Source: Isoptericola sp. AK164 (GTDB lineage: Bacteria > Actinomycetota > Actinomycetes > Actinomycetales > Cellulomonadaceae). Taken from it: a DNA stretch of 64,000 bases. The translations under genes were made by a program, and so were the position numbers. Where the stretch lies: NCBI RefSeq assembly GCF_029643425.1, contig NZ_CP119106.1:1178001-1242000 (forward strand), read 5' to 3'. Below the pieces are notes generated by a model. That model was not told the origin of the DNA. It did no database searches and was given only the letters and a program-made list of their open reading frames with translations. Positions 1-64,000 of the stretch are shown piece after piece. Numbering within the stretch: the stretch's first letter is position 1; each line of letters begins with the position of its first letter.

Positions 1-117
1 CGATCGTGCAGGGAGGGCATCGCATGAGCGCGAGGAGCTCCCGCGGAGGGACGGCGAGGGACGAGGTGTGCCGGAGCGAGGCACCGCAGCGATCGTGCAG
101 GGAGGGCATCGCATGAG
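1..117. repeat. 28-bp direct repeat at the window edge (1-28 and 90-117)
   Basis: Positions 1-28 and 90-117 are identical and include a Shine-Dalgarno-like GGGAGGG and an ATG. The period is 89 bp, so this may be the second half of an 89-bp tandem duplication whose first half lies outside the window. The ATG of the first copy (24) opens a 30-codon frame whose TGA (114-116) overlaps the ATG of the downstream MBL gene, so the duplication keeps an ATGA coupling junction. It could instead be an assembly-edge artefact. Confidence 0.7.
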
Positions 118-919
118 ACTCGTGACCGTCGGTGTGTCCGGCTCGCTGCCGGGCCCGGACTCGCCCGCGTCCTGCTACCTGGTGCAGGCCGACGACGGCG
201 AGCGGACCTGGAACGTCGTGCTGGACCTGGGGTCGGGCGCGCTGGGGCCGCTGCAGCGGCACGTCGACCCGGTGGACGTCGACGCGATCGGCCTGTCGCA
301 CCTGCACCCGGACCACTGCTCGGACCTGAGCGGGCTGTACGTCTACCTCAAGTACCACCCCGAGCGCGGCGTCGCCCGCACGGGGGTGCCGCGCGAGCTG
401 CCCGTGCACGGCCCGTCGGGGACGCAGGAGCGTGCGGCGGCGATGTACGGCCTGGAGCCGGACGAGGACATGGCCACCGAGTACGTCTTCCGGACCTGGC
501 GGCCGGGGACGGCGGTGCAGGTCGGTCCGCTGACGCTGGAGCCGTTCACCGTGAACCACCCCGTGGAGGCCTACGGCGTGCGGGTGACCGGGCCGTCGTC
601 GGAGCGTCCGGGGGAGAGCGCGACCCTGGTCTTCTCCGGCGACACCGACGCGTGCCCCGGACTGGTCGAGGGGGCGCGGGGCGCGGACCTGCTGCTGTGC
701 GAGGCGGCGTTCCTCGAGGGGCGCGACGACGGCGTGCAGCGCGGCATCCACCTGACGGGTCGCCGGGCGGGCCGTGTCGCGGCCGAGGCCGGGGTGGGCC
801 GGCTGCTGCTGACGCACCTGCCGGCGTGGACGGACCCTGCTGAGACGCTGGCCGAGGCGCGCGGGGAGTTCGACGGTCCGATCGAGGTCGCGGTCGCGGA
901 CGGCGTGCACACCCTCTGA
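113..919 (+). CDS. MBL-fold metallohydrolase
   Basis: Protein of 268 aa of the metallo-beta-lactamase superfamily, predicted to be a cytosolic zinc-dependent hydrolase. The metal motif HLHPDH lies at residues 63-68. A downstream NHP histidine, FSGDTD aspartate and LLLTHLP histidine supply the remaining ligands expected of the fold. The ATG at 113 is chosen over an in-frame GTG at 68 because GGGAGGG sits about 8 nt upstream. In many actinobacteria a protein of this type lies between glutamate racemase (murI) and rph/rdgB; that order is consistent here, though murI is outside the window. The substrate is unknown; RNase Z-like or phosphodiesterase activity is possible but not shown. Confidence 0.88.
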   Translation: MRLVTVGVSGSLPGPDSPASCYLVQADDGERTWNVVLDLGSGALGPLQRHVDPVDVDAIGLSHLHPDHCSDLSGLYVYLKYHPERGVARTGVPRELPVHGPSGTQERAAAMYGLEPDEDMATEYVFRTWRPGTAVQVGPLTLEPFTVNHPVEAYGVRVTGPSSERPGESATLVFSGDTDACPGLVEGARGADLLLCEAAFLEGRDDGVQRGIHLTGRRAGRVAAEAGVGRLLLTHLPAWTDPAETLAEARGEFDGPIEVAVADGVHTL

Positions 920-942
920 CGCGCCCGCGGCAGCGCTGCCCC

Positions 943-1006
943 CGTCGTGGGCATGAAATCTGCAGCTCTCGACGGTCTCGAGGCTGCATATTTCATGCCC
1001 ACAACG
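943..1006. repeat. Palindromic repeat element, copy 1
   Basis: A 64-bp imperfect inverted repeat. The left arm starts CGTCGTGGGCATGAAATC and the right arm ends ATTTCATGCCCACAACG. The arms are about 30 nt with few mismatches. A closely related copy lies at 1451-1512, so the two bracket the DUF3054 gene. It resembles a REP/MITE-like palindromic unit; it could also terminate the MBL transcript. Confidence 0.8.
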
Positions 1007-1027
1007 GCGCCCGGTAGCCTCGACGCC

Positions 1028-1399
1028 GTGCAGAAGCTTCCCGCCTGGCCCGCGGTCGTGTGCGACCTGGTCTGCGTCCTCGTGTTCACTCTCGTCGGGA
1101 CGGCGAGCCACGCCTCGGCCGGCTCCGCCTGGCACCTCGTGGCCGTCGCCGCGCCGTTCGTGATCGGCCTGGCCGTCGGCTGGCTGGCGACGCGCGCCTG
1201 GCGTGCCCCGGCGCAGCCCTGGCCCACGGGGGTGGCGATCTGGTTCGCCACCGTGGCGCTCGGCGTGCTGCTGCGCCCGCTGTTCACCGGCGGCTTTGCC
1301 TGGACGTTCACGCTGGTCACGGCGGGCTTCCTGGCGCTGACGATGATCGGCTGGCGCCTGCTGGCCACCCTCGCGCAGCGCCGCCGCGCCGCCTCCTGA
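1028..1399 (+). CDS. DUF3054 family membrane protein
   Basis: Protein of 123 aa with four hydrophobic helices and short polar loops, matching the actinobacterial DUF3054 pattern: an N-terminal helix, a central PFVIGLAVGWLATRAW block and a later PTGVAIWFATVALG block. The GTG at 1028 is chosen because the longer reading from 947 would translate the upstream palindromic repeat. Function is unknown; the location is the cytoplasmic membrane. It is flanked on both sides by copies of the same palindrome and appears to be a single-gene unit. Base composition matches the neighbours. Confidence 0.8.
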   Translation: MQKLPAWPAVVCDLVCVLVFTLVGTASHASAGSAWHLVAVAAPFVIGLAVGWLATRAWRAPAQPWPTGVAIWFATVALGVLLRPLFTGGFAWTFTLVTAGFLALTMIGWRLLATLAQRRRAAS

Positions 1400-1432
1400 C
1401 CCGGCGCCCTGACCCGGCGCGTCCTGACCCGG
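1396..1432. repeat. Short direct repeats CCTGACCCGGCG
   Basis: Three copies of CCTGACCCGG(CG) begin at 1396, 1408 and 1423. The first overlaps the stop codon of the DUF3054 gene. Probably replication slippage; no function can be read from it. Confidence 0.6.
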
Positions 1433-1450
1433 CCCGTCACCGCACACCCG

Positions 1451-1512
1451 GTGCGGGCATGAAATCTGCAGCTCGCCGGCACCGGAGAGCTGCAGATTTC
1501 ATGCCCACAACG
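1451..1512. repeat. Palindromic repeat element, copy 2
   Basis: The core at 1455-1506 is a strong inverted repeat: GGGCATGAAATCTGCAGCTC, a 12-nt spacer, then its exact reverse complement, followed by CACAACG as in copy 1. It lies between the convergent DUF3054 and rdgB genes, where a bidirectional terminator would be expected. The near-identity to copy 1 shows it is a repeated element rather than a chance hairpin. Confidence 0.85.
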
Positions 1513-1532
1513 GTCCCGGGGGAGCCCGGCCG

Positions 1533-2201
1533 TCAGAGCGCGGCGGCGACCGCCGGCGCGAGCGACCGCAACGCCTTGCCGCGGTGGCTGATCGCGTTCT
1601 TCTCCTCCGGGCTCAGCTCGGCCGACGTGCGCGTCCCCGGTGAACCGTCCGGACCCGCGGGCTGCTCGGCCGGCACGAGGATCGGGTCGTAGCCGAAACC
1701 ACCCTCACCGCGCGGGGAACGGACCAGCACGCCGGGCATCTCGCCGAGCGCGACCTCCTCACGCCCGTCCGGGGTGACCAGCGCCGCCGCGCACACGAAC
1801 GCCGCCGCGCGGTGCTCGTCGCGGACGTCGCCGAGCTGGGCGAGCAGCAGCTCCAGGTTCGCGACGTCGTCGCCGTGCCGCCCGGCCCAGCGGGCCGAGA
1901 AGATCCCCGGCGCCCCGCCGAGCACGTCGACGCTCAGGCCCGAGTCGTCGGCGACGGCAGGCAGGCCGGTCGCGGCCGCCAGGGCGCGGGCCTTGATCAG
2001 CGCGTTCTCGGCGAACGTCACGCCGTCCTCGACGGGCTCGGGGGCCTCCAGGTCCCCGGCGGTGACGACGGCGTCGTCCGGCAGCGCGTCGAGTCCCGGC
2101 TCGGCGCGCAGGATCGCCAGCAGCTCGACGAGCTTCTTGCGGTTGTGCGTGGCCAGCACGAGCCGTGCGCCGTGCGGGGCCGACGCCGCGGTGCCGGCCA
2201 T
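1533..2201 (-). CDS. rdgB: XTP/dITP diphosphatase (RdgB/HAM1 family)
   Basis: Protein of 222 aa that hydrolyses non-canonical purine triphosphates (XTP, dITP, ITP) to monophosphates, cleaning the nucleotide pool. Family motifs are in order: THNRKKLVE near residue 18, SGLSVDVLGGAPGIFSARW in the middle, GFGYDPIL, and SHRGKALR near the C-terminus. The ATG at 2201 is one base from the rph stop codon (TGAGATG), so the two are co-transcribed and probably translationally coupled. The rph-rdgB pair is common in actinobacteria. The gene converges on DUF3054 across the second palindromic repeat. Confidence 0.96.
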   Translation of the reverse strand: MAGTAASAPHGARLVLATHNRKKLVELLAILRAEPGLDALPDDAVVTAGDLEAPEPVEDGVTFAENALIKARALAAATGLPAVADDSGLSVDVLGGAPGIFSARWAGRHGDDVANLELLLAQLGDVRDEHRAAAFVCAAALVTPDGREEVALGEMPGVLVRSPRGEGGFGYDPILVPAEQPAGPDGSPGTRTSAELSPEEKNAISHRGKALRSLAPAVAAAL

Positions 2202-2202
2202 C

Positions 2203-2940
2203 TCAGGCGTCCTCGGCCAGCGCGGCCTGCTGGGCCTTCGCGAGCTCGGTGGTGCCCGCCACGGCCAGGTCGAGCAGCGCGTCGAGCTCGTGGCGCGCGA
2301 ACGGCACGCCCTCGGCGGTGCCCTGGATCTCGACGAACTCCCCGTCGCCGGTGGTGACGACGTTCATGTCCGTCTCGGCGCGGACGTCCTCGACGTAGGG
2401 CAGGTCCAGCATCGGGGTGCCGTCGATGATGCCGACGCTGACGGCGGCCACCGACCCGGTGAGCACGGTCTTGCCGCGGGCGGTGATCAGGCCCTGGCGG
2501 GTGCCCCAGGCGACCGCGTCCGCCAGCGCCACGTAGGCGCCGGTGATTGCGGCGGTGCGGGTGCCGCCGTCGGCCTGCAGCACGTCGCAGTCCAGCACGA
2601 TCGTGTTCTCCCCGAGCGCGGAGACGTCGACGACGGCGCGCAGGGACCGGCCGATGAGCCGCGAGATCTCGTGGGTGCGGCCGCCGATCTTGCCCTTGAC
2701 GGACTCGCGGGGGCTGCGCTCGTTGGTGGCGCGCGGCAGCATCGCGTACTCGGCGGTCACCCAGCCCTCGCCGGAGCCCTTCTTCCAGCGCGGCACGCCC
2801 TCGGTGAGCGACGCGGTGCACAGCACGCGGGTCTTGCCGAACTCGATGAGCACGGAGCCCTCGGCGTTCTCGCTCCAGTGGCGGGTGATCGTCACGGGGC
2901 GGAGCTGGTCAGGGGTACGGCCGTCAGCGCGAGTGGTCAT
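2203..2940 (-). CDS. rph: Ribonuclease PH
   Basis: Protein of 245 aa, a phosphorolytic 3'-5' exoribonuclease that trims tRNA 3' ends using phosphate. Full-length RNase PH fold: [13 protein letters not shown] at the N-terminus, the RNA-binding [19 protein letters not shown] stretch, [17 protein letters not shown], and the [19 protein letters not shown] active-site region. The ATG at 2940 is preferred over an in-frame upstream start at 2982 because it gives the usual N-terminus and has AGGGTGAGGG just upstream. First gene of the rph-rdgB unit. Confidence 0.97.
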
Positions 2941-2997
2941 GGCCCTCACCCTAACCGGGCGTCCGGGTACGCCGGCGGGCACCCCGTCCGGCCTGCG

Positions 2998-3840
2998 TCA
3001 CATGCCGAACCGGCGCCGCAGCTCGCGGGCGTGACGCCGCGAGACCTCGACCCGCGAGCGCTGCCGGTCGTCCATGACCACGACGAGCGAGCCCTGGAAG
3101 TCGGGCACGAGCTCGCGCACGTGGTCGAGGTTGACCAGGTAGGAGCGGTGGGCGCGGAAGAAGTGCCCGCGCAGCCGCCGCTCGAGCTCGTTGAGCGACA
3201 TCGTCACCAGCAGCCGCTCGTCGGCCAGCTTGAGGTAGGAGTAGCCGCGGGCGGCGCTGGCGTACACGATCGAGTCGCCGTCGACCAGCACGGTGCGACC
3301 GTCCTTCTGCACGGGGATGCGCACCAGGGTCTCGGCGTCATCGGGCCACGACGGCTGTCCGGACGACGCCGGCCCGGTCGACGGCGATCGGGGCCCGGGC
3401 GGGGGCGGGCTCGTCGCGCTGTCCTCGTCCGCGGAGCGCTCCGCGGCCTGCTCGCCGGCCCCCGCGCCGTCGGACCGCAGCGCCCGCTCCAGCGCCCGCT
3501 GCAGCCGCTCCGCGTCGAACGGCTTGAGCAGGTAGTCCACGGCCGCCAGGTCGAAGGCGTCCACGGCGTGGTCGGGGAACGCGGTGGTGAAGATGACCTT
3601 GGGCGGGTGCGGACGGTCGCGCAGCGCGGCGGCGACCTCCAGGCCGGACCCGCCGGGCATGCGCACGTCCAGCAGCACCAGGTCGTAGTCGAGGGAGTCC
3701 AGCAGCAGCAGGGCCTCCTCGCCGTTGGTGGCCTCGCCCACGACCTGCACCTGCCCGACCTCCTCGAGCAGGTAGCGCAGCTCGGCCCGGGCGGGTGCCT
3801 CGTCGTCCACGATGAGCGCCTTCGGTCGCACGGGCGTCAC
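2998..3840 (-). CDS. LytR/AlgR-type response regulator
   Basis: Protein of 280 aa. Residues 8-120 form a receiver domain (VDDE acidic pocket at 11-14, phospho-acceptor D58 in LLDVRMPG, and a YLLKPF switch region). A low-complexity linker rich in Ser, Pro and Ala follows, then a LytTR DNA-binding domain at about 185-280. The GTG at 3840 overlaps the histidine kinase stop (GTGA), so kinase and regulator are coupled. LytTR regulators of this architecture often control a small number of transport genes; the adjacent symporter pairs are the obvious candidate targets. No operator was identified. Confidence 0.93.
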   Translation of the reverse strand: MTPVRPKALIVDDEAPARAELRYLLEEVGQVQVVGEATNGEEALLLLDSLDYDLVLLDVRMPGGSGLEVAAALRDRPHPPKVIFTTAFPDHAVDAFDLAAVDYLLKPFDAERLQRALERALRSDGAGAGEQAAERSADEDSATSPPPPGPRSPSTGPASSGQPSWPDDAETLVRIPVQKDGRTVLVDGDSIVYASAARGYSYLKLADERLLVTMSLNELERRLRGHFFRAHRSYLVNLDHVRELVPDFQGSLVVVMDDRQRSRVEVSRRHARELRRRFGM

Positions 3841-5171
3841 CTTAGCGGGATCCGCAGGTCGACGGTCGTGCCCTTGCCCGGCCGCGAGGCGACGTCGAAC
3901 GAGTACCGGTCCCCGAACAGCGCGTCGAGGCGCTGGGAGATGTTCCACATGCCCACCCCGGAGTGCCGTGCTCCCGGGCCGGCGCCGTCGGGCCGGCGCC
4001 CGGCCAGCAGCCGCTGCAGCGTCTCCGGCGGCATGCCGACGCCGTCGTCGCTCACCCGGATCGAGGTCGTGCGGGTCAGCGGGTCCACGCGGGCGCGCAG
4101 GTGCACGGTGCCGCCGTCCACGGAGTCGGCGATCCCGTGCTTGACGGCGTTCTCCACCAGCGGCTGGATGACCAGCACCGGCACCCGCGAGGTCAGCACC
4201 TGCGGGTCGATGTCGTAGCGCACCCGCAGGCGGTCGCCGAACCGCGCCTGCTCCAGGGAGACGTACGTGCGCACGAAGAAGTACTCCTGGCTGAACTCCG
4301 CGAAGTGGCCGTCCTGGCGCACGGCGTAGCGGAAGAAGTCGCTGAGCCGCAGCAGGAGCTGGCGGGCCTCCTCGGGATCCGTGCGCGACTTCGAGGCGAT
4401 GGTGTTGAGGATGTTGAACAGGAAGTGCGGGTTGATCTGGGCGCGCAGGGCGTCGAGCTGGGCGTCGGAGGCCAGGTGGCGCTCGCGGTCCATCTCGGCC
4501 AGCTCCAGGTGCAGCGACAGCATCGAGGCCATGTCGTCGACGAGCACGCGCGGGGCCGGCTCGTCCTGGGTTCGGTAGACCTTCAGCGTGCCCACGATCC
4601 GGTCGGCCACGGCCAGCGGGGCGACGACGGCGGTACGCAGCGGGCAGTCCGGCTCCGGGCAGCCGATGCCCTCGCGGGCGTGCACGACGACGGTGCGCCC
4701 CTTGCCGAGGGCGAGCCGCGAGACGCGGGTCTGCATCGCCTGGCCGACCTTGTGGTGGTCGCTGCCGGGTCCGACGAACGCGAGCACCTGCTCGGTGTCG
4801 GTGATGGCGATGGCGTCCCCGCCGAGCAGCGGGCGGATGAGCTGGGCGGTGCGGCGGGCCGCGTCGCGCGTCAGGCCGTGGCGCAGCGGCACGGACCGGC
4901 CGGCGGCGGCGATGGTCAGCCCGTCGCGCATCCCGCGCGGGTCCTGCGGGCGGGACGCGGGCCGCCACGCGCGGGTGCGGGCCGTGGCCCCGGAGCGCGG
5001 GCCGCGCAGCGCCGAGGGGTAGCCGAGCACGACGACGGTGCTCACCACGAGGCCGGCGGCGACGGTGGCCAGCACGTCCAGCGGGGGCGTGACCAGCACC
5101 TGGGTGACCAGGTACACCAGCCCCCAGGCGACGGCGAGGACGACCGCCAGCAGCCAGCTACCGCCGCGCAC
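3837..5171 (-). CDS. LytS-family sensor histidine kinase
   Basis: Protein of 444 aa. Two N-terminal membrane helices (about 5-27 and 31-53) are followed by a GAF-like domain (about 85-215), then the His_kinase domain with phospho-acceptor H249 in INPHFLFNILNTIAS. The HATPase domain contains the N-box PLVENAVKHG and the G-box DDGVGMP. This His-kinase family pairs with LytTR regulators. The GTG at 5171 overlaps the 3' end of the upstream symporter by 14 nt, tying sensor to transporter. It probably senses a carboxylate or redox signal through the GAF domain; that is inference. Confidence 0.93.
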   Translation of the reverse strand: MRGGSWLLAVVLAVAWGLVYLVTQVLVTPPLDVLATVAAGLVVSTVVVLGYPSALRGPRSGATARTRAWRPASRPQDPRGMRDGLTIAAAGRSVPLRHGLTRDAARRTAQLIRPLLGGDAIAITDTEQVLAFVGPGSDHHKVGQAMQTRVSRLALGKGRTVVVHAREGIGCPEPDCPLRTAVVAPLAVADRIVGTLKVYRTQDEPAPRVLVDDMASMLSLHLELAEMDRERHLASDAQLDALRAQINPHFLFNILNTIASKSRTDPEEARQLLLRLSDFFRYAVRQDGHFAEFSQEYFFVRTYVSLEQARFGDRLRVRYDIDPQVLTSRVPVLVIQPLVENAVKHGIADSVDGGTVHLRARVDPLTRTTSIRVSDDGVGMPPETLQRLLAGRRPDGAGPGARHSGVGMWNISQRLDALFGDRYSFDVASRPGKGTTVDLRIPLR

Positions 5172-6852
5172 GCCGCACCTCCCGCCGTCGTCGCCGGGTC
5201 TCGGCCAGGACCAGGCGGGCCAGTGCCACGGCGTGCCGGTCCGCGGCGGTGCCGTGCATGATCAGCCACGACCGCTCGACGTCCGGCGGGGGAGCCGTGC
5301 GCCGGGACACCACCACGGTCACGACCGTGGTCACCGGCGCGGCGAGCAGGGTCGGGGTGAGCAGCAGGTCGGGCCACACGGAGCCGTCGGCGACGGTCCC
5401 GGCGACGAGCATCCCCACGGCGACCGCGACGCCGGTCGACATCCCCGCCACGGCGCCGGCCGCCGTCGTGCGGCGCCACCAGATCGACAGCAGGAACACG
5501 GGGGTCAGCGCCGACCCGGCGATGGCGAACGCCCAGGTGACCATGGTGGCCACGATGGACGGCGTCGAGGCGGAGAACGTCGTGGGACTGAGCAGGAGCC
5601 CCAGGCCGGCCGCGAGGCACGCCGTGGTCAGCGTGGTGACCCGGCCGGCCAGCACGGCCTGGCGCTGCGTCGCACGCGGGTTGATGTGCCGCTCGTAGAC
5701 GTCGTGGCCCCACGAGGTCGCGGCGGCCAGCAGCAGGCCGGCGATGGTCGACAGCACGGCGATGAGTGCGCCGGCGGCGACCACGCCGAGACCGGCGTCG
5801 CCGCCGTAGATGCGTCCCAGCACCGGCAGGGCGTGCTCGGGGACCGTCAGCACGCCGTCGACCGTGAGCTCCTCGAGCCACGCGTTGTCGGCCACGGCGC
5901 GGGGGATCAGCTCGCGGGCCGCCGTGCCCAGCATCACCGCCACGGCGTAGAAGACGCCGGCCAGGCACAGCACCCACACGGTCGTGGTGCGCGCGGCCGT
6001 CCCGGTCGGGGACGTGAAGTAGCGGTTCATCACGTGCGGCAGCCCGGCGGTGCCCATCGCCAGGGTGACGATGAGGGCGAGCTGGCCGAGCACGTCGTAC
6101 CGGGCGCCGGGCTCGCCGAACACGGCCGGCTCGCCCGGGTGGAGCGCGTTCGGCTCGGTGGCCAGGCCGCCGTCGGGGGCCGGGTTGCCCAGCGGGGCGG
6201 TGGAGATCCGCTCGACCGCGTCGCCGTAGTGGAACCCCTCGCCGAGCACGGTGGCGGCGAGCCACAGCAGCGCGCCGAGCAGCAGCAGGAACTGCACCGC
6301 CTGCGTCCACGTGGTGCCGCGCATGCCGCCGAACGAGACCAGCGCGGCCACCACCGCGGTGGAGACCACGATGCCGGTGGCGTAGGGGCTCAGACCTGCC
6401 ACGCCCTGGCCGACCAGCAGCTCCCAGGTGATGCCCGACCCGACGGTCTGCGGCACCAGGTAGGACAGGATGACGAGCTGGACGACCCCGACCGCCACGA
6501 GCCGGACCCGCTCCGAGCCGAGACGCCGGCCCAGGAAGTCCGGGATGGAGAACTCCCCGAACCGGCGCAGCGGCGCGGCGACGAACAGCAGCACGGGCAC
6601 GAACCCGGCGGCGAACCCGACGGCGTACCAGGCGCCGTCCAGACCCGTGGCGTACACCGCGGCCGCGACGCCGAGGAAGGACGCGGCCGAGAAGTAGTCG
6701 CCGCAGATGGCCCAGGCGTTGGTCGCCACCCCCACGCGCTGGCCGGCGAGGTAGAAGTCGACGGTCGAGGTCCCGCGCGGGCGCATCACGACCGCCACGA
6801 CGGTCACCAGGGCCAGCACGGCGGCCAGGGTGAGGCCGCTGGACAGCGTCAA
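5158..6852 (-). CDS. Sodium:solute symporter, acetate/monocarboxylate type
   Basis: Protein of about 564 aa of the SSS family with roughly 13 membrane helices. The N-terminal TVDFYLAGQRVG, the GDYFSAASFLGVAAAVYA stretch and the mid-protein GTAGLPHVMNRYFT are typical of ActP/MctP-like carriers, so acetate, pyruvate or similar carboxylates are likely substrates. I place the start at the TTG at 6852, which overlaps the stop of the DUF485 gene (TTGA); an upstream extension would run through the DUF485 gene in another frame. DUF485 + SSS is the classic actP arrangement. The 3' end overlaps the histidine kinase start. Confidence 0.9.
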   Translation of the reverse strand: MTLSSGLTLAAVLALVTVVAVVMRPRGTSTVDFYLAGQRVGVATNAWAICGDYFSAASFLGVAAAVYATGLDGAWYAVGFAAGFVPVLLFVAAPLRRFGEFSIPDFLGRRLGSERVRLVAVGVVQLVILSYLVPQTVGSGITWELLVGQGVAGLSPYATGIVVSTAVVAALVSFGGMRGTTWTQAVQFLLLLGALLWLAATVLGEGFHYGDAVERISTAPLGNPAPDGGLATEPNALHPGEPAVFGEPGARYDVLGQLALIVTLAMGTAGLPHVMNRYFTSPTGTAARTTTVWVLCLAGVFYAVAVMLGTAARELIPRAVADNAWLEELTVDGVLTVPEHALPVLGRIYGGDAGLGVVAAGALIAVLSTIAGLLLAAATSWGHDVYERHINPRATQRQAVLAGRVTTLTTACLAAGLGLLLSPTTFSASTPSIVATMVTWAFAIAGSALTPVFLLSIWWRRTTAAGAVAGMSTGVAVAVGMLVAGTVADGSVWPDLLLTPTLLAAPVTTVVTVVVSRRTAPPPDVERSWLIMHGTAADRHAVALARLVLAETRRRRREVRRARR

Positions 6853-7184
6853 GGGGTGTCCTCCTCGGCCGCGTCCGCGCCGTCGGGCCCCTGCTCGGCC
6901 GCGCCCAGCATCCGGTGCTCGACGGCCGAGGACAGCCGTGCGGCCGCGATCCCCAGGACGGCGAAGAACAGGTAGAGGCCGAACGCGGCGACGAGGAAGC
7001 CCGGGCTCATGCCGCCCACCAGGCGGGCCTGCGACCACCAGTCCAGCGTGAGGGTGAGCACGGGGAAGGCCGCCACGCCGAGCAGGAACACGACGAAGTA
7101 CCCGACCGAGACGCGGCGCAGCGTGCGGAAGGCCGCGTCCACCTCCGCAGGCGTGTCCCGGGTCCCGACGTCGTCGTCGTCCAT
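6849..7184 (-). CDS. DUF485 domain membrane protein
   Basis: Protein of 111 aa with two membrane helices (about 27-47 and 62-82) and an acidic C-terminal tail. DUF485 proteins are small partners encoded directly upstream of acetate-type SSS symporters (yjcH-actP arrangement). The stop codon overlaps the symporter start. First gene of the minus-strand operon DUF485-symporter-kinase-regulator; the ATG at 7184 is the only sensible start. Confidence 0.85.
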   Translation of the reverse strand: MDDDDVGTRDTPAEVDAAFRTLRRVSVGYFVVFLLGVAAFPVLTLTLDWWSQARLVGGMSPGFLVAAFGLYLFFAVLGIAAARLSSAVEHRMLGAAEQGPDGADAAEEDTP

Positions 7185-7239
7185 GACGGAGAAGCCTACG
7201 GAGCCGCGGCCCCGGGCGGAAGCCGGAGTCCCGGGGCGG

Positions 7240-7701
7240 TCACGACGTCGGCGCGGGGGCCGTGCGCAGCAGCCGGACCCCGGTGGCCAGGAGCACGACG
7301 GCGCCGCCGGCCGCCATGATCAGCCCGATGCCGGGCATGGCCTGGCCCCAGGAGTCCGTGGCCGCGCTGACCTGACCGAGGCGCAGCAGCTGCCACGCCA
7401 CGACGAACGCGACCGCGCCACCGGCGACGAGGCTGTGCGAGACCGCGACCCAGCGGCGGGGGATGACGGCCCCGGCGACGGCGACGAACCCCGCGCACAG
7501 CGTCCACAGGCCCGGGCCGGCCGTGCCGCTCAGGGTGCCGACCGGCGTGATGACCCACGGCAGCAGGCTGCCGACGATCACGGCCAGCGCCCCCAGCAGC
7601 ATGCCGAGACTGCCGGGGTGGAACACCCGGGTCCGTCGGGCCGGCGTCCGACCGCCGGCGCGCAGCAGGTTGCCCAGGGAGGTGCTCGTCGTCGAGGCCA
7701 T
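7240..7701 (-). CDS. Small four-helix membrane protein, unknown function
   Basis: Protein of 153 aa with four hydrophobic segments (about 34-54, 62-80, 91-112 and 122-142) after a basic N-terminal tail. The ATG at 7701 is chosen because the longer reading upstream is arginine-rich and looks like a shadow frame. I do not recognise a named family. It lies between the two oppositely oriented symporter modules and may have its own promoter. It could be accessory to either symporter, but nothing in the sequence shows that. Confidence 0.7.
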   Translation of the reverse strand: MASTTSTSLGNLLRAGGRTPARRTRVFHPGSLGMLLGALAVIVGSLLPWVITPVGTLSGTAGPGLWTLCAGFVAVAGAVIPRRWVAVSHSLVAGGAVAFVVAWQLLRLGQVSAATDSWGQAMPGIGLIMAAGGAVVLLATGVRLLRTAPAPTS

Positions 7702-7977
7702 GGGTCCGACTGTAGGTCGCGTGCGCCGCCGTGCGGCCCGGGAGTCGGTGAGCGGTGCGAACCGTCCCGCGGGCGGTCGACGTGGCCGCCCGAACGGTGC
7801 CGGCACCGGCGGGGGACCGGTCGGTGCCGCCGTCCGACCGTTCGCGGGACGGACCCCGCCGCCCGCCTGTGAAGGTCTTGTGACCCTGCTCACGGGTGCG
7901 ATTCGCTCGGGTGCGTACGAGGACGGACGTGCCCCGGACGACGACGTCCGGGGGAAACGCGACGAAGGGAGCGTCCG

Positions 7978-8301
7978 ATGGTCGACACCGAGCGAGGGAG
8001 CTCGCCGGATCCTGGGCCGCCGCCCCACAACGGGTGGCGTCAGGAGTACTGGAAGAAGAACCTGCGGCTGATGATCGTCCTGCTCAGCATCTGGTTCCTG
8101 GTCTCGTTCGTGTGCGGGATCTTGTTCATCGAGCAGCTCAACACCATCGAGGTCTTCGGCTTCCCCCTGGGGCTGTGGTTCGCCCAGCAGGGCTCGATCT
8201 ACACGTTCATCGTCCTGATCCTCGTGTACACGCTGCGCATGGACAGGCTCGACGACGAGTACGGCGTGGCCGAGCGTGACGAGGAGGGGAACCGACTGTG
8301 A
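7978..8301 (+). CDS. DUF4212 family symporter small subunit
   Basis: Protein of 107 aa with two membrane helices (about 30-53 and 66-86). The WRQEYWKKNLRLMIVLLSIW stretch followed by a FGFPLGLWFAQQG loop is characteristic of the DUF4212 'sodium:solute symporter small subunit' family. GAAGGGAG lies 8 nt before the ATG. The stop overlaps the GTG of the next gene (GTGA), so it is translated together with the symporter. Confidence 0.92.
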   Translation: MVDTERGSSPDPGPPPHNGWRQEYWKKNLRLMIVLLSIWFLVSFVCGILFIEQLNTIEVFGFPLGLWFAQQGSIYTFIVLILVYTLRMDRLDDEYGVAERDEEGNRL

Positions 8302-9974
8302 GCGACATCCAGATCTGGACCCTCGTCTTCGTGGGCCTGTCCTTCGGGACCTACCTGACCATCGCCTGGCGCAGCCGCGTCCGGGAGACCAAGGGCTTCT
8401 ACGTCGCCGGCCAGGGCATCCCCGCCGTGGCCAACGGCGCCGCCGTCGCCGCGGACTGGATGTCCGCCGCGTCGTTCATCTCCATGGCGGGCCTCATCGC
8501 CTTCCTCGGCTCCGACGGCTCGGTCTACCTCATGGGCTGGACCGGCGGGTACGTGCTGCTGGCCCTGCTGCTCGCGCCCTACCTGCGCAAGTGGGGCAAG
8601 TTCACCGTCCCCGAGTTCGTCGGCGACCGGTACTCGGAGTACGTGCGGCTCATCGCCGCGGTCGCCGCGATCATCGTGTCGTTCACCTACGTGGTGGGGC
8701 AGATGCGCGGCGGCGGCATCGTGTTCAGCCGGTTCCTCAACCTCACCATCGAGGGCGGCGTGGCCGTGGCCGCGGGCGTCATCTTCTTGTACGCGGTGCT
8801 GGGCGGGATGAAGGGCATCACCTGGACCCAGGTCGCCCAGTACACGGTGATGATCGTCGCCTACCTCATCCCCGCGTGGACGATCGCGCAGAAGATGACC
8901 GGCTTCCCGGTCCCGCAGGTGACGTTCGGGCAGATCCTCGACGAGCTGAACGCGCTGAGCCAGGAGTTCGGCCTCGAGCAGTACACCGAGGCGTTCGCCG
9001 TGCGGCCCCAGCTCGACGTGTTCCTGGTGACGCTGTCGCTGATGATCGGCACGGCGGGTCTGCCGCACGTCATCATCCGCTTCTACACCACCAAGTCGGT
9101 GCGCGGTGCGCGGTTCAGCGCGCTGTGGGCGCTGGTGTTCATCGGCCTGCTCTACACCACGGCTCCGGCCGTGGGCGCGTTCACCAAGCTGAACCTCATG
9201 CAGTCGGTCAACGGGGTGGCGGTGGACGCCTTGCCGGCCTGGGTGAACAACTGGGCCGCCACGGGGCTGGTGACGGTCTCCGACTCCGCGTCGACGATCA
9301 CGACGTTGAGCAACGACCCGGCCTCCGGGGCGGACCTCATCGTCAACAACGACATCCTCGTGCTCGCCACCCCGGAGATCGCCGGGCTGCCGGCACCGAT
9401 CGTCGGGCTGGTCGCGGCCGGCGGCCTGGCCGCCGCGATGTCGACGGCGGCCGGCCTGCTGCTCGTCATCTCCTCCTCGGTGTCGCACGACCTGTACTTC
9501 CGGGTCGTCAAGAAGCCGACGTCGGACTCGCGCCGCCTGCTCGTCGGGCGGATCGCGATGGGTGCCGCGGTGCTCGTGGCGATCTACGGCGGCATCAACC
9601 CGCCGGCGTACGTGGCCCAGGTGGTCGCCTTCGCCTTCGGGCTGGCGGCGTCGACGTTCTTCCCGATCCTCGTGCTGGGGATCTTCTGGAAGCGCGCCAA
9701 CGCCGTCGGGGCGGCGTCCGGCATGATCTCCGGCCTGGCGTTCACCGGGGCGTACATGCTCTACACCCTCGAGGTGTTCGGGACGTCGTCCCACGACTAC
9801 CTGTTCGGCATCTCGCCGGAGGGCATCGGCGCGCTCGGCGCCTTGGTGAACGTCATCGTGACGATCGTCGTCTCCAAGCTGACGACACCACCGACCGAGC
9901 ACGTCCAGGAGATGGTCGAGGAGCTGCGGTACCCGGCGAGGCGGGTGACGTCGCCGGCGGCCGAGACCGAGTAG
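8298..9974 (+). CDS. Sodium:solute (acetate-type) symporter
   Basis: Protein of 558 aa, SSS family, with about 13 membrane helices. ETKGFYVAGQGIPAVANGAA, AADWMSAASFISMAG and GTAGLPHVIIRFYT match the cation-acetate symporter subgroup that pairs with DUF4212 small subunits. This is the second such carrier within 3 kb, oriented away from the DUF485-type pair, so two carboxylate uptake systems lie beside one LytS/LytR system. The GTG start at 8298 is set by the GTGA overlap. A long bidirectional terminator follows. Confidence 0.92.
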   Translation: MSDIQIWTLVFVGLSFGTYLTIAWRSRVRETKGFYVAGQGIPAVANGAAVAADWMSAASFISMAGLIAFLGSDGSVYLMGWTGGYVLLALLLAPYLRKWGKFTVPEFVGDRYSEYVRLIAAVAAIIVSFTYVVGQMRGGGIVFSRFLNLTIEGGVAVAAGVIFLYAVLGGMKGITWTQVAQYTVMIVAYLIPAWTIAQKMTGFPVPQVTFGQILDELNALSQEFGLEQYTEAFAVRPQLDVFLVTLSLMIGTAGLPHVIIRFYTTKSVRGARFSALWALVFIGLLYTTAPAVGAFTKLNLMQSVNGVAVDALPAWVNNWAATGLVTVSDSASTITTLSNDPASGADLIVNNDILVLATPEIAGLPAPIVGLVAAGGLAAAMSTAAGLLLVISSSVSHDLYFRVVKKPTSDSRRLLVGRIAMGAAVLVAIYGGINPPAYVAQVVAFAFGLAASTFFPILVLGIFWKRANAVGAASGMISGLAFTGAYMLYTLEVFGTSSHDYLFGISPEGIGALGALVNVIVTIVVSKLTTPPTEHVQEMVEELRYPARRVTSPAAETE

Positions 9975-9988
9975 CTCGTCCTCTCGGT

Positions 9989-10084
9989 GGGACGGGGCTC
10001 CCTGCTCCGCGCGATCGCGCTCACGGGCGCTGCGCGCCCTCCGCTTCCGGTCCGACGACCGCGCGGAGCAGGGAGCCCCGTCCC
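9989..10084. terminator. Long bidirectional hairpin with conserved core, copy 1
   Basis: Perfect 25-bp arms (9989-10013 and 10060-10084) enclose a 46-nt loop, between a convergent symporter and hpxO. The loop carries a smaller hairpin (GGGCGC-TGC-GCGCCC). Positions 10015-10059, read as reverse complement, match 60342-60386 at 44 of 45 bases, although the outer arms of the two elements are unrelated. Termination in both directions is the simplest role. Confidence 0.85.
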
Positions 10085-10133
10085 TTCGTCGTGCCGCCGC
10101 TCGGCGACACAGGTTCTCGCCGGAGCGCGGGCG

Positions 10134-11327
10134 TCAGAGGGGGCCGGCGCCGAGGTTGACCGGGCTGCCGGTGATGTTGCCGACGATGCCGCGGATGATG
10201 GCGCTGCCGTCGGTGCCCCGCAGGCTCGCGTACCAGGCGGCGGTCCGCTCGGGGTCCTCGCCGTGCGTCTCTGCGCCGCGCGCGCGGGCCCGCTCCACGA
10301 GGTCGGCGGCCCGCCCGGTGCGGCTGTGCTCGTAGCGCCGCAGCGAGTCCTCGACGCTCACCGTGTTCGTCGCCAGGCTGATCGCCAGGGCGAAGGAGTC
10401 CTCCAGGGCCAGGCAGGCGCCCTGCCCGATGTCCGGGGCGGTGTTGTGGGCGGCGTCGCCGAGGATCGCGACGCGTCCGCGGACCCAGGTGTGGAACGGG
10501 TCGATGTCCCAGATCTCCACCCGGTTGAGGGACCGGTCCGGGTCGATCGCCCCGAGCAGCGTCCGGACCCCGGGCGCCCAGTGGCCGAACGACTCGTGCA
10601 GCGGCGCCGCGCCGTCCGAGGCGTCGTACGGCAGTCCGGCAGGCTGCGGCACGTCGAACCAGAAGTAGAACCGCCCGTCGGCCACGGGCATGACGGCGGC
10701 GCGCTTGCCCTCGGCGACGTAGGTCGTCCACTGGTTCTTCGGCCCGACGGCGGTGTCGGCGGCGACCAGGCCGTTGAAGTTCGTGTAGCCCGAGTACGTG
10801 CGCTCGATGCGCTCGCCGCCCTCGTGCGCGCCGGTGACGTGGTCGCGCACCACGGACCGGGCGCCGTCGGCCCCGACGAGCAGGTCGGCGGTGTCGGTGG
10901 ACCCGTCGGCGAAGGTCGCGGTGACCTGCTCGCCGTCGTCGGCGACGGACACCAGCCGCCTGCCCAGGTGGATCTTCTCGGTCCCGAAGCTCTCCATGAG
11001 CAGGCGTTGCAGGTCGGCGCGCGCCACGGGGTACGGCTTCTGGCCCGTCTGCTCGGTGACCGGCGCCAGGCTGAACCGGCACAGCGTCTCGCCGGTGTGC
11101 CCGTCGAGGTAGGCCATGTCGTCCATGGCGCCGCCGAGCGCGGCGACCTGGTCGCCGAGGCCCAGCCAGTTGAGCACCTTGACGCCGTTCGACCACAGCG
11201 AGAGCGCGGCACCCACGGGCTTGTTCTCCCGCATCCGGTCGTAGACGACGACCTCGTGCCCCAGCCGCTGCAGGGCGATGGCGGCGCTGGTGCCGCCGAC
11301 GCCCGCCCCGATCACGATGATCTTCAT
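10134..11327 (-). CDS. hpxO: FAD-dependent urate hydroxylase
   Basis: Protein of 397 aa, a class A flavin monooxygenase. It has an N-terminal Rossmann motif GAGVGGTSA (7-15), a central DG motif (LVGADGARSVVRD) and a GDAAHNTAPDIGQGA flavin-binding block. The overall sequence resembles HpxO, which oxidises urate to 5-hydroxyisourate with NADH and oxygen. The next genes encode HIU hydrolase and OHCU decarboxylase, exactly the two following steps, which makes the urate assignment strong. HpxO replaces cofactor-free uricase here. It is the last gene of the uraD-uraH-hpxO operon, 3 nt after uraH. Confidence 0.93.
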   Translation of the reverse strand: MKIIVIGAGVGGTSAAIALQRLGHEVVVYDRMRENKPVGAALSLWSNGVKVLNWLGLGDQVAALGGAMDDMAYLDGHTGETLCRFSLAPVTEQTGQKPYPVARADLQRLLMESFGTEKIHLGRRLVSVADDGEQVTATFADGSTDTADLLVGADGARSVVRDHVTGAHEGGERIERTYSGYTNFNGLVAADTAVGPKNQWTTYVAEGKRAAVMPVADGRFYFWFDVPQPAGLPYDASDGAAPLHESFGHWAPGVRTLLGAIDPDRSLNRVEIWDIDPFHTWVRGRVAILGDAAHNTAPDIGQGACLALEDSFALAISLATNTVSVEDSLRRYEHSRTGRAADLVERARARGAETHGEDPERTAAWYASLRGTDGSAIIRGIVGNITGSPVNLGAGPL

Positions 11328-11330
11328 CGC

Positions 11331-11660
11331 TCAGCTCCCGCGGTAGGTCGAGTAGGCGAACGGGCTCAGCAGCAGCGGCACGTGGTAGTGCCTGCCCGCG
11401 CCCTCGGGCGTCACGACGAACGTCACCGCCACCGACGGGTAGAAGGTCTCGACCTCCCGCTCGGCGAAGTACGTGCCGGTGTCGAAGGTGAGCGTGTAGG
11501 TCCCCGAGGGCAGCAGGTTCGGGCCGAGGTCGGCGCGGCCGTCGTCGTCGGTGTCCGTGTCGTCGATGCGCTGCCCGTGGGAGTCGGTCAGCTCGAGTCG
11601 CAGCCCCGTGGCCGGTTCGCCCGTGCCGGCGTCCAGCACGTGGGTCGTCAGGTGGCTCAT
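11331..11660 (-). CDS. uraH: 5-hydroxyisourate hydrolase
   Basis: Protein of 109 aa, transthyretin-like. It hydrolyses 5-hydroxyisourate to OHCU in the cytosol. The N-terminal THVLDAGTG and the C-terminal tetrapeptide YRGS are the family signatures, and the length matches the family. The ATG at 11660 overlaps the stop of uraD (ATGA), showing translational coupling. Confidence 0.97.
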   Translation of the reverse strand: MSHLTTHVLDAGTGEPATGLRLELTDSHGQRIDDTDTDDDGRADLGPNLLPSGTYTLTFDTGTYFAEREVETFYPSVAVTFVVTPEGAGRHYHVPLLLSPFAYSTYRGS

Positions 11661-12166
11661 CGGGTCGTCTCCTCGGTGATCGTGTCGTGCAGCCGCCGCA
11701 GCGCGATCTGCGCGAGCTGGTCGCAGGCCTCGGCGGTCTCGGTGGCCTCGTCGTTGCCCAGGCGCCGCTCGAGCTCGGCGAGCATCTCCTGCGGCGACCG
11801 CCCCGCGGCACGCACGAGGAAGACGCGGCCGAACCGCTCCTCGTAGGCCCGGTTGCCCGCGGCCATCCGCGTCTCGACGTCCGCGCCGGCGTCGGCCATG
11901 CTCGCCTGCTCCCGGCGCGAGGCCGCGGCCTCGGCGCCGTCGCCCGCGGCCCTCTCGCCGATCCGCGGGTGGTGGGCCAGCGCCGCGTCCAGCGTGGCGC
12001 CGTCCCACGAGCGGGTCAGCGCGGTGGCGCGGTCGGCCAGCGCCCGGACGGACCCGTACGGTCGCCCGGCGACCACGGCGTCGACCCAGGGGGGGACGGC
12101 GGCCCAGACGGACACGACCTCGCGGGCGGGCGCGTCGTCCAGGGTGTCGAACTCGTCGATGTGCAC
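11657..12166 (-). CDS. uraD: OHCU decarboxylase
   Basis: Protein of 169 aa that decarboxylates 2-oxo-4-hydroxy-4-carboxy-5-ureidoimidazoline to S-allantoin. The HPRIGE signature with the catalytic histidine is at 66-71, and YEERFGRVFLVRAAGRS near residue 108 is the second family block. The GTG at 12166 has GAGGAG about 9 nt upstream. First gene of the minus-strand operon, divergent from the XRE-cupin regulator. Confidence 0.95.
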   Translation of the reverse strand: MHIDEFDTLDDAPAREVVSVWAAVPPWVDAVVAGRPYGSVRALADRATALTRSWDGATLDAALAHHPRIGERAAGDGAEAAASRREQASMADAGADVETRMAAGNRAYEERFGRVFLVRAAGRSPQEMLAELERRLGNDEATETAEACDQLAQIALRRLHDTITEETTR

Positions 12167-12336
12167 AGCAGGCTCCTCTCGTCACCGGAACGTACGTCCC
12201 GCACGCTGCGGTGCGGTTTCGGACCGATGACGGCGACGTGACCTGCGGTGCCGTCGCGCGGCGCCGAGGCCCACGTGGCGGCGGCGCTCCGGCGGGCGGC
12301 CTACGATGCGTGCAGCCCCCGCCGACAGGAGACACC
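12167..12336. promoter_or_regulatory. Divergent promoter region of uraD operon and XRE-cupin gene
   Basis: A 170-bp intergenic region between divergent starts. It contains a near-perfect palindrome around ACGTACGT (12187-12199), a candidate operator close to the uraD side. The AAG-N6-CTT motif seen at the other purine operons is not present here. No clear -35/-10 pair could be assigned. Confidence 0.35.
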
Positions 12337-12972
12337 GTGGACGAGACCCTGCTCCCCGCCCGCATCGGCGGCCGACTGCGTCGGCTGCGCACCGCGAGCG
12401 GTCGGTCGCTGGCGTCGGTCGCGCAGGAGCTCGGCGTCTCGTCCAGCGCCCTCTCCCAGATCGAGAACGGGGTGATGAAGCCGTCGGTCCAGCGTCTGGT
12501 CGAGCTCGTCGGCATCCTGGGCGTACCGGTGTCGGCGATCTTCGACGACGTCGCGGTGTCCGTCCCGCGCGTGGACGACGACGTCACCGACGTCTCCGAG
12601 CCGCTGCCCGGCGTCCTGGTCGCCACGCGCGAGGCGGACTCGCCGGCGCAGCTGGGGCAGGGGGTCACCTATCGCCGGCTGTCCCCGGCGCCGCTGCCGG
12701 GCGTGACCTGGTTCGAGTCCACCTACCCGCCCGGGGCCTCCTCGAGCGAGGACGGCTCCATGCTCGTGCACACCGGGTACGAGAGCGGGCACGTCGTGTC
12801 CGGCGAGCTCGTCTTCGAGTTCGCGCAGGGGGCCGTCCGGCTGGGACCGGGCGACTCGCTGTCCTTCGCCGCCAGCCGGCCGCACCGCGTGGTCAACGAC
12901 GGCGACGTCGTCGCGGTGGCGCTCTGGCTGACCGTGGAGCCGTCGGCCACGGCCGAGGCGGAGGAGGCGTAA
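12337..12972 (+). CDS. XRE-family regulator with C-terminal cupin
   Basis: Protein of 211 aa. A helix-turn-helix of the Cro/C1 type spans about 7-62 (GGRLRRLRTASGRSLASVAQ, then SSSALSQIENG), and a single-stranded beta-helix cupin sits at about 135-205 (HTGYESGHVVSGELVFEF, GPGDSLSF, PHRVVN). This PuuR/SutR-like architecture usually binds a small ligand in the cupin and represses adjacent catabolic genes. It sits between the urate operon and the allantoin operon and is the best candidate for their regulator. The GTG at 12337 follows ACAGGAG. Confidence 0.9.
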   Translation: MDETLLPARIGGRLRRLRTASGRSLASVAQELGVSSSALSQIENGVMKPSVQRLVELVGILGVPVSAIFDDVAVSVPRVDDDVTDVSEPLPGVLVATREADSPAQLGQGVTYRRLSPAPLPGVTWFESTYPPGASSSEDGSMLVHTGYESGHVVSGELVFEFAQGAVRLGPGDSLSFAASRPHRVVNDGDVVAVALWLTVEPSATAEAEEA

Positions 12973-12993
12973 CCACGCCGAAACGCGGGGGAT

Positions 12994-13017
12994 GGCGTTA
13001 AGCAATAACTTCACGCC
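12994..13017. promoter_or_regulatory. Candidate purine-regulon operator B (upstream of allB)
   Basis: Inverted repeat GGCGTTAAG-N6-CTTCACGCC with one mismatch between arms. Its centre (12997-13014, AAGC-N4-ACTT) recurs at 25346-25363 and 31490-31507, each near the head of another purine-degradation operon. It lies in an AT-rich patch about 110 bp before allB. Confidence 0.55.
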
Positions 13018-13079
13018 AGGATGGTCCGGACCGGACGGTCTCGCGTCCGGCGCCCGACACGCCCGGCCCTGGAGGACGC

Positions 13080-13127
13080 ATGCCCGTGATCCCGACCGCC
13101 GCCACGACCGCACCGTCGATCCTGTGA
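13080..13127 (+). CDS. 15-codon upstream ORF coupled to allB
   Basis: ATG at 13080 preceded by GGAGGA at 13071-13076. It reads MPVIPTAATTAPSIL and stops with a TGA that overlaps the GTG of allB (GTGA at 13124-13127). allB has no Shine-Dalgarno of its own, so ribosomes probably reach it from this leader. Whether the peptide has a function, for example attenuation, is unknown. An alternative is that a small frameshift separates a former N-terminus of AllB. Confidence 0.5.
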   Translation: MPVIPTAATTAPSIL

Positions 13128-14497
13128 CGGCCGCCCGGCAGGTGTTCCGCGCCGAGCGGGCCTTCGTCGCCGGCGCCTTCCGGCCGGCCGCCGTCGTCGT
13201 CGAGGACGGCCGGATCGCCGACGTGCTCGACGCCGACGCGCCCGTCCCCGGGGCCGAGACCGTCGTGGTCCCCGACGACGCCGTGCTCCTGCCCGGACTG
13301 GTCGACTCCCACGTGCACGTCAACGACCCGGGGCGCGCCGAGTGGGAGGGCTTCGGCTCCGCGACCGCCGCCGCGGCCGCCGGCGGCGTCACCACCATCG
13401 TGGACATGCCGCTGAACTCCCTGCCGCCGACGACCACGGCCGACGCGCTCGCGGTCAAGCGGGCCGTGGCCGCGCCCGCGGCGCGTGTCGACGTCGGGTT
13501 CTGGGGCGGCGCGGTGCCCGAGAACCTCGGACGCCTCGCCCCCCTGCACGAGGCCGGGGTGTACGGGTTCAAGTGCTTCCTGGCGCCGTCCGGCGTGGAC
13601 GAGTTCGGCCACCTCGACGCCGACGGGCTCGACGCGGCGGCCGCGGAGGTCGCCCGGCTCGGCTCGCGACTCATCGTGCACGCCGAGGACCCGGGGCTCC
13701 TGCACGGCGGCGGGGCCCTCGGCCGCGGCTACGACGCGTTCCTGCGGTCGCGGCCGCCCGCCAGCGAGGCCGCCGCCGTCACGGCCGTCGTCGAGGCAGC
13801 GCGGCGCCACGGCGCGCGGGTCCACGTCCTGCACCTCAGCGACGCCGGGTCCCTGCCGGTGATCCGCGCGGCCCGGGCCGACGGCGTCGACCTGACCGTC
13901 GAGACGTGCCCGCACTACCTGACGATCACGGCCGAGGAGGTCCCCGACGGGGCGTCCGAGTTCAAGTGCTGCCCGCCGATCCGGGACGCCGCGAACCGGG
14001 ACCTGCTGTGGGAGGGTCTGCTCGACGGGACCGTCGACGCCGTCGTCAGCGACCACTCGCCCTCCACCGTCGAGCGCAAGCGCGCCGGGGACGGGGACTT
14101 CGGCCTCGCCTGGGGCGGGATCTCCGGGCTCCAGGTCGGGCTGTCGGCGGTGTGGACCGAGGCCCGGGCCCGCGGCGTCGCCCTCGAGACCGTGCTGCCG
14201 TGGTTCACCACCGGGCCCGCCGGCGTCGCGGGCCTCGACGGGCCGGGGACGATCGCCCCCGGCGCGCCCGCGCACCTGGCCGTCTTCGGCGTCGACGACC
14301 CGTTCGTCGTCGACGCCGCCGCTCTCCTGCACAGGAACCCGATCACGGCGTACGACGGGCGCGCGCTGCGCGGCCGGGTCCGCGCCACGTGGCTGCGGGG
14401 CCGGCCGGTGTACGCCGTCGACAGCGCCGGCACCGGCGTCGTCGACGGCGACCCCGCGGGCCGTCTGCTGGCCGCTCCGACGGAGGTGCCGGCATGA
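13124..14497 (+). CDS. allB: Allantoinase
   Basis: Protein of 457 aa, cyclic amidohydrolase family, hydrolysing allantoin to allantoate. Metal ligands are visible: DSHVHVND (HxH), the lysine in GFKCFLAPSG that is carbamylated in the family, IVHAEDPG, HVLHLSDAG and VVSDHSPS. The GTG at 13124 is selected because FRAERAFVAGAFRPAAV, the normal beginning, follows directly; readings further upstream pass through the promoter region. First enzyme gene of a plus-strand operon of five coupled genes (allB, formamidase-like, HpxZ-amidase, pucG, allC). Confidence 0.94.
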   Translation: MTAARQVFRAERAFVAGAFRPAAVVVEDGRIADVLDADAPVPGAETVVVPDDAVLLPGLVDSHVHVNDPGRAEWEGFGSATAAAAAGGVTTIVDMPLNSLPPTTTADALAVKRAVAAPAARVDVGFWGGAVPENLGRLAPLHEAGVYGFKCFLAPSGVDEFGHLDADGLDAAAAEVARLGSRLIVHAEDPGLLHGGGALGRGYDAFLRSRPPASEAAAVTAVVEAARRHGARVHVLHLSDAGSLPVIRAARADGVDLTVETCPHYLTITAEEVPDGASEFKCCPPIRDAANRDLLWEGLLDGTVDAVVSDHSPSTVERKRAGDGDFGLAWGGISGLQVGLSAVWTEARARGVALETVLPWFTTGPAGVAGLDGPGTIAPGAPAHLAVFGVDDPFVVDAAALLHRNPITAYDGRALRGRVRATWLRGRPVYAVDSAGTGVVDGDPAGRLLAAPTEVPA

Positions 14498-15621
14498 CCA
14501 CGCCGATCCTGCAGCCGGGACGGGGCGACCTGCCCGGCGACCACTACCTCGCCGCCACGCCCGGCACCGTGTCGTGGGGACGCCTGCCGTGCGCGGCCGA
14601 CGCCCCCGTCCTGACGATCGCGTCCGGCGAGACCGTCACCGTCGACACCGTGAGCCACGAGGGCCTGCTCGAGGACCAGGGCTCGGACCCCCGGGCGTAC
14701 TTCGGCAGTCACGGTGTGCCGCCCGAGAGCGTCCTGGAGGACGCCGTCACGATCACCGCCGAGGTCGCCCGCGACCCCGACCGCGACGGCCCGCACGTCG
14801 TCACGGGCCCTGTCCGGGTCGAGGGGGCCGAGCCCGGCGACCTCCTGAAGGTCACCGTCGAGCGCCTCCGGCCCCGGGTGCCCTACGGCGTGGTCTCGAA
14901 CCGGCACGGCAAGGGGGCGCTCGCCGGCGAGCTGCCGCGCGGTGCGCACAACGTCAGCGTGTTCTGCCCCGTCGCCGACCGGGCGGGCCGGTCGGTCGGC
15001 ACGCTCCCGGTGACCGACGGCGGACCGCGGGTCGTGGAGTTCCCGCTCGCCCCCTTCCTCGGGATCATGGGCGTCGCGGTACCGGGCGACGAGCGCCCGC
15101 ACTCCGTGCCGCCCGGCCCGCACGGCGGCAACATCGACATCAACCTGCTCGTCGAGGGCGCCGAGCTGTACCTGCCGGTGCAGGTCGCCGGGGCGCTCGC
15201 CTACGTCGGCGACCCGCACTTCGCCCAGGGCGACGGCGAGGTGGCCCTCACCGCGCTGGAGGCCTCGCTGCGCGCGACCCTGCGGTTCGACGTCGTCCCG
15301 CGGGCCGAGGCGCTCGCGGCTTTCGGCGAGGTGACGGGGCCCCTGGCGCGGGCCGGCGGCTACCTCGTCCCCACGGGGCTCGACGAGGACCTCGACGAGG
15401 CGATGCGCCGTGCCGTGCGCGCCGCGATCGCGCTCGTGCGGGCCCGGTGGGGACTCGACGAGCACCTCGCGTACGCCTACCTCAGCGCGGCGACCGACTT
15501 CGACGTCTCGCAGGTGGTCGACGTCGTGTGCGGCGTGCACGCCCGCATCCGCGAGTCCGACTTCGACGGGGTGCCCGGCACCGGCGGTGCCGAGCACCCG
15601 AGCGACGGGAGCGAGTCATGA
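14494..15621 (+). CDS. Acetamidase/formamidase family amidohydrolase
   Basis: Protein of 375 aa of the FmdA/AmdA family, metal-dependent cytosolic amidases acting on small amides. HGGNIDINLL and the DPHFAQGDGEVALTALEA block are family hallmarks; SVPPGPHGGN precedes the first. ATG overlaps the allB stop (ATGA), and the stop overlaps the next ATG (ATGA). In a ureide operon the substrate may be a pathway amide such as oxamate or formamide; the family itself does not settle this. There is no HpxW-type oxamate hydrolase in the window, so this protein is a candidate replacement. Confidence 0.85.
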   Translation: MTTPILQPGRGDLPGDHYLAATPGTVSWGRLPCAADAPVLTIASGETVTVDTVSHEGLLEDQGSDPRAYFGSHGVPPESVLEDAVTITAEVARDPDRDGPHVVTGPVRVEGAEPGDLLKVTVERLRPRVPYGVVSNRHGKGALAGELPRGAHNVSVFCPVADRAGRSVGTLPVTDGGPRVVEFPLAPFLGIMGVAVPGDERPHSVPPGPHGGNIDINLLVEGAELYLPVQVAGALAYVGDPHFAQGDGEVALTALEASLRATLRFDVVPRAEALAAFGEVTGPLARAGGYLVPTGLDEDLDEAMRRAVRAAIALVRARWGLDEHLAYAYLSAATDFDVSQVVDVVCGVHARIRESDFDGVPGTGGAEHPSDGSES

Positions 15622-17252
15622 GCGACATCCGGGGTGCCGACACGGTGCCGGACGACCTGCTCGAGGCGTTCACGAGCTACGAGGCGGCGGTCGTGGCGAA
15701 CGACCTCGACCACCTCGACGCCGCGTTCGCGCCGGGGGAGTCCACCCTGCGCGGCGACGCCGCCGGGCTGCTCGTCGGCCACGAGGCGATCTCCGCGTTC
15801 CGCGGGACCCGCGGCGGCGTGCCCCCGCGTCGGATCGAGCGCGTCGAGCACCGCGAGCTCGGCCCGGACGTGGCGCTGCTGGTCTCCGTCTCGCGCTACG
15901 ACTCCGGCGGCACCGGGCTGCAGACGCAGGTGTGGCAGCGCGTCGACGGCACGTGGCTCATCACCGCCGCGCACGTGACCCCGCGCGCGACGGCGCTGGA
16001 CCGGCGGGTCTGGCGCACGGTCGGCGACCCGATGTACCAGGGGGCGTGGGAGGGGCCGCTGGCCGGGCTGACCGTGGCCGTCAAGGACCTCTTCGCGATC
16101 TCCGGGTACAGGATCGGCGCCGGGAACCCCACGTTCCTCGACGACGGTCGCGCCGAGACCTCGACGGCCCCGGCCGTCTCCGACCTGCTGCGCGGCGGCG
16201 CCTCGCTGCGCGGCATCGCCCGTACCGACGAGCTCGCCTACTCGGTCGCGGGCGACAACGTGCACTACGGCACGCCGCCCAACGGTGCGCTGCCGGGTGC
16301 GCTGCCGGGTGGCTCCTCGAGCGGGCCGGCCTCCGCCGTGGCGACCGGCCAGGCCGAGGTCGGACTGGCCACCGACACCGCGGGCTCCGTCCGCGTCCCC
16401 GCCTCCTACCAGGGGCTGTGGGGGCTGCGCACGACGCACGGGCTGGTGCCGCGGCAGGGGATGCTGCCGCTGGCGCAGTCCTTCGACACGGTCGGCTGGC
16501 TCACGCGCGACGGCGGCACGCTGCAGCGGGTCGCCGACTGGTGCCTGAGCTACGACGGCTCGGAGTCGACCGAGAACGTCTACGGCGAGTCCGGGCACGA
16601 CCTGCCGTGGCGGTTCGTGGTGCCCACCGAGCTGCTCGCCGTGGCCGAGCCCGACACCCGGGCGGCCCTCGAGGAGCTCGTCGACACGCTCGCACGGCAC
16701 CCCGAGGCGCCGGCGGTCGGCACCGGCGAGGTCGGGGACCTCGACGAGTACCTCACGGCGTTCCGGACCGTCCAGGGTGCCGAGGCGTGGCGCAACCACG
16801 GAGCGTGGCTGCGCCGGCATCCCGACGCCGTCGGCCCCGCCGTCGCCGAGCGCTTCCGGGCCGCGGCGGCGGTGACGGCCGAGCAGGAGTCCGCCGCACG
16901 GGCCGCGCTGTCGCCCCTCGCCGCGCGCGTGCACGCCCTCGTCGAGGACGCGGTCCTGCTCCTGCCCACCGTCCCCGGGCCGGCGCCGCTGCGCACGAGC
17001 GGCGGCGAGCGGGTCGACGCCGTCCGCGCCGCGACGCTGCGCCTGACCACCCCCGCCGCGGTCGCCGGGCTGCCGGCGCTGTCCGCGCCCCTGCTCACCG
17101 TCCCGTCGCTGCTCGGCCCCGCGCCCGTCGGGGTGTGCCTCGTCTCGCGCGCCGGCACCGACATCGCCCTCGTCCGCCTGGCCCGTCGGCTCGCCCGCCT
17201 CCTCGGGCCCGGCGACGGCGGCCCCACCACGACCGGAGGAACGATCGCATGA
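15618..17252 (+). CDS. HpxZ/AtzH-like domain fused to amidase, probable oxalurate amidohydrolase
   Basis: Protein of 544 aa. Residues about 1-128 are an NTF2-like DUF3225 domain (AtzH/HpxZ type, ending in QVWQRVDGTWLITAAHVT). Residues about 140-535 are an amidase-signature domain with the Ser-cisSer-Lys triad: K156 in VAVKDLFAI, S233 in GGSSSG and S257 in DTAGSVRVP. In Klebsiella, separate HpxY (amidase) and HpxZ proteins take part in oxalurate breakdown, and AtzE/AtzH are their cyanurate-pathway relatives; here the two are one chain. The aminotransferase encoded next makes oxalurate, so oxalurate amidohydrolase is a reasoned assignment. Coupled at both ends by ATGA overlaps. Confidence 0.82.
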   Translation: MSDIRGADTVPDDLLEAFTSYEAAVVANDLDHLDAAFAPGESTLRGDAAGLLVGHEAISAFRGTRGGVPPRRIERVEHRELGPDVALLVSVSRYDSGGTGLQTQVWQRVDGTWLITAAHVTPRATALDRRVWRTVGDPMYQGAWEGPLAGLTVAVKDLFAISGYRIGAGNPTFLDDGRAETSTAPAVSDLLRGGASLRGIARTDELAYSVAGDNVHYGTPPNGALPGALPGGSSSGPASAVATGQAEVGLATDTAGSVRVPASYQGLWGLRTTHGLVPRQGMLPLAQSFDTVGWLTRDGGTLQRVADWCLSYDGSESTENVYGESGHDLPWRFVVPTELLAVAEPDTRAALEELVDTLARHPEAPAVGTGEVGDLDEYLTAFRTVQGAEAWRNHGAWLRRHPDAVGPAVAERFRAAAAVTAEQESAARAALSPLAARVHALVEDAVLLLPTVPGPAPLRTSGGERVDAVRAATLRLTTPAAVAGLPALSAPLLTVPSLLGPAPVGVCLVSRAGTDIALVRLARRLARLLGPGDGGPTTTGGTIA

Positions 17253-18508
17253 CCGCCGCCCTGCCTGGTTCGAGCCTGCCCCGACCGGGCCTGCCCGGCC
17301 CGATCGAGCCGCCCGCCCGCCTGCTCATGGGTCCCGGCCCCGTGTCGGCGTACCCCAGCGTGCTGCGCGCGATGTCGGCGCCGCTGGTGGGCCAGTACGA
17401 CCCCTTCATGACGGCGTCGATGACCGAGACCCAGGAGCTGTACCGCCAGGTCTGGGGCACGACGAACGAGGCGACCGTGCTCGTCGACGGCACCTCGCGC
17501 GCCGGGATCGAGGCGGCGATCGTCTCGCTGGTGCGCCCGGGGGAGCGGGTGCTGGTGCCGGTCTTCGGCCGGTTCGGCCTGCTGCTCGCCGAGATCGCCG
17601 AGCGGGCGATGGCCGAGGTGCACACCATCGAGGTGCCGTGGGGGCAGGTCGTGCCCGTCTCGATGATCGCCGAGGCGATCGAGCGGGTGCGCCCCACGCT
17701 GCTGGCCCTGGTCCAGGGCGACACGTCGACCACGATGAACCAGCCGCTCGACGAGGTCGGGGCGCTCTGCGAGAAGCACGGCGTGCTGTTCTACTCCGAC
17801 GCCACCGCCTCGCTGGGCGGCAACGCCTTCGAGGCGGACGCGTGGGGGCTCGACGCCGCCACCGCCGGTCTGCAGAAGTGCCTCGGCGGGCCGTCCGGGT
17901 CGGCGCCGATCACGCTGTCGCCCCGCGCCGAGGAGGTCGTGCGGTCGCGCAAGCGGATCGAGGCCGGGATCCGCGAGCCGGACGACCCCGAGGCGACCGA
18001 CTTCGTGCGCTCCAACTACTTCGACCTCGGCATGATCCTGGACTACTGGGGGCCGCGTCGTCTCAACCACCACACCGAGGCCACGTCGATGCTGTACGCG
18101 GCGCGCGAGTGCGCCCGCGTGATCCTGGCCGAGGGGCGGGACGCCGTCGTCGAGCGGCACCGGCTCGCCGGCGAGGCGATGCTCGCGGGCGTGCGCGGCC
18201 TCGGGCTGCAGGTCTTCGGCGACGTCGCGCACAAGATGCACAACGTCGTCGCCGTCGAGATCCCCGAGGGGATCCCCGGCGATGCCGCCCGTGCCGCGCT
18301 ACTGGCCGACTACGGGATCGAGATCGGGACCTCCTTCGGTCCGCTGCACGGACGGGTGTGGCGCATCGGCACCATGGGCTACAACGCTCGGCAGGACGCC
18401 GTCCTGGCCACGCTGGCCGCGCTCGAGGACGTGCTGCGCCGGTTCGGGTGCTCCGTGCCCGCCGGGGGCGGGACCGAGGCGGCCGCCGACGTCTACCGAG
18501 GCGCGTGA
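17249..18508 (+). CDS. pucG: Ureidoglycine-glyoxylate aminotransferase
   Basis: Protein of 419 aa, class V PLP-dependent aminotransferase of the alanine-glyoxylate type. LLMGPGPVSAYPSVLRAM starts the fold, SDATASLGGNAFEAD holds the cofactor aspartate, and K210 in GLQKCLGGPSG is the Schiff-base lysine. In purine operons such enzymes (PucG/UGXT) convert S-ureidoglycine plus glyoxylate to oxalurate plus glycine. Neighbouring allC supplies ureidoglycine, and no ureidoglycine aminohydrolase was seen. ATGA overlap with the amidase and TGATG overlap with allC. Confidence 0.88.
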   Translation: MTAALPGSSLPRPGLPGPIEPPARLLMGPGPVSAYPSVLRAMSAPLVGQYDPFMTASMTETQELYRQVWGTTNEATVLVDGTSRAGIEAAIVSLVRPGERVLVPVFGRFGLLLAEIAERAMAEVHTIEVPWGQVVPVSMIAEAIERVRPTLLALVQGDTSTTMNQPLDEVGALCEKHGVLFYSDATASLGGNAFEADAWGLDAATAGLQKCLGGPSGSAPITLSPRAEEVVRSRKRIEAGIREPDDPEATDFVRSNYFDLGMILDYWGPRRLNHHTEATSMLYAARECARVILAEGRDAVVERHRLAGEAMLAGVRGLGLQVFGDVAHKMHNVVAVEIPEGIPGDAARAALLADYGIEIGTSFGPLHGRVWRIGTMGYNARQDAVLATLAALEDVLRRFGCSVPAGGGTEAAADVYRGA

Positions 18509-19824
18509 TGGCAGCGCTGCTGCAGACCGCCCCCGACACCGTCGCCGCGGCCGCCCGCCGGGTGATGGCCCGCTGCGACGAGCTCGCCCGGATCAGCGCC
18601 ACGGCCGGGGGCATCGAGCGCGTCTACCTCTCCCCGGAGCACGCCCGCGTGAACCGGCTGGCCGCGCAGTGGATGCGCGAGATCGGCATGACCACGCGCC
18701 TCGACGCCGCCGGCAACCAGGTCGGGCGGCTGGAACGCTCGACCGCGTCCGGGGCGCCCGACCTCGACGCGCCCGCCCTCGTGCTCGGGTCCCACCTGGA
18801 CACCGTGCCCGACGCCGGGCGCTACGACGGGATCGTCGGCGTCCTCATGGGTCTGGAGGTCGTGCGGATGCTGCGCGTGCCGGGCCCCGACGGGACGGGG
18901 TGGCGGTCCCCGCTGCCGTTCGCCCTGGAGGTCGTCGCCTTCTCGGACGAGGAGGGCACCCGGTTCGGCAAGGCGCTGCTGGGCTCCTCGGCCGTCGCGG
19001 GCACCTGGGACCCCGACTGGTGGGACCTCACCGACGCCGACGGCGTCACCCTGCGCGAGGCCTTCGCCGAGTTCGGGCTCGACCCCGGTCGCGTCGGGGA
19101 GGCGGCCCGGCGGCCCGAGGAGCTCGCCGGCTACCTCGAGGCCCACATCGAGCAGGGCCCCGAGCTCGACGAGCGGGGGGAGTCGCTCGCCGTCGTGTCC
19201 TCGATCGCGTCCGCCCGACGGTTCCAGCTCGTCGTCGAGGGGGAGGCCCGGCACGCCGGCGGGACCCCGTACGACCGTCGTCGCGACGCGCTCCTCGGGG
19301 CGAGCGAGGCGGCGCTGGCGATCGAGCGCGTCTGCCGCGCCGAGCACCACATCATCGGCACGGTCGGGCAGCTCGAGGCCTACCCGGGGGCGGTGAACAT
19401 CGTGCCGGGTGAGGCGCGCCTCAGCCTCGACCTGCGCGGTGAGTTCGACGACGCCCGGGACGACGTGTGGACGTCGATCGAGCGTGAGCTCGACGTGATC
19501 ACGGGGCGTCGCGGCCTGCGGTGGCACGCCCGCGAGGTCCACAGCGCGCCCGCCGTGTTCTGCGCGCCGCTGCTGCAGGACGTCGTCCGCGAGGGCATCG
19601 TCTCGACCCTCGGCCGCGGCGTCGACGACCCGGCGACGATCTTCAGCCGCGCGGGGCACGACGCCATGGCGATCGGGTCGGTGACCGACGTGGGGATGCT
19701 GTTCCTGCGCAACCCGGACGGCATCAGCCACCACCCGGACGAGGCGGTCTCCGCCGGGGACGTCGCGTACGGCACCCGCGCGCTGGCGGAGTCGGTGCTG
19801 CAGCTGGCGGCCGACCGGGGCTGA
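18508..19824 (+). CDS. allC: Allantoate amidohydrolase
   Basis: Protein of 438 aa of the M20 zinc-hydrolase family (allantoate amidohydrolase / beta-ureidopropionase group). Metal and substrate motifs: GSHLDTVPDAGRYDG, SDEEGTRFG, EAHIEQGPELDE, a GTVGQLEAYPGAVNIVPG dimerisation/substrate block, and TIFSRAGHDAM. It hydrolyses allantoate to S-ureidoglycine with release of ammonia and CO2. The ATG overlaps the pucG stop (TGATG). Last gene of the operon; it converges on a TetR gene across 52 bp with no strong hairpin. Confidence 0.92.
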   Translation: MAALLQTAPDTVAAAARRVMARCDELARISATAGGIERVYLSPEHARVNRLAAQWMREIGMTTRLDAAGNQVGRLERSTASGAPDLDAPALVLGSHLDTVPDAGRYDGIVGVLMGLEVVRMLRVPGPDGTGWRSPLPFALEVVAFSDEEGTRFGKALLGSSAVAGTWDPDWWDLTDADGVTLREAFAEFGLDPGRVGEAARRPEELAGYLEAHIEQGPELDERGESLAVVSSIASARRFQLVVEGEARHAGGTPYDRRRDALLGASEAALAIERVCRAEHHIIGTVGQLEAYPGAVNIVPGEARLSLDLRGEFDDARDDVWTSIERELDVITGRRGLRWHAREVHSAPAVFCAPLLQDVVREGIVSTLGRGVDDPATIFSRAGHDAMAIGSVTDVGMLFLRNPDGISHHPDEAVSAGDVAYGTRALAESVLQLAADRG

Positions 19825-19876
19825 GGCCGGGCGGAGCACGACCCGTTGCGAGCCGGCCGGTCAGCGTGCGCGTCGG

Positions 19877-20461
19877 TCAGGGTGTCCGGCCCACCGGGCG
19901 GTTCCACGACGGCGGGCCGACCGCGACGATCGTGCGGGCGAGGGCCGGGATGTCGTCCTCGTCGCCGCCTGCGCGCAGCCAGGCGGTGATCGCCTCGACC
20001 GTGCCGGCGGCGGAGTAGGCGACGAGGATCTCGCGCGTGACGTCGTCGCCCAGGCCGTCCGGCACGGCCGGGGCGTCCTGGGGATGGTCCTGCAGGTACT
20101 CGCCGAGGCGCGCGGCCAGGACGGCCTGCAGGACCTGCCGGACCCGGCCCTCGGCGCCCTCGACCAGGGCGCGGCGGTAGATCTCGCGACGGGCGGCGAC
20201 GTGCTGCAGGAGCCGGGTCTCGGCCCGGACGAACTCGTCGGCGCCGCCGCGCGTCGGGGGGTCGATCCTGCGCAGCTCCTCCTCGAGCACGGTCGCCAGC
20301 AGCTCCACCGGGCTCGCCGCGTGCCGGTAGAAGGTGTCGCGCGTGATGCCGGCGGCGCGGGCGACCTCCGTGACGCTCAGGGAGCCGACAGGGCGGTGCG
20401 CGGCCAGGTCGAGGACCGCCGATCGCAGGCTCGAGCGGGTGCGCTCCTGGCGGGGATCCAT
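19877..20461 (-). CDS. TetR-family transcriptional regulator
   Basis: Protein of 194 aa. A TetR helix-turn-helix lies at about 8-52 (SLSVTEVARAAGITRDTFYRHA), followed by an all-helical ligand domain. It is divergent from the zinc-dependent dehydrogenase at 20563 with a 101-bp shared region, so it most likely controls that gene. The ligand cannot be read from the sequence. Confidence 0.9.
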   Translation of the reverse strand: MDPRQERTRSSLRSAVLDLAAHRPVGSLSVTEVARAAGITRDTFYRHAASPVELLATVLEEELRRIDPPTRGGADEFVRAETRLLQHVAARREIYRRALVEGAEGRVRQVLQAVLAARLGEYLQDHPQDAPAVPDGLGDDVTREILVAYSAAGTVEAITAWLRAGGDEDDIPALARTIVAVGPPSWNRPVGRTP

Positions 20462-20562
20462 GGCGTCATCGTGGCACAGGCGGATGTATCAGACACATGT
20501 CAGATTGATGTTAGCCTCGTGGCGCTGACCCGACGAGGGCGTCAGCAGAAAGGTGACCCGCC
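20462..20562. promoter_or_regulatory. Divergent promoter/operator between TetR and dehydrogenase genes
   Basis: AT-rich for this genome. It contains a direct repeat TCAGA-N3-ATG in two copies 11 bp apart (about 20490-20512), a candidate operator for the adjacent TetR protein. AGAAAGGTGA about 10 nt before the dehydrogenase ATG is a likely ribosome binding site. Confidence 0.4.
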
Positions 20563-21618
20563 ATGAAGGCTGCAGTGCTCCACGCCCAGGAAGACCTCCG
20601 GGTGGAGGACGTGACCGAACCCCGTCCCGCGCGAGGGGAGGTCAAGCTGCGCAACGCCTACTCGGGCATCTGCGGCTCCGACCTCCACGCGTACTTCGAC
20701 CCGGCCGGTGCCGGGCTCGACCTGGAGAACCCGCACCCGGTGACGGGCTCCACCCCGCCCCAGATCCTCGGCCACGAGTTCTCCGGCACCGTCGTCGAGG
20801 TCGGCGAGGGCGTCGAGGGTCTGGCCGTCGGCGACCGGGTCGCCGTCTGGCCGGTCTACTCGTGCGGCGAGTGCACCGCGTGCCGTCGCGGCAACCCGAA
20901 CGTCTGCCGCACCATCGGCTTCCACGGCCTGACGTCGCACGGTGGCGGCATGGCCGAGTACACGACCGTCCAGGCCGCGAAGTGCCACCGGCTCCCGGAG
21001 AACGTCGACCTCAAGCTCGGCGCGCTCGTCGAGCCCATGGCCGTCGCCTGGCACGCCGTCGACCGGGCCCCCGTCCAGGCGGGCAGGAGCGCCCTCATCG
21101 CCGGCGCCGGCCCGATCGGCATCGGCCTGTTCTTCGCGCTGCGCGCCCGGGGTGTGGAGAACATCGTGGTCTCCGAGCCCAGCGCCGAGCGTCGCGCGGC
21201 GATCGCCGCCGTCGGCGCCACGAACGTCGTCGACCCGATGACCGAGGACCTCGCCGCCCGCGTGGCCGAGGCCACCGGTGGCGACGGTGTCGACGTCGCG
21301 TACGATGCCGCGGGCGTCGGCCCGGCCGTCACGTCGAGCCTGGCCTCGCTGACCCCGGGCGGCACCGTGCTCGTCGTCGCGATCCACGAGCGGACGATGG
21401 AGATCCACCCGACGGCCCACCTCGTCATGGGAGAGACCACCATCACCGGTGCGCTCGGCCAGCTGCCCGCGGACTTCGACGCCGTCATCGAGGCGATGTC
21501 GAAGGGCCTCTACGAGGTGTCCGAGGCCTGGGTCTCCGAGGTCTCGATCGACGAGGTCCCCGAGGCGATCGCCGACCTGCGTGCCGGCAAGCGCATGAAG
21601 GTGCTCGTCCGGGCCTGA
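20563..21618 (+). CDS. Zinc-dependent alcohol dehydrogenase, butanediol dehydrogenase-like
   Basis: Protein of 351 aa, medium-chain dehydrogenase/reductase. Catalytic zinc site: CGSD at 37-40, GHEFSG, and the later EPMAVAWHA. Structural zinc loop with four cysteines: CGECTACRRGNPNVC. Rossmann motif GAGPIG. The AYFDPAGAG-type insertion after CGSDLHAYF is typical of 2,3-butanediol dehydrogenases, so acetoin/butanediol oxidation or a related polyol is plausible. It sits between the two halves of the purine cluster without an evident pathway link. Confidence 0.87.
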   Translation: MKAAVLHAQEDLRVEDVTEPRPARGEVKLRNAYSGICGSDLHAYFDPAGAGLDLENPHPVTGSTPPQILGHEFSGTVVEVGEGVEGLAVGDRVAVWPVYSCGECTACRRGNPNVCRTIGFHGLTSHGGGMAEYTTVQAAKCHRLPENVDLKLGALVEPMAVAWHAVDRAPVQAGRSALIAGAGPIGIGLFFALRARGVENIVVSEPSAERRAAIAAVGATNVVDPMTEDLAARVAEATGGDGVDVAYDAAGVGPAVTSSLASLTPGGTVLVVAIHERTMEIHPTAHLVMGETTITGALGQLPADFDAVIEAMSKGLYEVSEAWVSEVSIDEVPEAIADLRAGKRMKVLVRA

Positions 21619-21630
21619 CCCCCCCAGCCG

Positions 21631-21666
21631 GGGCCGGCCGGGCGTCCCCCGCGCCCGGCCGGTCCC
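21631..21666. terminator. Bidirectional terminator
   Basis: Hairpin with an 11-bp perfect GC stem (21634-21644 with 21652-21662), a 7-nt loop and an outer GGG/CCC pair. It lies between the convergent dehydrogenase and ABC permease genes. It does not contain the conserved 45-nt core of the terminators near 10.0 and 60.4 kb. Confidence 0.75.
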
Positions 21667-21676
21667 TTCGTCCGTC

Positions 21677-22480
21677 TCAGCGCTGCGCGGACGTCATCGC
21701 CATGCGGTTCAGCACCACGTTCTCGATCACCTGGACCACGTTGTAGAGCAGCAGCGTGACGATCGTGATGAGCGCGACCGACGCCCACAGGTCGTCGAAG
21801 CGGGCGGACGCCGTGAACTTCACGATCGACCCGCCGATCCCCGTGCCCGTCGACAGCCACTCGGCGAGCAGCGCGCCCGTGACCGCACCGGGGACGGAGA
21901 CCCGTGCCGCGGCGAACAGCGACGGCAGGGCGCCGGGGATGTTGACCTTGCGCATCGTGGTCAGGCGGGAGCCGCCGTAGACGTGCACCAGGTCCAGGCT
22001 CTGCACGCTCGCCCGGTTGAGACCGAACAGGATCGACGCCAGCGCCGGGAACAGCACGACGATCGAGCCGATGACGGCGACCGAGGCCTGGGTGCCGCGC
22101 CCCGTGATGAGGATGATCACCGGCGCGATCGACACCAGCGGGATCGCCCGCAGCAGCAGGGCCAGCGGCATGACACCGGCCTCGACGGTGCGCGACAGCG
22201 AGAACGCCACGGCGAGGACGCCGGCGACGCCCATCCCGGCGACGAAGCCGAGTGCGGCGTCCTGCAGGGTCTGCGTCAGCAGCGGTGTCAGGTCCGCACG
22301 GTTCGCCACGGCCTCCTCGCCGGAGACGAGGAACTCCCAGACGTCGGCCGGGCCCTTGGCGACGTAGGGGGACATGCCGGTGAGGTTGACGACCGCCCAC
22401 CACAGGGCCAGCACGATCACCAGGGTCAGCAGCGCGTTGAGGACGGCGCGCCCCACGGGGCGCCAGGACACGGTGGTCAT
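21677..22480 (-). CDS. ABC transporter permease (SsuC/ThiX type)
   Basis: Protein of 267 aa with six predicted membrane helices and the BPD_transp_1 EAA-like loop (VYGGSRLTTMRKVNIPGALP). It belongs to the importer class that carries taurine, sulfonates, nitrate or pyrimidine precursors. The ATG overlaps the stop of the preceding permease (ATGA). Last gene of the operon SBP-ATPase-permease-permease. Substrate is argued under the SBP. Confidence 0.9.
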   Translation of the reverse strand: MTTVSWRPVGRAVLNALLTLVIVLALWWAVVNLTGMSPYVAKGPADVWEFLVSGEEAVANRADLTPLLTQTLQDAALGFVAGMGVAGVLAVAFSLSRTVEAGVMPLALLLRAIPLVSIAPVIILITGRGTQASVAVIGSIVVLFPALASILFGLNRASVQSLDLVHVYGGSRLTTMRKVNIPGALPSLFAAARVSVPGAVTGALLAEWLSTGTGIGGSIVKFTASARFDDLWASVALITIVTLLLYNVVQVIENVVLNRMAMTSAQR

Positions 22481-23286
22481 GACGTGCTCCGTCCTGCCAC
22501 CCACGGGGTGGCCACGCGCGAGAGGAGGCCGACGATGCCGTAGCCGATCAGGGCGACGGCGGCGGTGAGCAGGAAGACGGCCCACACGCGGGGCGAGTCG
22601 AGCTCGCCCTGCAGGCGGATCAGGGTGATGCCGACGCCTTGGTCGATCCCGCCCATGTACTCGCCGAGGACCGCGCCGAGGAACGCCGACGGCACGGCGA
22701 TCTGCAAGGCGTTGAGGATCGCGGGGGTCGCGGCGATGAGCCGCACCTTGCGCAGCTGCGTGAACCGGGTCCCGCCGTAGACGCGCACGACGTCGAGGCT
22801 CGCCTTGTCGGCCGACTTGAACCCCAGCAGCGCGCCGACCACGGTCGTGAAGAAGACCGCCAGGGCCGCGAGGAAGATCGCCGTCGCGCTCGGCTCGCCC
22901 GGGCGCGGCGCCCCGCCGAGGACCACGATGGCGATGCCGCCGACGGCCACCACCGGCAGGCAGTAGCTGACCACGGCGATCTGGGTCACGACCGTCTCGA
23001 TGCGGGGCGCGAGCAGCACCGTCGCGGCGAGCAGCAGGGCGATGCCGTTGCCCCAGGCGAAGCCGATGAGCGCCTCGGTGATCGTCACCGAGAACACGCC
23101 CCGGTAGGCCGCCAGACCGTCGTCGGCGATCGTGGAGAACACCACCCACGGGGAGGGGACCGGCGTGAAGGTGGTGCCGGGCGGCGGCTGGAAGATCGTG
23201 GCCGAGAACAGCCACCAGGCGCCCACCAGCGCGACCGCGCCGATGACGCCCGCGAGCCAGCCGGGGATCCGTGTACGCCGGGACAT
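22477..23286 (-). CDS. ABC transporter permease (SsuC/ThiX type)
   Basis: Protein of 269 aa with about six helices and the cytoplasmic coupling loop VYGGTRFTQLRKVRLIAATP. It is a paralogue of the next permease, so the channel is probably a heterodimer. The ATG at 23286 overlaps the ATPase stop by one base (TGATG). Confidence 0.9.
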   Translation of the reverse strand: MSRRTRIPGWLAGVIGAVALVGAWWLFSATIFQPPPGTTFTPVPSPWVVFSTIADDGLAAYRGVFSVTITEALIGFAWGNGIALLLAATVLLAPRIETVVTQIAVVSYCLPVVAVGGIAIVVLGGAPRPGEPSATAIFLAALAVFFTTVVGALLGFKSADKASLDVVRVYGGTRFTQLRKVRLIAATPAILNALQIAVPSAFLGAVLGEYMGGIDQGVGITLIRLQGELDSPRVWAVFLLTAAVALIGYGIVGLLSRVATPWVAGRSTS

Positions 23287-24134
23287 CAGGCCTCCGCCGC
23301 GGCGCCGTGCGCACCGAACAGGATCTCGGAGGCGCGGTCCACGAGCGCGTGGAACTCCGGGGTGCGCATCATCTCGGGGGTGCGCGGGCGCGGGAGGTCG
23401 ACCTCGATGATCTCCTTCATGCGTCCCGGGCGGGCCGACATCACCGCGACCCGGTCCGACAGGAAGATCGCCTCGGAGATGCCGTGGGTGACGAGCAGCG
23501 TCGTGGCCGGCTTCTCGGTCCAGATGCGCAGCAGCTCCAGGTTGAGGCTCTGGCGCGTCATGTCGTCCAACGCGCCGAACGGCTCGTCCAGGAGCAGCAC
23601 GGACGGCTTGAGGGCCAGGGCGCGCGCGATCGAGACGCGCTGGCGCATGCCGCCGGAGAGCTGGGCGGGCTTGGCCTTCTCGAACCCGGTCAGCCCGACG
23701 AGCTCGATGAGCTCCTCGACGTAGGCCTTGTCGACCTTGCGGCCGGCGACCTCGAAGACGAGGCGGATGTTGGTGAGCACGCTGCGCCACGGCAGCAGGG
23801 CGTGGTCCTGGAACGCGATGCCGAGCTCGCTGTCGCGGCGCAGCTGGGCCGGCGTCTTGCCGTCGACGAACACCTCACCGGCGGTGGGGTGCTCGAGGTC
23901 GGCCAGCACCCGCAGGATCGTCGACTTGCCGCAGCCCGAGGGGCCCAGCAGAGCGAGGAACGAGCCCTTGTCGGTGTGCAGGTGGGCGTCCTGCAGCGCG
24001 GTCACCGTCTTGCGGCGACCGGTGTGGAACGTCTTGGTCAGTCCGTCGATGTGGATGCCGGTGCCCCCCGGGGCTGCCGCAGCTTCCTGCGGCAGCCCCG
24101 AGGGGCGGGCACCCGACGTGGTGTCGTGGCTCAT
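23286..24134 (-). CDS. ABC transporter ATP-binding protein (SsuB/TauB type)
   Basis: Protein of 282 aa. Walker [11 protein letters not shown]-loop [10 protein letters not shown], signature LSGGMRQRV, Walker [13 protein letters not shown] and the H-loop THGISEA are all present. An N-terminal tail of about 25 residues is low complexity. It energises the two downstream permeases. It ends on the TGATG overlap and begins 6 nt after the SBP stop. Confidence 0.93.
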
Positions 24135-24140
24135 GGGTCC

Positions 24141-25253
24141 CTACGGCAGGTAGTCGACGAGCTCGGGCTGCTCGGCGTAGATCTCGTCGATGAGCGTGGT
24201 GTCGAAGAGGTCGTCCACGCTCACGTCCCAGCCGGCCGCGGCCAGGGAGTCGACGGTCTCCTGCTGGAGCTCGTCGGAGATCGTGAACAGGCCGTTCTCC
24301 TCGGTCTCCGGGGTGGAGATCAGCTCCTTCTCCGCCTCCAGGCCCATCTCGGTCTTGACCGGGTCGAGGGCCCCGAACACGGCCTCGAGACCGTCCTCGG
24401 ACTCGGCCGCCGCCGCGTTGTAGTACTCCTCGACGAGCGCCACGGTGTCCTCCGCGGGCTCGGTGAAGACGTCGGTCCAGCCCTTGATCTCGGCGGTGAG
24501 GAACGCCTTGAGCAGGTCGGGGTTCTCCTCGAGGTACTGGTCGGTGACGCTGAACGTCTCGGCCACGTACGGCACGCCGTTCTCGGCGTAGGCGAGGTTG
24601 GTGACGTCGTACCCGGCCAGCTCGACGGTCAGGGCCTCGTTGGTGAGGTAGGCCATGAACCCGTCGACCTCCTCGTTCATCAGCGGCGTCGGGTCGAAGT
24701 CGACGGGCACGACGGTCACGTCGCCCTCGTCGATCCCGTTGGCCTGCAGCAGCGCCGCGAACACCGAGGAGTTGGAGTCCTGCACGCCGATCGTCTTGCC
24801 GACGAGGTCCTCCGGGGAGGAGATGTCGGCGCCGTCGGCCAGCGACAGGATCGTGAAGGGGTTCTTCTGGAAGGTGGCGCCGATGATCTTCAGCGGCGCG
24901 TCCTGCTCGGCGATGGCCGCGCCGATCGAGGCGGCGTCGCTCAGGGCGACCTCGACGGAGCCGGACAGGAGCTTGGCGACGCCGGTGTCCGGGCCGGAGA
25001 TGCCCACGACCTCGTCGAAACCGGCCTCGTCGTAGTAGCCGTTCTCGTAGGCGTAGAACTCGCCGGCGAACTCCTCGTTCTTGATCCAGGAGTACTGGAC
25101 GCTGATCTCGCCGTACGAGGCGTCCTCGGACTCGCCGGAGCCGCTCGCGGTGTCCTCGCCGCCGCAGGCGGCGAGTGCGAGGGTGCTCGCGGCGACGGCC
25201 GCGACGACGGCGCCCGTCCGGGCGCGGCGTGGGAGGTTGCTGTGGACTGCCAT
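24141..25253 (-). CDS. Lipoprotein substrate-binding protein, NMT1/THI5-like
   Basis: Protein of 370 aa. A basic N-terminus, a hydrophobic helix and a lipobox (LALAACGG) predict a lipid-anchored binding protein. The rest is the SsuA/THI5-like fold (ENGYYDEAGFDEV, VEVALSDAASIGAA, LVGKTIGVQDSNS). The ATG at 25253 is chosen over an in-frame start at 25307 for the normal signal peptide. Such proteins bind pyrimidine, sulfonate or nitrate ligands. Here the operon lies directly downstream of xanthine dehydrogenase and carries the shared purine-operon motif in its promoter, so uptake of a purine or ureide is the best inference. Confidence 0.85.
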   Translation of the reverse strand: MAVHSNLPRRARTGAVVAAVAASTLALAACGGEDTASGSGESEDASYGEISVQYSWIKNEEFAGEFYAYENGYYDEAGFDEVVGISGPDTGVAKLLSGSVEVALSDAASIGAAIAEQDAPLKIIGATFQKNPFTILSLADGADISSPEDLVGKTIGVQDSNSSVFAALLQANGIDEGDVTVVPVDFDPTPLMNEEVDGFMAYLTNEALTVELAGYDVTNLAYAENGVPYVAETFSVTDQYLEENPDLLKAFLTAEIKGWTDVFTEPAEDTVALVEEYYNAAAAESEDGLEAVFGALDPVKTEMGLEAEKELISTPETEENGLFTISDELQQETVDSLAAAGWDVSVDDLFDTTLIDEIYAEQPELVDYLP

Positions 25254-25345
25254 GGGGTGGGACTCCGCTCGACCTGGTGCGATGGGAACGAACGGCAACG
25301 TAGCCACCCGAGGTTTCGCCCCGAGGGTCGCGGCGTTTCAGGGGT

Positions 25346-25363
25346 GTGAAGCCATCACTTCAC
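25346..25363. promoter_or_regulatory. Candidate purine-regulon operator A (upstream of the ABC importer)
   Basis: Perfect inverted repeat GTGAAG-N6-CTTCAC. It overlaps the last codons of the xanthine dehydrogenase gene and sits about 93 bp upstream of the SBP start on the minus strand. It shares AAGC-N4-ACTT with the sites at 12997-13014 and 31490-31507. Confidence 0.55.
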
Positions 25364-28186
25364 CCGGGGCTCGGGTGCCTCCTGCGCCAGCCGCCACACC
25401 CGTTCGCGGGTGAACGGCTGACGGAACGGCCGCCGTCCCAGCGCGCGGGCGATCGCGTTGCCGACGGCAGGCGCCACCGGGTTGTACGGCGACTCGCTCA
25501 TCGACTTCGCGCCGAACGGCCCGATCGTGTCGACGGTGTCGGCGAAGTACACCTCGGTGTCCGGGATATCGGCGGACTGCGGGACACGGTAGGTGCGGAA
25601 CACCGGGTTGGTCACCGCGCCGCGGTCGTCGACCAGCACCTCCTCGTACAGCGCGCTGCCCAGACCCTGGGCCGCACCTCCCTCGACCTGGCCGCGGCAC
25701 TGGGCCGGGTTCATGACGAACCCGGCGTCGGCGGCCTGCACGGACTGCAGCACCCGCACCGACCCGGTCTCCTCCTCGACGGCGACGCGCACCGCGTGCA
25801 CGTTGAAGGCCAGGCTGCGCTCCTTGCCGTCGTCGCTGCCGTGGGTCGTCAGCTCCCGGCTCTCGGGGTCCCCGGCAGCGGTCACGATCTCGGCGAACCC
25901 GACGAGCCGGTCGCCCACGCGGACGCCCTCGGCGACGAGCTCGGCCGGCCGCGCCGCGTCCCCCGCCGGTGCGTCGCCGTCGGACACCTGCCGCGCGACG
26001 TCGATCATCAGGCCGCGCAGCGCGGTGCACGCCCGCGCCAGCGCCTTGCCCGCCACCACCGTCCCCGCCGAGGCGAACGCACCGGTGTCGTGGTCCACCA
26101 GGTCGGTGTCCGCGGCGCGCAGCACGATCCGGTCCGGCGTCGCCGCCAGGGTCGACGCCGCGATCTGCCGGTGCACCGTGCTGGTGCCGTTGCCGAACTC
26201 GGCCGTCCCGACCGACAGCGCGAACGTGCCGTCCGGGCGCAGCGACGCCGCGGCGTGCGCATGGTGCCCGCCGGGCGCCGCCCCCGCGATGAACGCGATC
26301 GCCATGCCCTCCCCGGTGCGCCAGCCCGCCGGGGCCTCGACGCCGTTGCCGCGCCGCAGCGCGTCCTGCGCGAGGTCGAGGCACTGGTCCAGCCCGTAGC
26401 TGCCCCACCGCAGGTCCGGCTCGGGCTCGTCGTCGACGGTCAGCAGCGGGTCGCCGTCGCGCACCGCGTTGCGACGGCGCAGCTCGAACGGGTCGATCCC
26501 GAGCCGCTGCGCCAGCATGTCCATCGCCGACTCCACGCCGAGGATCACCTGGCCCAGCCCGTAGCCGCGGAACGCCCCGGAGGGCACGGCGTGGGTGTAG
26601 ACGGACTCGGCGTCGACGCGCTTGACCGCGCAGCGGTAGACATTGATCGACTCGGCCACCGAGTGGAACAGCACCCCGATGCCGTGGTTGCCGTAGGCGC
26701 CGGTGTTGCTCAGCACGTCGACCTTCATCGCCGTCAGCGTCCCGTCGGCCGTCGCGCCGAGGGAGACCTCCACCCGGAAGGGGTGGCGCAGCGCCGCACG
26801 ACGGAACTCGTCGGTGCGGGAGAACTCGTAGGACACCGGGCGGCCGGTGGTGAGCACCGCGAGCGCCACGACGTCCTCGACGAACATCTCCTGCTTGCCG
26901 CCGAACCCGCCGCCGACCCGAGCGGCGTGCACGCGGACGCGGTCCCGGGGCAGGTCGAAGACGTGCGCGAGCTCGTTCCGGGTGAGGAACGGCACCTGGG
27001 TGCTGGAGCGGATCACGAGCCGTCCGTCGTCGTCGAGCCGGCCGAGCGCGCCGTGGGTCTCGAGCTGGGCGTGCGCCACCCGTCCGGTGTGCCAGGTCCC
27101 GCCGACCGTGACGGCGCTCGCCGCGAGCGCCGCGTCGACGTCGCCGCCGATGCCGGCGTGCAGGCTGCCGAGCACGTTCGGGCGGTCCGGGTCGGCCTGG
27201 ACGGCGACGGGCCGGTCCGGGTGGACCGCCGGGGCGTCCGGCCGCCGCGCTTCCTCGGCGTCGAGGACGAACGGCAGGGGCTCGTAGGTCACGTCGATCA
27301 GGCCGAGCGCGGCGTCGGCGATCTCGGCGGTCTCGGCGACGACGGCGGCCACGCGCTGGCCGACGAAGCGGACCGTGTCGTCGAGCACCCGGGTGTCGTC
27401 GGGGTCGTCGGTGCGGTGCTCGTGCCGGGCGGTGGAGAAGCGTGTCGCGGGGGCGTCGGCGTGGGTGAGGACGGTGACGACGCCGGGCAGCGCGCGGGCG
27501 GCGGCGGTGTCGATCGCGGTGATCCGGGCGTGCGCGTGCTTCGAGCCGAGGACGCGCAGCACCAGCGTGCCCGTCGCCTCGGGGGTGTCGAAGGTGTACG
27601 GCTCCAGGCCCTGGACCACGCGGCGCGCGGGCTCGGGCGAGACCGACCGTCCGACGCCGGCCGCCGGGGTGCCGTCGTCGTCCCCGGTGCCGGGTTCGCC
27701 CGTGGTCGCGGGCCCGCTCGTGGCCGGGTCGACCGGCGAGGGCGGCGCGTCGCTCTCGCCGAGGGTCCGGCGGATCGCCGAGCGGATCGGGCGGTAGCCG
27801 GTGCAGCGGCACAGCGAGCCCTTGAGCCGCCGGTCGAGGTCGGGCAGGTCGTCGGCCGTCAGGCAGGACGCGGTGACGCTCATGCCCGGCGTGCAGAACC
27901 CGCACTGGAAGCCGAACTCCTCGACCAGCGCCTCCTGCACGGGGTGCAGATCGTCGCCCGGGGCGAGCCCGGCGGCGGTGGTGACCTGCGCGCCCTCGGC
28001 GCGCGGGGCGGGCACGATGCACGAGTGCACGGGCTCGCCGTCCAGCAGGACGGCGCACGCCCCGCAGTCCCCGGCGTCGCAGCCCTTCTTGACCTCGGTG
28101 TGGCCGTGCTCGCGCAGCAGGGTGCGCAGGCACTGCCCGGGGCGGGGGTCGGTGTCGTGGCCGGTGCCGTTGACGTGCAGCTTCAT
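25355..28186 (-). CDS. Xanthine dehydrogenase, fused [2Fe-2S] and molybdopterin subunits
   Basis: Protein of 943 aa. Residues 1 to about 150 are a two-cluster iron-sulfur subunit (CDAGDCGAC for the plant-type cluster; CGFCTPG and CRCTGYRPI for the second). A Pro/Gly/Asp-rich linker follows at about 148-180, then a complete molybdopterin-binding oxidoreductase ([32 protein letters not shown] near the C-terminus). Together with the FAD subunit encoded upstream it would oxidise hypoxanthine/xanthine to urate. Separate small and large subunits are usual; this two-domain fusion is less common. The ATG overlaps the FAD-subunit stop (ATGA). Confidence 0.92.
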
Positions 28187-29037
28187 GCGGGGTCCTCCGG
28201 GTCCTGCTCCGGGTCGCCGGCGAGCTCGCCGCGCAGGCGTTCGGCGAGCACGATGCTCACGCCGCGCCGCCAGTCGGCCGCGCCGAGGGAGTCGGTGTAG
28301 TAGCCGTCGAGGTCGCCGACGGCGGCAGCGAGCACGGCGGCGTCGGGCAGCGCGGCGAACCGCAGCACGGCGGGCCGCCCGACGGCGGCCGTCACCGCGA
28401 CGACGCACGTGCCGTCGGCGTCGCGGCGGCCCGAGACGACGGCGCCGGACCGGCCGAGCTCGGCGAGCGCGATCTTGTGCAGCCCGGCGCGGGAGCGCAG
28501 GGCGCTCGCGGGCAGCTCGATCGCGCGCAGCACCTCGCCGTGGCGCAGGGCGGTCTCGCCGGCGCCGGTCACGAGCTCGGCGACGGGCAGGCGGTGGCTG
28601 CCGCCGTCGGGCGTCCACACCTCGGCGACGCCGTCGAGGGCCACCGCGAGCGAGACCATCGCGGCGGCGGGGAAGGCCCGGCAGACGTTGCCGCCGACGG
28701 TGGCGGTGTTCCAGATCTTGAAGGAGGCCAGCAGCGCGTCCGCGGCGTCCGGGATCATCGCGACCGCCGACCAGTCGGCCGGCACGGGCTCGGGCCCGCG
28801 TCCCTCGGCCCAGCCCCGCAGCGTGGCGATCGTGCAGGTCGCGGCGATGCGCAGCCCGTCGGCGCGGATCTCCAGGTCGGGCCAGCCGAGCGTGGTGAGG
28901 TCGACGAACCCGGTGGTGCCCGGCTGCGGCTCGCTCATCAGCCAGGTGCCGCCCCCGAGGAAGACCTCCCCGGGGTCCAGCGCGAGGTCCTCGCGCGTGC
29001 GGGCGGTCCGGAACCCGGTGACCGAGGTGACGTCCAT
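28183..29037 (-). CDS. Xanthine dehydrogenase FAD-binding subunit
   Basis: Protein of 284 aa of the CO-dehydrogenase flavoprotein medium-chain type. FAD-binding motifs LGGGTWLM near residue 28 and [13 protein letters not shown] near 113; the C-terminal domain is typical of XdhB/CoxM. It passes electrons from the iron-sulfur clusters to NAD. The ATG at 29037 overlaps the deaminase stop by one base, and its stop overlaps the fused subunit start. Confidence 0.9.
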
Positions 29038-30395
29038 CAGAGCCGCTCGGCCAGCTCGCGCGAGGCGAGCGCCACCTCGTGGGCGAGCGTCGGCTCGTCG
29101 GTCGTGACCAGCGCGGCGTCCTCGACGACGGCGCGGCCGCCCACGTAGAGGCGCTTCAGCGGCGGCAGCGCGCCGAGCCCCAGGGCGGCGACGGGGTCGA
29201 GGATGCCGGCGTGCTCCACGCCGTCGACCCGCCAGACGGCGACGTCGGCCAGCTTGCCGACCTCGAGCGAGCCGATCTCGTCCTGACGTCCCAGGACGCG
29301 CGCACCGCCGATCGTCGCCAGGCGCAGCCCGTCGCGCACGCTCATCGAGTCCGCCCCCGTGCGCAGCCGGTTCATGAGCACGGACTCGCGGATCTCGACG
29401 CCGAGCTGGCCCGACTCGTTGGAGGCGGCGCCGTCGACACCCAGACCCACCGCCACCCCGGCGTCGAGCATGGCGCGCACGGGCGCGATCCCGGCGGCCA
29501 GGCGACCGTTCGAGGACGGGCAGTGCGCCACGCCCGTCCCGGTGGCGGCGTACCGCTCGATCGCGGGGTCGTCGAGGTGGACGGCGTGCGCCATCCAGAC
29601 GTCGGGGCCCAGCCAGCCCTGGTCCTCCAGGTACTGCGTGGGTGTCGTGCCGAAGTGCTCGAGGCAGTAGGCGTCCTCCTCGGCGGTCTCCGAGGCGTGG
29701 GTGTGCAGGCGCACGTCGAGGGAGCGGGCGAGGACGGCCGCCTCGCGCAGCAGGTCCGGGGTGACCGAGAACGGCGAGCACGGCGCGATCGCGATGCGCA
29801 CCATCGCCTCGCGGGAGCGGTCGTGGTACCGCTCGACGGCCTCGGCGGACGCCGCGAGGGCCGCGTCCGTGGTCTCGACGGCGAAGTCCGGCGGGAGCCC
29901 GCCCTGCGAGGCACCGAGGTCCATCGACCCGCGGGTGGCGTGCAGGCGGACGCCGACACGGGAGGCCGCCTCGACCAGAGCGCCGACGATGTCGCCGGAC
30001 CCCTGCGGGAAGACGTAGTGGTGGTCGCCGACCGTGGTGCAGCCCGAGCGGGCCAGGACCGCCATCGCCCCGGCCGCCCCCGTCCCGGTCAGGTCGGCGT
30101 CGATGCGCGACCACAGCGGGTACAGCGCGGTGAGCCAGTCGAACAGGATCGAGTCCTGGGCGTAGCCGCGGGTGAGCCACTGGTACAGGTGGTGGTGGGT
30201 GTTGACCAGGCCCGGCGTGACCAGGCAGCCGGAGGCGTCGACGACCTCGGCCCCGGCGCGCAGGTGCTCCGGCGCCGGGCCGGCCCCGACGGCCACGACC
30301 TCGCCGCCGTCGAGCACGACGTGCCCGACGGCGTGCTCGGTGCCGGCGGCGTCCACCGTGGCGACGTAGCCGTTCTCGACGATGGTGCGGGTCAT
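29037..30395 (-). CDS. 8-oxoguanine deaminase / guanine deaminase-type amidohydrolase
   Basis: Protein of 452 aa, amidohydrolase superfamily. Metal ligands: [13 protein letters not shown] (HxH), [20 protein letters not shown] and [10 protein letters not shown]. The THHHLYQ stretch followed by the downstream motifs resembles 8-oxoguanine deaminase rather than the GuaD type. It would deaminate 8-oxoguanine to urate, or guanine to xanthine, feeding the XDH/urate route. ATGA overlap with xdhC upstream and a one-base overlap with the FAD subunit downstream. Confidence 0.85.
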
Positions 30396-31498
30396 GCGCG
30401 GGTACCTCCGAGGGCGGTGCGGTCCGGGCCGGTGACCCGGCACGAGGGTGCGGTCGACGGACCGCGGTGGATCCGGCCCGCCGTCTCGCGCAGCGGGCGG
30501 CCGGAGCCCCCGTGCCGCGAGGCGACGATCTCGGCCAGGACCGACAGGGCGGTCTCCTCGGGCGAGGACCCGGCCAGGTCGAGCCCGAGGGGGGAGTGCA
30601 GGCGGGCGAGGTCGACCTCGGCGACGCCGACGTCGCGCAGCCGGGCGGCACGACGCGTCACGGTGGCGCGCGCCCCCATCGCGCCGACGAAGCCCACCGG
30701 CATCGACAGTGCCTGCCGGATCGCCGGGACGTCGAGGCGCTCGTCGTGGGTGAGGACGCACACGGCCGTGCGGGCGTCGGTGTCGTGCTCGTCGAGCCCG
30801 GCGAGGTACTCGTGGGGGATCGCCGTGACGAGCTCCGTCGCTGCGGGGAACCGCGCGGGTGTCACCAGGGTCTCCCACGGGTCGCACACGGTCACCGCGA
30901 ACCCGGCCGCCGCGCCCACGTGGCACAGGGCCGCGGCGTGCTCACCGGCGCCGAGCAGGACGAGGCGGGCCCGGGGCGCGTGCTGCACCACCAGCAGGTC
31001 CTCGCCGCCGTACGCCCCGGGCAGCAGCCGGCTGGCGCGGTCGGCGAGCGTCGCCGCGGCGGTGGCGTCGACGGTGGCCTCGACGTCGACGGTGCGTCCG
31101 GCCGCCGGTCCGGAGACCACGAGGCCGAGCCTGGCGGGCCGGTCCGCCGCGGCGTCCTCCAGCGCCCGCACCGTGCGGGTGTCGGTCGGTTCGAGGCGCT
31201 GGGCGACCACGTCCACCTGGCCGCCGCAGGCGAGGCCCGCGGCGTGGGCGGTGGCGTCGTCGAACCCGAAGCGGGCCGTCTGCGCCCGGCCGGTCGCGAT
31301 GGCGGCGTGGGCGAGCACGACCGCCTCGCTCTCCACGCAGCCGCCCGAGATCGACCCGAGCACCGCGCCGTCACCGGTGACCGCCATCGCCGAGCCGACG
31401 CCGCGCGGCGCGCTGCTGGCGACGCGCGCCACCGTGACCACGGCGACCGGCGCGGACGACCGGACCAGCGGCAGGAGATCGCGGGCAAGTTCAAGCAT
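30392..31498 (-). CDS. xdhC: XdhC-family molybdenum-cofactor maturation protein
   Basis: Protein of 368 aa. The N-terminal XdhC/CoxI domain carries SSAPRGVGSAMAV and GSISGGCVE (with the conserved cysteine); the C-terminal Rossmann-like domain has LLGAGEHAAAL and PVGFVGAMGARATVTRR. It binds and sulfurates the cofactor before insertion into xanthine dehydrogenase. First gene of the operon xdhC-deaminase-FAD-FeS/Moco. No Shine-Dalgarno precedes the ATG, so a leaderless transcript is possible. The start codon lies inside candidate operator C. Confidence 0.9.
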   Translation of the reverse strand: MLELARDLLPLVRSSAPVAVVTVARVASSAPRGVGSAMAVTGDGAVLGSISGGCVESEAVVLAHAAIATGRAQTARFGFDDATAHAAGLACGGQVDVVAQRLEPTDTRTVRALEDAAADRPARLGLVVSGPAAGRTVDVEATVDATAAATLADRASRLLPGAYGGEDLLVVQHAPRARLVLLGAGEHAAALCHVGAAAGFAVTVCDPWETLVTPARFPAATELVTAIPHEYLAGLDEHDTDARTAVCVLTHDERLDVPAIRQALSMPVGFVGAMGARATVTRRAARLRDVGVAEVDLARLHSPLGLDLAGSSPEETALSVLAEIVASRHGGSGRPLRETAGRIHRGPSTAPSCRVTGPDRTALGGTRA

Positions 31499-31507
31499 GG
31501 ACTTAAG
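31490..31507. promoter_or_regulatory. Candidate purine-regulon operator C (over xdhC start)
   Basis: TTCAAG-N6-CTTAAG, with the xdhC start codon in the central spacer. It shares AAGC-N4-ACTT with the sites at 12997-13014 and 25346-25363. Arms are less perfect than in the other two. The divergent plus-strand mocA-like gene begins 62 bp away, so one site could serve both directions. Confidence 0.5.
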
Positions 31508-31568
31508 TGTGCCGAGAGGATGTTTCGCGCGGGCTACGCTCCGATGACACGTCGACGAGGGAGGGCTC

Positions 31569-32138
31569 ATGCGGGTCTGCGGGCTGGTGCTGGCCGCGGG
31601 CGCGGGCACCCGGTTCGGCGGCCCCAAGGGCCTGGCGCGCACGACGTCGGGCGATCCGTGGGTGCGACGTGCGGTCGCGATGCTGCAGGACGCGGGGTGC
31701 GACGAGGTGCTCGTCGCCGTGGGCGCTCGGGGGCCCGAGGTCGCCGCGCTCGTGCCGCCGTCCGCCCGCGCGGTCACCGCCGCGAGCTGGGCCGACGGGC
31801 TGGCCGCCACGCTGCGTGCCGGTCTCGACGCCGCTGCGCGTGGCGACGCCGAGGTGCTGGTCGTGACCCCGGTCGACACCCCCGACGCGCCGCCGGAGGC
31901 TGTGCGACGCGTGCTCGACCGGGCCGCACGCGAGGCGGCGACGCCCGACGACGCCCTGGCGCGCGCCGTCTACTCCGGGCGTCCCGGCCACCCGGTGCTC
32001 CTGGGACGGGCGCACTGGGGCGAGGTGCGCGCCACGCTGACCGGCGACGCCGGGGCGGGGCGCTACCTCGCCGCCCGCGGGGCGCTGGCCGTCGAGTGCG
32101 GCGACCTGTGGTCCGGGCACGACGTCGACCGTGCCTAG
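31569..32138 (+). CDS. MocA-like molybdenum cofactor cytidylyltransferase
   Basis: Protein of 189 aa, MobA-like NTP transferase fold. The N-terminal LVLAAGAGTRFGGPKGLA nucleotide-binding loop, the VTPVDTPD metal-binding aspartates and the SGRPGHPVLLGRAHW block match the MocA/NTP_transf_3 group. It would attach CMP to molybdopterin for XDH-type enzymes. Divergent position next to xdhC supports that role. It ends 9 bp before the ABC-F gene. Confidence 0.87.
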   Translation: MRVCGLVLAAGAGTRFGGPKGLARTTSGDPWVRRAVAMLQDAGCDEVLVAVGARGPEVAALVPPSARAVTAASWADGLAATLRAGLDAAARGDAEVLVVTPVDTPDAPPEAVRRVLDRAAREAATPDDALARAVYSGRPGHPVLLGRAHWGEVRATLTGDAGAGRYLAARGALAVECGDLWSGHDVDRA

Positions 32139-32147
32139 GCTGGTGCG

Positions 32148-33794
32148 GTGCAGCTCGTCGCCACCGACCTCTCCTACGCCTACCCGGAGCACCCCGTGCT
32201 CGACCGGGTGGACCTGCGCGTCTCCGACGGGGTCCGCCTCGGCGTCGTGGGGGAGAACGGGTCGGGCAAGTCGACGCTGCTGCACCTGCTGGCCGGCGAC
32301 CTGCCGACCCAGACCGGCGAGGTGCGCCGCCACGGCTCCGTGGCCCTGGTGACCCAGGAGCTCCACGAAGAACCCGGCCGCACCGTCGGCGACCTGGTCG
32401 AGGCCACGCTGGCCGACCTGCGGGCCCTCGCGGGCGAGCTGCAGCGTGCCGCCGAGGCCTTCGACCACGAGCGCGGAGACCTGCGCGAGCTCGGCGAGCT
32501 GCTGGGCCGCGTTGAGCACCTGGCGGCGTGGGACGCCGACCGCCGCGTCGACGAGGCCCTGACCCGCCTCGGTGCCGTGCGCGACCTCGACCGCCGCCTC
32601 GACACGCTGTCCGTCGGGCAGCGCTACCGGGTGCGCCTGGCGTGCCGGCTGGCCGAACGAGCCGACCTGCTGCTGCTGGACGAACCCACGAACCACCTCG
32701 ACGACTCCGGCGTCGCGTACCTGACCGAGCAGCTGCGGACCTGGCGCGGCGGCGTCGTGCTCGTCACCCACGACCGAGAGCTGCTCGACGACGTCGCTAC
32801 CGCGATCTACGACCTCGACCCCTCCATGGACGGGCGGCCCGTGCTCTACGGCCAGCCCGGCTACCACTCCTACCGGCTCGGCAAGGCGGCGATGCTCGCT
32901 CGCTGGCAGCAGCGCTACCGGGTCGAGCAGGAACGTGCCGAGGAGCTGTGGTTCCGCCGCGACCGCTCCTACGAGGGGCTCTCCGACGAGTGGCGTCCGC
33001 CCAAGGGCTCCCAGAAGCACCGCCGCGGCACCCGTGCCCGCATCCACGTCAAGGCCGCCGACCGGCTGGTGGAGAAGCTCGAGGCCGAGGCGCTCGACGT
33101 CCCGCCGCCGCCCCTGGAGCTCGCCTTCCCGGACCTGCCGGCGATGTCACCGGGGTGGGACCCCGGCGAACCGCTGGTCGAGCTGCGCTCGCCCCGGGTC
33201 GAGGCGCCCGACGGCACCGCGATGCTGGACCTGCCGGGCACCAGGTTGGCGGTACCGCCGTCGGGCCGGCTGCTCGTCGTCGGGTCGAACGGCACCGGGA
33301 AGTCCACGGCGCTGGCGGCGCTCGCCGGCACGGCCGAGCTCGCCCGCGGAGCCCGGACGCTGCGCGACGGCGTCAGGTTCGGGGTCGTCGCCCAGGAGCG
33401 CAGGACGGCGGACGGCGGCAGCGCCGGGAGATCCGGGTTCGACGCCTCTGCGGCGGAGGCGCTGGAGCTGTTGTCCCGCGGGGAGCTGGACCCGGACCAC
33501 CTGGTCCCGGTCGCCGCGCTCGGGCTGCTCACCGAGGACGAGCTGGACCGCCCGCTGCGCGAGCTGAGCGTCGGGCAGCAGCGGCGGTTCGACGTCGCGC
33601 TCGCGCTGCTGCACGCCCCGCACCTGCTGATCCTCGACGAGCCGACGAACCACCTGTCCGTGGACCTGGTGGACGCGCTGACGCTGGCGCTGCAGCGCAC
33701 GTCCGCCGCCGTCGTCGTCGCCACCCACGACCGCCGCATGCGGGCGGACCTGGCGGACTGGCCGATGCTCGACCTGAGCCGTCCCGCGAGGTAG
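32148..33794 (+). CDS. ABC-F family ATPase
   Basis: Protein of 548 aa with two ABC domains and no membrane segments. First domain: GENGSGKST, LSVGQRYRVRLA, LLLLDEPTNHLD. Second: GSNGTGKST, LSVGQQRRFDVA, LLILDEPTNHLS. A charged linker (about 240-310) separates them. ABC-F proteins act on ribosomes in translation or antibiotic protection; the exact subfamily is not clear. The GTG at 32148 is the start. The stop codon TAG lies inside the first unit of the 20-bp repeat array, so the gene abuts the island boundary. Confidence 0.93.
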   Translation: MQLVATDLSYAYPEHPVLDRVDLRVSDGVRLGVVGENGSGKSTLLHLLAGDLPTQTGEVRRHGSVALVTQELHEEPGRTVGDLVEATLADLRALAGELQRAAEAFDHERGDLRELGELLGRVEHLAAWDADRRVDEALTRLGAVRDLDRRLDTLSVGQRYRVRLACRLAERADLLLLDEPTNHLDDSGVAYLTEQLRTWRGGVVLVTHDRELLDDVATAIYDLDPSMDGRPVLYGQPGYHSYRLGKAAMLARWQQRYRVEQERAEELWFRRDRSYEGLSDEWRPPKGSQKHRRGTRARIHVKAADRLVEKLEAEALDVPPPPLELAFPDLPAMSPGWDPGEPLVELRSPRVEAPDGTAMLDLPGTRLAVPPSGRLLVVGSNGTGKSTALAALAGTAELARGARTLRDGVRFGVVAQERRTADGGSAGRSGFDASAAEALELLSRGELDPDHLVPVAALGLLTEDELDRPLRELSVGQQRRFDVALALLHAPHLLILDEPTNHLSVDLVDALTLALQRTSAAVVVATHDRRMRADLADWPMLDLSRPAR

Positions 33795-33856
33795 GCAACC
33801 TTCTGCCGAGGTAGGCAACCCACCGGCGAGGTAGGCAACTCACCGGCGAGGTCAGC
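33787..33856. repeat. 20-bp tandem repeat array at left island edge
   Basis: Three units with an exact 20-bp period start at 33787, 33807 and 33827, each beginning CGAGGTAGGCAAC; a fourth partial unit begins at 33847. Most units can fold as GAGGT-5 nt-ACCTC-type hairpins. The first two units, reverse-complemented, match 44001-44040 closely at the right edge. Confidence 0.85.
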
Positions 33857-33959
33857 CGACCGGCACGGCGCGCGGCTCGACGACCTGGCCGTCGGGTCGG
33901 TCCAGCGCGGGACCGTTCGCGCCGCGGGCGCCGACGCACGCGACCCCGGCCGCGCGCAG

Positions 33960-34517
33960 GTGACCGGGCCGGCCACGGCACCGACTATCGCCGCGGCACA
34001 CACCCCACAGCCGCTGCAGGCCGCGGCTGCGGCGCCCCAGGACGAGGTCGCCGAGCGTGACCGCGTGATCCTCGAGCTGGCTCGTGAGGGTGGCTCGGAA
34101 CGGCAGATCGCCGCGCAGACCCCGTGGTCGCGATCCACGGTCAACCGCGTGCTCAAGCGCCACGGTGTGCGCGCCGGCCAGCGCGCGACGACGTTCGACC
34201 TTGCGCCGGCGGGCGCGGACGGAGCCGCGCGGAATCAAGGGCACGGATCGTTCCTGCCGCTTCATCATTGCCGCCGCGACCGGCGCGCAAGCGGGCCACG
34301 GCCCGCCGCCTGGGACACAACTTCCCGGCCACGTCGCTGCGCTCCTTATTTCGACCGAGAACTTCTTCCCCTGTCGCCCTGCGGGTTGACGCGCCGGCCG
34401 CTGCTGACGGCACTGGCTCCGCTATCAGGAACGATCCCCACCACTGAACGCAGGAGGGCGACATGGTCACCGTCACCGTCTACAGCACTGGTCCGTCGTG
34501 CATCCGATGCCGCATGA
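33960..34517 (+). pseudogene. Truncated helix-turn-helix protein remnant
   Basis: The frame is open from inside the repeat array onward. A convincing helix-turn-helix appears at about 34050-34170 (ERDRVILELAREGGSERQ, then SRSTVNRVLKRHGVRAG), of the resolvase or IS-like recombinase C-terminal type. There is no good start: the GTG at 33960 is only the first available. The sequence beyond GVRAGQ loses protein character and runs past the start of the next gene, so the 3' end is probably degraded too. Likely the tail of a mobile-element regulator or replication protein cut at the island edge. Confidence 0.4.
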
Positions 34518-34714
34518 CGATCGACAAGCTGCAGGACAAGGGAGTCACGCCGGTCGTGGTCCAGCTGGCCGAGAACCCGGCCGCGCACGAGTACGTGACC
34601 GAAGAGCTCGGCTACAGCGAGGCCCCCGTGGTCGTCGTCGAGGACGGCACCGGACAGGACCACTGGAGCGGGTTTCGACCCGACCAGATCGCTCGCGTGG
34701 CCCGGGCGGCCTGA
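34463..34714 (+). CDS. NrdH-type glutaredoxin-like protein
   Basis: Protein of 83 aa with a thioredoxin fold. The redox motif CIRC is near residue 13, followed by RMTIDKLQDKG. The C-terminal AAHEYVTEELGYSEAPVVVV and WSGFRPDQI match NrdH redoxins, which reduce ribonucleotide reductase. NrdH usually has CxxC as CVQC; CIRC is a variant. GCAGGAGG precedes the ATG. It lies just before the primase gene, an arrangement seen in actinobacterial conjugative elements. Confidence 0.85.
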   Translation: MVTVTVYSTGPSCIRCRMTIDKLQDKGVTPVVVQLAENPAAHEYVTEELGYSEAPVVVVEDGTGQDHWSGFRPDQIARVARAA

Positions 34715-34743
34715 CCGTAGGCGCAGCAGAGAGGGTAGAGACC

Positions 34744-35763
34744 ATGACCACCACGGCACGGGTCCTGGCCGCGAACGCCGCGGCCTGGGACTACTGGCGC
34801 TGGCACGCCGGCCAGGCCGACGCCTGGGTGAGCGACTACCTCGCCGCCCGCGGGTTGCGCGGCACGGTCGCCGGCCAGGCCCCGGCCGGGTGGGCGCGGC
34901 TGGTGCCCACGCTGACCAAGCGAGGCTTCACCGAGGCTGAGCTGCTCGACGCCGGCCTGGCCGTGCGCGCCGGCAACGGCTCGGTGGGCGATGCCTTCCG
35001 GGACCGGATCATGCTGCCCATCTGCGATGACGCAGGGCAGATCATCGGATTCACCGCACGTGGCAACTCGGCCAGCGACGATGCAAACGAGCCGCCGGCG
35101 GAGTACCTGAACACCACCAGCACGGCCGTCTACGACAAGAGCCGGGCGCTGTACGGGCTGGACGCCAAGACCACACAGCGACTACGCCGCGGCGCAACAC
35201 CGGTACTGGTCGAGGGCGCCCTCGACGCCGAGGCCGTGCGCCGCACCGGCGCCGACCTCGTGCCCCTGGCCGCGTGTGGCACCGCCATCACCACCGGCCA
35301 CCTCGAGGCGCTGCGAGCCATCGACCCCGACAGCGTGGGCCGGCTGATCCTGGCCACCGACGCCGACACCGCGGGCCAGCGGGCCACCTGCCGCCTGGTC
35401 GGGCTGCTCACGCCCGACGAGGTCGCCACCGTGCGCGTCGCCGAGCTCGAGCCCGACACCGACCCGGCCGACCTGATCCAGCAGGGCCGGCGCACCGACC
35501 TGCGGGCCGCACTGGTCCACCAAGCCCGAACCCTGGCCGAGGTCGCCATCGACGCCACCCTGGCCAGCTACGACCTGACCAGCATCGAGGGCAGCGCCGC
35601 CCTGCGGCATGTCACCGCCGCCGTCGCGAGCCAGAACCCGGCCACCCTGGCCCATGCGACGACCCACCTGACCCACCGCCTGGCCCCCGTGCTGGACCAC
35701 GACATCGTCGCCGGCGAGATGGTCGACGCCATCACCACTTCGAGCAGCGGGGACGGTAAGTGA
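34744..35763 (+). CDS. Toprim-domain DNA primase of mobile-element type
   Basis: Protein of 339 aa. The N-terminal half resembles the DnaG catalytic core (DAFRDRIMLPICDDAGQIIGF, followed by YLNTTSTAVYDKSRALYG). The Toprim region has VLVEGALDAEAV and the LILATDADTAGQRA metal-binding DxD. The CHC2 zinc finger of DnaG is absent, as in element-encoded primases. It would prime replication or transfer DNA synthesis for the element. The ATG at 34744 follows AGAGAGGGTAG; the stop overlaps the GTG of the next short frame (GTGA). Confidence 0.85.
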   Translation: MTTTARVLAANAAAWDYWRWHAGQADAWVSDYLAARGLRGTVAGQAPAGWARLVPTLTKRGFTEAELLDAGLAVRAGNGSVGDAFRDRIMLPICDDAGQIIGFTARGNSASDDANEPPAEYLNTTSTAVYDKSRALYGLDAKTTQRLRRGATPVLVEGALDAEAVRRTGADLVPLAACGTAITTGHLEALRAIDPDSVGRLILATDADTAGQRATCRLVGLLTPDEVATVRVAELEPDTDPADLIQQGRRTDLRAALVHQARTLAEVAIDATLASYDLTSIEGSAALRHVTAAVASQNPATLAHATTHLTHRLAPVLDHDIVAGEMVDAITTSSSGDGK

Positions 35764-35987
35764 TCCGAACGAGTCTGCAGCACCACTGGTCCAGGTTCGC
35801 CGAGCCGGTGGCGGCCCAGCTGCGGATCGACCGCACCGGGCTCACTCCGGTGCCACGGCGCTGGAGCGAGCCTTCAACGAGGAATCCGACGATCACGCTG
35901 GTGAGAACACCTCTCAGATGGCCTACGCTGGAAAAGCGCCCCTGTCGTCGACTCTCTCAAGGCGCCACAAATCACGCCCAGGCTTAA
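35760..35987 (+). pseudogene. Short coupled ORF, probably truncated element gene
   Basis: Begins on a GTGA overlap with the primase stop, so it was part of that operon. The first 40 codons (IRTSLQHHWSRFAEPVAAQL and onward) look protein-like. After about 35865 coding character switches to another frame and then disappears where lower-GC sequence begins near 35934. Interpretation: the 5' remnant of a gene lost by deletion or insertion. No family recognised. Confidence 0.4.
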
Positions 35988-36324
35988 CTTCGACGCCGAA
36001 CACGTATCCCCGCGAGTCAAGTCCTGCATAGGCCGCTGCTGCGGCGCGCCGCCATCGCTGCCGTCGCAGTCGACAGATTGAAACATCGCAGTACTCCCCG
36101 ACCTCTGTCGGTGGATCCGTAGAGGCCGAACCGAGGGAATGAATCCGTCCGCCTTGATACTCAAAGAGGCCGAGGACTAGTTCGCCGCGGGCCAGGCAGA
36201 CTGCGGCGAACAGACTACCATTGCGCGCCGCGAGGCCAGGAGAATCTACAGCTTGGCGACCGGCCAGCAAATGCATGAATGCAGCGCTGTTCGAATCTCG
36301 CGCCTCCGGCTCTGTGGAACTCAT
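35923..36324 (-). CDS. Hypothetical protein in low-GC part of island
   Basis: Protein of 133 aa if started at the ATG at 36324. That start overlaps the stop of the upstream truncated gene (ATGA), which decides it over a GTG at 36354. The sequence shows no membrane helices or named domain; the middle is LFAAVCLARGELVLGLFEYQ and an Arg-rich stretch follows. TACACT, 6 nt before the ATG, could also serve as a -10 box for a leaderless message. GC content and codon use differ from the chromosome, suggesting recent acquisition. Confidence 0.55.
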   Translation of the reverse strand: MSSTEPEARDSNSAAFMHLLAGRQAVDSPGLAARNGSLFAAVCLARGELVLGLFEYQGGRIHSLGSASTDPPTEVGEYCDVSICRLRRQRWRRAAAAAYAGLDSRGYVFGVEVKPGRDLWRLERVDDRGAFPA

Positions 36325-36690
36325 GGTTCTAGTGTAGCGCTCCACGTGGCCCACCTGTCATTCACCGCGCCCGCATCAGTTTCTAGCCATGTCATCTGCA
36401 GCATCATCCGATCGCTCGAAACGAATTGATGCGGCAATGTTAGCCGGACCCCATTCCGTGAGTCGACCGCATCGATCGCGCAACTGTCGACAAATGCGCC
36501 GCATTCGAAGGTTGTAGGATTCCCGACAGGGATCCCCTTGGAATCAATGTCGTCGAAAGAATTTATCGTCACGTGCGCTGGAGGATTGTCGCTGGTGACC
36601 TCAAGAGACACTCCGCCGGTCGTCTCTGTCAAGACTTGGCTGTCTTCCCAGTTCACGCTCTCCGGGATTTCGTCCGGCTCGCCACTGTTG
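36321..36690 (-). pseudogene. 3' fragment of a hypothetical protein, cut by IS21 remnant
   Basis: About 120 C-terminal residues read as a normal acidic, beta-rich protein (SVNWEDSQVLTETTGGVSL, DIDSKGIPVGNPTTFECGAF) with a cysteine pair. Upstream of about 36690 the same frame enters the antisense of the istA remnant, so the 5' end is gone. The stop overlaps the next ATG (ATGA), so both belonged to one operon. No family recognised. Confidence 0.6.
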
Positions 36691-36882
36691 TCCCTGCTGG
36701 CCGCGATGCGCACCGCCCTGGCCAGCAACGTCCTGGACCCCGCCTCGATCATCATCGACGCCCGCCGCGCCGCTGAACCCCAGGTCGCCACCGTCACCAA
36801 GATCGATGCCCTGGCCCGCTACGACCGCCCCGCGCCCACCTTGGACAGCTACGACGCCCTGCTGGCCGGGAACGACCGATGA
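36691..36882 (+). mobile_element. istA 3' remnant (IS21 family)
   Basis: The last about 60 codons of an IS21-type transposase: LAAMRTALASNVLDPASII, RRAAEPQVATV, then RYDRPAPTLDSYDALLAG, the common IstA tail. The left junction near 36690 is approximate, set where the minus-strand gene fragment loses its frame. The stop overlaps the istB start (ATGA). Confidence 0.7.
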
Positions 36883-37647
36883 CCGGCAACGACGCCGCTC
36901 TGGCCGCGATCAACGTCGCCACCCGCAACCTCTACCTGGCCACCGTGCGCACCGAAGCGCAGCCCCTCGCAGACGCCGCCCTGCGCGAACAACAGTCCCA
37001 CCTGGCCTACCTCGCCGACGTCCTTGCCGCCGAGGTCGACGCCCGAGCCGAACGCCGCCGGCAACGACGGATCAAGGAAGCCAAGTTCCCCCGCACCAAA
37101 CGGCTCGCCGACTTCGACACCAGCTGCTCACCCATCGACGGCGCGACCCTGGCCGCCCTGGCCACCGGCACCTACCTCGAGGCCGGCCAGCCCGTCGTCC
37201 TGCTCGGCGACTCCGGAACCGGCAAGACCCACCTGCTCATCGCACTCGGCATCGCGGCCTGCCAGACGGGCAAAGCCGTGCGTTACCTGCGCGAACCTCA
37301 TCAACGAACTCGTCGAAGCCGCCGACGACCGCCAACTCGCCCGCACCGTGGCCCGCTACGGCCGCCTCGACCTCCTCCTGCTCGACGAGCTCGGCTACGT
37401 CCACGCCGACCCCCGCGGCGCCGAACTGCTCTTCCAGATCATGACCGAACGCGAAGAGAAAGCCTCCATCGACATCGCGACCAACCTGCCCTTCAGCGAA
37501 TGGGGCACCGTCTTCCCCGACCCCCGCCTCGTGGCCGCGATCGTCGACCGCATCACCTTCAACGCCCACATCCTGCAAACCGGCACCGAGTCCTACCGGC
37601 TCCGCACCTCCCAACACCGCCCCACCAGCCGGGGCCAAGATTCATGA
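36879..37647 (+). pseudogene. istB (IS21 helper ATPase), frameshifted
   Basis: The first part (to about 37290) reads in one frame: Walker A GDSGTGKTHLLIALG and GKAVRYL. The second part continues in another frame: NLINELVEAADDRQLAR, Walker B LLLLDELGYVHADPRG, then TNLPFSEWGTVFPDPRLVAA and DRITFNAHIL. The two halves join at about 37280-37300, where a single-base change breaks the gene. IstB assists IstA in target selection, so the copy is dead. GGGGCCA repeats near 37630 and 37655 may belong to the IS end. Confidence 0.85.
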
Positions 37648-37671
37648 CGACAAGTGGGGCCAGAACACTTG

Positions 37672-38050
37672 ACTACACGCACCTGGGAGCGGTTCACGCC
37701 GTTCCTGGCGTTCCCGCCGATGCTGCGCCGGGTCATCTACACCACGAACTCGATCGAGTCGCTGAACGACCAGCTACGCAAGATCATCAAGAACCGCGGC
37801 CACTTCCCGAACGACGACGCGGTCCGCAAGCTGTTGTGGCTGGCGATCTGCACCATCGAGGACAAGCGCGCCCGCGCCCGGGCCAAGGAACGCGGCCTGC
37901 CAGCCGGCAAGCGCAAGGCCTCCGGCAGGCTCGTCGAGGGCCAGGTCACCACGAACTGGAAGCAGGCCCTGGCCCAACTCGCGCTCGCCTACCCCGAGCG
38001 CATCGACCCCTACCTCTGAACTGCGCACTTACACAGAGAAGTTGACAAGC
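37672..38050 (+). mobile_element. IS256-family transposase 3' remnant
   Basis: Frame 37672-38019 encodes the C-terminal about 115 residues of a Mutator-like (IS256) transposase: RRVIYTTNSIESLNDQLRK, NRGHFPNDDAVRKLLWLA, NWKQALAQLALAYPERIDPY. The N-terminal two thirds, with the catalytic aspartates, are missing at the IS21 junction. The IS end, with ACTTACACAGAG and GTTGACAAG, runs to about 38050 and directly enters the next gene. Confidence 0.85.
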
Positions 38051-38052
38051 CC

Positions 38053-38991
38053 TTGGCAGGCGACCTGCAGCGCGAGTTCCCTGACCAGCGGGGCTGGTCA
38101 CGGTCGAACCTGCTGTACATGCGGCGGGCCGCGGAGACCTGGCCCACGGAGGAGGAGTTCGTCCAACAACCCGTTGGACGATTGCCGTGGGGGCACGTGA
38201 CGGTGCTGCTCGACCGGCTCAAGACCCGTGAAGAGCGCGACTGGTACGCCGAGAGGGCGGTCGAGGACGGCTGGTCGCGCGCGCTACTCGAGCACCAGAT
38301 CAAGGCGGACCTGCGCGGCGCCATCGGCGCAGCGCCGACGAACTTCACCGACGCCCTGGAAGCCCCGGACTCCGAGCTGGCGCAGCAGCTGGTCAGGGAC
38401 CCCTACGTCTTCGAGCACCTGGCGATGGTCGAACGCGTCGCCGAGCGCGATGTCGAGCAGGCACTGATGGACCGGCTGCAAGACACGATGCTCGAACTGG
38501 GTCGCGGCATGGCATTCGTCGGCCGCCAGGTGCGCCTGAGCGTGCCCGACGACGCCAGCGACCGCGTCGACGAATTCTACGTCGACCTGCTGTTCTTCCA
38601 CGTCGAGCAACTGCGCTACGTCGTGGTCGAACTCAAGATCGGGCCTTTCGAGCCCGCCCACGTCGGCCAACTGGGCACCTACATCGCGATCGTCGACGAC
38701 CAGATCCGTCGACCCGAGATCCACGCACCCACGATCGGGATCCTGCTGTGCACCGGCAAGTCGGGCCCGACGGTGCGGTACGCGTTGGCCAGTACCAGCG
38801 CGCCCGTCGCCGTCGCGGACTACCAAGGCCTGCCGGCAGACGCCCGCGGCGTGCTGCCCAGCGCGGCCGAGCTCGAGGCCGTCATCGAAGACGAACTCGA
38901 CCACCGCCGTGACGATCCGGCCTCCATCGCTAGCCCTCACCCGACCTTGGGGTCTGGTGCCCGAGACGCACAAGAGCGGGCCCGCACCTAA
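38053..38991 (+). pseudogene. DUF1016 (YhcG-like) PD-(D/E)XK nuclease, 5'-truncated by IS256
   Basis: 312 codons remain from the only available start, a TTG at 38053. The frame begins at LAGDLQREFPDQRGWSRSN, which in complete YhcG proteins follows about 50 N-terminal residues. The DUF1016 N-domain (to about residue 110) and the nuclease domain (FYVDLLFFHVEQLRYVVVEL, IGFPEP-like PFEPAHVGQLGTYI) are otherwise intact. YhcG-type proteins are associated with restriction/defence islands. The IS end lies immediately upstream, so expression would need a promoter in the IS. Confidence 0.8.
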
Positions 38992-39010
38992 GGAAGGTGC
39001 GGGCCCGCTC
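38974..39010. terminator. Strong terminator overlapping the DUF1016 stop codon
   Basis: A 16-bp perfect stem (38974-38989 with 38995-39010) and a 5-nt loop. The TAA stop of the DUF1016 gene (38989-38991) sits at the stem-loop junction, so the last codons form one arm of the hairpin. Confidence 0.85.
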
Positions 39011-39148
39011 CGTCTCTCAGCCGGACGTGGTGGTCGTTGTGCCCCAGTAGTTCGACCGCTAGCGGGGTACAACAGCCGCCGTCCGAGAGCGGCCCTCGTC
39101 CACGAGGCCCCCGACTCGTCAGTGGCTGGTCGGTAGTTCGGACAGTTG

Positions 39149-39352
39149 CTACGACCGCTCAGTTCGCGCCCGGCGAAGGAAGATTATGGGTCCAACCACC
39201 GGTGCGAAGACGGCCAGCGTAAGCCATCCCAACCCATCTCTGCCCCCTCGGGCGATCCAGGTGGCGATCGCGCAGACCATCAGAACTAGTGCGGAGAAGA
39301 TGGCCGCCACGGCGAGAGTCCAGAGGGCGTCATACTCTGCCGAAATGAACAT
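39149..39352 (-). CDS. Small membrane protein, PLDc_N-like
   Basis: Protein of 67 aa with two membrane helices (about 10-32 and 42-60). The ending LAVFAPVVGPIIFLRRAR resembles the phospholipase-D N-terminal (PLDc_N) membrane hairpin common in short actinobacterial proteins. CCGGAGGATAG precedes the ATG, a strong ribosome binding site. The region is lower in GC than the chromosome. Confidence 0.65.
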   Translation of the reverse strand: MFISAEYDALWTLAVAAIFSALVLMVCAIATWIARGGRDGLGWLTLAVFAPVVGPIIFLRRARTERS

Positions 39353-39385
39353 CTATCCTCCGGATTCTCGAATCAATGGTGAGAG

Positions 39386-40147
39386 TTAGAAATCAGCCGT
39401 GTGGCTGAACCTGTCATTCCCCACCTCAATGACAAGCGTGTACGAGCGCCCCCCACCAGCGCAGAGGATATCTCCATCCATCACCATCGACGCCCGAGCC
39501 GGCGCGCCTGATGTCGACTCGGTCTTGCGGTTGACGCTGAGCGATGCCGAAGCGCACCCCTGGGCGTACCGGTAGCTGCCAGTGTGCGCACGTAGAATCT
39601 TGTCGCGCCCCGAGTGCCAAATCTCGGCGTCGACGGCGAACTTCATCTTCGTCGTGCCCCTGGTCCAATCGACAAAGCAGTCGTCGACGGTGTTGTACGT
39701 CGACCGGTGCACGGTGTACCCGCATCCGAGCCACCGCCTTGGCATGATGCCATCCGTCGCCGCCGGCTGCTGAACGGAGAGGACCGCGATGGAGCCATCC
39801 TCGTAGCGCTTGACGGTCTCCGATTTACCGAGGGCGTCGTTGGTCTCGACGGAGACTGGCGCCGCGGTGGGATCGTTGGCATCCCATGCCACGCCGCGAT
39901 CAAGCTTCTCGAACAACTCATCTTGGGTCGCGGTCGGTACCGAGTAGCGGTCCATGATGTCCCGGAAGTACTGCTCATCATCGACCTCGGGGCGATCAAT
40001 CACCGCTGACGCTGGCGCGGCCTGCTGTTAAGTGTCTGGTGTGTCTGTGCCAGGAGCAGCACTTGCAGGACCCACTAGGGCCAGCGCGGCAACCGCCGCA
40101 ACTAGGGTAACGCTGGAAGCCACTTTGCTTCTCAAGATGGTAATCAA
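39386..40147 (-). pseudogene. Secreted hypothetical protein split by a stop codon after its signal peptide
   Basis: The mature part (GTG at 40003 to 39386, 205 codons) has no named domain but contains two cysteine pairs and a beta-rich C-terminus. Immediately upstream in the same frame, 40147 to 40031 encodes a clear signal peptide: basic start, VTLVAAVAALALVGPASA, then APGTDTPDT. A TAA at 40028-40030 interrupts, followed by QQAAPASAVIDRPEVDDE. A single CAA-to-TAA change would explain it. A good promoter lies upstream. Without readthrough or internal initiation, no exported product is made. Confidence 0.7.
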
Positions 40148-40186
40148 ATCCTCTCGTTCGTGACGATTGTCGCTCGTAGCAACGAA

Positions 40187-40217
40187 ACCGTACCTCAGTT
40201 TCCGAGGCCGCTGTCAA
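40187..40217 (-). promoter_or_regulatory. Sigma-70-like promoter of the broken secreted-protein gene
   Basis: TTGACA (40217-40212) and TACGGT (40192-40187) with a 19-bp spacer. The start of transcription would fall near 40180, about 33 nt before the first possible TTG start, with GAGAGG close to that start. Confidence 0.5.
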
Positions 40218-40319
40218 GGGGGCTCATGGGACTCGGTTGGCGCAAAGCGCGCGATCCGCGACGCGTTCTGATCGTCGACGCTGGGTCCAGCAACACCCCA
40301 TATCCAGGCCAGACGTCCG

Positions 40320-40763
40320 TCACGGTTGGTGCTCACGGACGTCGGGGAACATGCCTGCCGGCGGAGCGATGTAGGGCAACGGTTCGCCGCGCTTGGAGGC
40401 GTTCTCGGTGCCCTCGGTCGCCGTGGCGAACGGACCGTCGGGATCCATCAGGACGGTCATGTGATGGTCGACGTGGTCGCGCCACCACACGCTCATGCCG
40501 GTGGCGGGGTCGAGGCGCAGGTGTTCCCAGGACCGCCAGAGCGCTTCGAGCCGGATCACGGCCTCAGGGTGCTGCCACCAGCGGCCGGCCCAGCACCGGT
40601 GGCGGCCGTCGATGCGGCGCCGGTAGACGTGGCGCAGGTAGTCGCGCACGAACTCGTCGACGGACCCGTAGTACAGCTGCGGGGTCTCGTCGGGCTCACC
40701 AACCTCGTCGCCCGGCTCGACGTCGTCCGGGGTGCCGATGTCGTCTTCGCCCCAGTCGCTCAT
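40320..40763 (-). CDS. DUF4913 domain protein
   Basis: Protein of 147 aa. After an acidic N-terminus, YGSVDEFVRDYLRHVYRR, CWAGRWWQHPEAVIRLEALW and WWRDHVDHHMTVLMDPDG form the DUF4913 domain, found almost only in actinobacterial conjugative elements downstream of the coupling protein gene. Function unknown. The ATG overlaps the TraG-like stop (ATGA). Confidence 0.88.
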   Translation of the reverse strand: MSDWGEDDIGTPDDVEPGDEVGEPDETPQLYYGSVDEFVRDYLRHVYRRRIDGRHRCWAGRWWQHPEAVIRLEALWRSWEHLRLDPATGMSVWWRDHVDHHMTVLMDPDGPFATATEGTENASKRGEPLPYIAPPAGMFPDVREHQP

Positions 40764-42556
40764 GCCGTGGTCCTTTCGAGTTCGCCGGCCTCCACCTCGG
40801 CGACCGAGTCTTCCGCTTCCTGGATCGTGCGTGCGGCCTGCGGGTCGTGGGCGTCGAGGGACGCCTGCACGGCGGCAGCGTGCGGGCCGGTCATCCAGGG
40901 CTTGGTTCGGATCAGGGTGGGTCGTGATCCGGAGGCCAGGACCACGGCGCGACCCTTGGGCAGGGCGGCGAGGTCGGCGACGTCGAGGATGCGTTCACGG
41001 TGCAGCTGCTGGGAGACGGTGCGATGTCCCCGACCGGACGACGTCGAGGACTGCAGGCGGTCGTAGTCGCCGATCATGCGTGACAGGTCCTCGAGGAAGA
41101 CGGTCTCGGAGACGCCGCCGCCGTAGACCTTGACGTTGGAGGCGCTCCACAGCTTCTTCATCCCGGACTCTCCCCATACCTCGACGCCCTGGGACCAGGA
41201 CTGCAAGATCGTCATGAGCACGATCCCGCGCGAGCCGTAGTGGGAGTACAGGTTGGGCAGCTCGCGCCACCGGCACACGTTCGCGGCTTCGTCCAGGACG
41301 CCGAGCAGCGGCGTGGCCAGCCGGCCGCCGGCGGAGGCGGCAGCGAGCTCTTCAGCGGCTTCGACGACGGCGACGGTCAGGGCGGTGACCAGGGGTCCGG
41401 CGGTGCCGCGCCCCTCCTTGGACAGCGAGTACAGGGTGCCGCCTTCGGCGCCCACGAAGTCCTCGGGCCGCAGCTGGGGGCGGTCGTCGGCCGGCCCGTT
41501 CGGGGTGACCCAGCGGGCGACCTGCCGGTTCGTCAGGCACGAGGCCATCTGCTGGGCGGTGCCGAACACGCCACCGCGCTGCTTATCCGGGGCCGCCACG
41601 ACGCCGGCGACCTGGTCCGAGGTCAGGGTGAAGCCGTGCTCGCGCAGGATGTCGACGGCCGTCTCGTCGGTGGGGCGGGTCAGCCAGGAGTACACGTCGG
41701 TGATCGGTCGGGAGTCCAGGGCCGCGGCCAGCAGCAGCCCGGCGAGCAGGTCCTGTCCGGCGGGGTCGAAGTAGGCGTCGGTCTTGGCGCCCGGGTCGCG
41801 GGACCCGGAGGCGAAGTGCTCGGCGAGCTTGGCGGCGCGGACCTCGTCGGTGACGTAGGACAGCGGGTTCCACCACCACGTCGGTTCCTCGCGCGCGATC
41901 GCCTGCGGGTCGAAGACCCACACTGGCCCGGCCGCGGCGCGCACGTCGCGGGTGGCGTCGACGACGTCGCGCTTGTTCGACGTCACCAGCACCGACCCTG
42001 GCGCCTCGAGGATCGCCGGTACCGCGCGGGAGGTCGTCTTGCCGGTGCGCGGGCCCCAGATGTCGATGTGCATGTCCTCCCAGGAGCCGAACAGCGGCTG
42101 CCCCGTGCCGACGGTCTGGCCGATCGGGACCCCGGGGGTCTCGCCGGCGCCCAGGCGGCGAGCCTTGGCGGCGGCGCTCTTGCGGCTCAGGTCGGCGACG
42201 TCGCGGCCGCGGCCCATGTAGGCCGCGGCGCGGTCCACCCGGGAGCGGCGACGGCGCATCCGAGTCATCGCGACCGTGGCCACGACGGTCAGGACCAGGA
42301 TCACGGAGGCCACCACACCCAGCACCCACCAGCCGGGAGTGCCCGGCCACGCGAGCTCGCCGTCGAGGATCCCGAAGAACACGTCGAAGGGGTTGGCCGG
42401 GACGGTCTCGCCGGTACCGGCGATGCGATGACCGATCCGCATCGCGAAGTACAGCGATCCGACGACCAGCACGACCAGCACGATGCCGACCCAGAGCAGC
42501 GCCATCTCGCCGGTCAGGCCGCCGGGGTCTCGGCGGCGGTTGTTCGGGGTGCTCAT
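40760..42556 (-). CDS. TraG/VirD4-type conjugal coupling ATPase
   Basis: Protein of 598 aa. Two N-terminal membrane helices (about 17-39 and 72-94) anchor it. A TraG/TraD-like ATPase domain follows: Walker A-like GPRTGKTTSRAVPAI, VLVTSNKRDVV, TWWWNPLSYV, Walker B LLGVLDEAANVCRW, and SRGIVLMTILQSWSQ. It recruits relaxosome DNA to the transfer channel. It is coupled by ATGA overlaps to both neighbours. Appears intact. Confidence 0.9.
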   Translation of the reverse strand: MSTPNNRRRDPGGLTGEMALLWVGIVLVVLVVGSLYFAMRIGHRIAGTGETVPANPFDVFFGILDGELAWPGTPGWWVLGVVASVILVLTVVATVAMTRMRRRRSRVDRAAAYMGRGRDVADLSRKSAAAKARRLGAGETPGVPIGQTVGTGQPLFGSWEDMHIDIWGPRTGKTTSRAVPAILEAPGSVLVTSNKRDVVDATRDVRAAAGPVWVFDPQAIAREEPTWWWNPLSYVTDEVRAAKLAEHFASGSRDPGAKTDAYFDPAGQDLLAGLLLAAALDSRPITDVYSWLTRPTDETAVDILREHGFTLTSDQVAGVVAAPDKQRGGVFGTAQQMASCLTNRQVARWVTPNGPADDRPQLRPEDFVGAEGGTLYSLSKEGRGTAGPLVTALTVAVVEAAEELAAASAGGRLATPLLGVLDEAANVCRWRELPNLYSHYGSRGIVLMTILQSWSQGVEVWGESGMKKLWSASNVKVYGGGVSETVFLEDLSRMIGDYDRLQSSTSSGRGHRTVSQQLHRERILDVADLAALPKGRAVVLASGSRPTLIRTKPWMTGPHAAAVQASLDAHDPQAARTIQEAEDSVAEVEAGELERTTA

Positions 42557-43911
42557 GCTGGCGTTCCTTCCTCGATGCGGCCGGTGCGAGACTGATCCGT
42601 CCAGCGCGCCGCACTCATGTGCAGGGACCGCTCGGCCGCGGTGAGCACCAGGTCGACCGGGATGCCGGGCCTGCCGCCGACCTTGACCAGGAACTTGCCG
42701 CGCCCGGGTGGAGGTGCTTGCTGGCCCTCCTTGGAGTCCCACGCCGGCGGGTCCTGCCAGCCGCCGAGCAGATCCTGCTCGGCGCCCGACAGCGACACGA
42801 TGGAGGACAGCAGCGGCATCTCGCTGAACGGCAGGCCTCCGCACACGACCAGGCCCGACCGCTCGATGAACCCCATGGCCTTCTGCCGGTCCTCTTCGTA
42901 GGGCAAGGACCGCAGATCCTTCATGGTGTGGGTGATCATCGCCAGGCCGACGCCGACGGTGCGGTTCAGCCGCGTCAGGTAGTCGACGCGATCGACGAGG
43001 CCGGGGCCGGCCTTGAGCGCCTGGTGCAGCTCGTCGAGGATCACGAAGTAGTGCCTACGCGCCTCCAAATCGAAGTCGGCCAGCGTCTGGGCCGTCTTGA
43101 CCACGGCGAAGCCGGCCGACCAGGAGGCCAGCAGGGCGACCGCCCGCAGATCGGCATCGGACTGCGGAATCGCCGAGACGTCGTAGACGACGGCGCGGTC
43201 ACGCCGCATCGGCTGCGTGGTCGGTCGGGCGAACACGTCGCCGAACTTTCCACCGGGGCACAGCGCCACGAGGGAGGCCTCGAGCTCTTCGGTGATCGCC
43301 TGGTACTTCGAGGTGGTGCCGCGGTCCAGCGCTGCCTCCCGCAGCTCGGGCGGCGCGGCACGCACCACCTGCAGCAGGTCCGGGATCAACGGCACGCCGT
43401 CGTGGTGCTCGTCAAGCCAGTCGATGGCCCGCGACAGGATTGTGCTCTCGCGTGCCGTCGGTTCGCTCTTGCGCAGCACGGTGATCAGTGACAGCACCAT
43501 GTTCAGACGCAGTCCTTGGGCGTCGGCCAGGACCTCGTCAGCGGCCTGGTCGTACCCGGCCGAGCGCAGTCGGGCCGCCGCCTGGGGGGCCTCCCCGGGA
43601 TCGAGCACATTCAGCGAGCCACGGTGGCGACCGAGCGGGATCACCTGACCACCGAGCTGCTCGACCATCCGGATGTAGTCCGGCCGGGTGTCCCCGAGCA
43701 CCAGTGGGCTGACGCCCATGCCGGCCAGGCCGACCGCCATGCGCATCACCGCCGACGTCTTGCCCAGACCGGGACGACCCAGGAAGAACACGGACGGGTT
43801 GCCGATGAGGTTGGCACGCTGGTACCAGCTGATCGGGTCGCAGCACACCGTCGCGCCGGTCTGAATGTGCCGCCCGAACGGCACACCGATCGCAGGAGCA
43901 GCCGCACCGAT
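42553..43911 (-). pseudogene. VirB4/TraC-like conjugation ATPase, 5'-truncated at repeat array
   Basis: From the GTG at 43884, 443 codons read as the C-terminal ATPase half: Walker A GRPGLGKTSAV, Walker B HYFVILDELHQALKAG, and TRLNRTVGVGLAMITHT. The frame stays open upstream to 43926, where it stops inside the 20-bp repeat array; GAAAPAIGVPFGR before the GTG looks like genuine protein. Family members carry several hundred more N-terminal residues, so the gene was cut at the island edge. Motor function without the N-terminal domain is doubtful. Confidence 0.75.
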
Positions 43912-44042
43912 CGAGTAGGCAACTCACCGGCGAGGTAGGCAAGTAGTCCGTGAGGTAGGCGTCGACCCTGCGAGGCGACTCGCTCCTCGCGCTACCTCGC
44001 CGAGAGGTTGCCTACCTCGGCAGGAGGTTGCCTACCTCGCGG
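43912..44042. repeat. 20-bp-period repeat array at right island edge, with inverted units
   Basis: Plus-oriented units start at 43912 (19 bp, one G short), 43931 and 43951, and a decayed one at 43971. From about 43991 the same unit runs in reverse (CCTACCTCG...GAGGTTG), ending at 44040 beside the DUF4916 stop. The 20-bp phase is kept across the switch. The reverse units match the first two units of the left array. Confidence 0.85.
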
Positions 44043-44612
44043 TCAGTCGAGACGGCCGACGTGCGCCATCGCCTGGCGCACGAGAGCCCCCTGGCCGTTG
44101 ACCATCTCGGCCTGGACCGTGTCGCTGCACGCCTCCTCGGGCGTGAGCCAGGCGAGGTCGAGCGCGTTCTGCTGCGGGCGGCAGTCACCCGTCACCGGCA
44201 CCACGTAGGCGAGCGAGATCGCGTGCTGGCGCGGGTCGTGGAACGGCGTGATGCCCGGGGTCGGGAAGTACTCAGCGACCGTGAACGGCTGCGGGGAGGC
44301 AGGCACCCGGGGGAGGGCCACCGGACCCAGGTCCTTCTCGATGTGGCGCAGCAGGGCGTCGCGGACGCGCTCGTGGTACAGCACCCGGCCCGTCACCAGG
44401 GCGCGGGTCATGTTGCCCAGCGGGCTGGCGCGCAGCAGCAGACCCACGGCGACGACGTCGCCCGAGTCGTCGACGCGGACCGGGATGGCGTCGACGTACA
44501 CCAGGGGCAGCTGCGCACGCACGGAGGCGAGGTCCTCGGGCGTGAGCCAGCCGGTCGGGCCGGGCTCGTGTCCGTTGTCGTCGTCGGGAGGGAACTCGGC
44601 GGTGTCGGTCAC
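44043..44612 (-). CDS. DUF4916 (Nudix-like) domain protein
   Basis: Protein of 189 aa. GWLTPEDLASVRAQLPLVYV, the long VLYHERVRDALLRHIEKDLG helix, and EYFPTPGITPFHDPRQHAI match the actinobacterial DUF4916 family, Nudix-like and of unknown substrate. The GTG at 44612 is chosen because the family begins there; GAGGG abuts it and TACAAA sits 6 nt upstream, so a leaderless message is possible. The 3' end touches the right repeat array. Divergent from trxA. Confidence 0.85.
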   Translation of the reverse strand: MTDTAEFPPDDDNGHEPGPTGWLTPEDLASVRAQLPLVYVDAIPVRVDDSGDVVAVGLLLRASPLGNMTRALVTGRVLYHERVRDALLRHIEKDLGPVALPRVPASPQPFTVAEYFPTPGITPFHDPRQHAISLAYVVPVTGDCRPQQNALDLAWLTPEEACSDTVQAEMVNGQGALVRQAMAHVGRLD

Positions 44613-44665
44613 CCCTCGTTTGTACCAGCCGCACGGTGGTGAGGGCTCGTGCAGGTGTGATCCAC

Positions 44666-44682
44666 TGGTCGGAGTCCGACCA
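44666..44682. promoter_or_regulatory. Perfect palindrome between DUF4916 and thioredoxin genes
   Basis: TGGTCGGA-G-TCCGACCA, eight matching bases on each side of one central base, in the 143-bp divergent region. Size and symmetry suit a dimeric repressor, but no regulator gene is adjacent. Confidence 0.4.
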
Positions 44683-44755
44683 CGCGGTCCGGGAATACCC
44701 CGAGGGGTTTCATTGCTCGCACCCGTAGCAGGACATCCCAACGAGAGGACTTCGC

Positions 44756-45133
44756 ATGGCCACCGTCGAGCTCACCGACTCCACCTTCGAGCAGGCGATC
44801 AAGGACAACGACATCGTGCTGGTCGACTTCTGGGCCTCCTGGTGCGGCCCGTGCCGCCAGTTCGCGCCCGTCTTCGAGGCGTCGAGCGAGGAGAACCCCG
44901 ACGTCGTGCACGGCAAGCTCGACACCGAGGCGCAGCAGCAGATCGCCGCCGCCGCCGGTGTCACCGCCATCCCGACGCTCATGGCGTTCCGCGAGGGCAT
45001 CATGGTCTTCAACCAGGCCGGCGCCCTGCCCGCGCCCGCTCTGAAGCAGGTCGTCGACGCGGTCAAGGACCTGGACATGGACGACGTCCGGGAGCAGATC
45101 GCCGCGGCGCAGGACGGCCAGCACCAGGACTGA
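44756..45133 (+). CDS. trxA: Thioredoxin
   Basis: Protein of 125 aa. The redox centre WCGPC is at residues 29-33 in VLVDFWASWCGPCRQF, and the cis-proline loop is VTAIPTLMAF. The C-terminus is about 15 residues longer than classic thioredoxin (DVREQIAAAQDG), as in several actinobacteria. GAGAGGA precedes the ATG. It reduces cytosolic disulfides, possibly including those of the Bcp peroxiredoxin encoded 4 kb away. Confidence 0.93.
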   Translation: MATVELTDSTFEQAIKDNDIVLVDFWASWCGPCRQFAPVFEASSEENPDVVHGKLDTEAQQQIAAAAGVTAIPTLMAFREGIMVFNQAGALPAPALKQVVDAVKDLDMDDVREQIAAAQDGQHQD

Positions 45134-45146
45134 GCATCGTCTCGCC

Positions 45147-45184
45147 ACGAACGGCCGCCCCGGGTCTCCGGGGCGGCCGTTCGT
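45147..45184. terminator. Bidirectional terminator after trxA
   Basis: A 17-bp perfect stem (45147-45163 with 45168-45184) and a 4-nt loop, followed by TCGTTCC. It lies between convergent trxA and the GH81 gene. Confidence 0.88.
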
Positions 45185-45197
45185 CGTTCCTCGGCCC

Positions 45198-48134
45198 TCA
45201 GCCGTCGAACGGCAGGGTGAGGGTGGAGTCGGGGCCGGTGGTCACGGTCGGGGTGGCGGTGCCCAGGGCGCTCCAGATCTCGAGGCGGACGGTGCCGTCG
45301 TCGAGGTCGCCGAGGGTGCCGTCCTGCGTCGTGAGGCGTCCCTGCGAGGTGTAGGTCTCGTCGCCGGGGACGGGGTCGGTGGCGAAGTAGCCGTAGGTCT
45401 CGATGCGGTCCCAGGTGCCGTCGCCGGTGAGGTCGTAGCTGACGCGGGCCTGGACGGCCTGGCCGACGTCGTCGCCGGCGTCGACGGCGAGCGAGAACGT
45501 CGTCTCGCCGGTGTGGGTGCCGGTGAGTCCGGCGGCCTCGAAGACGGCGGGCTGGTGCGGGGTGCCGTCGTGGTTCTGGCCACCGGCCGAGGTGAGCTGG
45601 ACGGTGCCCTCGGGTCCGGCCAGTGCGGGCAGGGAGCCGTCGTCGCCGAGGTAGCGCACCGGCCCTGCACCCGGTTCCTCGCTGGGCCCGGGACTGGGTT
45701 CGGGGCTGGGCTCCGGAGTCGGGTCCGGCGTCGGCGACGGATCCTCGGAGGGCTCCGGTGTGGGCTCCTCCGACGGCTCCGGGGTCGGGCTCGGCGTCGG
45801 GCCACCGGTGGCGTCGCCGCCGGCGAAGGTGTGCGCTCCCGTGGCCACCACCTGGCCGGCCGGGACGTCGACGACGGTGCCGTCGGAGAAGGTCACCGTC
45901 CGGTCGGCGGCGGTGACGTTGGAGGCGACGTACGTGCGTCCCTGGTCGCCGTCGAACGCCGCGGCCAGCGGGTCGTCGGCGCGGGTGTCCGTCGCGAGAG
46001 TCCCCAGCGCCGCCAGGTTGGCGATCCAGTGGTACGTGTGCGCGGGCGTCTCGCCCTCCTCGGGGGTGAAGGACGTCGACTCCAGCAGTGACAGGGCGCG
46101 GTCGGCGTCGCCGAGCGCGAGGTACTGCCACAGGATGTCCTGCCAGACGGTCGGGGGGCCGCCGTTGACCCGCTCCAGGTGGTCGTACGCGGCACGCACC
46201 GTGGCGGGCGAGGTCCCGAGGTAGAGGTGGGAGCCGGTGATCGGCAGGGTGTTGATGCCCTGGATCTTCTCCGCCTCGGCGCTGAACCACGTGGCGTACG
46301 ACCCGCCGTCGCCCCAGACCATGCCGACCACGGGGTGCCCGAAGCTCCCGGGGTAGGCCGCGCCGTCGACGTCGAACCAGTACCGCTGGATCGCCGCGGC
46401 CTGCGTCGCGTAGAGGTACACCCCGGCGTCGCGCACCGCGGTGTCCCCGGTGGCCTCGCCCCACTGGACCAGGGCGCCGGCGAAGTTCATGCCCTCCGAG
46501 CTCGACTCCTGGTTGTTGCCCGCCGCGAAGGCGCCGTGCCCCGAGGCCCAGTCGTGCCCGGCGTAGACGTCGAAGTCGCGCAGGTAGGGGAACCGGGTCT
46601 CGTCGCGGTCGTACCCGTTGGCGTCCCGGATCAGCAGGTCCACCATCTCGCCGTAGTCGGCCGTCCACTGCGGGTCGAACCGTGCCAGGGTCGCGGCGGC
46701 CGCGATGTAGTAGCCGTAGTGGAAGTGGTGGTCGTTCAGCTCGGTGTCCGAGCCGTAGGAGCCGGGGTGCCCGACGAGCGTGCCCCACCCGTCGTCGTAG
46801 GCGAAGACCTGCTCCGTCTTGCCCGCGGTGGCGGTGAACCAGTCGGTCAGCACCGCGCGGACGTCGGCCAGTGCGGCGTCCCGCTGAGCCGTGCGGCCGA
46901 GCTGGTCGGCGATCTCCACGACGCGGGTGGCTCGCCCGAGCGCCTTGCCGGTCCAGTAGGTGTCCGCCTTCTGCTGGTCCAGGGGGTCGCCGAGCTGGTC
47001 CAGCAGCGCCTCGAGGCGGTCGCGCTCGGCGCCCGACGACGTCGCCACCGCGGGCAGCTCGGTCAGCACGCCGGTGTACGGGGTGGTCGTGGTGAACTGC
47101 GCGGTCCCGGTGAGCACGGCCATGTCGCCACGCGGCGACGTGTAGGTCGCCCCGGCGGCCTCCGCCCCGGTGAGGTACGCGCTCTGGTGCGGGTACAGCG
47201 CCGCGACGGTGCCGCCGTCGTCGGCCCCCGGCCAGGGTGTGGTCTCCAGGTGGTACGTGGTGCGCACGACGCCGGCGCCGGCGTCGTAGGCGTAGTCGGC
47301 CCGGGTGCCGGTCACGGGGGAGCGGGCGGCGTCGGTGTAGGTCTGGACGAGGTCGTCCCGCTCGGCGGGTCCGACGTCGGGCAGCAGGGCGACGGCGAAG
47401 GTCGCGGCCGGGGCCGTCAGCGACGTGCCGCTCGTCGTCCAGGACACGTCGGACGGCAGGACGGCCAGGTAGTCGGCGCCGCCGACGCTCAGGCCGACGC
47501 GGCCCGGCTCGTCCAGCCAGACGTCGGGCGAGCCGGCGAGCGTCAGCAGGGCGTCGCCGCCGGTCGCCTCGAACCAGGAGATCGGCAGCCCGTGGCCGAT
47601 GGTGGCGCGCAGCGACTGCTCGCCGTCGTCCCAGACCGGGTCGACCGTCCAGTCCGTCCAGCCCCCGACGGCCACGTGGGGGGCGTCCAGGCCGACGACG
47701 CCGGCGCGCAGGTCCTCGGCGTACTCGTAGTGGTACTCCGAGACCCCGGCGGGGTCACCGGTGACGGTCGCCTCGGTGGTGTAGGAGATGCCCAGGCCGC
47801 CGGCCGAGGGCAGATAGCTCGCCGGGTGCGCGTGCAGGGGTGGGCTGAACGAGCAGTCGAAGACCTTGTAGGCCAGCGAGGTCCACCAGTCGTTGGTGGG
47901 CAGCGGGGTGCTGGGCGCGTCGTCCGTGACGAACGCGCGGGGGTCTGCCTCGACGGCGGCGCACCCCTGGGGTGTCGGGCCGACGGTGTCGGTCGTGTAG
48001 CTGCCGGCGCCCACGTCGACGACGTCGGCGTGGGCCGGGGTGGCGGTGGCCACGAGGCCGCCGGTCAGGATCGCGAGGGTGGCCAGGGCTGCGGTCCGGC
48101 GCGCGCGTACGGGGTCGTTCCAGGGTGTGGACAT
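45198..48134 (-). CDS. Secreted GH81 endo-beta-1,3-glucanase
   Basis: Protein of 978 aa. The signal peptide ends about residue 36 (TPAHA-D). A full GH81 catalytic region covers about 45-740: PLPTNDWWTSLAY at the start, LNDHHFHYGYYIAAAA and AAGNNQESSSEGMNFAGAL with the conserved acidic residues, and MVWGDGGSYATWFS. A Pro/Glu/Ser/Thr linker of about 50 residues follows, then a C-terminal beta-sandwich of about 130 residues (SAGGQNHDGTPHQPAVFEA), probably a beta-glucan-binding module. It would cut fungal or plant beta-1,3-glucan outside the cell. A CebR-like operator lies upstream. Confidence 0.93.
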   Translation of the reverse strand: MSTPWNDPVRARRTAALATLAILTGGLVATATPAHADVVDVGAGSYTTDTVGPTPQGCAAVEADPRAFVTDDAPSTPLPTNDWWTSLAYKVFDCSFSPPLHAHPASYLPSAGGLGISYTTEATVTGDPAGVSEYHYEYAEDLRAGVVGLDAPHVAVGGWTDWTVDPVWDDGEQSLRATIGHGLPISWFEATGGDALLTLAGSPDVWLDEPGRVGLSVGGADYLAVLPSDVSWTTSGTSLTAPAATFAVALLPDVGPAERDDLVQTYTDAARSPVTGTRADYAYDAGAGVVRTTYHLETTPWPGADDGGTVAALYPHQSAYLTGAEAAGATYTSPRGDMAVLTGTAQFTTTTPYTGVLTELPAVATSSGAERDRLEALLDQLGDPLDQQKADTYWTGKALGRATRVVEIADQLGRTAQRDAALADVRAVLTDWFTATAGKTEQVFAYDDGWGTLVGHPGSYGSDTELNDHHFHYGYYIAAAATLARFDPQWTADYGEMVDLLIRDANGYDRDETRFPYLRDFDVYAGHDWASGHGAFAAGNNQESSSEGMNFAGALVQWGEATGDTAVRDAGVYLYATQAAAIQRYWFDVDGAAYPGSFGHPVVGMVWGDGGSYATWFSAEAEKIQGINTLPITGSHLYLGTSPATVRAAYDHLERVNGGPPTVWQDILWQYLALGDADRALSLLESTSFTPEEGETPAHTYHWIANLAALGTLATDTRADDPLAAAFDGDQGRTYVASNVTAADRTVTFSDGTVVDVPAGQVVATGAHTFAGGDATGGPTPSPTPEPSEEPTPEPSEDPSPTPDPTPEPSPEPSPGPSEEPGAGPVRYLGDDGSLPALAGPEGTVQLTSAGGQNHDGTPHQPAVFEAAGLTGTHTGETTFSLAVDAGDDVGQAVQARVSYDLTGDGTWDRIETYGYFATDPVPGDETYTSQGRLTTQDGTLGDLDDGTVRLEIWSALGTATPTVTTGPDSTLTLPFDG

Positions 48135-48219
48135 GCGTCACCTCATGGTTGATGTGCTCCGTCACGGCTTCCGTCCGGAAGCCCCCTGTCGGCCCCGTTG
48201 CCGACTCCGGACGAGCTCG

Positions 48220-48255
48220 TGGGAGCGATACCACCACACGATACGGAGTGTGGTG
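48220..48255. promoter_or_regulatory. CebR-like operator and adjoining inverted repeat upstream of GH81
   Basis: TGGGAGCGATACCA (48220-48233) matches the CebR/LacI-type consensus TGGGAGCGCTCCCA at 12 of 14 bases. It is followed by CACCACAC-N8-GTGTGGTG (48232-48255), a perfect 8-bp inverted repeat. Both are about 86-120 bp upstream of the GH81 start, where a promoter is expected. Induction by glucan- or cello-oligosaccharides is inferred. Confidence 0.6.
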
Positions 48256-48308
48256 ACACGTGCAACCGGTGACGCCCACGTGTGCTGGGGCGCGGCTCGT
48301 CCGGGGGT

Positions 48309-48566
48309 TCAGCGCCGCCACTCGTCGCGATAGTCCGGGTGGTCGGAGAAGTCGGCCGCGCGTTCGCGCATCAGGCCCTCGACCCAGGACGCCTGGCCGG
48401 GGCCGAACAGGCCCTGCTCGTACTGGTCGGCCTGGGCGTGCAGCTCGCGCAGCTCCGCCTCGCGTTCCGGCGTCAGCGGCGGGTGGCCGTGCTCCTCGCG
48501 GTGCTTGCCCTCGTGGGACAGGAGCTCGGAGATCCGGGCCTTGAGGAACTCGCTCAGCGTGGACAT
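48309..48566 (-). CDS. Small acidic hypothetical protein
   Basis: Protein of 85 aa, predicted helical, rich in Glu, His and Arg (STLSEFLKARISELLSHEG, then LTPEREAELRELHAQADQ). No cysteines or membrane segments. GAAAGGACC before the ATG is a good ribosome binding site. Similar short proteins occur in actinobacteria without known function. Not obviously linked to its neighbours. Confidence 0.65.
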   Translation of the reverse strand: MSTLSEFLKARISELLSHEGKHREEHGHPPLTPEREAELRELHAQADQYEQGLFGPGQASWVEGLMRERAADFSDHPDYRDEWRR

Positions 48567-48662
48567 GGCGTCGGTCCTTTCACCACCCCGACGGACCGCG
48601 CGGCGTGCGTCCCGTCACCCCTGACGCTACGCCGGGACGGCCCGCGCGTCGCGGGATGGTGC

Positions 48663-48747
48663 TGGTGCGCGAGGCGGGAGTCGAACCCGCACGTCCGAGG
48701 ACACTGAGACCTAAACCCAGCGCGTCTGCCTGTTCCGCCACTCGCGC
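48663..48747 (-). tRNA. tRNA-Leu (anticodon UAG)
   Basis: 85 nt including an encoded CCA. The acceptor stem GCGCGAG pairs with CTCGCGC, the anticodon stem is CTGGG/CTCAG with loop TTTAGGT, there is a class II variable arm, and the T loop is GTTCGAC. It reads CUA (and perhaps CUG) codons. Confidence 0.95.
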
Positions 48748-48778
48748 GTGGCCACCCCGATCTTACGGGGCCGGCGGC

Positions 48779-49261
48779 TCAGGCGGCGTCGAGCCCGAGC
48801 TGGGTGCGCAGCCGGGCGACGTGCCCCGTCGCCTTGACGTTGTACTGGGCGAGCTCGACGGTGCCGTCGGCGCCGACCACGATGGTCGAGCGGATCACCC
48901 CGACGTAGGTGCGGCCGTAGTTCTTCTTCTCGCCCCACGCGCCGTAGGCCTCGAGGACCTCGTGCTCCGGGTCCGAGGCGAGGGGGTAGGTCAGCGCGTC
49001 GCGCTCGACGAACCGGGCGAGCTTCTCGGGCTCGTCGGGGGAGATGCCGACGACGGCGTACCCGGCGCCCTGCAGGGCGTCCAGCGAGTCGCGGAAGTCG
49101 CAGGCCTCCTTCGTGCACCCCGGGGTCATGGCCGCGGGGTAGAAGTAGACGACCACGCCCCGCTCGGCGCTCTGTCGCAGCGTCGCCAGCGAGACGGTGC
49201 TCCCGTCGGCGGTCGGCAGGGTGAAGTCGGGCGCGGTGTCGCCGGCGGCGAGACGGGTCAC
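48779..49261 (-). CDS. bcp: Thioredoxin-dependent thiol peroxidase (Bcp/PrxQ)
   Basis: Protein of 160 aa, peroxiredoxin family. The peroxidatic cysteine is in YFYPAAMTPGCTKEACDFRD, with the resolving cysteine five residues later as in PrxQ. It reduces hydroperoxides with electrons from thioredoxin. The GTG at 49261 has AGGAG upstream. Divergent from the GroES-like gene across 111 bp. Confidence 0.95.
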   Translation of the reverse strand: MTRLAAGDTAPDFTLPTADGSTVSLATLRQSAERGVVVYFYPAAMTPGCTKEACDFRDSLDALQGAGYAVVGISPDEPEKLARFVERDALTYPLASDPEHEVLEAYGAWGEKKNYGRTYVGVIRSTIVVGADGTVELAQYNVKATGHVARLRTQLGLDAA

Positions 49262-49372
49262 GGGAGCTCCTGGTGCTGCGGGGACGGGACCGCGCTCAGC
49301 CTAGCCGGACCGGGTGCTGGGAGCGTTCGGACGATGCGGGGGCGACGGCGGTTCTCGCGTAGCGTGGCCCTC

Positions 49373-49735
49373 GTGAGTTCCGCAGCACCTTCTCCCGCGT
49401 CGACGGGCGGCGAGGCCACCGAGCCGCTGCCGATCCGCATGCTCCACGACCGCGTCCTGGTCGACCCCGAGGTGGACTCGGCCGAGCGGCAGTCCGCGGC
49501 CGGTCTGGTCATCCCCGCCACCGCCACGGGACCGAAGCGCCTGGCGTGGGCGAAGGTCGTCGCCAAGGGCGAGCACGTCCGCCAGGTCGAGGTCGGCGAT
49601 CGCGTGCTCTACGATCCCGAGGAGCGCGCCGAGGTCGAGCTCGGCGGGACCGACTACGTGCTGCTGCGCGAACGGGACGTGCACGCCGTCGCCGAGCGGT
49701 CCGACGAGAGCGGCGCGACGGGCCTGTACCTGTGA
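49373..49735 (+). CDS. GroES-like co-chaperonin family protein
   Basis: Protein of 120 aa. After about 20 low-complexity residues comes a Cpn10 fold: PIRMLHDRVLVDPEVDSAER, SAAGLVIPATA, KVVAKGEHVRQVEVGDRVLY, then GTDYVLLRERDVHAV. The mobile-loop region is shorter and differs from canonical GroES, and no groEL is adjacent, so this is probably a divergent second Cpn10 rather than the main GroES. The GTG at 49373 is the start. Confidence 0.85.
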   Translation: MSSAAPSPASTGGEATEPLPIRMLHDRVLVDPEVDSAERQSAAGLVIPATATGPKRLAWAKVVAKGEHVRQVEVGDRVLYDPEERAEVELGGTDYVLLRERDVHAVAERSDESGATGLYL

Positions 49736-49825
49736 CCTGCACCGCTGTCGCGGAGGTCACACGCCGGCGGGTCGGATCCAGGTACCGCGCCGCGCTGAGG
49801 TGCTGGTAGAGTTTCACACCGCTAC

Positions 49826-49901
<76 letters not shown>

Positions 49902-49904
49902 CGC

Positions 49905-49933
49905 ACGGTCCGGTCACGTCGTGACCGGACCGT
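49905..49933. terminator. Terminator after tRNA-Lys copy 1
   Basis: A 13-bp perfect stem (49905-49917 with 49921-49933) and a 3-nt loop starting 4 nt after the CCA. It separates the two tRNA genes into independent transcripts. Confidence 0.8.
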
Positions 49934-49974
49934 CGTACCGCGGTCGGCGTCGAGGATCTCGTGCCGGGCGTGAC

Positions 49975-50050
<76 letters not shown>

Positions 50051-50087
50051 ACGAGGCCCCCGTCGCATCGGCGACGGGGGCCTTCGT
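50051..50087. terminator. Terminator after tRNA-Lys copy 2
   Basis: A 12-bp perfect stem (50055-50066 with 50071-50082), extended by four outer pairs across a one-base bulge, then TCGTT. It begins right after the CCA and also faces the convergent hydrolase gene. Confidence 0.85.
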
Positions 50088-50104
50088 CGTTCCCGGTGGC
50101 GTCC

Positions 50105-51748
50105 TCAGTCGTCGACGGTCAGCGCCAGCACGCCGCGCACCGCCGCGGTGGAGCGCGCCACGGACGCCGACGCGAGGTCGTCGCGCACCTGCCGGTCGGC
50201 GAACGTGTGCGCCTGGCGCACCCATCGGTCCGCGGCGTTCCAGTCGCCGTCGTCGGCCGCCTCCAGGGCGCGGTGCATCCGGTCGACGATCCGTGCGCCG
50301 ACCTGCTCGCGGACGAGGCCGGACTCGACCCGGTGCTGGACGAGCTCGGCGACGTCGGTGTACCACGACGGGTCGGCCGCGACGTCCGCGGGGACGTAGC
50401 CCGCCTCGACGGCGGCGCCGGTGACGGCCACGACCTCGTCGACGTACTCCTCCTCGTCCGGGTACCAGGCGGCCAGCGTCGCGTCGTCGACCGGACGGGA
50501 CGACCCGTCGATGAAGCAGAAGCCGGGGCCGGTGTTGAGTCCCGAGTTCAGCCGCACCGGGACCTCCTGCGCGGCCAGGCGGATGCCGCCCCGACCGAGA
50601 CCGAGGTCGTCGCGGTCCACGGAGCCGTCCGCGAGGAGGTCGATGGCGGGCGCCGACGGCGGAGCGTCCCCACCTGCCGCCCAGTCCGCCACGTGGTCGT
50701 ACGCCGCGCCCTGGACCATGTGCTGCGGGACGCGGGAGCCGGACGGCTCGTCGCACGTCTGCGGCGTGCCCGGGTACCCGCCGGGGGCCGTGCCGATGTC
50801 ACGGATGCGCAGGCGGCCGTAGTCCGTGATGAGCTTCCAGTCGCCGTGGGAGGCACCGGCGACCTCCCAGGTGCGCAGCGTGTCGCTGTCCGGCTGGCGC
50901 TGGGCCGCGCCCAGCAGGTCGATCGCGACGTCGGTCTCGCTGTTGATCTTGAGCACCGGGGTCTCGACCGCGTCACGGAGGGGCCCGCCGCCGCCGTGCA
51001 GCACGACCGCGTCGACGACGTCGCCGCCCGGGTCGACGGAGTTGACGTACGACCACAGGCGCCCGGCCGACTGGGAGTGACCGGTGGCGACCACGGTCTC
51101 CGCCTCCAGCGGGCCCAGCGGGGCGGTGCCGGCGGGCTCGCGGACGGCGCCGACGGCCTGGCTGAAGACGTCCCAGGACAGGGTGTCGTCGGTGACCGTG
51201 CCGCCGTCGGTCAGGTCGAGGGAGCCGTACCGGTCGGGGCTCCACGACCGCAGTCCGGTGCCGGAGTGGACCCCGGCCCGCTGCGCCGAGACGCCGACCC
51301 AGGCGTAGCCCTCGCGCAGGAGGTGCTCGTGGGTCTGGAACCAGTCGACCTCCTGGTCCCACTGGTTGGAGACGTTGTACCACTCGGTGATGACGGTGCC
51401 GTTGAACGCGCCCGGGTCCGTGGGGCGCCGCACGACCATCCGGGTGCGGTACTCGTGGCCGGTGCTGATCACCTCCGCGTCGGAGGTGCCGTCGGCGTCG
51501 TAGCGGGTCGCCTCGCCGGAGAGGAAGAACTCCTGCTCGACGTAGCCGTGGTCGGCCAGGTCGACGTCGGTGGCGAGGAAGGGGTACCCGTGGGCCGGGT
51601 CCCCGACGGCGGTCGTGGCGGGGACCGGGCCGGTCACGGCGGGGTCCGGGGTGTCGGGTGCCGCCGAGGCGGCCGGGAGGGAGAGTGCGGACGCCAGCAG
51701 GGTGAGGCCTGTTCCTGCGGCGACGGCACGTCGTCGGCTGACGGACAT
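50105..51748 (-). CDS. Tat-exported alpha/beta hydrolase-domain protein
   Basis: Protein of 547 aa. The N-terminus SVSRRRAVAAGTGLTLLASA carries a twin-arginine motif and a hydrophobic stretch ending near ALSLPAASA-A, so export by Tat is likely. The body resembles the 'alpha/beta hydrolase domain' family, with a nucleophile elbow TGHSQSAGRLW, INSETDVAIDLL (acid) and AGASHGDWK (histidine). The ATG at 51748 follows AAGGAG by 5 nt and is preferred to 51766. Substrate unknown; an esterase role is plausible. Confidence 0.85.
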   Translation of the reverse strand: MSVSRRRAVAAGTGLTLLASALSLPAASAAPDTPDPAVTGPVPATTAVGDPAHGYPFLATDVDLADHGYVEQEFFLSGEATRYDADGTSDAEVISTGHEYRTRMVVRRPTDPGAFNGTVITEWYNVSNQWDQEVDWFQTHEHLLREGYAWVGVSAQRAGVHSGTGLRSWSPDRYGSLDLTDGGTVTDDTLSWDVFSQAVGAVREPAGTAPLGPLEAETVVATGHSQSAGRLWSYVNSVDPGGDVVDAVVLHGGGGPLRDAVETPVLKINSETDVAIDLLGAAQRQPDSDTLRTWEVAGASHGDWKLITDYGRLRIRDIGTAPGGYPGTPQTCDEPSGSRVPQHMVQGAAYDHVADWAAGGDAPPSAPAIDLLADGSVDRDDLGLGRGGIRLAAQEVPVRLNSGLNTGPGFCFIDGSSRPVDDATLAAWYPDEEEYVDEVVAVTGAAVEAGYVPADVAADPSWYTDVAELVQHRVESGLVREQVGARIVDRMHRALEAADDGDWNAADRWVRQAHTFADRQVRDDLASASVARSTAAVRGVLALTVDD

Positions 51749-51821
51749 CGATGACTCCTTCGTCACGGCCCGACAGGCGGGCCTGTTCGTCGGTCGTCGG
51801 CAGCCTAGGAGCGGTGCAGCA

Positions 51822-51843
51822 CTTTGTCCATCGATTGAACAAG
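51822..51843. promoter_or_regulatory. Imperfect 22-bp palindrome in divergent region
   Basis: CTTTGTCCATC-GATTGAACAAG, 8 of 11 positions symmetric around ATCGAT, in an AT-rich patch 74 bp upstream of the hydrolase start. Probably an operator/promoter for the exported hydrolase; no adjacent regulator gene. Confidence 0.3.
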
Positions 51844-51917
51844 TTCTGGCGTGTCGCTGTCAGAAGTGGTCGAGGTCTTGCGCGCCCGTCCTGCGACGCA
51901 GGGTGCAGGATGGGGAG

Positions 51918-52325
51918 ATGATCTCCACCGAGCTCGCCACCCGGTTGCGCGACGCGGGACTGATCTGGAAGCCAGCCGACGGCGACCGGTTCCACATCGA
52001 CGCACCGGAGCTCCGCGAGGACGTCTTCACCATCTCCACGCTGGTCGTCGAGACGCACCACTTCGACACCGGCACGGTGCTCGGCTTCAACGGGACCACC
52101 GAGTGGGCCCTGGACTCGGTCGACATCGACGACACGCTGTGGCTACCGCGCGAGGACCAGCTCCGCGACCTGCTGGGCGGCACCTTCCGCTCGCTGCACG
52201 CCGAGGACGACGTCTTCACCGTCGAGGTGGAGCTGCTCGGCGAGCGCCGGACCTTCGACGCCCCGGAGGCCGCCGACGCCTACGGGGAGGCGTTGCTGGC
52301 CCTCATCGGCCTCTCGTCGGGATGA
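51918..52325 (+). CDS. Conserved actinobacterial hypothetical protein
   Basis: Protein of 135 aa, acidic, with no membrane helices. STELATRLRDAGLIWKPADG, VLGFNGTTEWALDS and LWLPREDQLRDLLGGTFRSL are strongly patterned and I recognise them from a widespread actinobacterial family, often labelled 'pilus assembly protein CpaE' in databases without supporting pilus genes. Nothing here suggests pili. Function unknown. Confidence 0.75.
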   Translation: MISTELATRLRDAGLIWKPADGDRFHIDAPELREDVFTISTLVVETHHFDTGTVLGFNGTTEWALDSVDIDDTLWLPREDQLRDLLGGTFRSLHAEDDVFTVEVELLGERRTFDAPEAADAYGEALLALIGLSSG

Positions 52326-52359
52326 CGGCGTCGGGCCCCGGCCCGACTACCCTGGTCCG

Positions 52360-53172
52360 GTGCCGAACTCACCGCAGGAGAACCCGGACGTCCCGCAGGA
52401 CACCCCGGTCGAGGACTCCGTCGACACCCGACACCACCGCCGTCCGCTGAGCTACGTGCGCCGCACCGCCCGCCTGACCGCGGGCCAGCAGAGGGCCTGG
52501 GACACCCGCCGGCACCGCTACCTGATCGAGGTCCCGCGCGAGCACCGCGACATGTCGGTGCACCCGGACTGGCAGCTCGACCCCGCCGCGGAGTTCGGCC
52601 GCACCGCGCCCCTCGTCCTGGAGATCGGGACCGGCCTGGGCGAGTGCGTCGTGCACGCCGCGGCGACGCACCCCGAGCGCGACCACCTGGCCGTCGAGGT
52701 CTACCGTCCGGGCGTCGCGCAGACCATCGTGCGCGCGGGGCACGCCGGGGCCGACCCGGCCGTCGCCGGCGGCGACCCGGGCCACGAGCTCGACAACCTG
52801 CGGATCATGCAGGTCGACGCCGCCGAGCTGCTCGGGCACGGCCTGCCCGAGGCGAGCCTCGACGAGCTGTGGGTGTTCTTCCCGGACCCGTGGCCCAAGA
52901 AGCGCCACCACAAGCGCCGGCTGGTCACCCCCGCCTTCGCCGAGCTGGCGGCCCGCGCGATCAAGCCCGGTGGCCGGTGGCGGTTGGCCACCGACTGGGC
53001 CGAGTACGGCGAGGTGATGCTCGAGGTGCTCGACGCCGCCGAGGGCTTCCGCAACGCCCACGGCCCCGGCCGGCGCGCCCCGCGCTTCGAGGGTCGCGTC
53101 ATGACCAGCTTCGAGCGCAAGGGTCTGAACGCCGGGCGCAGCGTGACCGACCTGGAGTACGTCCGGCTCTGA
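52360..53172 (+). CDS. trmB: tRNA (guanine-N7)-methyltransferase
   Basis: Protein of 270 aa with a class I methyltransferase fold. A tail of about 45 residues precedes LVLEIGTGLGECVVHAA (SAM site). ELWVFFPDPWPKKRHHKRR is the TrmB signature, followed by PGGRWRLATDWAEYGE and a C-terminal TSFERKGLNAGRSVTDLEY. It makes m7G46 in tRNA. The GTG at 52360 is the start. It converges on bioN with only 2 nt between stops and no visible terminator. Confidence 0.95.
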   Translation: MPNSPQENPDVPQDTPVEDSVDTRHHRRPLSYVRRTARLTAGQQRAWDTRRHRYLIEVPREHRDMSVHPDWQLDPAAEFGRTAPLVLEIGTGLGECVVHAAATHPERDHLAVEVYRPGVAQTIVRAGHAGADPAVAGGDPGHELDNLRIMQVDAAELLGHGLPEASLDELWVFFPDPWPKKRHHKRRLVTPAFAELAARAIKPGGRWRLATDWAEYGEVMLEVLDAAEGFRNAHGPGRRAPRFEGRVMTSFERKGLNAGRSVTDLEYVRL

Positions 53173-53174
53173 CC

Positions 53175-53792
53175 TCAGTCGTCCAGGCCGCGCGCCGCCA
53201 GGGCCTCGCCCAGGGCGTCGGCCCGCCGCAGCGACCCCACCACCAGCGGCACCGCGAAGGCCCGCACGTCGCGCTCGCGGCCCCGGGCGCGCTGCGCGTC
53301 CCGCACCCGCGCGGCCAGGTCGGTGAGCACGGGGACGGACCGCAGGGTCAGGGCCAGCACCAGCGCGGCACGCTCCGGGTCGAGGCCCCACCGGCGCCCC
53401 GGCCGCAGCACGCGCTCCACGACGTCCAGGACCTGCGCCGTCGGGGTGGTGGCCGTGACGAGACCGGCGAGGGCCACGAGGGCCACGAGCCGCGTGCTCA
53501 GCACCACCGCCTCGACGGGCCCCAGTACCCACCACTGCACCGCCAGCAGGCACACCACGACCCAGCGCAGCGGCCTGATCTGGGCCCAGAGCGCCCGCGG
53601 TCCCAGCCCGGCCAGGGCGAACACCGCCATGACGCCGACGACGGCGAGGGCGGCTCCCCGCGGTCCGTCCACGGTGAGCAGCGCCAGCGAGCACACGCAC
53701 AGCCCGGCGAGCTTCGTCCCCGCGCCGAGCCGGTGCACCGGGGACGTAGAGGTCCTCGGGGGTGCCATGGCGGGCGGCGGGCCGGCAGTCAT
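53175..53792 (-). CDS. bioN: ECF transporter T component (BioN-like)
   Basis: Protein of 205 aa with about five hydrophobic helices and the two Ala-Arg coupling motifs of the CbiQ/BioN family (RRADALGEALAARGLDD at the C-terminus includes the ARG motif). It couples the ATPase to the BioY substrate subunit. The start overlaps the ATPase stop (ATGA). Last gene of the five-gene operon. Confidence 0.87.
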   Translation of the reverse strand: MTAGPPPAMAPPRTSTSPVHRLGAGTKLAGLCVCSLALLTVDGPRGAALAVVGVMAVFALAGLGPRALWAQIRPLRWVVVCLLAVQWWVLGPVEAVVLSTRLVALVALAGLVTATTPTAQVLDVVERVLRPGRRWGLDPERAALVLALTLRSVPVLTDLAARVRDAQRARGRERDVRAFAVPLVVGSLRRADALGEALAARGLDD

Positions 53793-54481
53793 CGGACCGG
53801 CGCTCCCATCAGCGCGCGGTAGGCCGGCACCGCCACGGCCGGGACGTCGTCGACCACGACCCGGCCCTCGTCGACCACCAGCACCCGTTCGTAGTCGCCC
53901 ACGAGGTCCAGGTCGTGGGTGACCAGCACCACCCGCTGCTCCAGCGCCGCCAGCCGCTGCGCGACGAACCGGGTGTTGCGCAGGTCCAGCAGGGTCGTCG
54001 GTTCGTCGGCCACCACGACGTCCGGGCGGGACACCAGCACGCTGGACAGCGCCAGGAGCTGCTTCTGGCCCCCGGAGAGCAGGTGCGCCGGATGGTCCGC
54101 GTGCCCGGCCAGGCCGTGCCGCTCCAGCTCGGCCGCCACCCGGGCGCCGACCTCGGCGCGGGACAGCCCGGAGCCGCGCAGCGAGAACGCGACGTCCTCG
54201 GCGACGGTCGGCATGACGATCTGGGCGTCCGGGTCGGTGAACACGAACCCGACCCGCCGGCGCACGGCGCGGCCGTGCCGGGCCACGTCCAGCCCGTCGA
54301 CCAGCACCCGGCCCGACGTCGGGGCCACCAGGCCGTTGAGCAGCCGCGCGAGTGTCGACTTGCCCGAGCCGTTCGCGCCGATCACCGCCACCCGGTGCTC
54401 GGTCAGCCGGACCGACACCCCGCGCAGCACGTGCCGGCCCTCGCGGCGCACGTGCACGTCGTCCAGCACGATCCCGGTCAC
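53789..54481 (-). CDS. bioM: ECF transporter ATPase (BioM-like)
   Basis: Protein of 230 aa. Walker A GANGSGKSTLARLLNG, Q-loop FVFTDPDAQIVMPTVAEDV, signature LSGGQKQLLALSS, and Walker B VVVADEPTTLLD. The DPDAQ Q-helix is typical of CbiO/EcfA-type ATPases. The GTG at 54481 overlaps the thiolase stop (GTGA). Confidence 0.9.
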   Translation of the reverse strand: MTGIVLDDVHVRREGRHVLRGVSVRLTEHRVAVIGANGSGKSTLARLLNGLVAPTSGRVLVDGLDVARHGRAVRRRVGFVFTDPDAQIVMPTVAEDVAFSLRGSGLSRAEVGARVAAELERHGLAGHADHPAHLLSGGQKQLLALSSVLVSRPDVVVADEPTTLLDLRNTRFVAQRLAALEQRVVLVTHDLDLVGDYERVLVVDEGRVVVDDVPAVAVPAYRALMGAPVR

Positions 54482-55611
54482 CGGACCACCTCCACGAGCA
54501 CGGCGACGCCGATCCCGCCGGTCCCCGCCGCCGTGGCGAGCCCGAGCGTGCCCGCCGGTGCGCCGCCGCGCACCAGCCGGGAGAACAGCCGGACGACGGC
54601 GACCGCCCCGCTCGCCCCGAACGGGTGCCCGCCCGCCAGGGACCCGCCGTCGGCGTTCCAGCGCGGATCGGTCAGCGGGTCCACGCCGAGGTCCCCGGCC
54701 ACCGCGAGCGCCTGCACGGCGAACGCCTCGACGAGCTCCAGCGCGGCCACGTCCTCGAGCCGGACCCCGCCGCGCGCGCACGCCGCGCGCACGGCGGACA
54801 CGGGGGTCAGCAGGGGCATCGCGGGGTCGCCGGCCACGGTCGCCACCGTCCGGACCCGCAGCCCCGGGGCGCCGTCCGGCGCCAGGACCACGGCGGCCGC
54901 CCCGTCCGCGGCCGGTGCGGCCGAGGCCGCCGTCACCGTGCCGTCGGGGGAGAAGGCCCCCGGCAGCCGGTCCAGCAGCCTCGGGGACAGCGCCCGGGCG
55001 TGCTCGTCGCGGTCCAGCGGCCCGACGGCCACGGTCTCGGTGGCGAACCGCCCGGCCGTGTGCGCGGCGCGCAGCCGCTCGTGCGAGGCCACGGCGTAGC
55101 GGTGCTGCAGCGCGCGGGAGATGCCGCGCTCCTGGGCGAGCCGGTCCGCGGCCCGGCCGGCCTCCGGGTCCGCCCACGGCGGGGCGGTGAAGGACGCGCG
55201 GTCGTAGCCGAGCGTGCCGTGCGCGCGCCCCGGTGCCCGGGTGGCGCTCTCGACGCCGCCCGCCAGCACGACGCGGGCGTGGCCGGCGTCGACCAGCGCG
55301 GCCGCCGTGCCCACGGCGGCGAGCCCGGAGGCGCACTGCCGGTCCACGCTCATCCCGGGCACGTGCCGGCCGACGGCGGTCAGCGCCGCACGGCGCGCCA
55401 CGTTGCCACCGTGGCCCGCGGCGTTGCCCAGCACCACCTCGTCCACCGGGCCGGCGGCCGCGTCGTGCGCTGCGTCGTGCGCTGCGTCGTGCGCGGCGTC
55501 GTGCGCGGCGGCGCTGAGGACCGCGGCGGCCAGCCGGGCCTCGTCGGCCCCGGCGTGCCCGCCGCCGCGCCGGCCGGTCCACGTGCGCCGGGCGGCCACC
55601 ACCACGCTCAC
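54478..55611 (-). CDS. Thiolase (acetyl-CoA acyltransferase)
   Basis: Protein of 377 aa. The nucleophilic cysteine is in SVDRQCASGLAAVGTA, the second site is GGHPFGASGAVAVV, and the final cysteine region is replaced by AGTGGIGVAVLVEV: the usual CxGGGxG cysteine is a threonine (GTGGIG), which may favour the degradative or non-canonical activity, or impair it. A 12-bp tandem repeat (55461-55508) encodes four AHDA-type units near residue 36. It sits inside a biotin-transport operon and could work on a pimelate-like acyl-CoA; that is inference. Confidence 0.85.
   Translation of the reverse strand: MSVVVAARRTWTGRRGGGHAGADEARLAAAVLSAAAHDAAHDAAHDAAHDAAAGPVDEVVLGNAAGHGGNVARRAALTAVGRHVPGMSVDRQCASGLAAVGTAAALVDAGHARVVLAGGVESATRAPGRAHGTLGYDRASFTAPPWADPEAGRAADRLAQERGISRALQHRYAVASHERLRAAHTAGRFATETVAVGPLDRDEHARALSPRLLDRLPGAFSPDGTVTAASAAPAADGAAAVVLAPDGAPGLRVRTVATVAGDPAMPLLTPVSAVRAACARGGVRLEDVAALELVEAFAVQALAVAGDLGVDPLTDPRWNADGGSLAGGHPFGASGAVAVVRLFSRLVRGGAPAGTLGLATAAGTGGIGVAVLVEVVR
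55461..55508. repeat. 12-bp tandem repeat inside thiolase gene
   Basis: Four units of the type CGTCGTGCGC(T/G)G in a row, keeping frame and encoding a His-Asp-Ala-Ala repeat in an exposed N-terminal loop. The unit length is a multiple of three, so copy-number changes would keep the gene open. Confidence 0.75.
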
Positions 55612-57020
55612 CGCAGCACCGCGAGGTCGCCGACCTGCGCGGCCGGGTCGTGGCCCGCGACGGCGGCACCGAGCGCGGAACGGGCCACCTTGCCGTTCGA
55701 GGTGCGCGGCAGGGCGTCGACGCGGAACCAGCGCCGGGGCCGCTGGGCCGGGGCGAGGGTGGCCCGGGCGACCCGTTCCAGGTGGGCGCGCAGCCCGGGG
55801 TGGTCGTCGGCCTCGACGACGGCGACGACGACGGCGCCGAACCGGCGGTGCGGGGCGCCGGCCACCACGACGTCACGGACCCCGGGTACGGGTCGCAGCG
55901 CGGCCTCGACGTCCTCGGGCACGACGGTGGCACCGGCGGTGAGGATCGCGCCGTCGCCACGGCCTCGCAGCCGCAGCGCGCGGTCCCCGGCGGCCGCCGA
56001 GCCGCCGTCGGGCAGGTCGGCCAGGTCACCGACGGTGCTCCATCCGTCCCGGGTGCGCAGCGGCCCCGTCGCCCCGGCCAGGTAGCCGCTCGCCGTCCAC
56101 GGCGAGCGCACCCACACCTCGCCCAGGCTCGTGCCCGGCTGCGGCCGGACCTGCACCTCGACCTGGGGGAACGGCACCAGCCCGTCCCCGGTGTCGATCG
56201 CGACGAAGCTCAGCTCCACCGCCCCGTAGTACGCCACGACCTGCACGCCGTGGGCGTGGGCCCGGGCCCGCTGGGCGGGGTCCGTGCCGGCGCCGCCCAC
56301 CACGACGGTGCGCAGCCGGGACGGCACGCCCGCGTCGAGGGCGTCCAGGACGTCGTCGAGCCGGGAGGGGACCAGGTGGGCCAGGTCGGCCCCGGCGAGC
56401 GCCGCCGTCGTCGCCGACACGGTCGGCGCGAGCTCCACCGACGCCCCGGCCGCCAGGGCGTGCACCGCCGCGAAGCAGTGCAGCGAGCTGGCCAGGGGGC
56501 CCGTGACCAGGACGGTATCCCCGGCGCGAGTGCCGGTCAGGCGCGAGACGTGCTCGAAGGAGCCCGTCCAGGACCCGCGGGAGCGCAGCACGGCGCGCGG
56601 ACGCCCCGTGCTGCCCGAGGAGAACCCCGCCCACGCGGGTGCGGCGTCGTCCGGGGTCGGCCCGGGAGGCGGGGGAGGAGCACCGTGACCGCGCGGCAGC
56701 GGCACGTGCACGACGACGGCGGGGGTCAGGGCGTGCAGCACCTCGGCCCGCTGGTGCACCGGCCAGGCCGGGTCGCCGACCAGCCCGACGGCACCGGCCC
56801 GGTCCGCGGCGAGCAGCGCGACGAGCGTGTCCAGGGGGTCGGCGAGCGACAGGGCGACCAGGTCCCCGGGGCACGTCCCGGTCGCGGCCAGGTGCTCGGC
56901 GCCCGCGACGAGGTCGGCGGCCAGCTCGGCGAAGGTGCGGCTGCGCTCGCCGCAGCGCACCGCGACACGGTCCGCGGCGGGGCCGTGCGCGTGCTGCAGG
57001 ACGTGGTGGGCGACCGGCAC
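55608..57020 (-). CDS. AMP-dependent acyl-CoA ligase family protein
   Basis: Protein of 470 aa, shorter than typical ligases. Motifs: AGFSSGSTGRPRAV (P-loop), VQVVAYYGAVELSFVA (A5), STVGDLADLPDG (A7), and PRTSNGKVARSAL with the catalytic lysine (A10). It activates a carboxylic acid as an acyl-adenylate/CoA. The GTG at 57020 is directly adjacent to the bioY stop, and the stop overlaps the thiolase start. Placement between bioY and bioMN suggests a biotin-related acid such as pimelate, but the sequence does not identify it. Confidence 0.85.
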   Translation of the reverse strand: MPVAHHVLQHAHGPAADRVAVRCGERSRTFAELAADLVAGAEHLAATGTCPGDLVALSLADPLDTLVALLAADRAGAVGLVGDPAWPVHQRAEVLHALTPAVVVHVPLPRGHGAPPPPPGPTPDDAAPAWAGFSSGSTGRPRAVLRSRGSWTGSFEHVSRLTGTRAGDTVLVTGPLASSLHCFAAVHALAAGASVELAPTVSATTAALAGADLAHLVPSRLDDVLDALDAGVPSRLRTVVVGGAGTDPAQRARAHAHGVQVVAYYGAVELSFVAIDTGDGLVPFPQVEVQVRPQPGTSLGEVWVRSPWTASGYLAGATGPLRTRDGWSTVGDLADLPDGGSAAAGDRALRLRGRGDGAILTAGATVVPEDVEAALRPVPGVRDVVVAGAPHRRFGAVVVAVVEADDHPGLRAHLERVARATLAPAQRPRRWFRVDALPRTSNGKVARSALGAAVAGHDPAAQVGDLAVLR

Positions 57021-57614
57021 TCAGCCCTCCCGGCCCCCGCGGCGCACCGCGGCGGGGTAGGCCCGCGCGACGGCGGCGGTGATCGCGGCGCAGGCCAGCG
57101 CCTTGAGCAGGTCCCCGGGCACGAAGGCGAGGGACAGCAGGGCCGTCTCGGCCAGGGGCACACCGGTCAGCACGGCCTGGACGGGGATCCCGACGGCGTA
57201 CACCACGCCGACGCCGCCGACGAGCGCGGCGAGGAGCACGCCCAGGAACGTCACCCTCCGCTGCCGCTCGACCAGCAGCCCGACGACGAAGGCGCCGGCC
57301 ACGAACCCGAGCAGGTAGCCGGCCGACGGTCCCACGAACACGCCGAGACCGCCCCGACCGCCGGCGAGCAGCGGCAGCCCGGCCGCGACCAGGGCGAGCA
57401 GCGTCAGCACCGCCAGCGCGCCGCGGCGGGCGCCCAGGATCGCCCCGGCGAGCATCACCCCGAGGGTCTGCAGCGTCACCGGGACGGCGTTGCCGAACAG
57501 CGCGATCGACCCGGGCAGGCCCAGGACGGCGATCAGTGCCGCGAAGGTGGCCACCCGTGCGGCGTCGGCGGTGGTCGAGCGGGCCGGGGTGCGGGTTGCG
57601 GCGGTCTCGGTCAC
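57021..57614 (-). CDS. bioY: Biotin transporter BioY (ECF S component)
   Basis: Protein of 197 aa with six hydrophobic helices. AVPVTLQTLGVMLAGAILG and GPSAGYLLGFVAGAFVVG are the BioY hallmarks, and AFVPGDLLKALACAA completes the pattern. The GTG at 57614 follows GAAGGAGC. First gene of bioY-ligase-thiolase-bioM-bioN. An inverted repeat GTGCGGG...CCCGCAC (57636-57668) lies just upstream and may be regulatory. Confidence 0.92.
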   Translation of the reverse strand: MTETAATRTPARSTTADAARVATFAALIAVLGLPGSIALFGNAVPVTLQTLGVMLAGAILGARRGALAVLTLLALVAAGLPLLAGGRGGLGVFVGPSAGYLLGFVAGAFVVGLLVERQRRVTFLGVLLAALVGGVGVVYAVGIPVQAVLTGVPLAETALLSLAFVPGDLLKALACAAITAAVARAYPAAVRRGGREG

Positions 57615-57840
57615 GCTGCTCCTTCGTCGCGGGCGGTGCGGGGACGGGTACCACTGTGCTGCCCGCACGGTACGCCGGGCGCCGGTCCGGTCACCCAGCC
57701 CCGTGCCGCCGTCGTGCACGGATCCCACAAGCGGTTGTCGGGTCCGCACAAGTCGCCCGCGCCCCGGTCGTGGGACACCGCCACGCGGGCGCGGGCCGTC
57801 CCACGCTGCAGAACGGGCCGTGACGCGACACCATGCCCGG

Positions 57841-59325
57841 ATGGAGCAGACGTACGACGTGATCGTCATCGGTGCCGGCCCCGTGGGGGAGAACGCGGCC
57901 GACCGCGCGGCGCGCGGCGGGCTGTCCGTCGCCGTCGTGGAGGCCGAGCTCGTGGGCGGGGAGTGCTCGTACTGGGCGTGCATCCCCTCCAAGACCCTGC
58001 TGTCGCCCGGAGCCGCGCGGCAGGCGGCGCGCGAGGCGCCCGGCGTGGGCGACCCCGGACCGCTGGACGTGGACGCGGTGCTGGCGCGCCGCGACGAGAT
58101 GACCGGCGAGGGCGACGACTCCGGCCAGGAGGAGTGGCTCGACTCCGTGGGCATCACGCTGGTGCGCGGCCACGGCCGCCTAGCCGGGGAGCGCACGGTC
58201 GAGGTCGTGCCCGCCACGGGCGTCGACGACGACGCGGCCGGCGAGACGCACCGCCTGCTCGCGCGCTGCGCCGTCGTGGTCTCCACCGGCAGCGCCGCGG
58301 TCGTCCCGGACCTGCCGGGTCTGGCCGAGGCCAACCCGTGGACCTCGCGCGAGGCCACCGCCGTCGAGGCGGTGCCCGCGTCGCTGGTGATCCTCGGTGG
58401 CGGCGTCGTCGGGGTGGAGATGGCCACCCTCTATGCCGACCTCGGCGCCCAGGTGACGCTGATCGCCCGGGGCGGGCTGCTCGCCGGGGCCGAACCCTTC
58501 GCCGGGGAGATGGTCGCCGAGGCGCTGCGCGACGCCGGCGTGGACGTGCGCCTCGGGACCACGGCGCGCCGCGTGGAGCGCCCGGCCCCGGGCGGTCCCG
58601 TCACCGTCACGGTCGGCGGGGACGACGGTGCGGAGATCGTCACCGCCGCCGAGCTGTTGGTGGCCACCGGACGCCGACCCCGCACCGGCGACGTCGGTCT
58701 CGACACGGTCGGGCTCGAGCCCGGTGCGCCGCTGACGATCGACGACACGACGGCCGTGGAGAAGGTCGGCCGGGACGTCGTCGGCAAGCCGTGGCTGTTC
58801 GCCTGCGGCGACGTGACCGGACGCGTGGGCACCACCCACCAGGGCAAGTACCAGGCCCGGGTCACCGGCGACGTCGTGGCCGCGCTGTACGGGTCCGGCG
58901 GGGACCGGGAGGCGATCGTCGCGGCCTCGGGCGCGCGATGGAGCCGGTACGCGGCCCGGGCCGACCACGGCGCGCAGACGCAGGCCGTGTTCGCCCGCCC
59001 GCACGTCGCCTGGGTCGGGCCCACCGAGGCCGAGGCCCGGCGCGCCGGGCTGCCCGTGCGCGCCGTCTCCTACGACCTCGCCTCGGTGGCCGGGGCCGCC
59101 GTCACCTCGCCGGACCACGGCGGCCGGGCCCAGGTCCTGGTGGACACCGAGCGCGACGTCCTGGTGGGCGCCACGTTCGTCGGGCCCGACGCCGCCGAGC
59201 TGCTGCACGCCGCGACCGTCGCCGTCGTCGGCGAGGTGCCGCTCGACGCCCTGTGGCACGCCGTGCCACCGTTCCCCACGGTCAGCGAGGTGTGGCTGCG
59301 GCTGCTGGAGGAGCTCGGCCTGTGA
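57841..59325 (+). CDS. Class I pyridine nucleotide-disulfide oxidoreductase
   Basis: Protein of 494 aa. FAD motif GAGPVGENAA (11-20), redox pair C42 and C47 in GGECSYWACIPSKT, NAD motif LGGGVVGVEMATLYADLG, and FACGDVTGRVG before the dimerisation domain. The lipoamide-type HxxxxE ending is replaced by HAVPPFPTVSEVWLRLLEEL. It resembles uncharacterised NAD(P)/FAD-dependent reductases of the mercuric/lipoamide reductase group. Substrate unknown; mycothione or a small disulfide is possible. Divergent from bioY. Confidence 0.85.
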   Translation: MEQTYDVIVIGAGPVGENAADRAARGGLSVAVVEAELVGGECSYWACIPSKTLLSPGAARQAAREAPGVGDPGPLDVDAVLARRDEMTGEGDDSGQEEWLDSVGITLVRGHGRLAGERTVEVVPATGVDDDAAGETHRLLARCAVVVSTGSAAVVPDLPGLAEANPWTSREATAVEAVPASLVILGGGVVGVEMATLYADLGAQVTLIARGGLLAGAEPFAGEMVAEALRDAGVDVRLGTTARRVERPAPGGPVTVTVGGDDGAEIVTAAELLVATGRRPRTGDVGLDTVGLEPGAPLTIDDTTAVEKVGRDVVGKPWLFACGDVTGRVGTTHQGKYQARVTGDVVAALYGSGGDREAIVAASGARWSRYAARADHGAQTQAVFARPHVAWVGPTEAEARRAGLPVRAVSYDLASVAGAAVTSPDHGGRAQVLVDTERDVLVGATFVGPDAAELLHAATVAVVGEVPLDALWHAVPPFPTVSEVWLRLLEELGL

Positions 59326-59388
59326 GAGCGGTGGTCCGGCCACCGGGCGGACCCGCCGCCGACGCACAACCCCGCTAGCCTGGGGCCC

Positions 59389-60303
59389 GTGACCACCACG
59401 ACGAAGCGAGTCGGACTCGCCACCTGCTCCGTCCTGCCCGACCTGGACGCGGACGACCGTCCGATCGTCCCCGCACTGGCCGCGCGCGGCGTCACCGCCG
59501 AGCCCGTGGTGTGGGACGACCCGGACGTCGACTGGTCCTCCTACGACCTCGTCGTGGTGCGATCCACGTACGACTACTCCCCGCGCCGCGACGAGTTCAT
59601 CGAGTGGGCGCGCTCGGTGCCGCACCTGGCCAACAGCGCCGACGTCATCGCCTGGAACACGGACAAGACCTACCTGCAGACCCTCGACGAGGCCGGGGTG
59701 CCGGTCATCCCCACGATCTGGCTCGACCCCGAGCGGCACCTGGGCAAGCGCGCGATCCACACGCGGATGCCGGCCTTCGGCGACTTCGTGGTCAAGCCGG
59801 TCGTCTCCGCCGGGGCGCAGGACACCGGTCGCTACCAGCCGGTCAGCGCCGAGTCGCGGGCCCTGGCCATCGAGCACGCCAAGACGTTGCTCGACGACGG
59901 CCGCGCCGTGATGATCCAGCCGTACATCACCAGCGTCGACACCGCGGGCGAGACCTGCCTGATCTTCGTCGAGGGCGAGGTCCAGCACGCCGTGCGCAAG
60001 AACGCGCTGCTCACCGGGCCCAGCCGGCCGACCCAGGGCCTGTACCGCAAGGAGCAGATGCAGCCGGTGGAGCCGACCGCGGCGCAGGTCGACGCCGCCC
60101 GTCAGGCGATCGCCGTCGCGCACGAGCGCCTCGGGGTGACCGAGCCCTTCCTCTACGCCCGCGTCGACCTGGTCGGCGGCGAGGACGACACCCCGACGGT
60201 CATCGAGCTCGAGCTCACCGAGCCGTCGCTGTGGCTGAAGCACGCCGGTGATGCCGGAACGGTCGGACGGCTCGCCGACGCGATCGTCGCCCGCCTCGGC
60301 TGA
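59389..60303 (+). CDS. ATP-grasp domain protein
   Basis: Protein of 304 aa. The N-terminal Rossmann-like part (SYDLVVVRSTYDYSPRRDEF) precedes an ATP-grasp fold: FVVKPVVSAGAQDTGRY lysine loop, VMIQPYITSVDTAGETCLIF and ARVDLVGGEDDTPTVIELEL metal site. It is similar to RimK/glutathione-synthetase-like ligases that join a carboxylate to an amine. No substrate is evident. The GTG at 59389 is the start. The copy-2 conserved-core terminator follows. Confidence 0.85.
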   Translation: MTTTTKRVGLATCSVLPDLDADDRPIVPALAARGVTAEPVVWDDPDVDWSSYDLVVVRSTYDYSPRRDEFIEWARSVPHLANSADVIAWNTDKTYLQTLDEAGVPVIPTIWLDPERHLGKRAIHTRMPAFGDFVVKPVVSAGAQDTGRYQPVSAESRALAIEHAKTLLDDGRAVMIQPYITSVDTAGETCLIFVEGEVQHAVRKNALLTGPSRPTQGLYRKEQMQPVEPTAAQVDAARQAIAVAHERLGVTEPFLYARVDLVGGEDDTPTVIELELTEPSLWLKHAGDAGTVGRLADAIVARLG

Positions 60304-60317
60304 GGCAGGACGCACGA

Positions 60318-60411
60318 AGGTCGGGCCCTTCCCCCTGCGCGGTCGTCAGACCGGAAGCGGAGGGCGCGCAGCGCCCGTGAGCGCGACCGCGCAGGGGGAA
60401 GGGCCCGACCT
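60318..60411. terminator. Long bidirectional hairpin with conserved core, copy 2
   Basis: Perfect 27-bp arms (60318-60344 and 60385-60411) enclose a 40-nt loop, between the convergent ATP-grasp and osmoprotectant SBP genes. The core 60342-60386 matches the reverse complement of 10015-10059 at 44 of 45 bases, whereas the outer arms differ completely from copy 1 yet remain self-complementary. Confidence 0.85.
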
Positions 60412-60422
60412 CGGACTCGTGG

Positions 60423-61337
60423 TCAGCCGATGCCGTTCTCGCTCAGCCAGTCGGCGGCGATGTCCTCGCTGGAGCGCTGCTCCTCGGTGGACTGGACGTT
60501 GAGGTCGACGAGGCCCTCGGGCGTCAGGGCGGCGCTGACCGGGTTGATGACGTCGGCCACCTGGTCGGCGACGTCGCTGCTGACCAGCGGCACCACGTTG
60601 GAGGCGAGGAACAGGCCCTCCGGGTCCTCCAGGGTGACGAGGTCTTCGGTCTGGATGCGCGGGTCGGCGCTGAAGACGTTCGCGACGTCCACCGTGCCGG
60701 CCACAAGGTCCTGCACGGTCGTGTCACCGGTGGCCTCGAAGGCGACGTCGGCGCCGTAGACGTCGGCCAGCCCCTCCGGACCGTAGGGACGCTCCTCCAG
60801 CTCGGCCGGGCCGCCGAGGGTCAGGCCGTCCAGGTCGGCGAGGTCGCCGATCGTGGTCAGCCCGTTCGACTCGGCGAACTCGGCGGTGACGTTGTAGGAG
60901 TCCTGGTCGGTGGCCGGGGACTGGTCGAGCACGGCCAGGGTGTCCGGCAGGGCGTCGCTGAGCTCGGCGTAGACGTCGTCCGCGGTCGTCGCGGTCGTCT
61001 CGGGGTCGTAGTACTGCAGCAGGTTGCCGGTGTACTCCGGGAAGACCTGGACCTCGCCGGCCTCCAGCGCGGGCATGTAGGCGTCGCGCTGCCCGATGGA
61101 GTAGTTGCGCTCGACGGTGAACCCGTCGGCCTCGAGGGCCTGGGCGTAGATCTCGGCGATGATCTCGTTCGAGTAGTACGCCTGCGAGCCCACGACGATC
61201 GTGTCGGAGGACATCTCCTCGCCGTCGTCGCCCGCGTCCTGCGCCAGGGGGTCGGCGTCGCCTCCGCAGGCGGTCAGGGTCAGCAGAGCCGCTGCGGCTC
61301 CGGCCACGAGTGCGGTGGTGCGTCGGGTGGTGCGCAT
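60423..61337 (-). CDS. Osmoprotectant ABC transporter substrate-binding lipoprotein (OpuC/ProX type)
   Basis: Protein of 304 aa. The signal peptide ends with lipobox TLTACGG. The OpuAC/ProX fold follows: DTIVVGSQAYYSNEIIAEIY, VQVFPEYTGNLLQYY, TTVQDLVAGTVDVANVFSAD. Such proteins bind glycine betaine, choline or carnitine. The ATG at 61337 has AGAGAGGGA upstream and gives the normal signal peptide. Its spacing from the permease at 61415 (77 bp) makes it the last gene of the operon, possibly with its own promoter. Confidence 0.9.
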   Translation of the reverse strand: MRTTRRTTALVAGAAAALLTLTACGGDADPLAQDAGDDGEEMSSDTIVVGSQAYYSNEIIAEIYAQALEADGFTVERNYSIGQRDAYMPALEAGEVQVFPEYTGNLLQYYDPETTATTADDVYAELSDALPDTLAVLDQSPATDQDSYNVTAEFAESNGLTTIGDLADLDGLTLGGPAELEERPYGPEGLADVYGADVAFEATGDTTVQDLVAGTVDVANVFSADPRIQTEDLVTLEDPEGLFLASNVVPLVSSDVADQVADVINPVSAALTPEGLVDLNVQSTEEQRSSEDIAADWLSENGIG

Positions 61338-61414
61338 CTGTGTCCCTCTCTCCCAGTGCCGTCGGTCGGCCATGAGCCGTCCCAGTCAAGCACGCGGTGC
61401 CCGGTTCGTCCTGT

Positions 61415-62101
61415 TCAGGAGGACGTCTCGTGCCGCGCCCTGACGCCCCGCGGGACGACGGCCCGTTCGAGGAGCGCGAAGAGCAGGTCGAGCAGCACGG
61501 CGAGCACCACGATCACCAGCGCCGCGCCCAGGATCTGCGCGAAGTCGCGGATCTGGATGCCCTGGACGATGTAGAAGCCCAGGCCCCAGCTGCCGACGTA
61601 TCCGGCCAGCGTGACGGTGGCCACGACCTGCAGCGTCGCCGACCGCAGACCGCCGATCAGCAGCGGCAGCCCCAGCGGGATCTCGACCCTGCCCAGCACC
61701 TGCCGGGGCGTCATGCCGACCGCGCGGGCGCCGTCGACCACCCGCCGGTCGACGGCCTCGACGCCGGAGTACGCGCCCGCCAGGATCGGTGGGATCGCGA
61801 GCAGGACGAAGGCGGTGGTGGACGCGCCGACCTTGTGCGTCACCCCGAAGACGAGGACCAGCAGCAGCACCAGGCCGAAGGACGGGACGGCGCGGGCGGC
61901 CCCGGACAGCGCCACGGCGGCCTCGCGGCCCCGGCCCGTGTGCCCGACCACCCAGCCGGCCGGGACGGCGATCGCGGCGGCGATGAGCACGGAGACGAAC
62001 GTGAACGCCAGGTGCGTGGCGATCGCCTCGGATAGGGGCAGCGACCCGGACTGCGCGTCGGAGGAGAAGATCCAGGCGAGGGCCTCGGCGAAGAGCTCCA
62101 T
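61415..62101 (-). CDS. Osmoprotectant ABC transporter permease
   Basis: Protein of 228 aa with about six helices, ProW/OpuCB type. RAVGMTPRQVLGRVEIPLGL is the coupling loop, and ATLQVVATVTLAGYVGSWGLG is typical of the family. It begins 1 nt after the stop of the other permease. With it and the ATPase it forms an OpuC-like importer. Confidence 0.9.
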   Translation of the reverse strand: MELFAEALAWIFSSDAQSGSLPLSEAIATHLAFTFVSVLIAAAIAVPAGWVVGHTGRGREAAVALSGAARAVPSFGLVLLLVLVFGVTHKVGASTTAFVLLAIPPILAGAYSGVEAVDRRVVDGARAVGMTPRQVLGRVEIPLGLPLLIGGLRSATLQVVATVTLAGYVGSWGLGFYIVQGIQIRDFAQILGAALVIVVLAVLLDLLFALLERAVVPRGVRARHETSS

Positions 62102-62102
62102 C

Positions 62103-62741
62103 TCAGGCCCCCTTCCGGGTCCACGGCATCAGGACCCGCCCGGCGAGCACGAGCAGCCAGTCGACCAGCAGCGCGATGACGACGACGGCGACCACCCCGG
62201 CGAGGATCTCGGGGACGATCTGGCGCTGGTAGCCGTTCGTGAACAGGTAGCCGAGGTTGTCGATCCCGATGAGGATCCCCACCGTGCACAGCGAGATCGT
62301 CGACACGGCGGTCACCCGCAGCCCGGCCAGGACGACGGGTCCGGCCAGCGGCAGGTCCACCTGCCAGAACCGGCGCCACGTGCCGTACCCGACGGCGTCG
62401 GCGGCCTGCCGCACCTGTGGTTCGACCGAGGCCAGGGCGTCGGCGACGAACCGCGTCATGATCGCCACGGCGTAGATCGTCAGCGCGATGATCAGGTTGA
62501 CCTCGGACAGGAAGCTGATGCCGAGCAGCGGCGGCAGCAGCGCGAACAGCGCCAGCGACGGGATCGTGTAGAGCAGCCCGACGGCGGTGAGCACCAGGCC
62601 CCGCGTCAGGCGGAAGCGGAACGCGAACCAGCCGGCCGGGATCGACAGCACCAGCCCCAGCACGATCGGCAGGGCGCTCTGGCGCAGGTGCTCGACGGTG
62701 AGGCGACCGATGAGGTCGAGGTTCTCGACGACCCAGGTCAT
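62103..62741 (-). CDS. Osmoprotectant ABC transporter permease
   Basis: Protein of 212 aa with five to six helices. AVGYGTWRRFWQVDLPLAGP is the coupling loop, and the PSLALFALLPPLLGISF block is shared by OpuC permeases. The ATG overlaps the ATPase stop (ATGA). Confidence 0.9.
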   Translation of the reverse strand: MTWVVENLDLIGRLTVEHLRQSALPIVLGLVLSIPAGWFAFRFRLTRGLVLTAVGLLYTIPSLALFALLPPLLGISFLSEVNLIIALTIYAVAIMTRFVADALASVEPQVRQAADAVGYGTWRRFWQVDLPLAGPVVLAGLRVTAVSTISLCTVGILIGIDNLGYLFTNGYQRQIVPEILAGVVAVVVIALLVDWLLVLAGRVLMPWTRKGA

Positions 62742-63568
62742 GCGGCGCCCTGACCGCCCTCGACGAGGCGGCCCTGGGTGCGTCCCGTGCCGTCCACGAG
62801 CACGGTGCCGTGGCCCGTCTCCTTGGTGTGCAGCGCACGTGCGCCCCGCTCGGCGCCGATGAAGCTGGCGACGAAGTCGTCGGCCGGGTTCTCGATGATC
62901 TCGCTCGGTGAGCCGATCTGGGCGACCTGGGCGCCGGTGGACAGGATGACGACCTGGTCGCCGAGCAGGAACGCCTCGTCGATGTCGTGGGTGACGAACA
63001 CGATCGTCTTGTGCAGCTGCTGCTGCAGGCGCAGCGTCTCGGTCTGCAGCTCGGAGCGCACGATCGGGTCGACGGCGCCGAACGGCTCGTCCATGAGCAG
63101 GATGTTCGGGTCGGCGGCCAGGGCGCGCGCCACCCCGACGCGCTGCTGCTGGCCGCCGGAGAGCTGGCTCGGGTAGCGGTCGGCCAGTCGGCGGTCCAGG
63201 CCGACGACGTCGAGCACCTCCAGGGCCTGCTGGCGCGCCTCGTTCTTGGGGGTGCCCTCCAGGCGCAGCACGGTGGCGACGTTGTCGACCACCCGGTGGT
63301 GGGGCAGGAGCCCGCCGTTCTGCAGCACGTAGCCGATGCTGCGGCGCAGCCGCACGGGGTCGCGGTCGGCGATGGACTCGCCGTCGATCTCGATGGTGCC
63401 GGACGTCGGCTCCACCATGCGGTTGATCATGCGCAGCAGCGTGGTCTTGCCGCTGCCGGACGAGCCGACCAGCACCGTGGTGGTGTGCGCCGGCACGACC
63501 AGGGAGAAGTCGGCCACGGCGTCGGTGCCGTCGGGGTAGGTCTTGGTGACCGACCGGAACTCGATCAT
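62738..63568 (-). CDS. Osmoprotectant ABC transporter ATPase (OpuCA/ProV type)
   Basis: Protein of 276 aa. Walker A GSSGSGKTTLLRMINRM, Q-loop YVLQNGGLLPHH, signature LSGGQQQRVGVARAL, Walker B ILLMDEPFGAVDP, and H-loop THDIDEA. The MINRMVEPTSG stretch is typical of glycine-betaine ATPases, but the C-terminal CBS pair found in many is absent, so CBS-based osmosensing is not expected. The ATG at 63568 follows GGAGGCGAG. First gene of the operon. Confidence 0.92.
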   Translation of the reverse strand: MIEFRSVTKTYPDGTDAVADFSLVVPAHTTTVLVGSSGSGKTTLLRMINRMVEPTSGTIEIDGESIADRDPVRLRRSIGYVLQNGGLLPHHRVVDNVATVLRLEGTPKNEARQQALEVLDVVGLDRRLADRYPSQLSGGQQQRVGVARALAADPNILLMDEPFGAVDPIVRSELQTETLRLQQQLHKTIVFVTHDIDEAFLLGDQVVILSTGAQVAQIGSPSEIIENPADDFVASFIGAERGARALHTKETGHGTVLVDGTGRTQGRLVEGGQGAA

Positions 63569-63666
63569 CGGTTCTGCTCGCCTCCGGGCGTTCGGTGGGG
63601 TCCGAGGCCCCAGCCGATCACACCTGCGCCCGGTGTGCGAGCGAGAACGGCGCTGGCCGGGCGCGC

Positions 63667-64000
63667 TCAGTCCACCAGGTCGGCGCCGAGGAGCGTCTCG
63701 TTCTGCTGCGGGTCCCCGTCCGGCGACGGCTCGGTGAGGTACTGCTCCCACGCGGTCCCGGTCGGGACGAGTCCCTGGGCGGCGACCCAGTCGAAGAGGT
63801 GCTCGTAGGCGGGGGCGATCCGGTCGTACGCGCCGCGCACGAGCATCGTGGCCGCGCGGCCGGCCGGCCGGGTCTCGCCGGTGACCTCGCCGTCGTCGGT
63901 GAAGCGCTCGGCGACCGGGACGGCGACCGACAGGTCGAGGGTCTCGGTCGGCATGCCGTGGCTGATGCCCATCGGCGGGGCCACGGGTTCGAGACCGGCC
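63667..64000 (-). CDS. GyrI-like small-molecule-binding protein (partial)
   Basis: The 3' part of a gene whose start lies beyond the window. 110 codons are visible and the frame is open to the edge. GLEPVAPPMGISHG, LDLSVAVPVAERF, AATMLVRGAYDRIAPAYEHL and GTAWEQYLTEPSPDGDPQQN match the GyrI-like/effector-binding (SOUL-superfamily) domain found alone or at the end of AraC/MerR regulators. The N-terminal half is missing, so it cannot be told whether a DNA-binding domain is attached. Confidence 0.85.
   Translation of the reverse strand, partial: AGLEPVAPPMGISHGMPTETLDLSVAVPVAERFTDDGEVTGETRPAGRAATMLVRGAYDRIAPAYEHLFDWVAAQGLVPTGTAWEQYLTEPSPDGDPQQNETLLGADLVD

Follow-up and report, generated by a model that had tools for sequence, protein, structure and literature searches.

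The window, a 64,000-nt stretch of the Isoptericola sp. AK164 chromosome, holds a decayed island between two convergent genes, one encoding an ABC-F protein and the other what we, like the preliminary description, take to be a NUDIX-like/DUF4916 protein. Both island edges carry a 20-bp unit (CGAGGTAGGCAAC followed by seven further bases) that is a dispersed gene-end repeat in this chromosome. The features, by position in the window, are:

32148..33794, plus strand: ABC-F protein gene, the upstream gene of the forward arm
33787..33852, plus strand: left array remnant, three forward 20-bp units followed by the initial 6 bp of a fourth
33787-33806, 33807-33826 and 33827-33846, plus strand: the full 20-bp units on the left
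ending at 33852, plus strand: left partial unit CGAGGT, 6 bp of the fourth unit
33831..33852, plus strand: left copy of a 22-bp direct repeat (GTAGGCAACTCACCGGCGAGGT) flanking the island
33853..43914, no strand: decayed island within the array
43915..43936, plus strand: right copy of the 22-bp direct repeat (GTAGGCAACTCACCGGCGAGGT) flanking the island
43915..43970, plus strand: rest of the forward arm, a partial unit (43915-43930) and two full units (43931-43950 and 43951-43970)
about 43971..43999, no strand: array centre, a hairpin flanked by the innermost parts of the two arms
43980..44039, minus strand: reversed arm, units 44020-44039, 44000-44019 and 43980-43999
44043..44612, minus strand: NUDIX-like/DUF4916 gene, the convergent gene of the reversed arm

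The ABC-F gene ends on the TAG of the first unit (33792-33794), and the reversed arm, in which two units have the full core and the innermost just CTACCTCG, stops 3 bp short of the NUDIX-like gene's stop codon. This latter gene (44043..44612) gave no NCBIfam match, and an ortholog is present in all 18 genus genomes. The edge repeats are genuine, with counts well beyond chance: the core GAGGTAGGCAAC, allowing up to two mismatches, occurs 15 times in the 64-kb window against 2.7 +/- 1.6 times in shuffles, none of 100 shuffles reaching 15. The preliminary description had placed the unit at both island edges, all facing one way on the left and forward then reversed on the right, and the unit coordinates confirm this arrangement. 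It had also taken the reversal on the right, whose units agree with those on the left in 44 of 48 positions, for a terminal inverted repeat of the element; it is instead the usual two-arm layout between convergent genes. The 22-bp direct repeat is seen at both ends of the island, where adjacent array units may be repetitive anyway.

The island contains an HTH remnant, a glutaredoxin, a DnaG_N/Toprim protein, IstB (IS21) and IS256 transposase remnants, a YhcG/DUF1016 nuclease, DUF4913, a VirD4/TraG coupling protein and a VirB4-like protein. Profile models align to the VirB4-like protein only from their position 410 or 508 onward, which leaves it without an N-terminal half close to the array start. 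Pfam searches of ten island frames and NCBIfam searches of eight gave no match to an integrase family, and the transposases in the scanned frames are fragments of IstB and IS256, none of them intact. The empty-site comparison that the preliminary description had proposed was informative: I. chiayiensis carries a two-arm array between the ABC-F and NUDIX-like genes and lacks the island. Because the array exists there without it, the island in the window probably fell into a pre-existing array and is a passenger. The two gene ends lie at most about 1.2 kb apart in 15 of 17 relatives, too close for the island. The array is absent at this position from three genomes (G013, G003 and G008), and some relatives hold other short inserts between the two genes. 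The single contig and the I. chiayiensis array argue against misassembly.

The search of the genome for the unit, likewise proposed earlier, yielded about 41 array loci in AK164, clustered among the matches listed (79 of 87 exact forward and 66 of 66 reverse matches), with further loci supplied by a scan for dimers. Genome-wide there are 153 exact 12-bp cores, 87 forward and 66 reverse, against 0 + 0 for a reversed-pattern control, and 233 tandem dimers with up to three mismatches against 0 in the control. These counts bear on the reading of the preliminary description, which sees in the repeats the termini of a conjugative island, either as terminal inverted repeats or as ends prone to recombination. 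The array does lie at both island edges, together with the 22-bp direct repeat, but about 40 further array loci in AK164, mostly at gene ends, and the island-free array of I. chiayiensis leave this reading barely credible, and arrays as island ends were rejected. Unlike transposon ends with repeated transposase sites, the repeats are not confined to element ends. What holds of the earlier view is that the island lies inside a tandem-repeat array, with little to suggest an ordinary att site; that the array is prone to insertion rests on one case. Rfam over window positions 33000-45000 gave nothing reaching the gathering score, and searches of the open-licence PMC literature turned up no description of the repeats.

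The core comes in two kinds of dialect, CGAG-GT-AG and CGAG-TC-AG, plus further bases, and the 20-bp period is kept in both. Same-strand exact cores of AK164 are spaced by 20 bp 147 times, by 21 bp twice and by 19 bp never; in the listed stretches of relatives the corresponding counts are 338, 8 and 1, and TC-type steps measure 20 bp in 167 of 169 and 66 of 71 cases. Information content over 356 units is 1.4-2.0 bits at positions 1-10 and 0.2-0.7 bits at positions 14-20, the cores being near-invariant and the spacers near-random (spacers of adjacent units match at 0.61 versus 0.53 in random arrays). Six 164-200-kb blocks hold 133 copies of CGAGGTAG/CTACCTCG outside arrays, of which 129 fall within coding sequence, all in one common antisense frame, and only four are intergenic.

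DNA uptake sequences (DUS) occur as facing pairs at gene ends. The arrays might be uptake-type sequences with dialects, as in Neisseriaceae, and their species-wide dialects do resemble those of DUS, being genome-wide, species-specific variants of a short motif around a common core (PMC3630211, in part). Unlike DUS as described in that part of the source, however, the arrays keep a strict 20-bp phase at gene ends and have few non-array intergenic copies, so that scattered single copies, a DUS trait, are scarce; DUS also number in the thousands per genome (PMC3630211, in part), which counts further against a reading that we regard as very unlikely. DUS identity was rejected, nearly all non-array copies lying in codons.

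We located the arrays relative to genes called by our own codon-usage method rather than taken from annotation, and collected relatives' stretches (at least 107) through exact three-unit GT-type arrays. GT-type arrays lie between convergent genes in 25 of 43 cases in AK164, while 9 of 61 window gene pairs are convergent, and in 56 of 102 cases in relatives among the matches listed. Between divergent genes there are none of 43 in AK164 and 8 of 102 in relatives, again among the matches listed; these eight may be gene-calling errors. Two-arm GT-type arrays run forward-then-reversed in 64 cases and reversed-then-forward in one, and single-direction GT-type arrays between co-directional genes are oriented away from the stop codon in 30 of 34. 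The median distance from stop codon to array is 5.5 bp (218 gene ends). Orientation is looser in the TC types: arrays of G003/G008 are reversed-then-forward in 4 of 36 cases, and single-direction arrays after co-directional plus-strand genes are forward in five and reversed in two cases in G003/G008, and forward in none and reversed in two in G013.

At 65 of 218 gene ends the adjoining gene terminates on the TAG of a unit, compared with TAG usage in 5 of 62 window genes, as would suit translational stop-codon safety nets in which a repeat distance of 20 bp brings TAG (or, on the other strand, TGA) into every frame. This explanation seems to us highly improbable, since it leaves the conserved bases beyond the stop unexplained and since the TC-type forward unit is stop-free in its own direction, yet single-direction arrays of that type are mixed rather than reversed.

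Being extragenic, of high copy number, 3' of genes and with many facing pairs, the arrays also recall selfish repeats of the REP/BIME kind, which a REP-associated tyrosine transposase or something similar would spread and which favour gene 3' ends. Like REP/BIME, they comprise many short extragenic repeats, mostly between convergent and co-directional genes and often facing (PMC3733652, in part). REPs include GTAG- and CGTC-tagged types (PMC3733652, in part), and the GTAG tetranucleotide of GTAG-type REPs is present in the GT dialects, though not in the TC dialects. In contrast to the REP/BIME described in that part of the source, the arrays are long, have a 20-bp period and keep their gene ends while the core differs, recurring at common gene ends across dialects. 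Nor is the unit clearly palindromic: a single unit with 4 nt on each side has a minimum free energy of -8.7 versus -7.3 when shuffled (356 units), a weak tendency only. None of the 18 genus genomes has a match to the Y1_Tnp domain (PF01797) of the REP-associated tyrosine transposase, against 5 positives among 14 control genomes. We therefore rejected a REP/RAYT origin and consider the broader REP/BIME-like reading improbable. The main text of PMC3733652 has no occurrence of Isoptericola, Cellulomonas or Actinobacteria.

Dialects are a property of whole genomes. Counting dimers rather than arrays, exact GT-type dimers are found in 11 of the 18 genus genomes, TC-type dimers (up to one mismatch) in three, neither in four and both together in none. 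The closest relative compared (91.8% protein identity) has zero exact AK164 cores and arrays of another dialect, two of which stand at gene ends shared with AK164. In the tree, TC-type G013 is the sister of AK164, with I. chiayiensis outside (support 1.0). Arrays of different dialect nevertheless occupy common regions: GT-type G017 and TC-type G013 share four against 0.3 expected (p 6.5e-6), and p is below 0.01 in 10 of 12 GT-TC genome pairs, in tests that are not independent, considered own-core arrays only and had region pairs at genes 84/94 and 13/16 merged by hand. AK164 itself shares no array region with G008 and one with G003 (p 0.15). Downstream of gene 32, the array is made of reversed units alone in four genomes and of both arms in I. 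chiayiensis and G017, and AK164 has none. The four core-less genomes also lack CGAG four times at 20 bp, and in G006 and G014 the examined block holds no other 20-bp array either; the array system is dispensable or unrecognised in these two, which are array-free by construction in the shared-region and hairpin tests. The sister of G006, G007, is array-rich, while G006 has none of the searched cores.

Intrinsic bidirectional terminators sit between convergent genes, where the arrays also lie, and the centre of a two-arm array is able to form a hairpin. The main rival explanation is that the arrays are expanded intrinsic terminators, in which inverted units (two plus two) made an ancestral GC-rich bidirectional hairpin whose arms grew by tandem duplication and whose RNA form functions without protein; we judge it unlikely, though a serious contender. 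All 21 two-arm arrays (60-330 nt) fold much better than shuffles, below z -2 (mean -10.5). Moreover, the arms of two-plus-two elements in another genus co-vary, with 9.17 of 12 matches versus 7.61 permuted (0/20000) and, under within-genome permutation, 9.15 versus 8.00 (0/20000), for at least 29 elements (29 pairs at that offset among the matches listed). A stable hairpin in every copy is nonetheless not what is found: 19 of 43 arrays in AK164 are one-armed, and single-arm arrays show little folding (mean z -1.16 over 18 arrays, three below -2). We compared arms in a species-stratified test covering loci of known species (80 of 107 stretches) plus AK164, G003, G008, G013, G017 and G007, in groups of at least three two-arm arrays each. 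The 12 nt inside the innermost cores match between arms above permuted values in AK164 (p 0.005) and in other GT-type groups (p 0.0004), with p 0.14 in TC types. The outermost spacers, by contrast, are unmatched in AK164 (p 0.38) and TC types (p 0.84) and match weakly in other GT types (p 0.017); over all opposite-arm spacer pairs, AK164 scores 0.516 versus 0.531 in random arrays.

Gene ends with and without arrays bear on the same rival. At gene 129, four array-free genomes have strong GC hairpins (41-57.5), compared with 17 in AK164 and 15.5 in I. chiayiensis, but at genes 129/130 arrays and strong hairpins also coexist (G017 45; on the facing side, G003 58 and G013 54). With arrays sought by each genome's own core only, strong hairpins (score at least 28) occur at 0.20 of 51 array ends versus 0.23 of 74 array-free ends with an array-bearing ortholog, and at 0.28 of 256 convergent ends, array ends being not clearly poorer; a masked variant of the comparison hid 74% of each gene end. 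Mutual exclusion of arrays and hairpins, suggestive at gene 129 in some genomes, is contradicted by others there and overall not significant. The terminator hairpin also leaves the strict 20-bp phase and the genome-wide dialects unexplained; even for hairpin-based arrays, it would still have to be explained why the dialect differs genome-wide while positions are shared.

Abundance, location, strict spacing, conservation of the site and not the spacer, species-wide dialects and gene ends shared across dialects were all computed directly. We give about even chances to the reading that the repeats form a dispersed cis-acting array system of a bacterial family, with phased sites for a putative binding factor. 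Each array is a row of about 11-bp sites (CGAG, two dialect bases, AG, further dialect bases) in 20-bp steps, beginning at or shortly past a stop codon, with most GT-type sites facing away from the gene and convergent genes often having one arm each, the arms facing. A putative sequence-specific protein, on DNA or nascent RNA, would sit about every two helical turns and, when bound, would stop or insulate converging transcription; were its specificity to change, the sites would follow genome-wide. A component of the cell may read the arrays and have altered its reading between related species. More tentatively, the arrays could be a gene-end punctuation code for one lineage-specific protein whose specificity switched at least twice (GT/TC), with arrays taking the new dialect, many at the same gene ends. 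By gene presence and absence, no candidate factor fits within the 200-kb blocks; three genes absent from G006 were considered, and their pattern failed in other genomes.

Sites clustered downstream of genes, as in factor-dependent terminator arrays, are what we observe, and if the reading holds, the arrays could lead to a factor-dependent terminator, or an insulator, of high-GC bacteria. Clusters of TTF-I sites downstream of mammalian rDNA specify termination (PMC3772059, in part). The arrays resemble them in clustering downstream of transcription units, the factor here being putative; they differ in that TTF-I serves eukaryotic RNA polymerase I at one locus type, while the arrays are bacterial and mark dozens of gene ends. 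If the proposed factor exists, the arrays would represent the bacterial equivalent of TTF-I terminator clusters, their dialects resembling those of DNA uptake sequences: a group of gene ends tagged with phased sites that one reader recognises, in a code rewritten between species with about 92% protein identity. The co-evolution of a nucleic-acid-binding factor with its many sites would then be testable in AK164 versus G013 and in G007 versus G006.

The array system is strongest in Isoptericola and its relatives. Outside the genus, a scan for CGAG phase is weak evidence, as several genomes give just as many hits with the reversed control. Across other genera of the family, 20 stretches preselected for CGAG every 20 bp hold 21 CGAG-phased runs, all outside called genes. 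At the level of the order, the three-unit CGAGNNAG pattern occurs in 4 of 159 genomes, every one within the family of AK164.

The preliminary description had placed 20-bp repeat units at both edges of the decayed conjugative island (33853..43914), between an ABC-F gene (+) and a NUDIX-like (DUF4916) gene (-), and had matched the reversed units on the right to the left array. Both observations were borne out: the window holds 15 core matches (at most two mismatches) vs 2.7 expected, units were located at 33787-33846 and 43915-44039, and the left array and the right-side reversed units share mirror identity at 44 of 48 positions.

Repeat arrays at the island edges
33787-33846, forward: left array, three 20-bp units and the beginning of a fourth
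43915-43970, forward: forward part of the right array, one partial and two full units
up to 44039: rest of the right array, in which a short hairpin at the centre precedes the reversed units

The island is also flanked by 22-bp direct repeats (33831-33852 and 43915-43936), which could represent an att-like core, duplicated target sequence or just two equal array units. Within it, the IstB homology is broken across two reading frames and the C-terminal part of an IS256 transposase comes next (36879-38019); the island therefore holds remnants of two IS families. The VirB4-like protein (42553-43884) lacks its N-terminal half near the array start, aligning to its models only from position 410 or 508 onward.

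The same description had taken the arrays for island ends, prone to recombination or insertion, and had called for a genome-wide search for the unit and an inspection of the site in relatives. On the 3,576,703-bp chromosome of Isoptericola sp. AK164 (G000), the exact core GAGGTAGGCAAC has 87 forward and 66 reversed copies (reversed-pattern control, 0), tandem dimers (at most three mismatches) number 233 (control, 0), and clustering gives about 41 array loci among the matches listed. All 18 genus genomes have the NUDIX-like ortholog. For 15 of the 17 relatives, no more than about 1.2 kb separates it from the ABC-F gene end; in the other two, this end was not located within the fetched stretch. 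At this site I. chiayiensis (G001) carries a two-arm array, forward units followed by reversed ones, with the core of G000; G005, G015, G016 and G017 carry three to four units with a different spacer, G007 carries three reversed units, and G013, G003 and G008 have no array. The array is therefore most likely older than the island. The finding is real, and it is now read not as island ends but as a system of gene-end repeats that the island fell into. At L009 (70,490-70,721), twelve near-identical forward units form the longest single-arm run of the G000 loci and suggest recent tandem growth. Since dnaA lies at 34-1410, oriC is probably near position 0; the presumed terminus region, 1.35-2.43 Mb, an interval picked post hoc, has 2 of the 41 loci among the matches listed vs 12.4 expected (binomial p 7e-5).

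The arrays are tied to gene ends. We sampled 40 fetched G000 loci and at least 107 stretches of relatives, the latter picked by exact three-unit arrays; genes were called from codon usage, and both flanking genes were available for 145 arrays. In G000, 25 of 43 arrays lie in convergent pairs and none in divergent ones; in relatives, the matches listed give 56 of 102 and 8 of 102, respectively. Of the window's gene pairs, 9 of 61 are convergent. Among the matches listed, two-arm arrays run forward-then-reversed in 64 cases vs 1 reversed-then-forward, 30 of 34 single-direction arrays in co-directional pairs are directed away from the stop codon, the median stop-to-array distance over 218 gene ends is 5.5 bp, and the unit's TAG is itself the stop codon at 65 of them, as it is for the ABC-F gene in the window. 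Orientation is looser in genomes with TC-type cores.

Phase is strict: same-strand exact-core distances are 20 bp in 147 cases, 19 bp in 0 and 21 bp in 2 in G000, and 338, 1 and 8, respectively, in relatives. Across 356 units, positions 1-10 have an information content of 1.4-2.0 bits, positions 11-12 one of about 1.0 and positions 13-20 one of 0.2-0.7. Adjacent spacers share 0.61 identity vs 0.53 in random arrays; most units are therefore not recent duplicates. A retained site and spacing with a drifting spacer is the pattern that a series of binding sites would be expected to show. Copies of CGAGGTAG and its complement outside arrays are coding, in a single antisense frame, except for 4 of 133, which are intergenic.

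What makes the finding notable is a genome-wide difference in dialect, GT-type (CGAG-GT-AG) or TC-type (CGAG-TC-AG) plus further bases, between close relatives. Eleven of the 18 genus genomes contain exact CGAGGTAG dimers with 20-bp spacing; CGAGTCAG dimers (at most one mismatch) number 375 in G003, 362 in G008, 113 in G013 and 0 in GT-type genomes; and G002, G006, G009 and G014, 4 of the 18 searched, have neither. G006, the sister of array-rich G007, has no searched core genome-wide and no 20-bp array in the compared 200-kb block.

Consensus cores
G000 and I. chiayiensis: CGAGGTAG then GCAAc
G017: CGAGGTAG then CGC
I. halotolerans: CGAGGTAG then tgc
Krasilnikoviella flava: CGAGGTAG then TtC
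I. halalbus and Oerskovia flava (8 units only): CGAGGTAG then AAC
Isoptericola sp. QY 916: CGAGGTAG then TAC
G003/G008: CGAGTCAG then CGC
G013: CGAGTCAG then GaC

A tree of 55 proteins (17,762 columns) pairs G013 and G000 as sisters (91.8% identity) and places G001 outside them, with support 1.0. Because G000 and G001 have one common core, G013 would, by parsimony, have switched on its own branch; TC in G003/G008 lies on a separate branch. Among the 155 regions of a single 200-kb block, where each genome contributes 2-7 array regions to a comparison, G013 shares 4 array regions with G017 (p 6.5e-6), 3 with G001 (p 3e-4) and 2 with G000 (p 0.004). Overlap is not universal: G000 has one array region in common with G003 (p 0.15) and none with G008. 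Beyond the 3' end of gene 32, arrays are reversed in G003, G008, G013 and G007 (three dialects), two-armed in G001 and G017, and absent from G000.

Beyond the genus, the three-unit CGAGNNAG pattern occurs in 4 of 159 genomes of the order, all from Isoptericola's family. Four CGAG at 20 bp occur in 60 of 219 family genomes, reversed controls being equal in several of these. In twenty fetched stretches from other genera, none of 21 runs (example cores CGAGCGCGGTAC, CGAGTGGAGCG and CGAGTCCGGCAC) lies inside a called gene; flanks are convergent in 8, ++ in 7, -- in 3 and divergent in 1, with 2 lacking both flanks. The most frequent spacing is 20 bp in every set compared, with 21 bp in 10 of 41 steps in genus g6. 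Compact two-plus-two palindromes of about 69 bp (CGAGGTCGTACC... or CGAGGTAGAACC...) lie at gene ends in the G003, G013 and G017 blocks and at genus g6 loci; found in more than one genus, they may be the ancestral form. Record QAPD01000052.1 (L070), titled Sphaerisporangium cinnabarinum, holds an Isoptericola-type array, and its title may be wrong.

Do the arrays act as hairpins or as sites for a factor? All 21 two-arm arrays fold below z -2, as do 3 of 18 single-arm arrays (mean z -1.16). In the genus g6 two-plus-two elements (29 among the matches listed), the arms co-vary (9.17 vs 7.61 of 12; within-genome permutation, 9.15 vs 8.00; 0/20000 permutations each). Innermost bases match arm to arm in G000 (p 0.005) and other GT types (p 0.0004; TC types, p 0.14); outermost spacers match weakly in other GT types (p 0.017) but neither in G000 (p 0.38) nor in TC types (p 0.84). 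These results suggest to us a small central hairpin with rows of putative sites. Place, phase, conservation, dialects and shared positions are established by computation. A binding factor would read the arrays, which may insulate or terminate transcription; presence/absence comparison within the 200-kb block found no such factor. The arrays resemble REPs in genomic place (PMC3733652) and DUS in having dialects (PMC3630211), but lack defining features of both. None of the 18 genomes yielded a Y1 (REP-type) transposase. Open-licence PMC papers yielded no description of these repeats. The array-vs-hairpin contrast across all ends was not significant. At gene 129, four array-free genomes have strong GC hairpins (41-57.5) and G000 and G001 weak ones; array and strong hairpin occur together in G017, and, on the facing side, also in G003 and G013.
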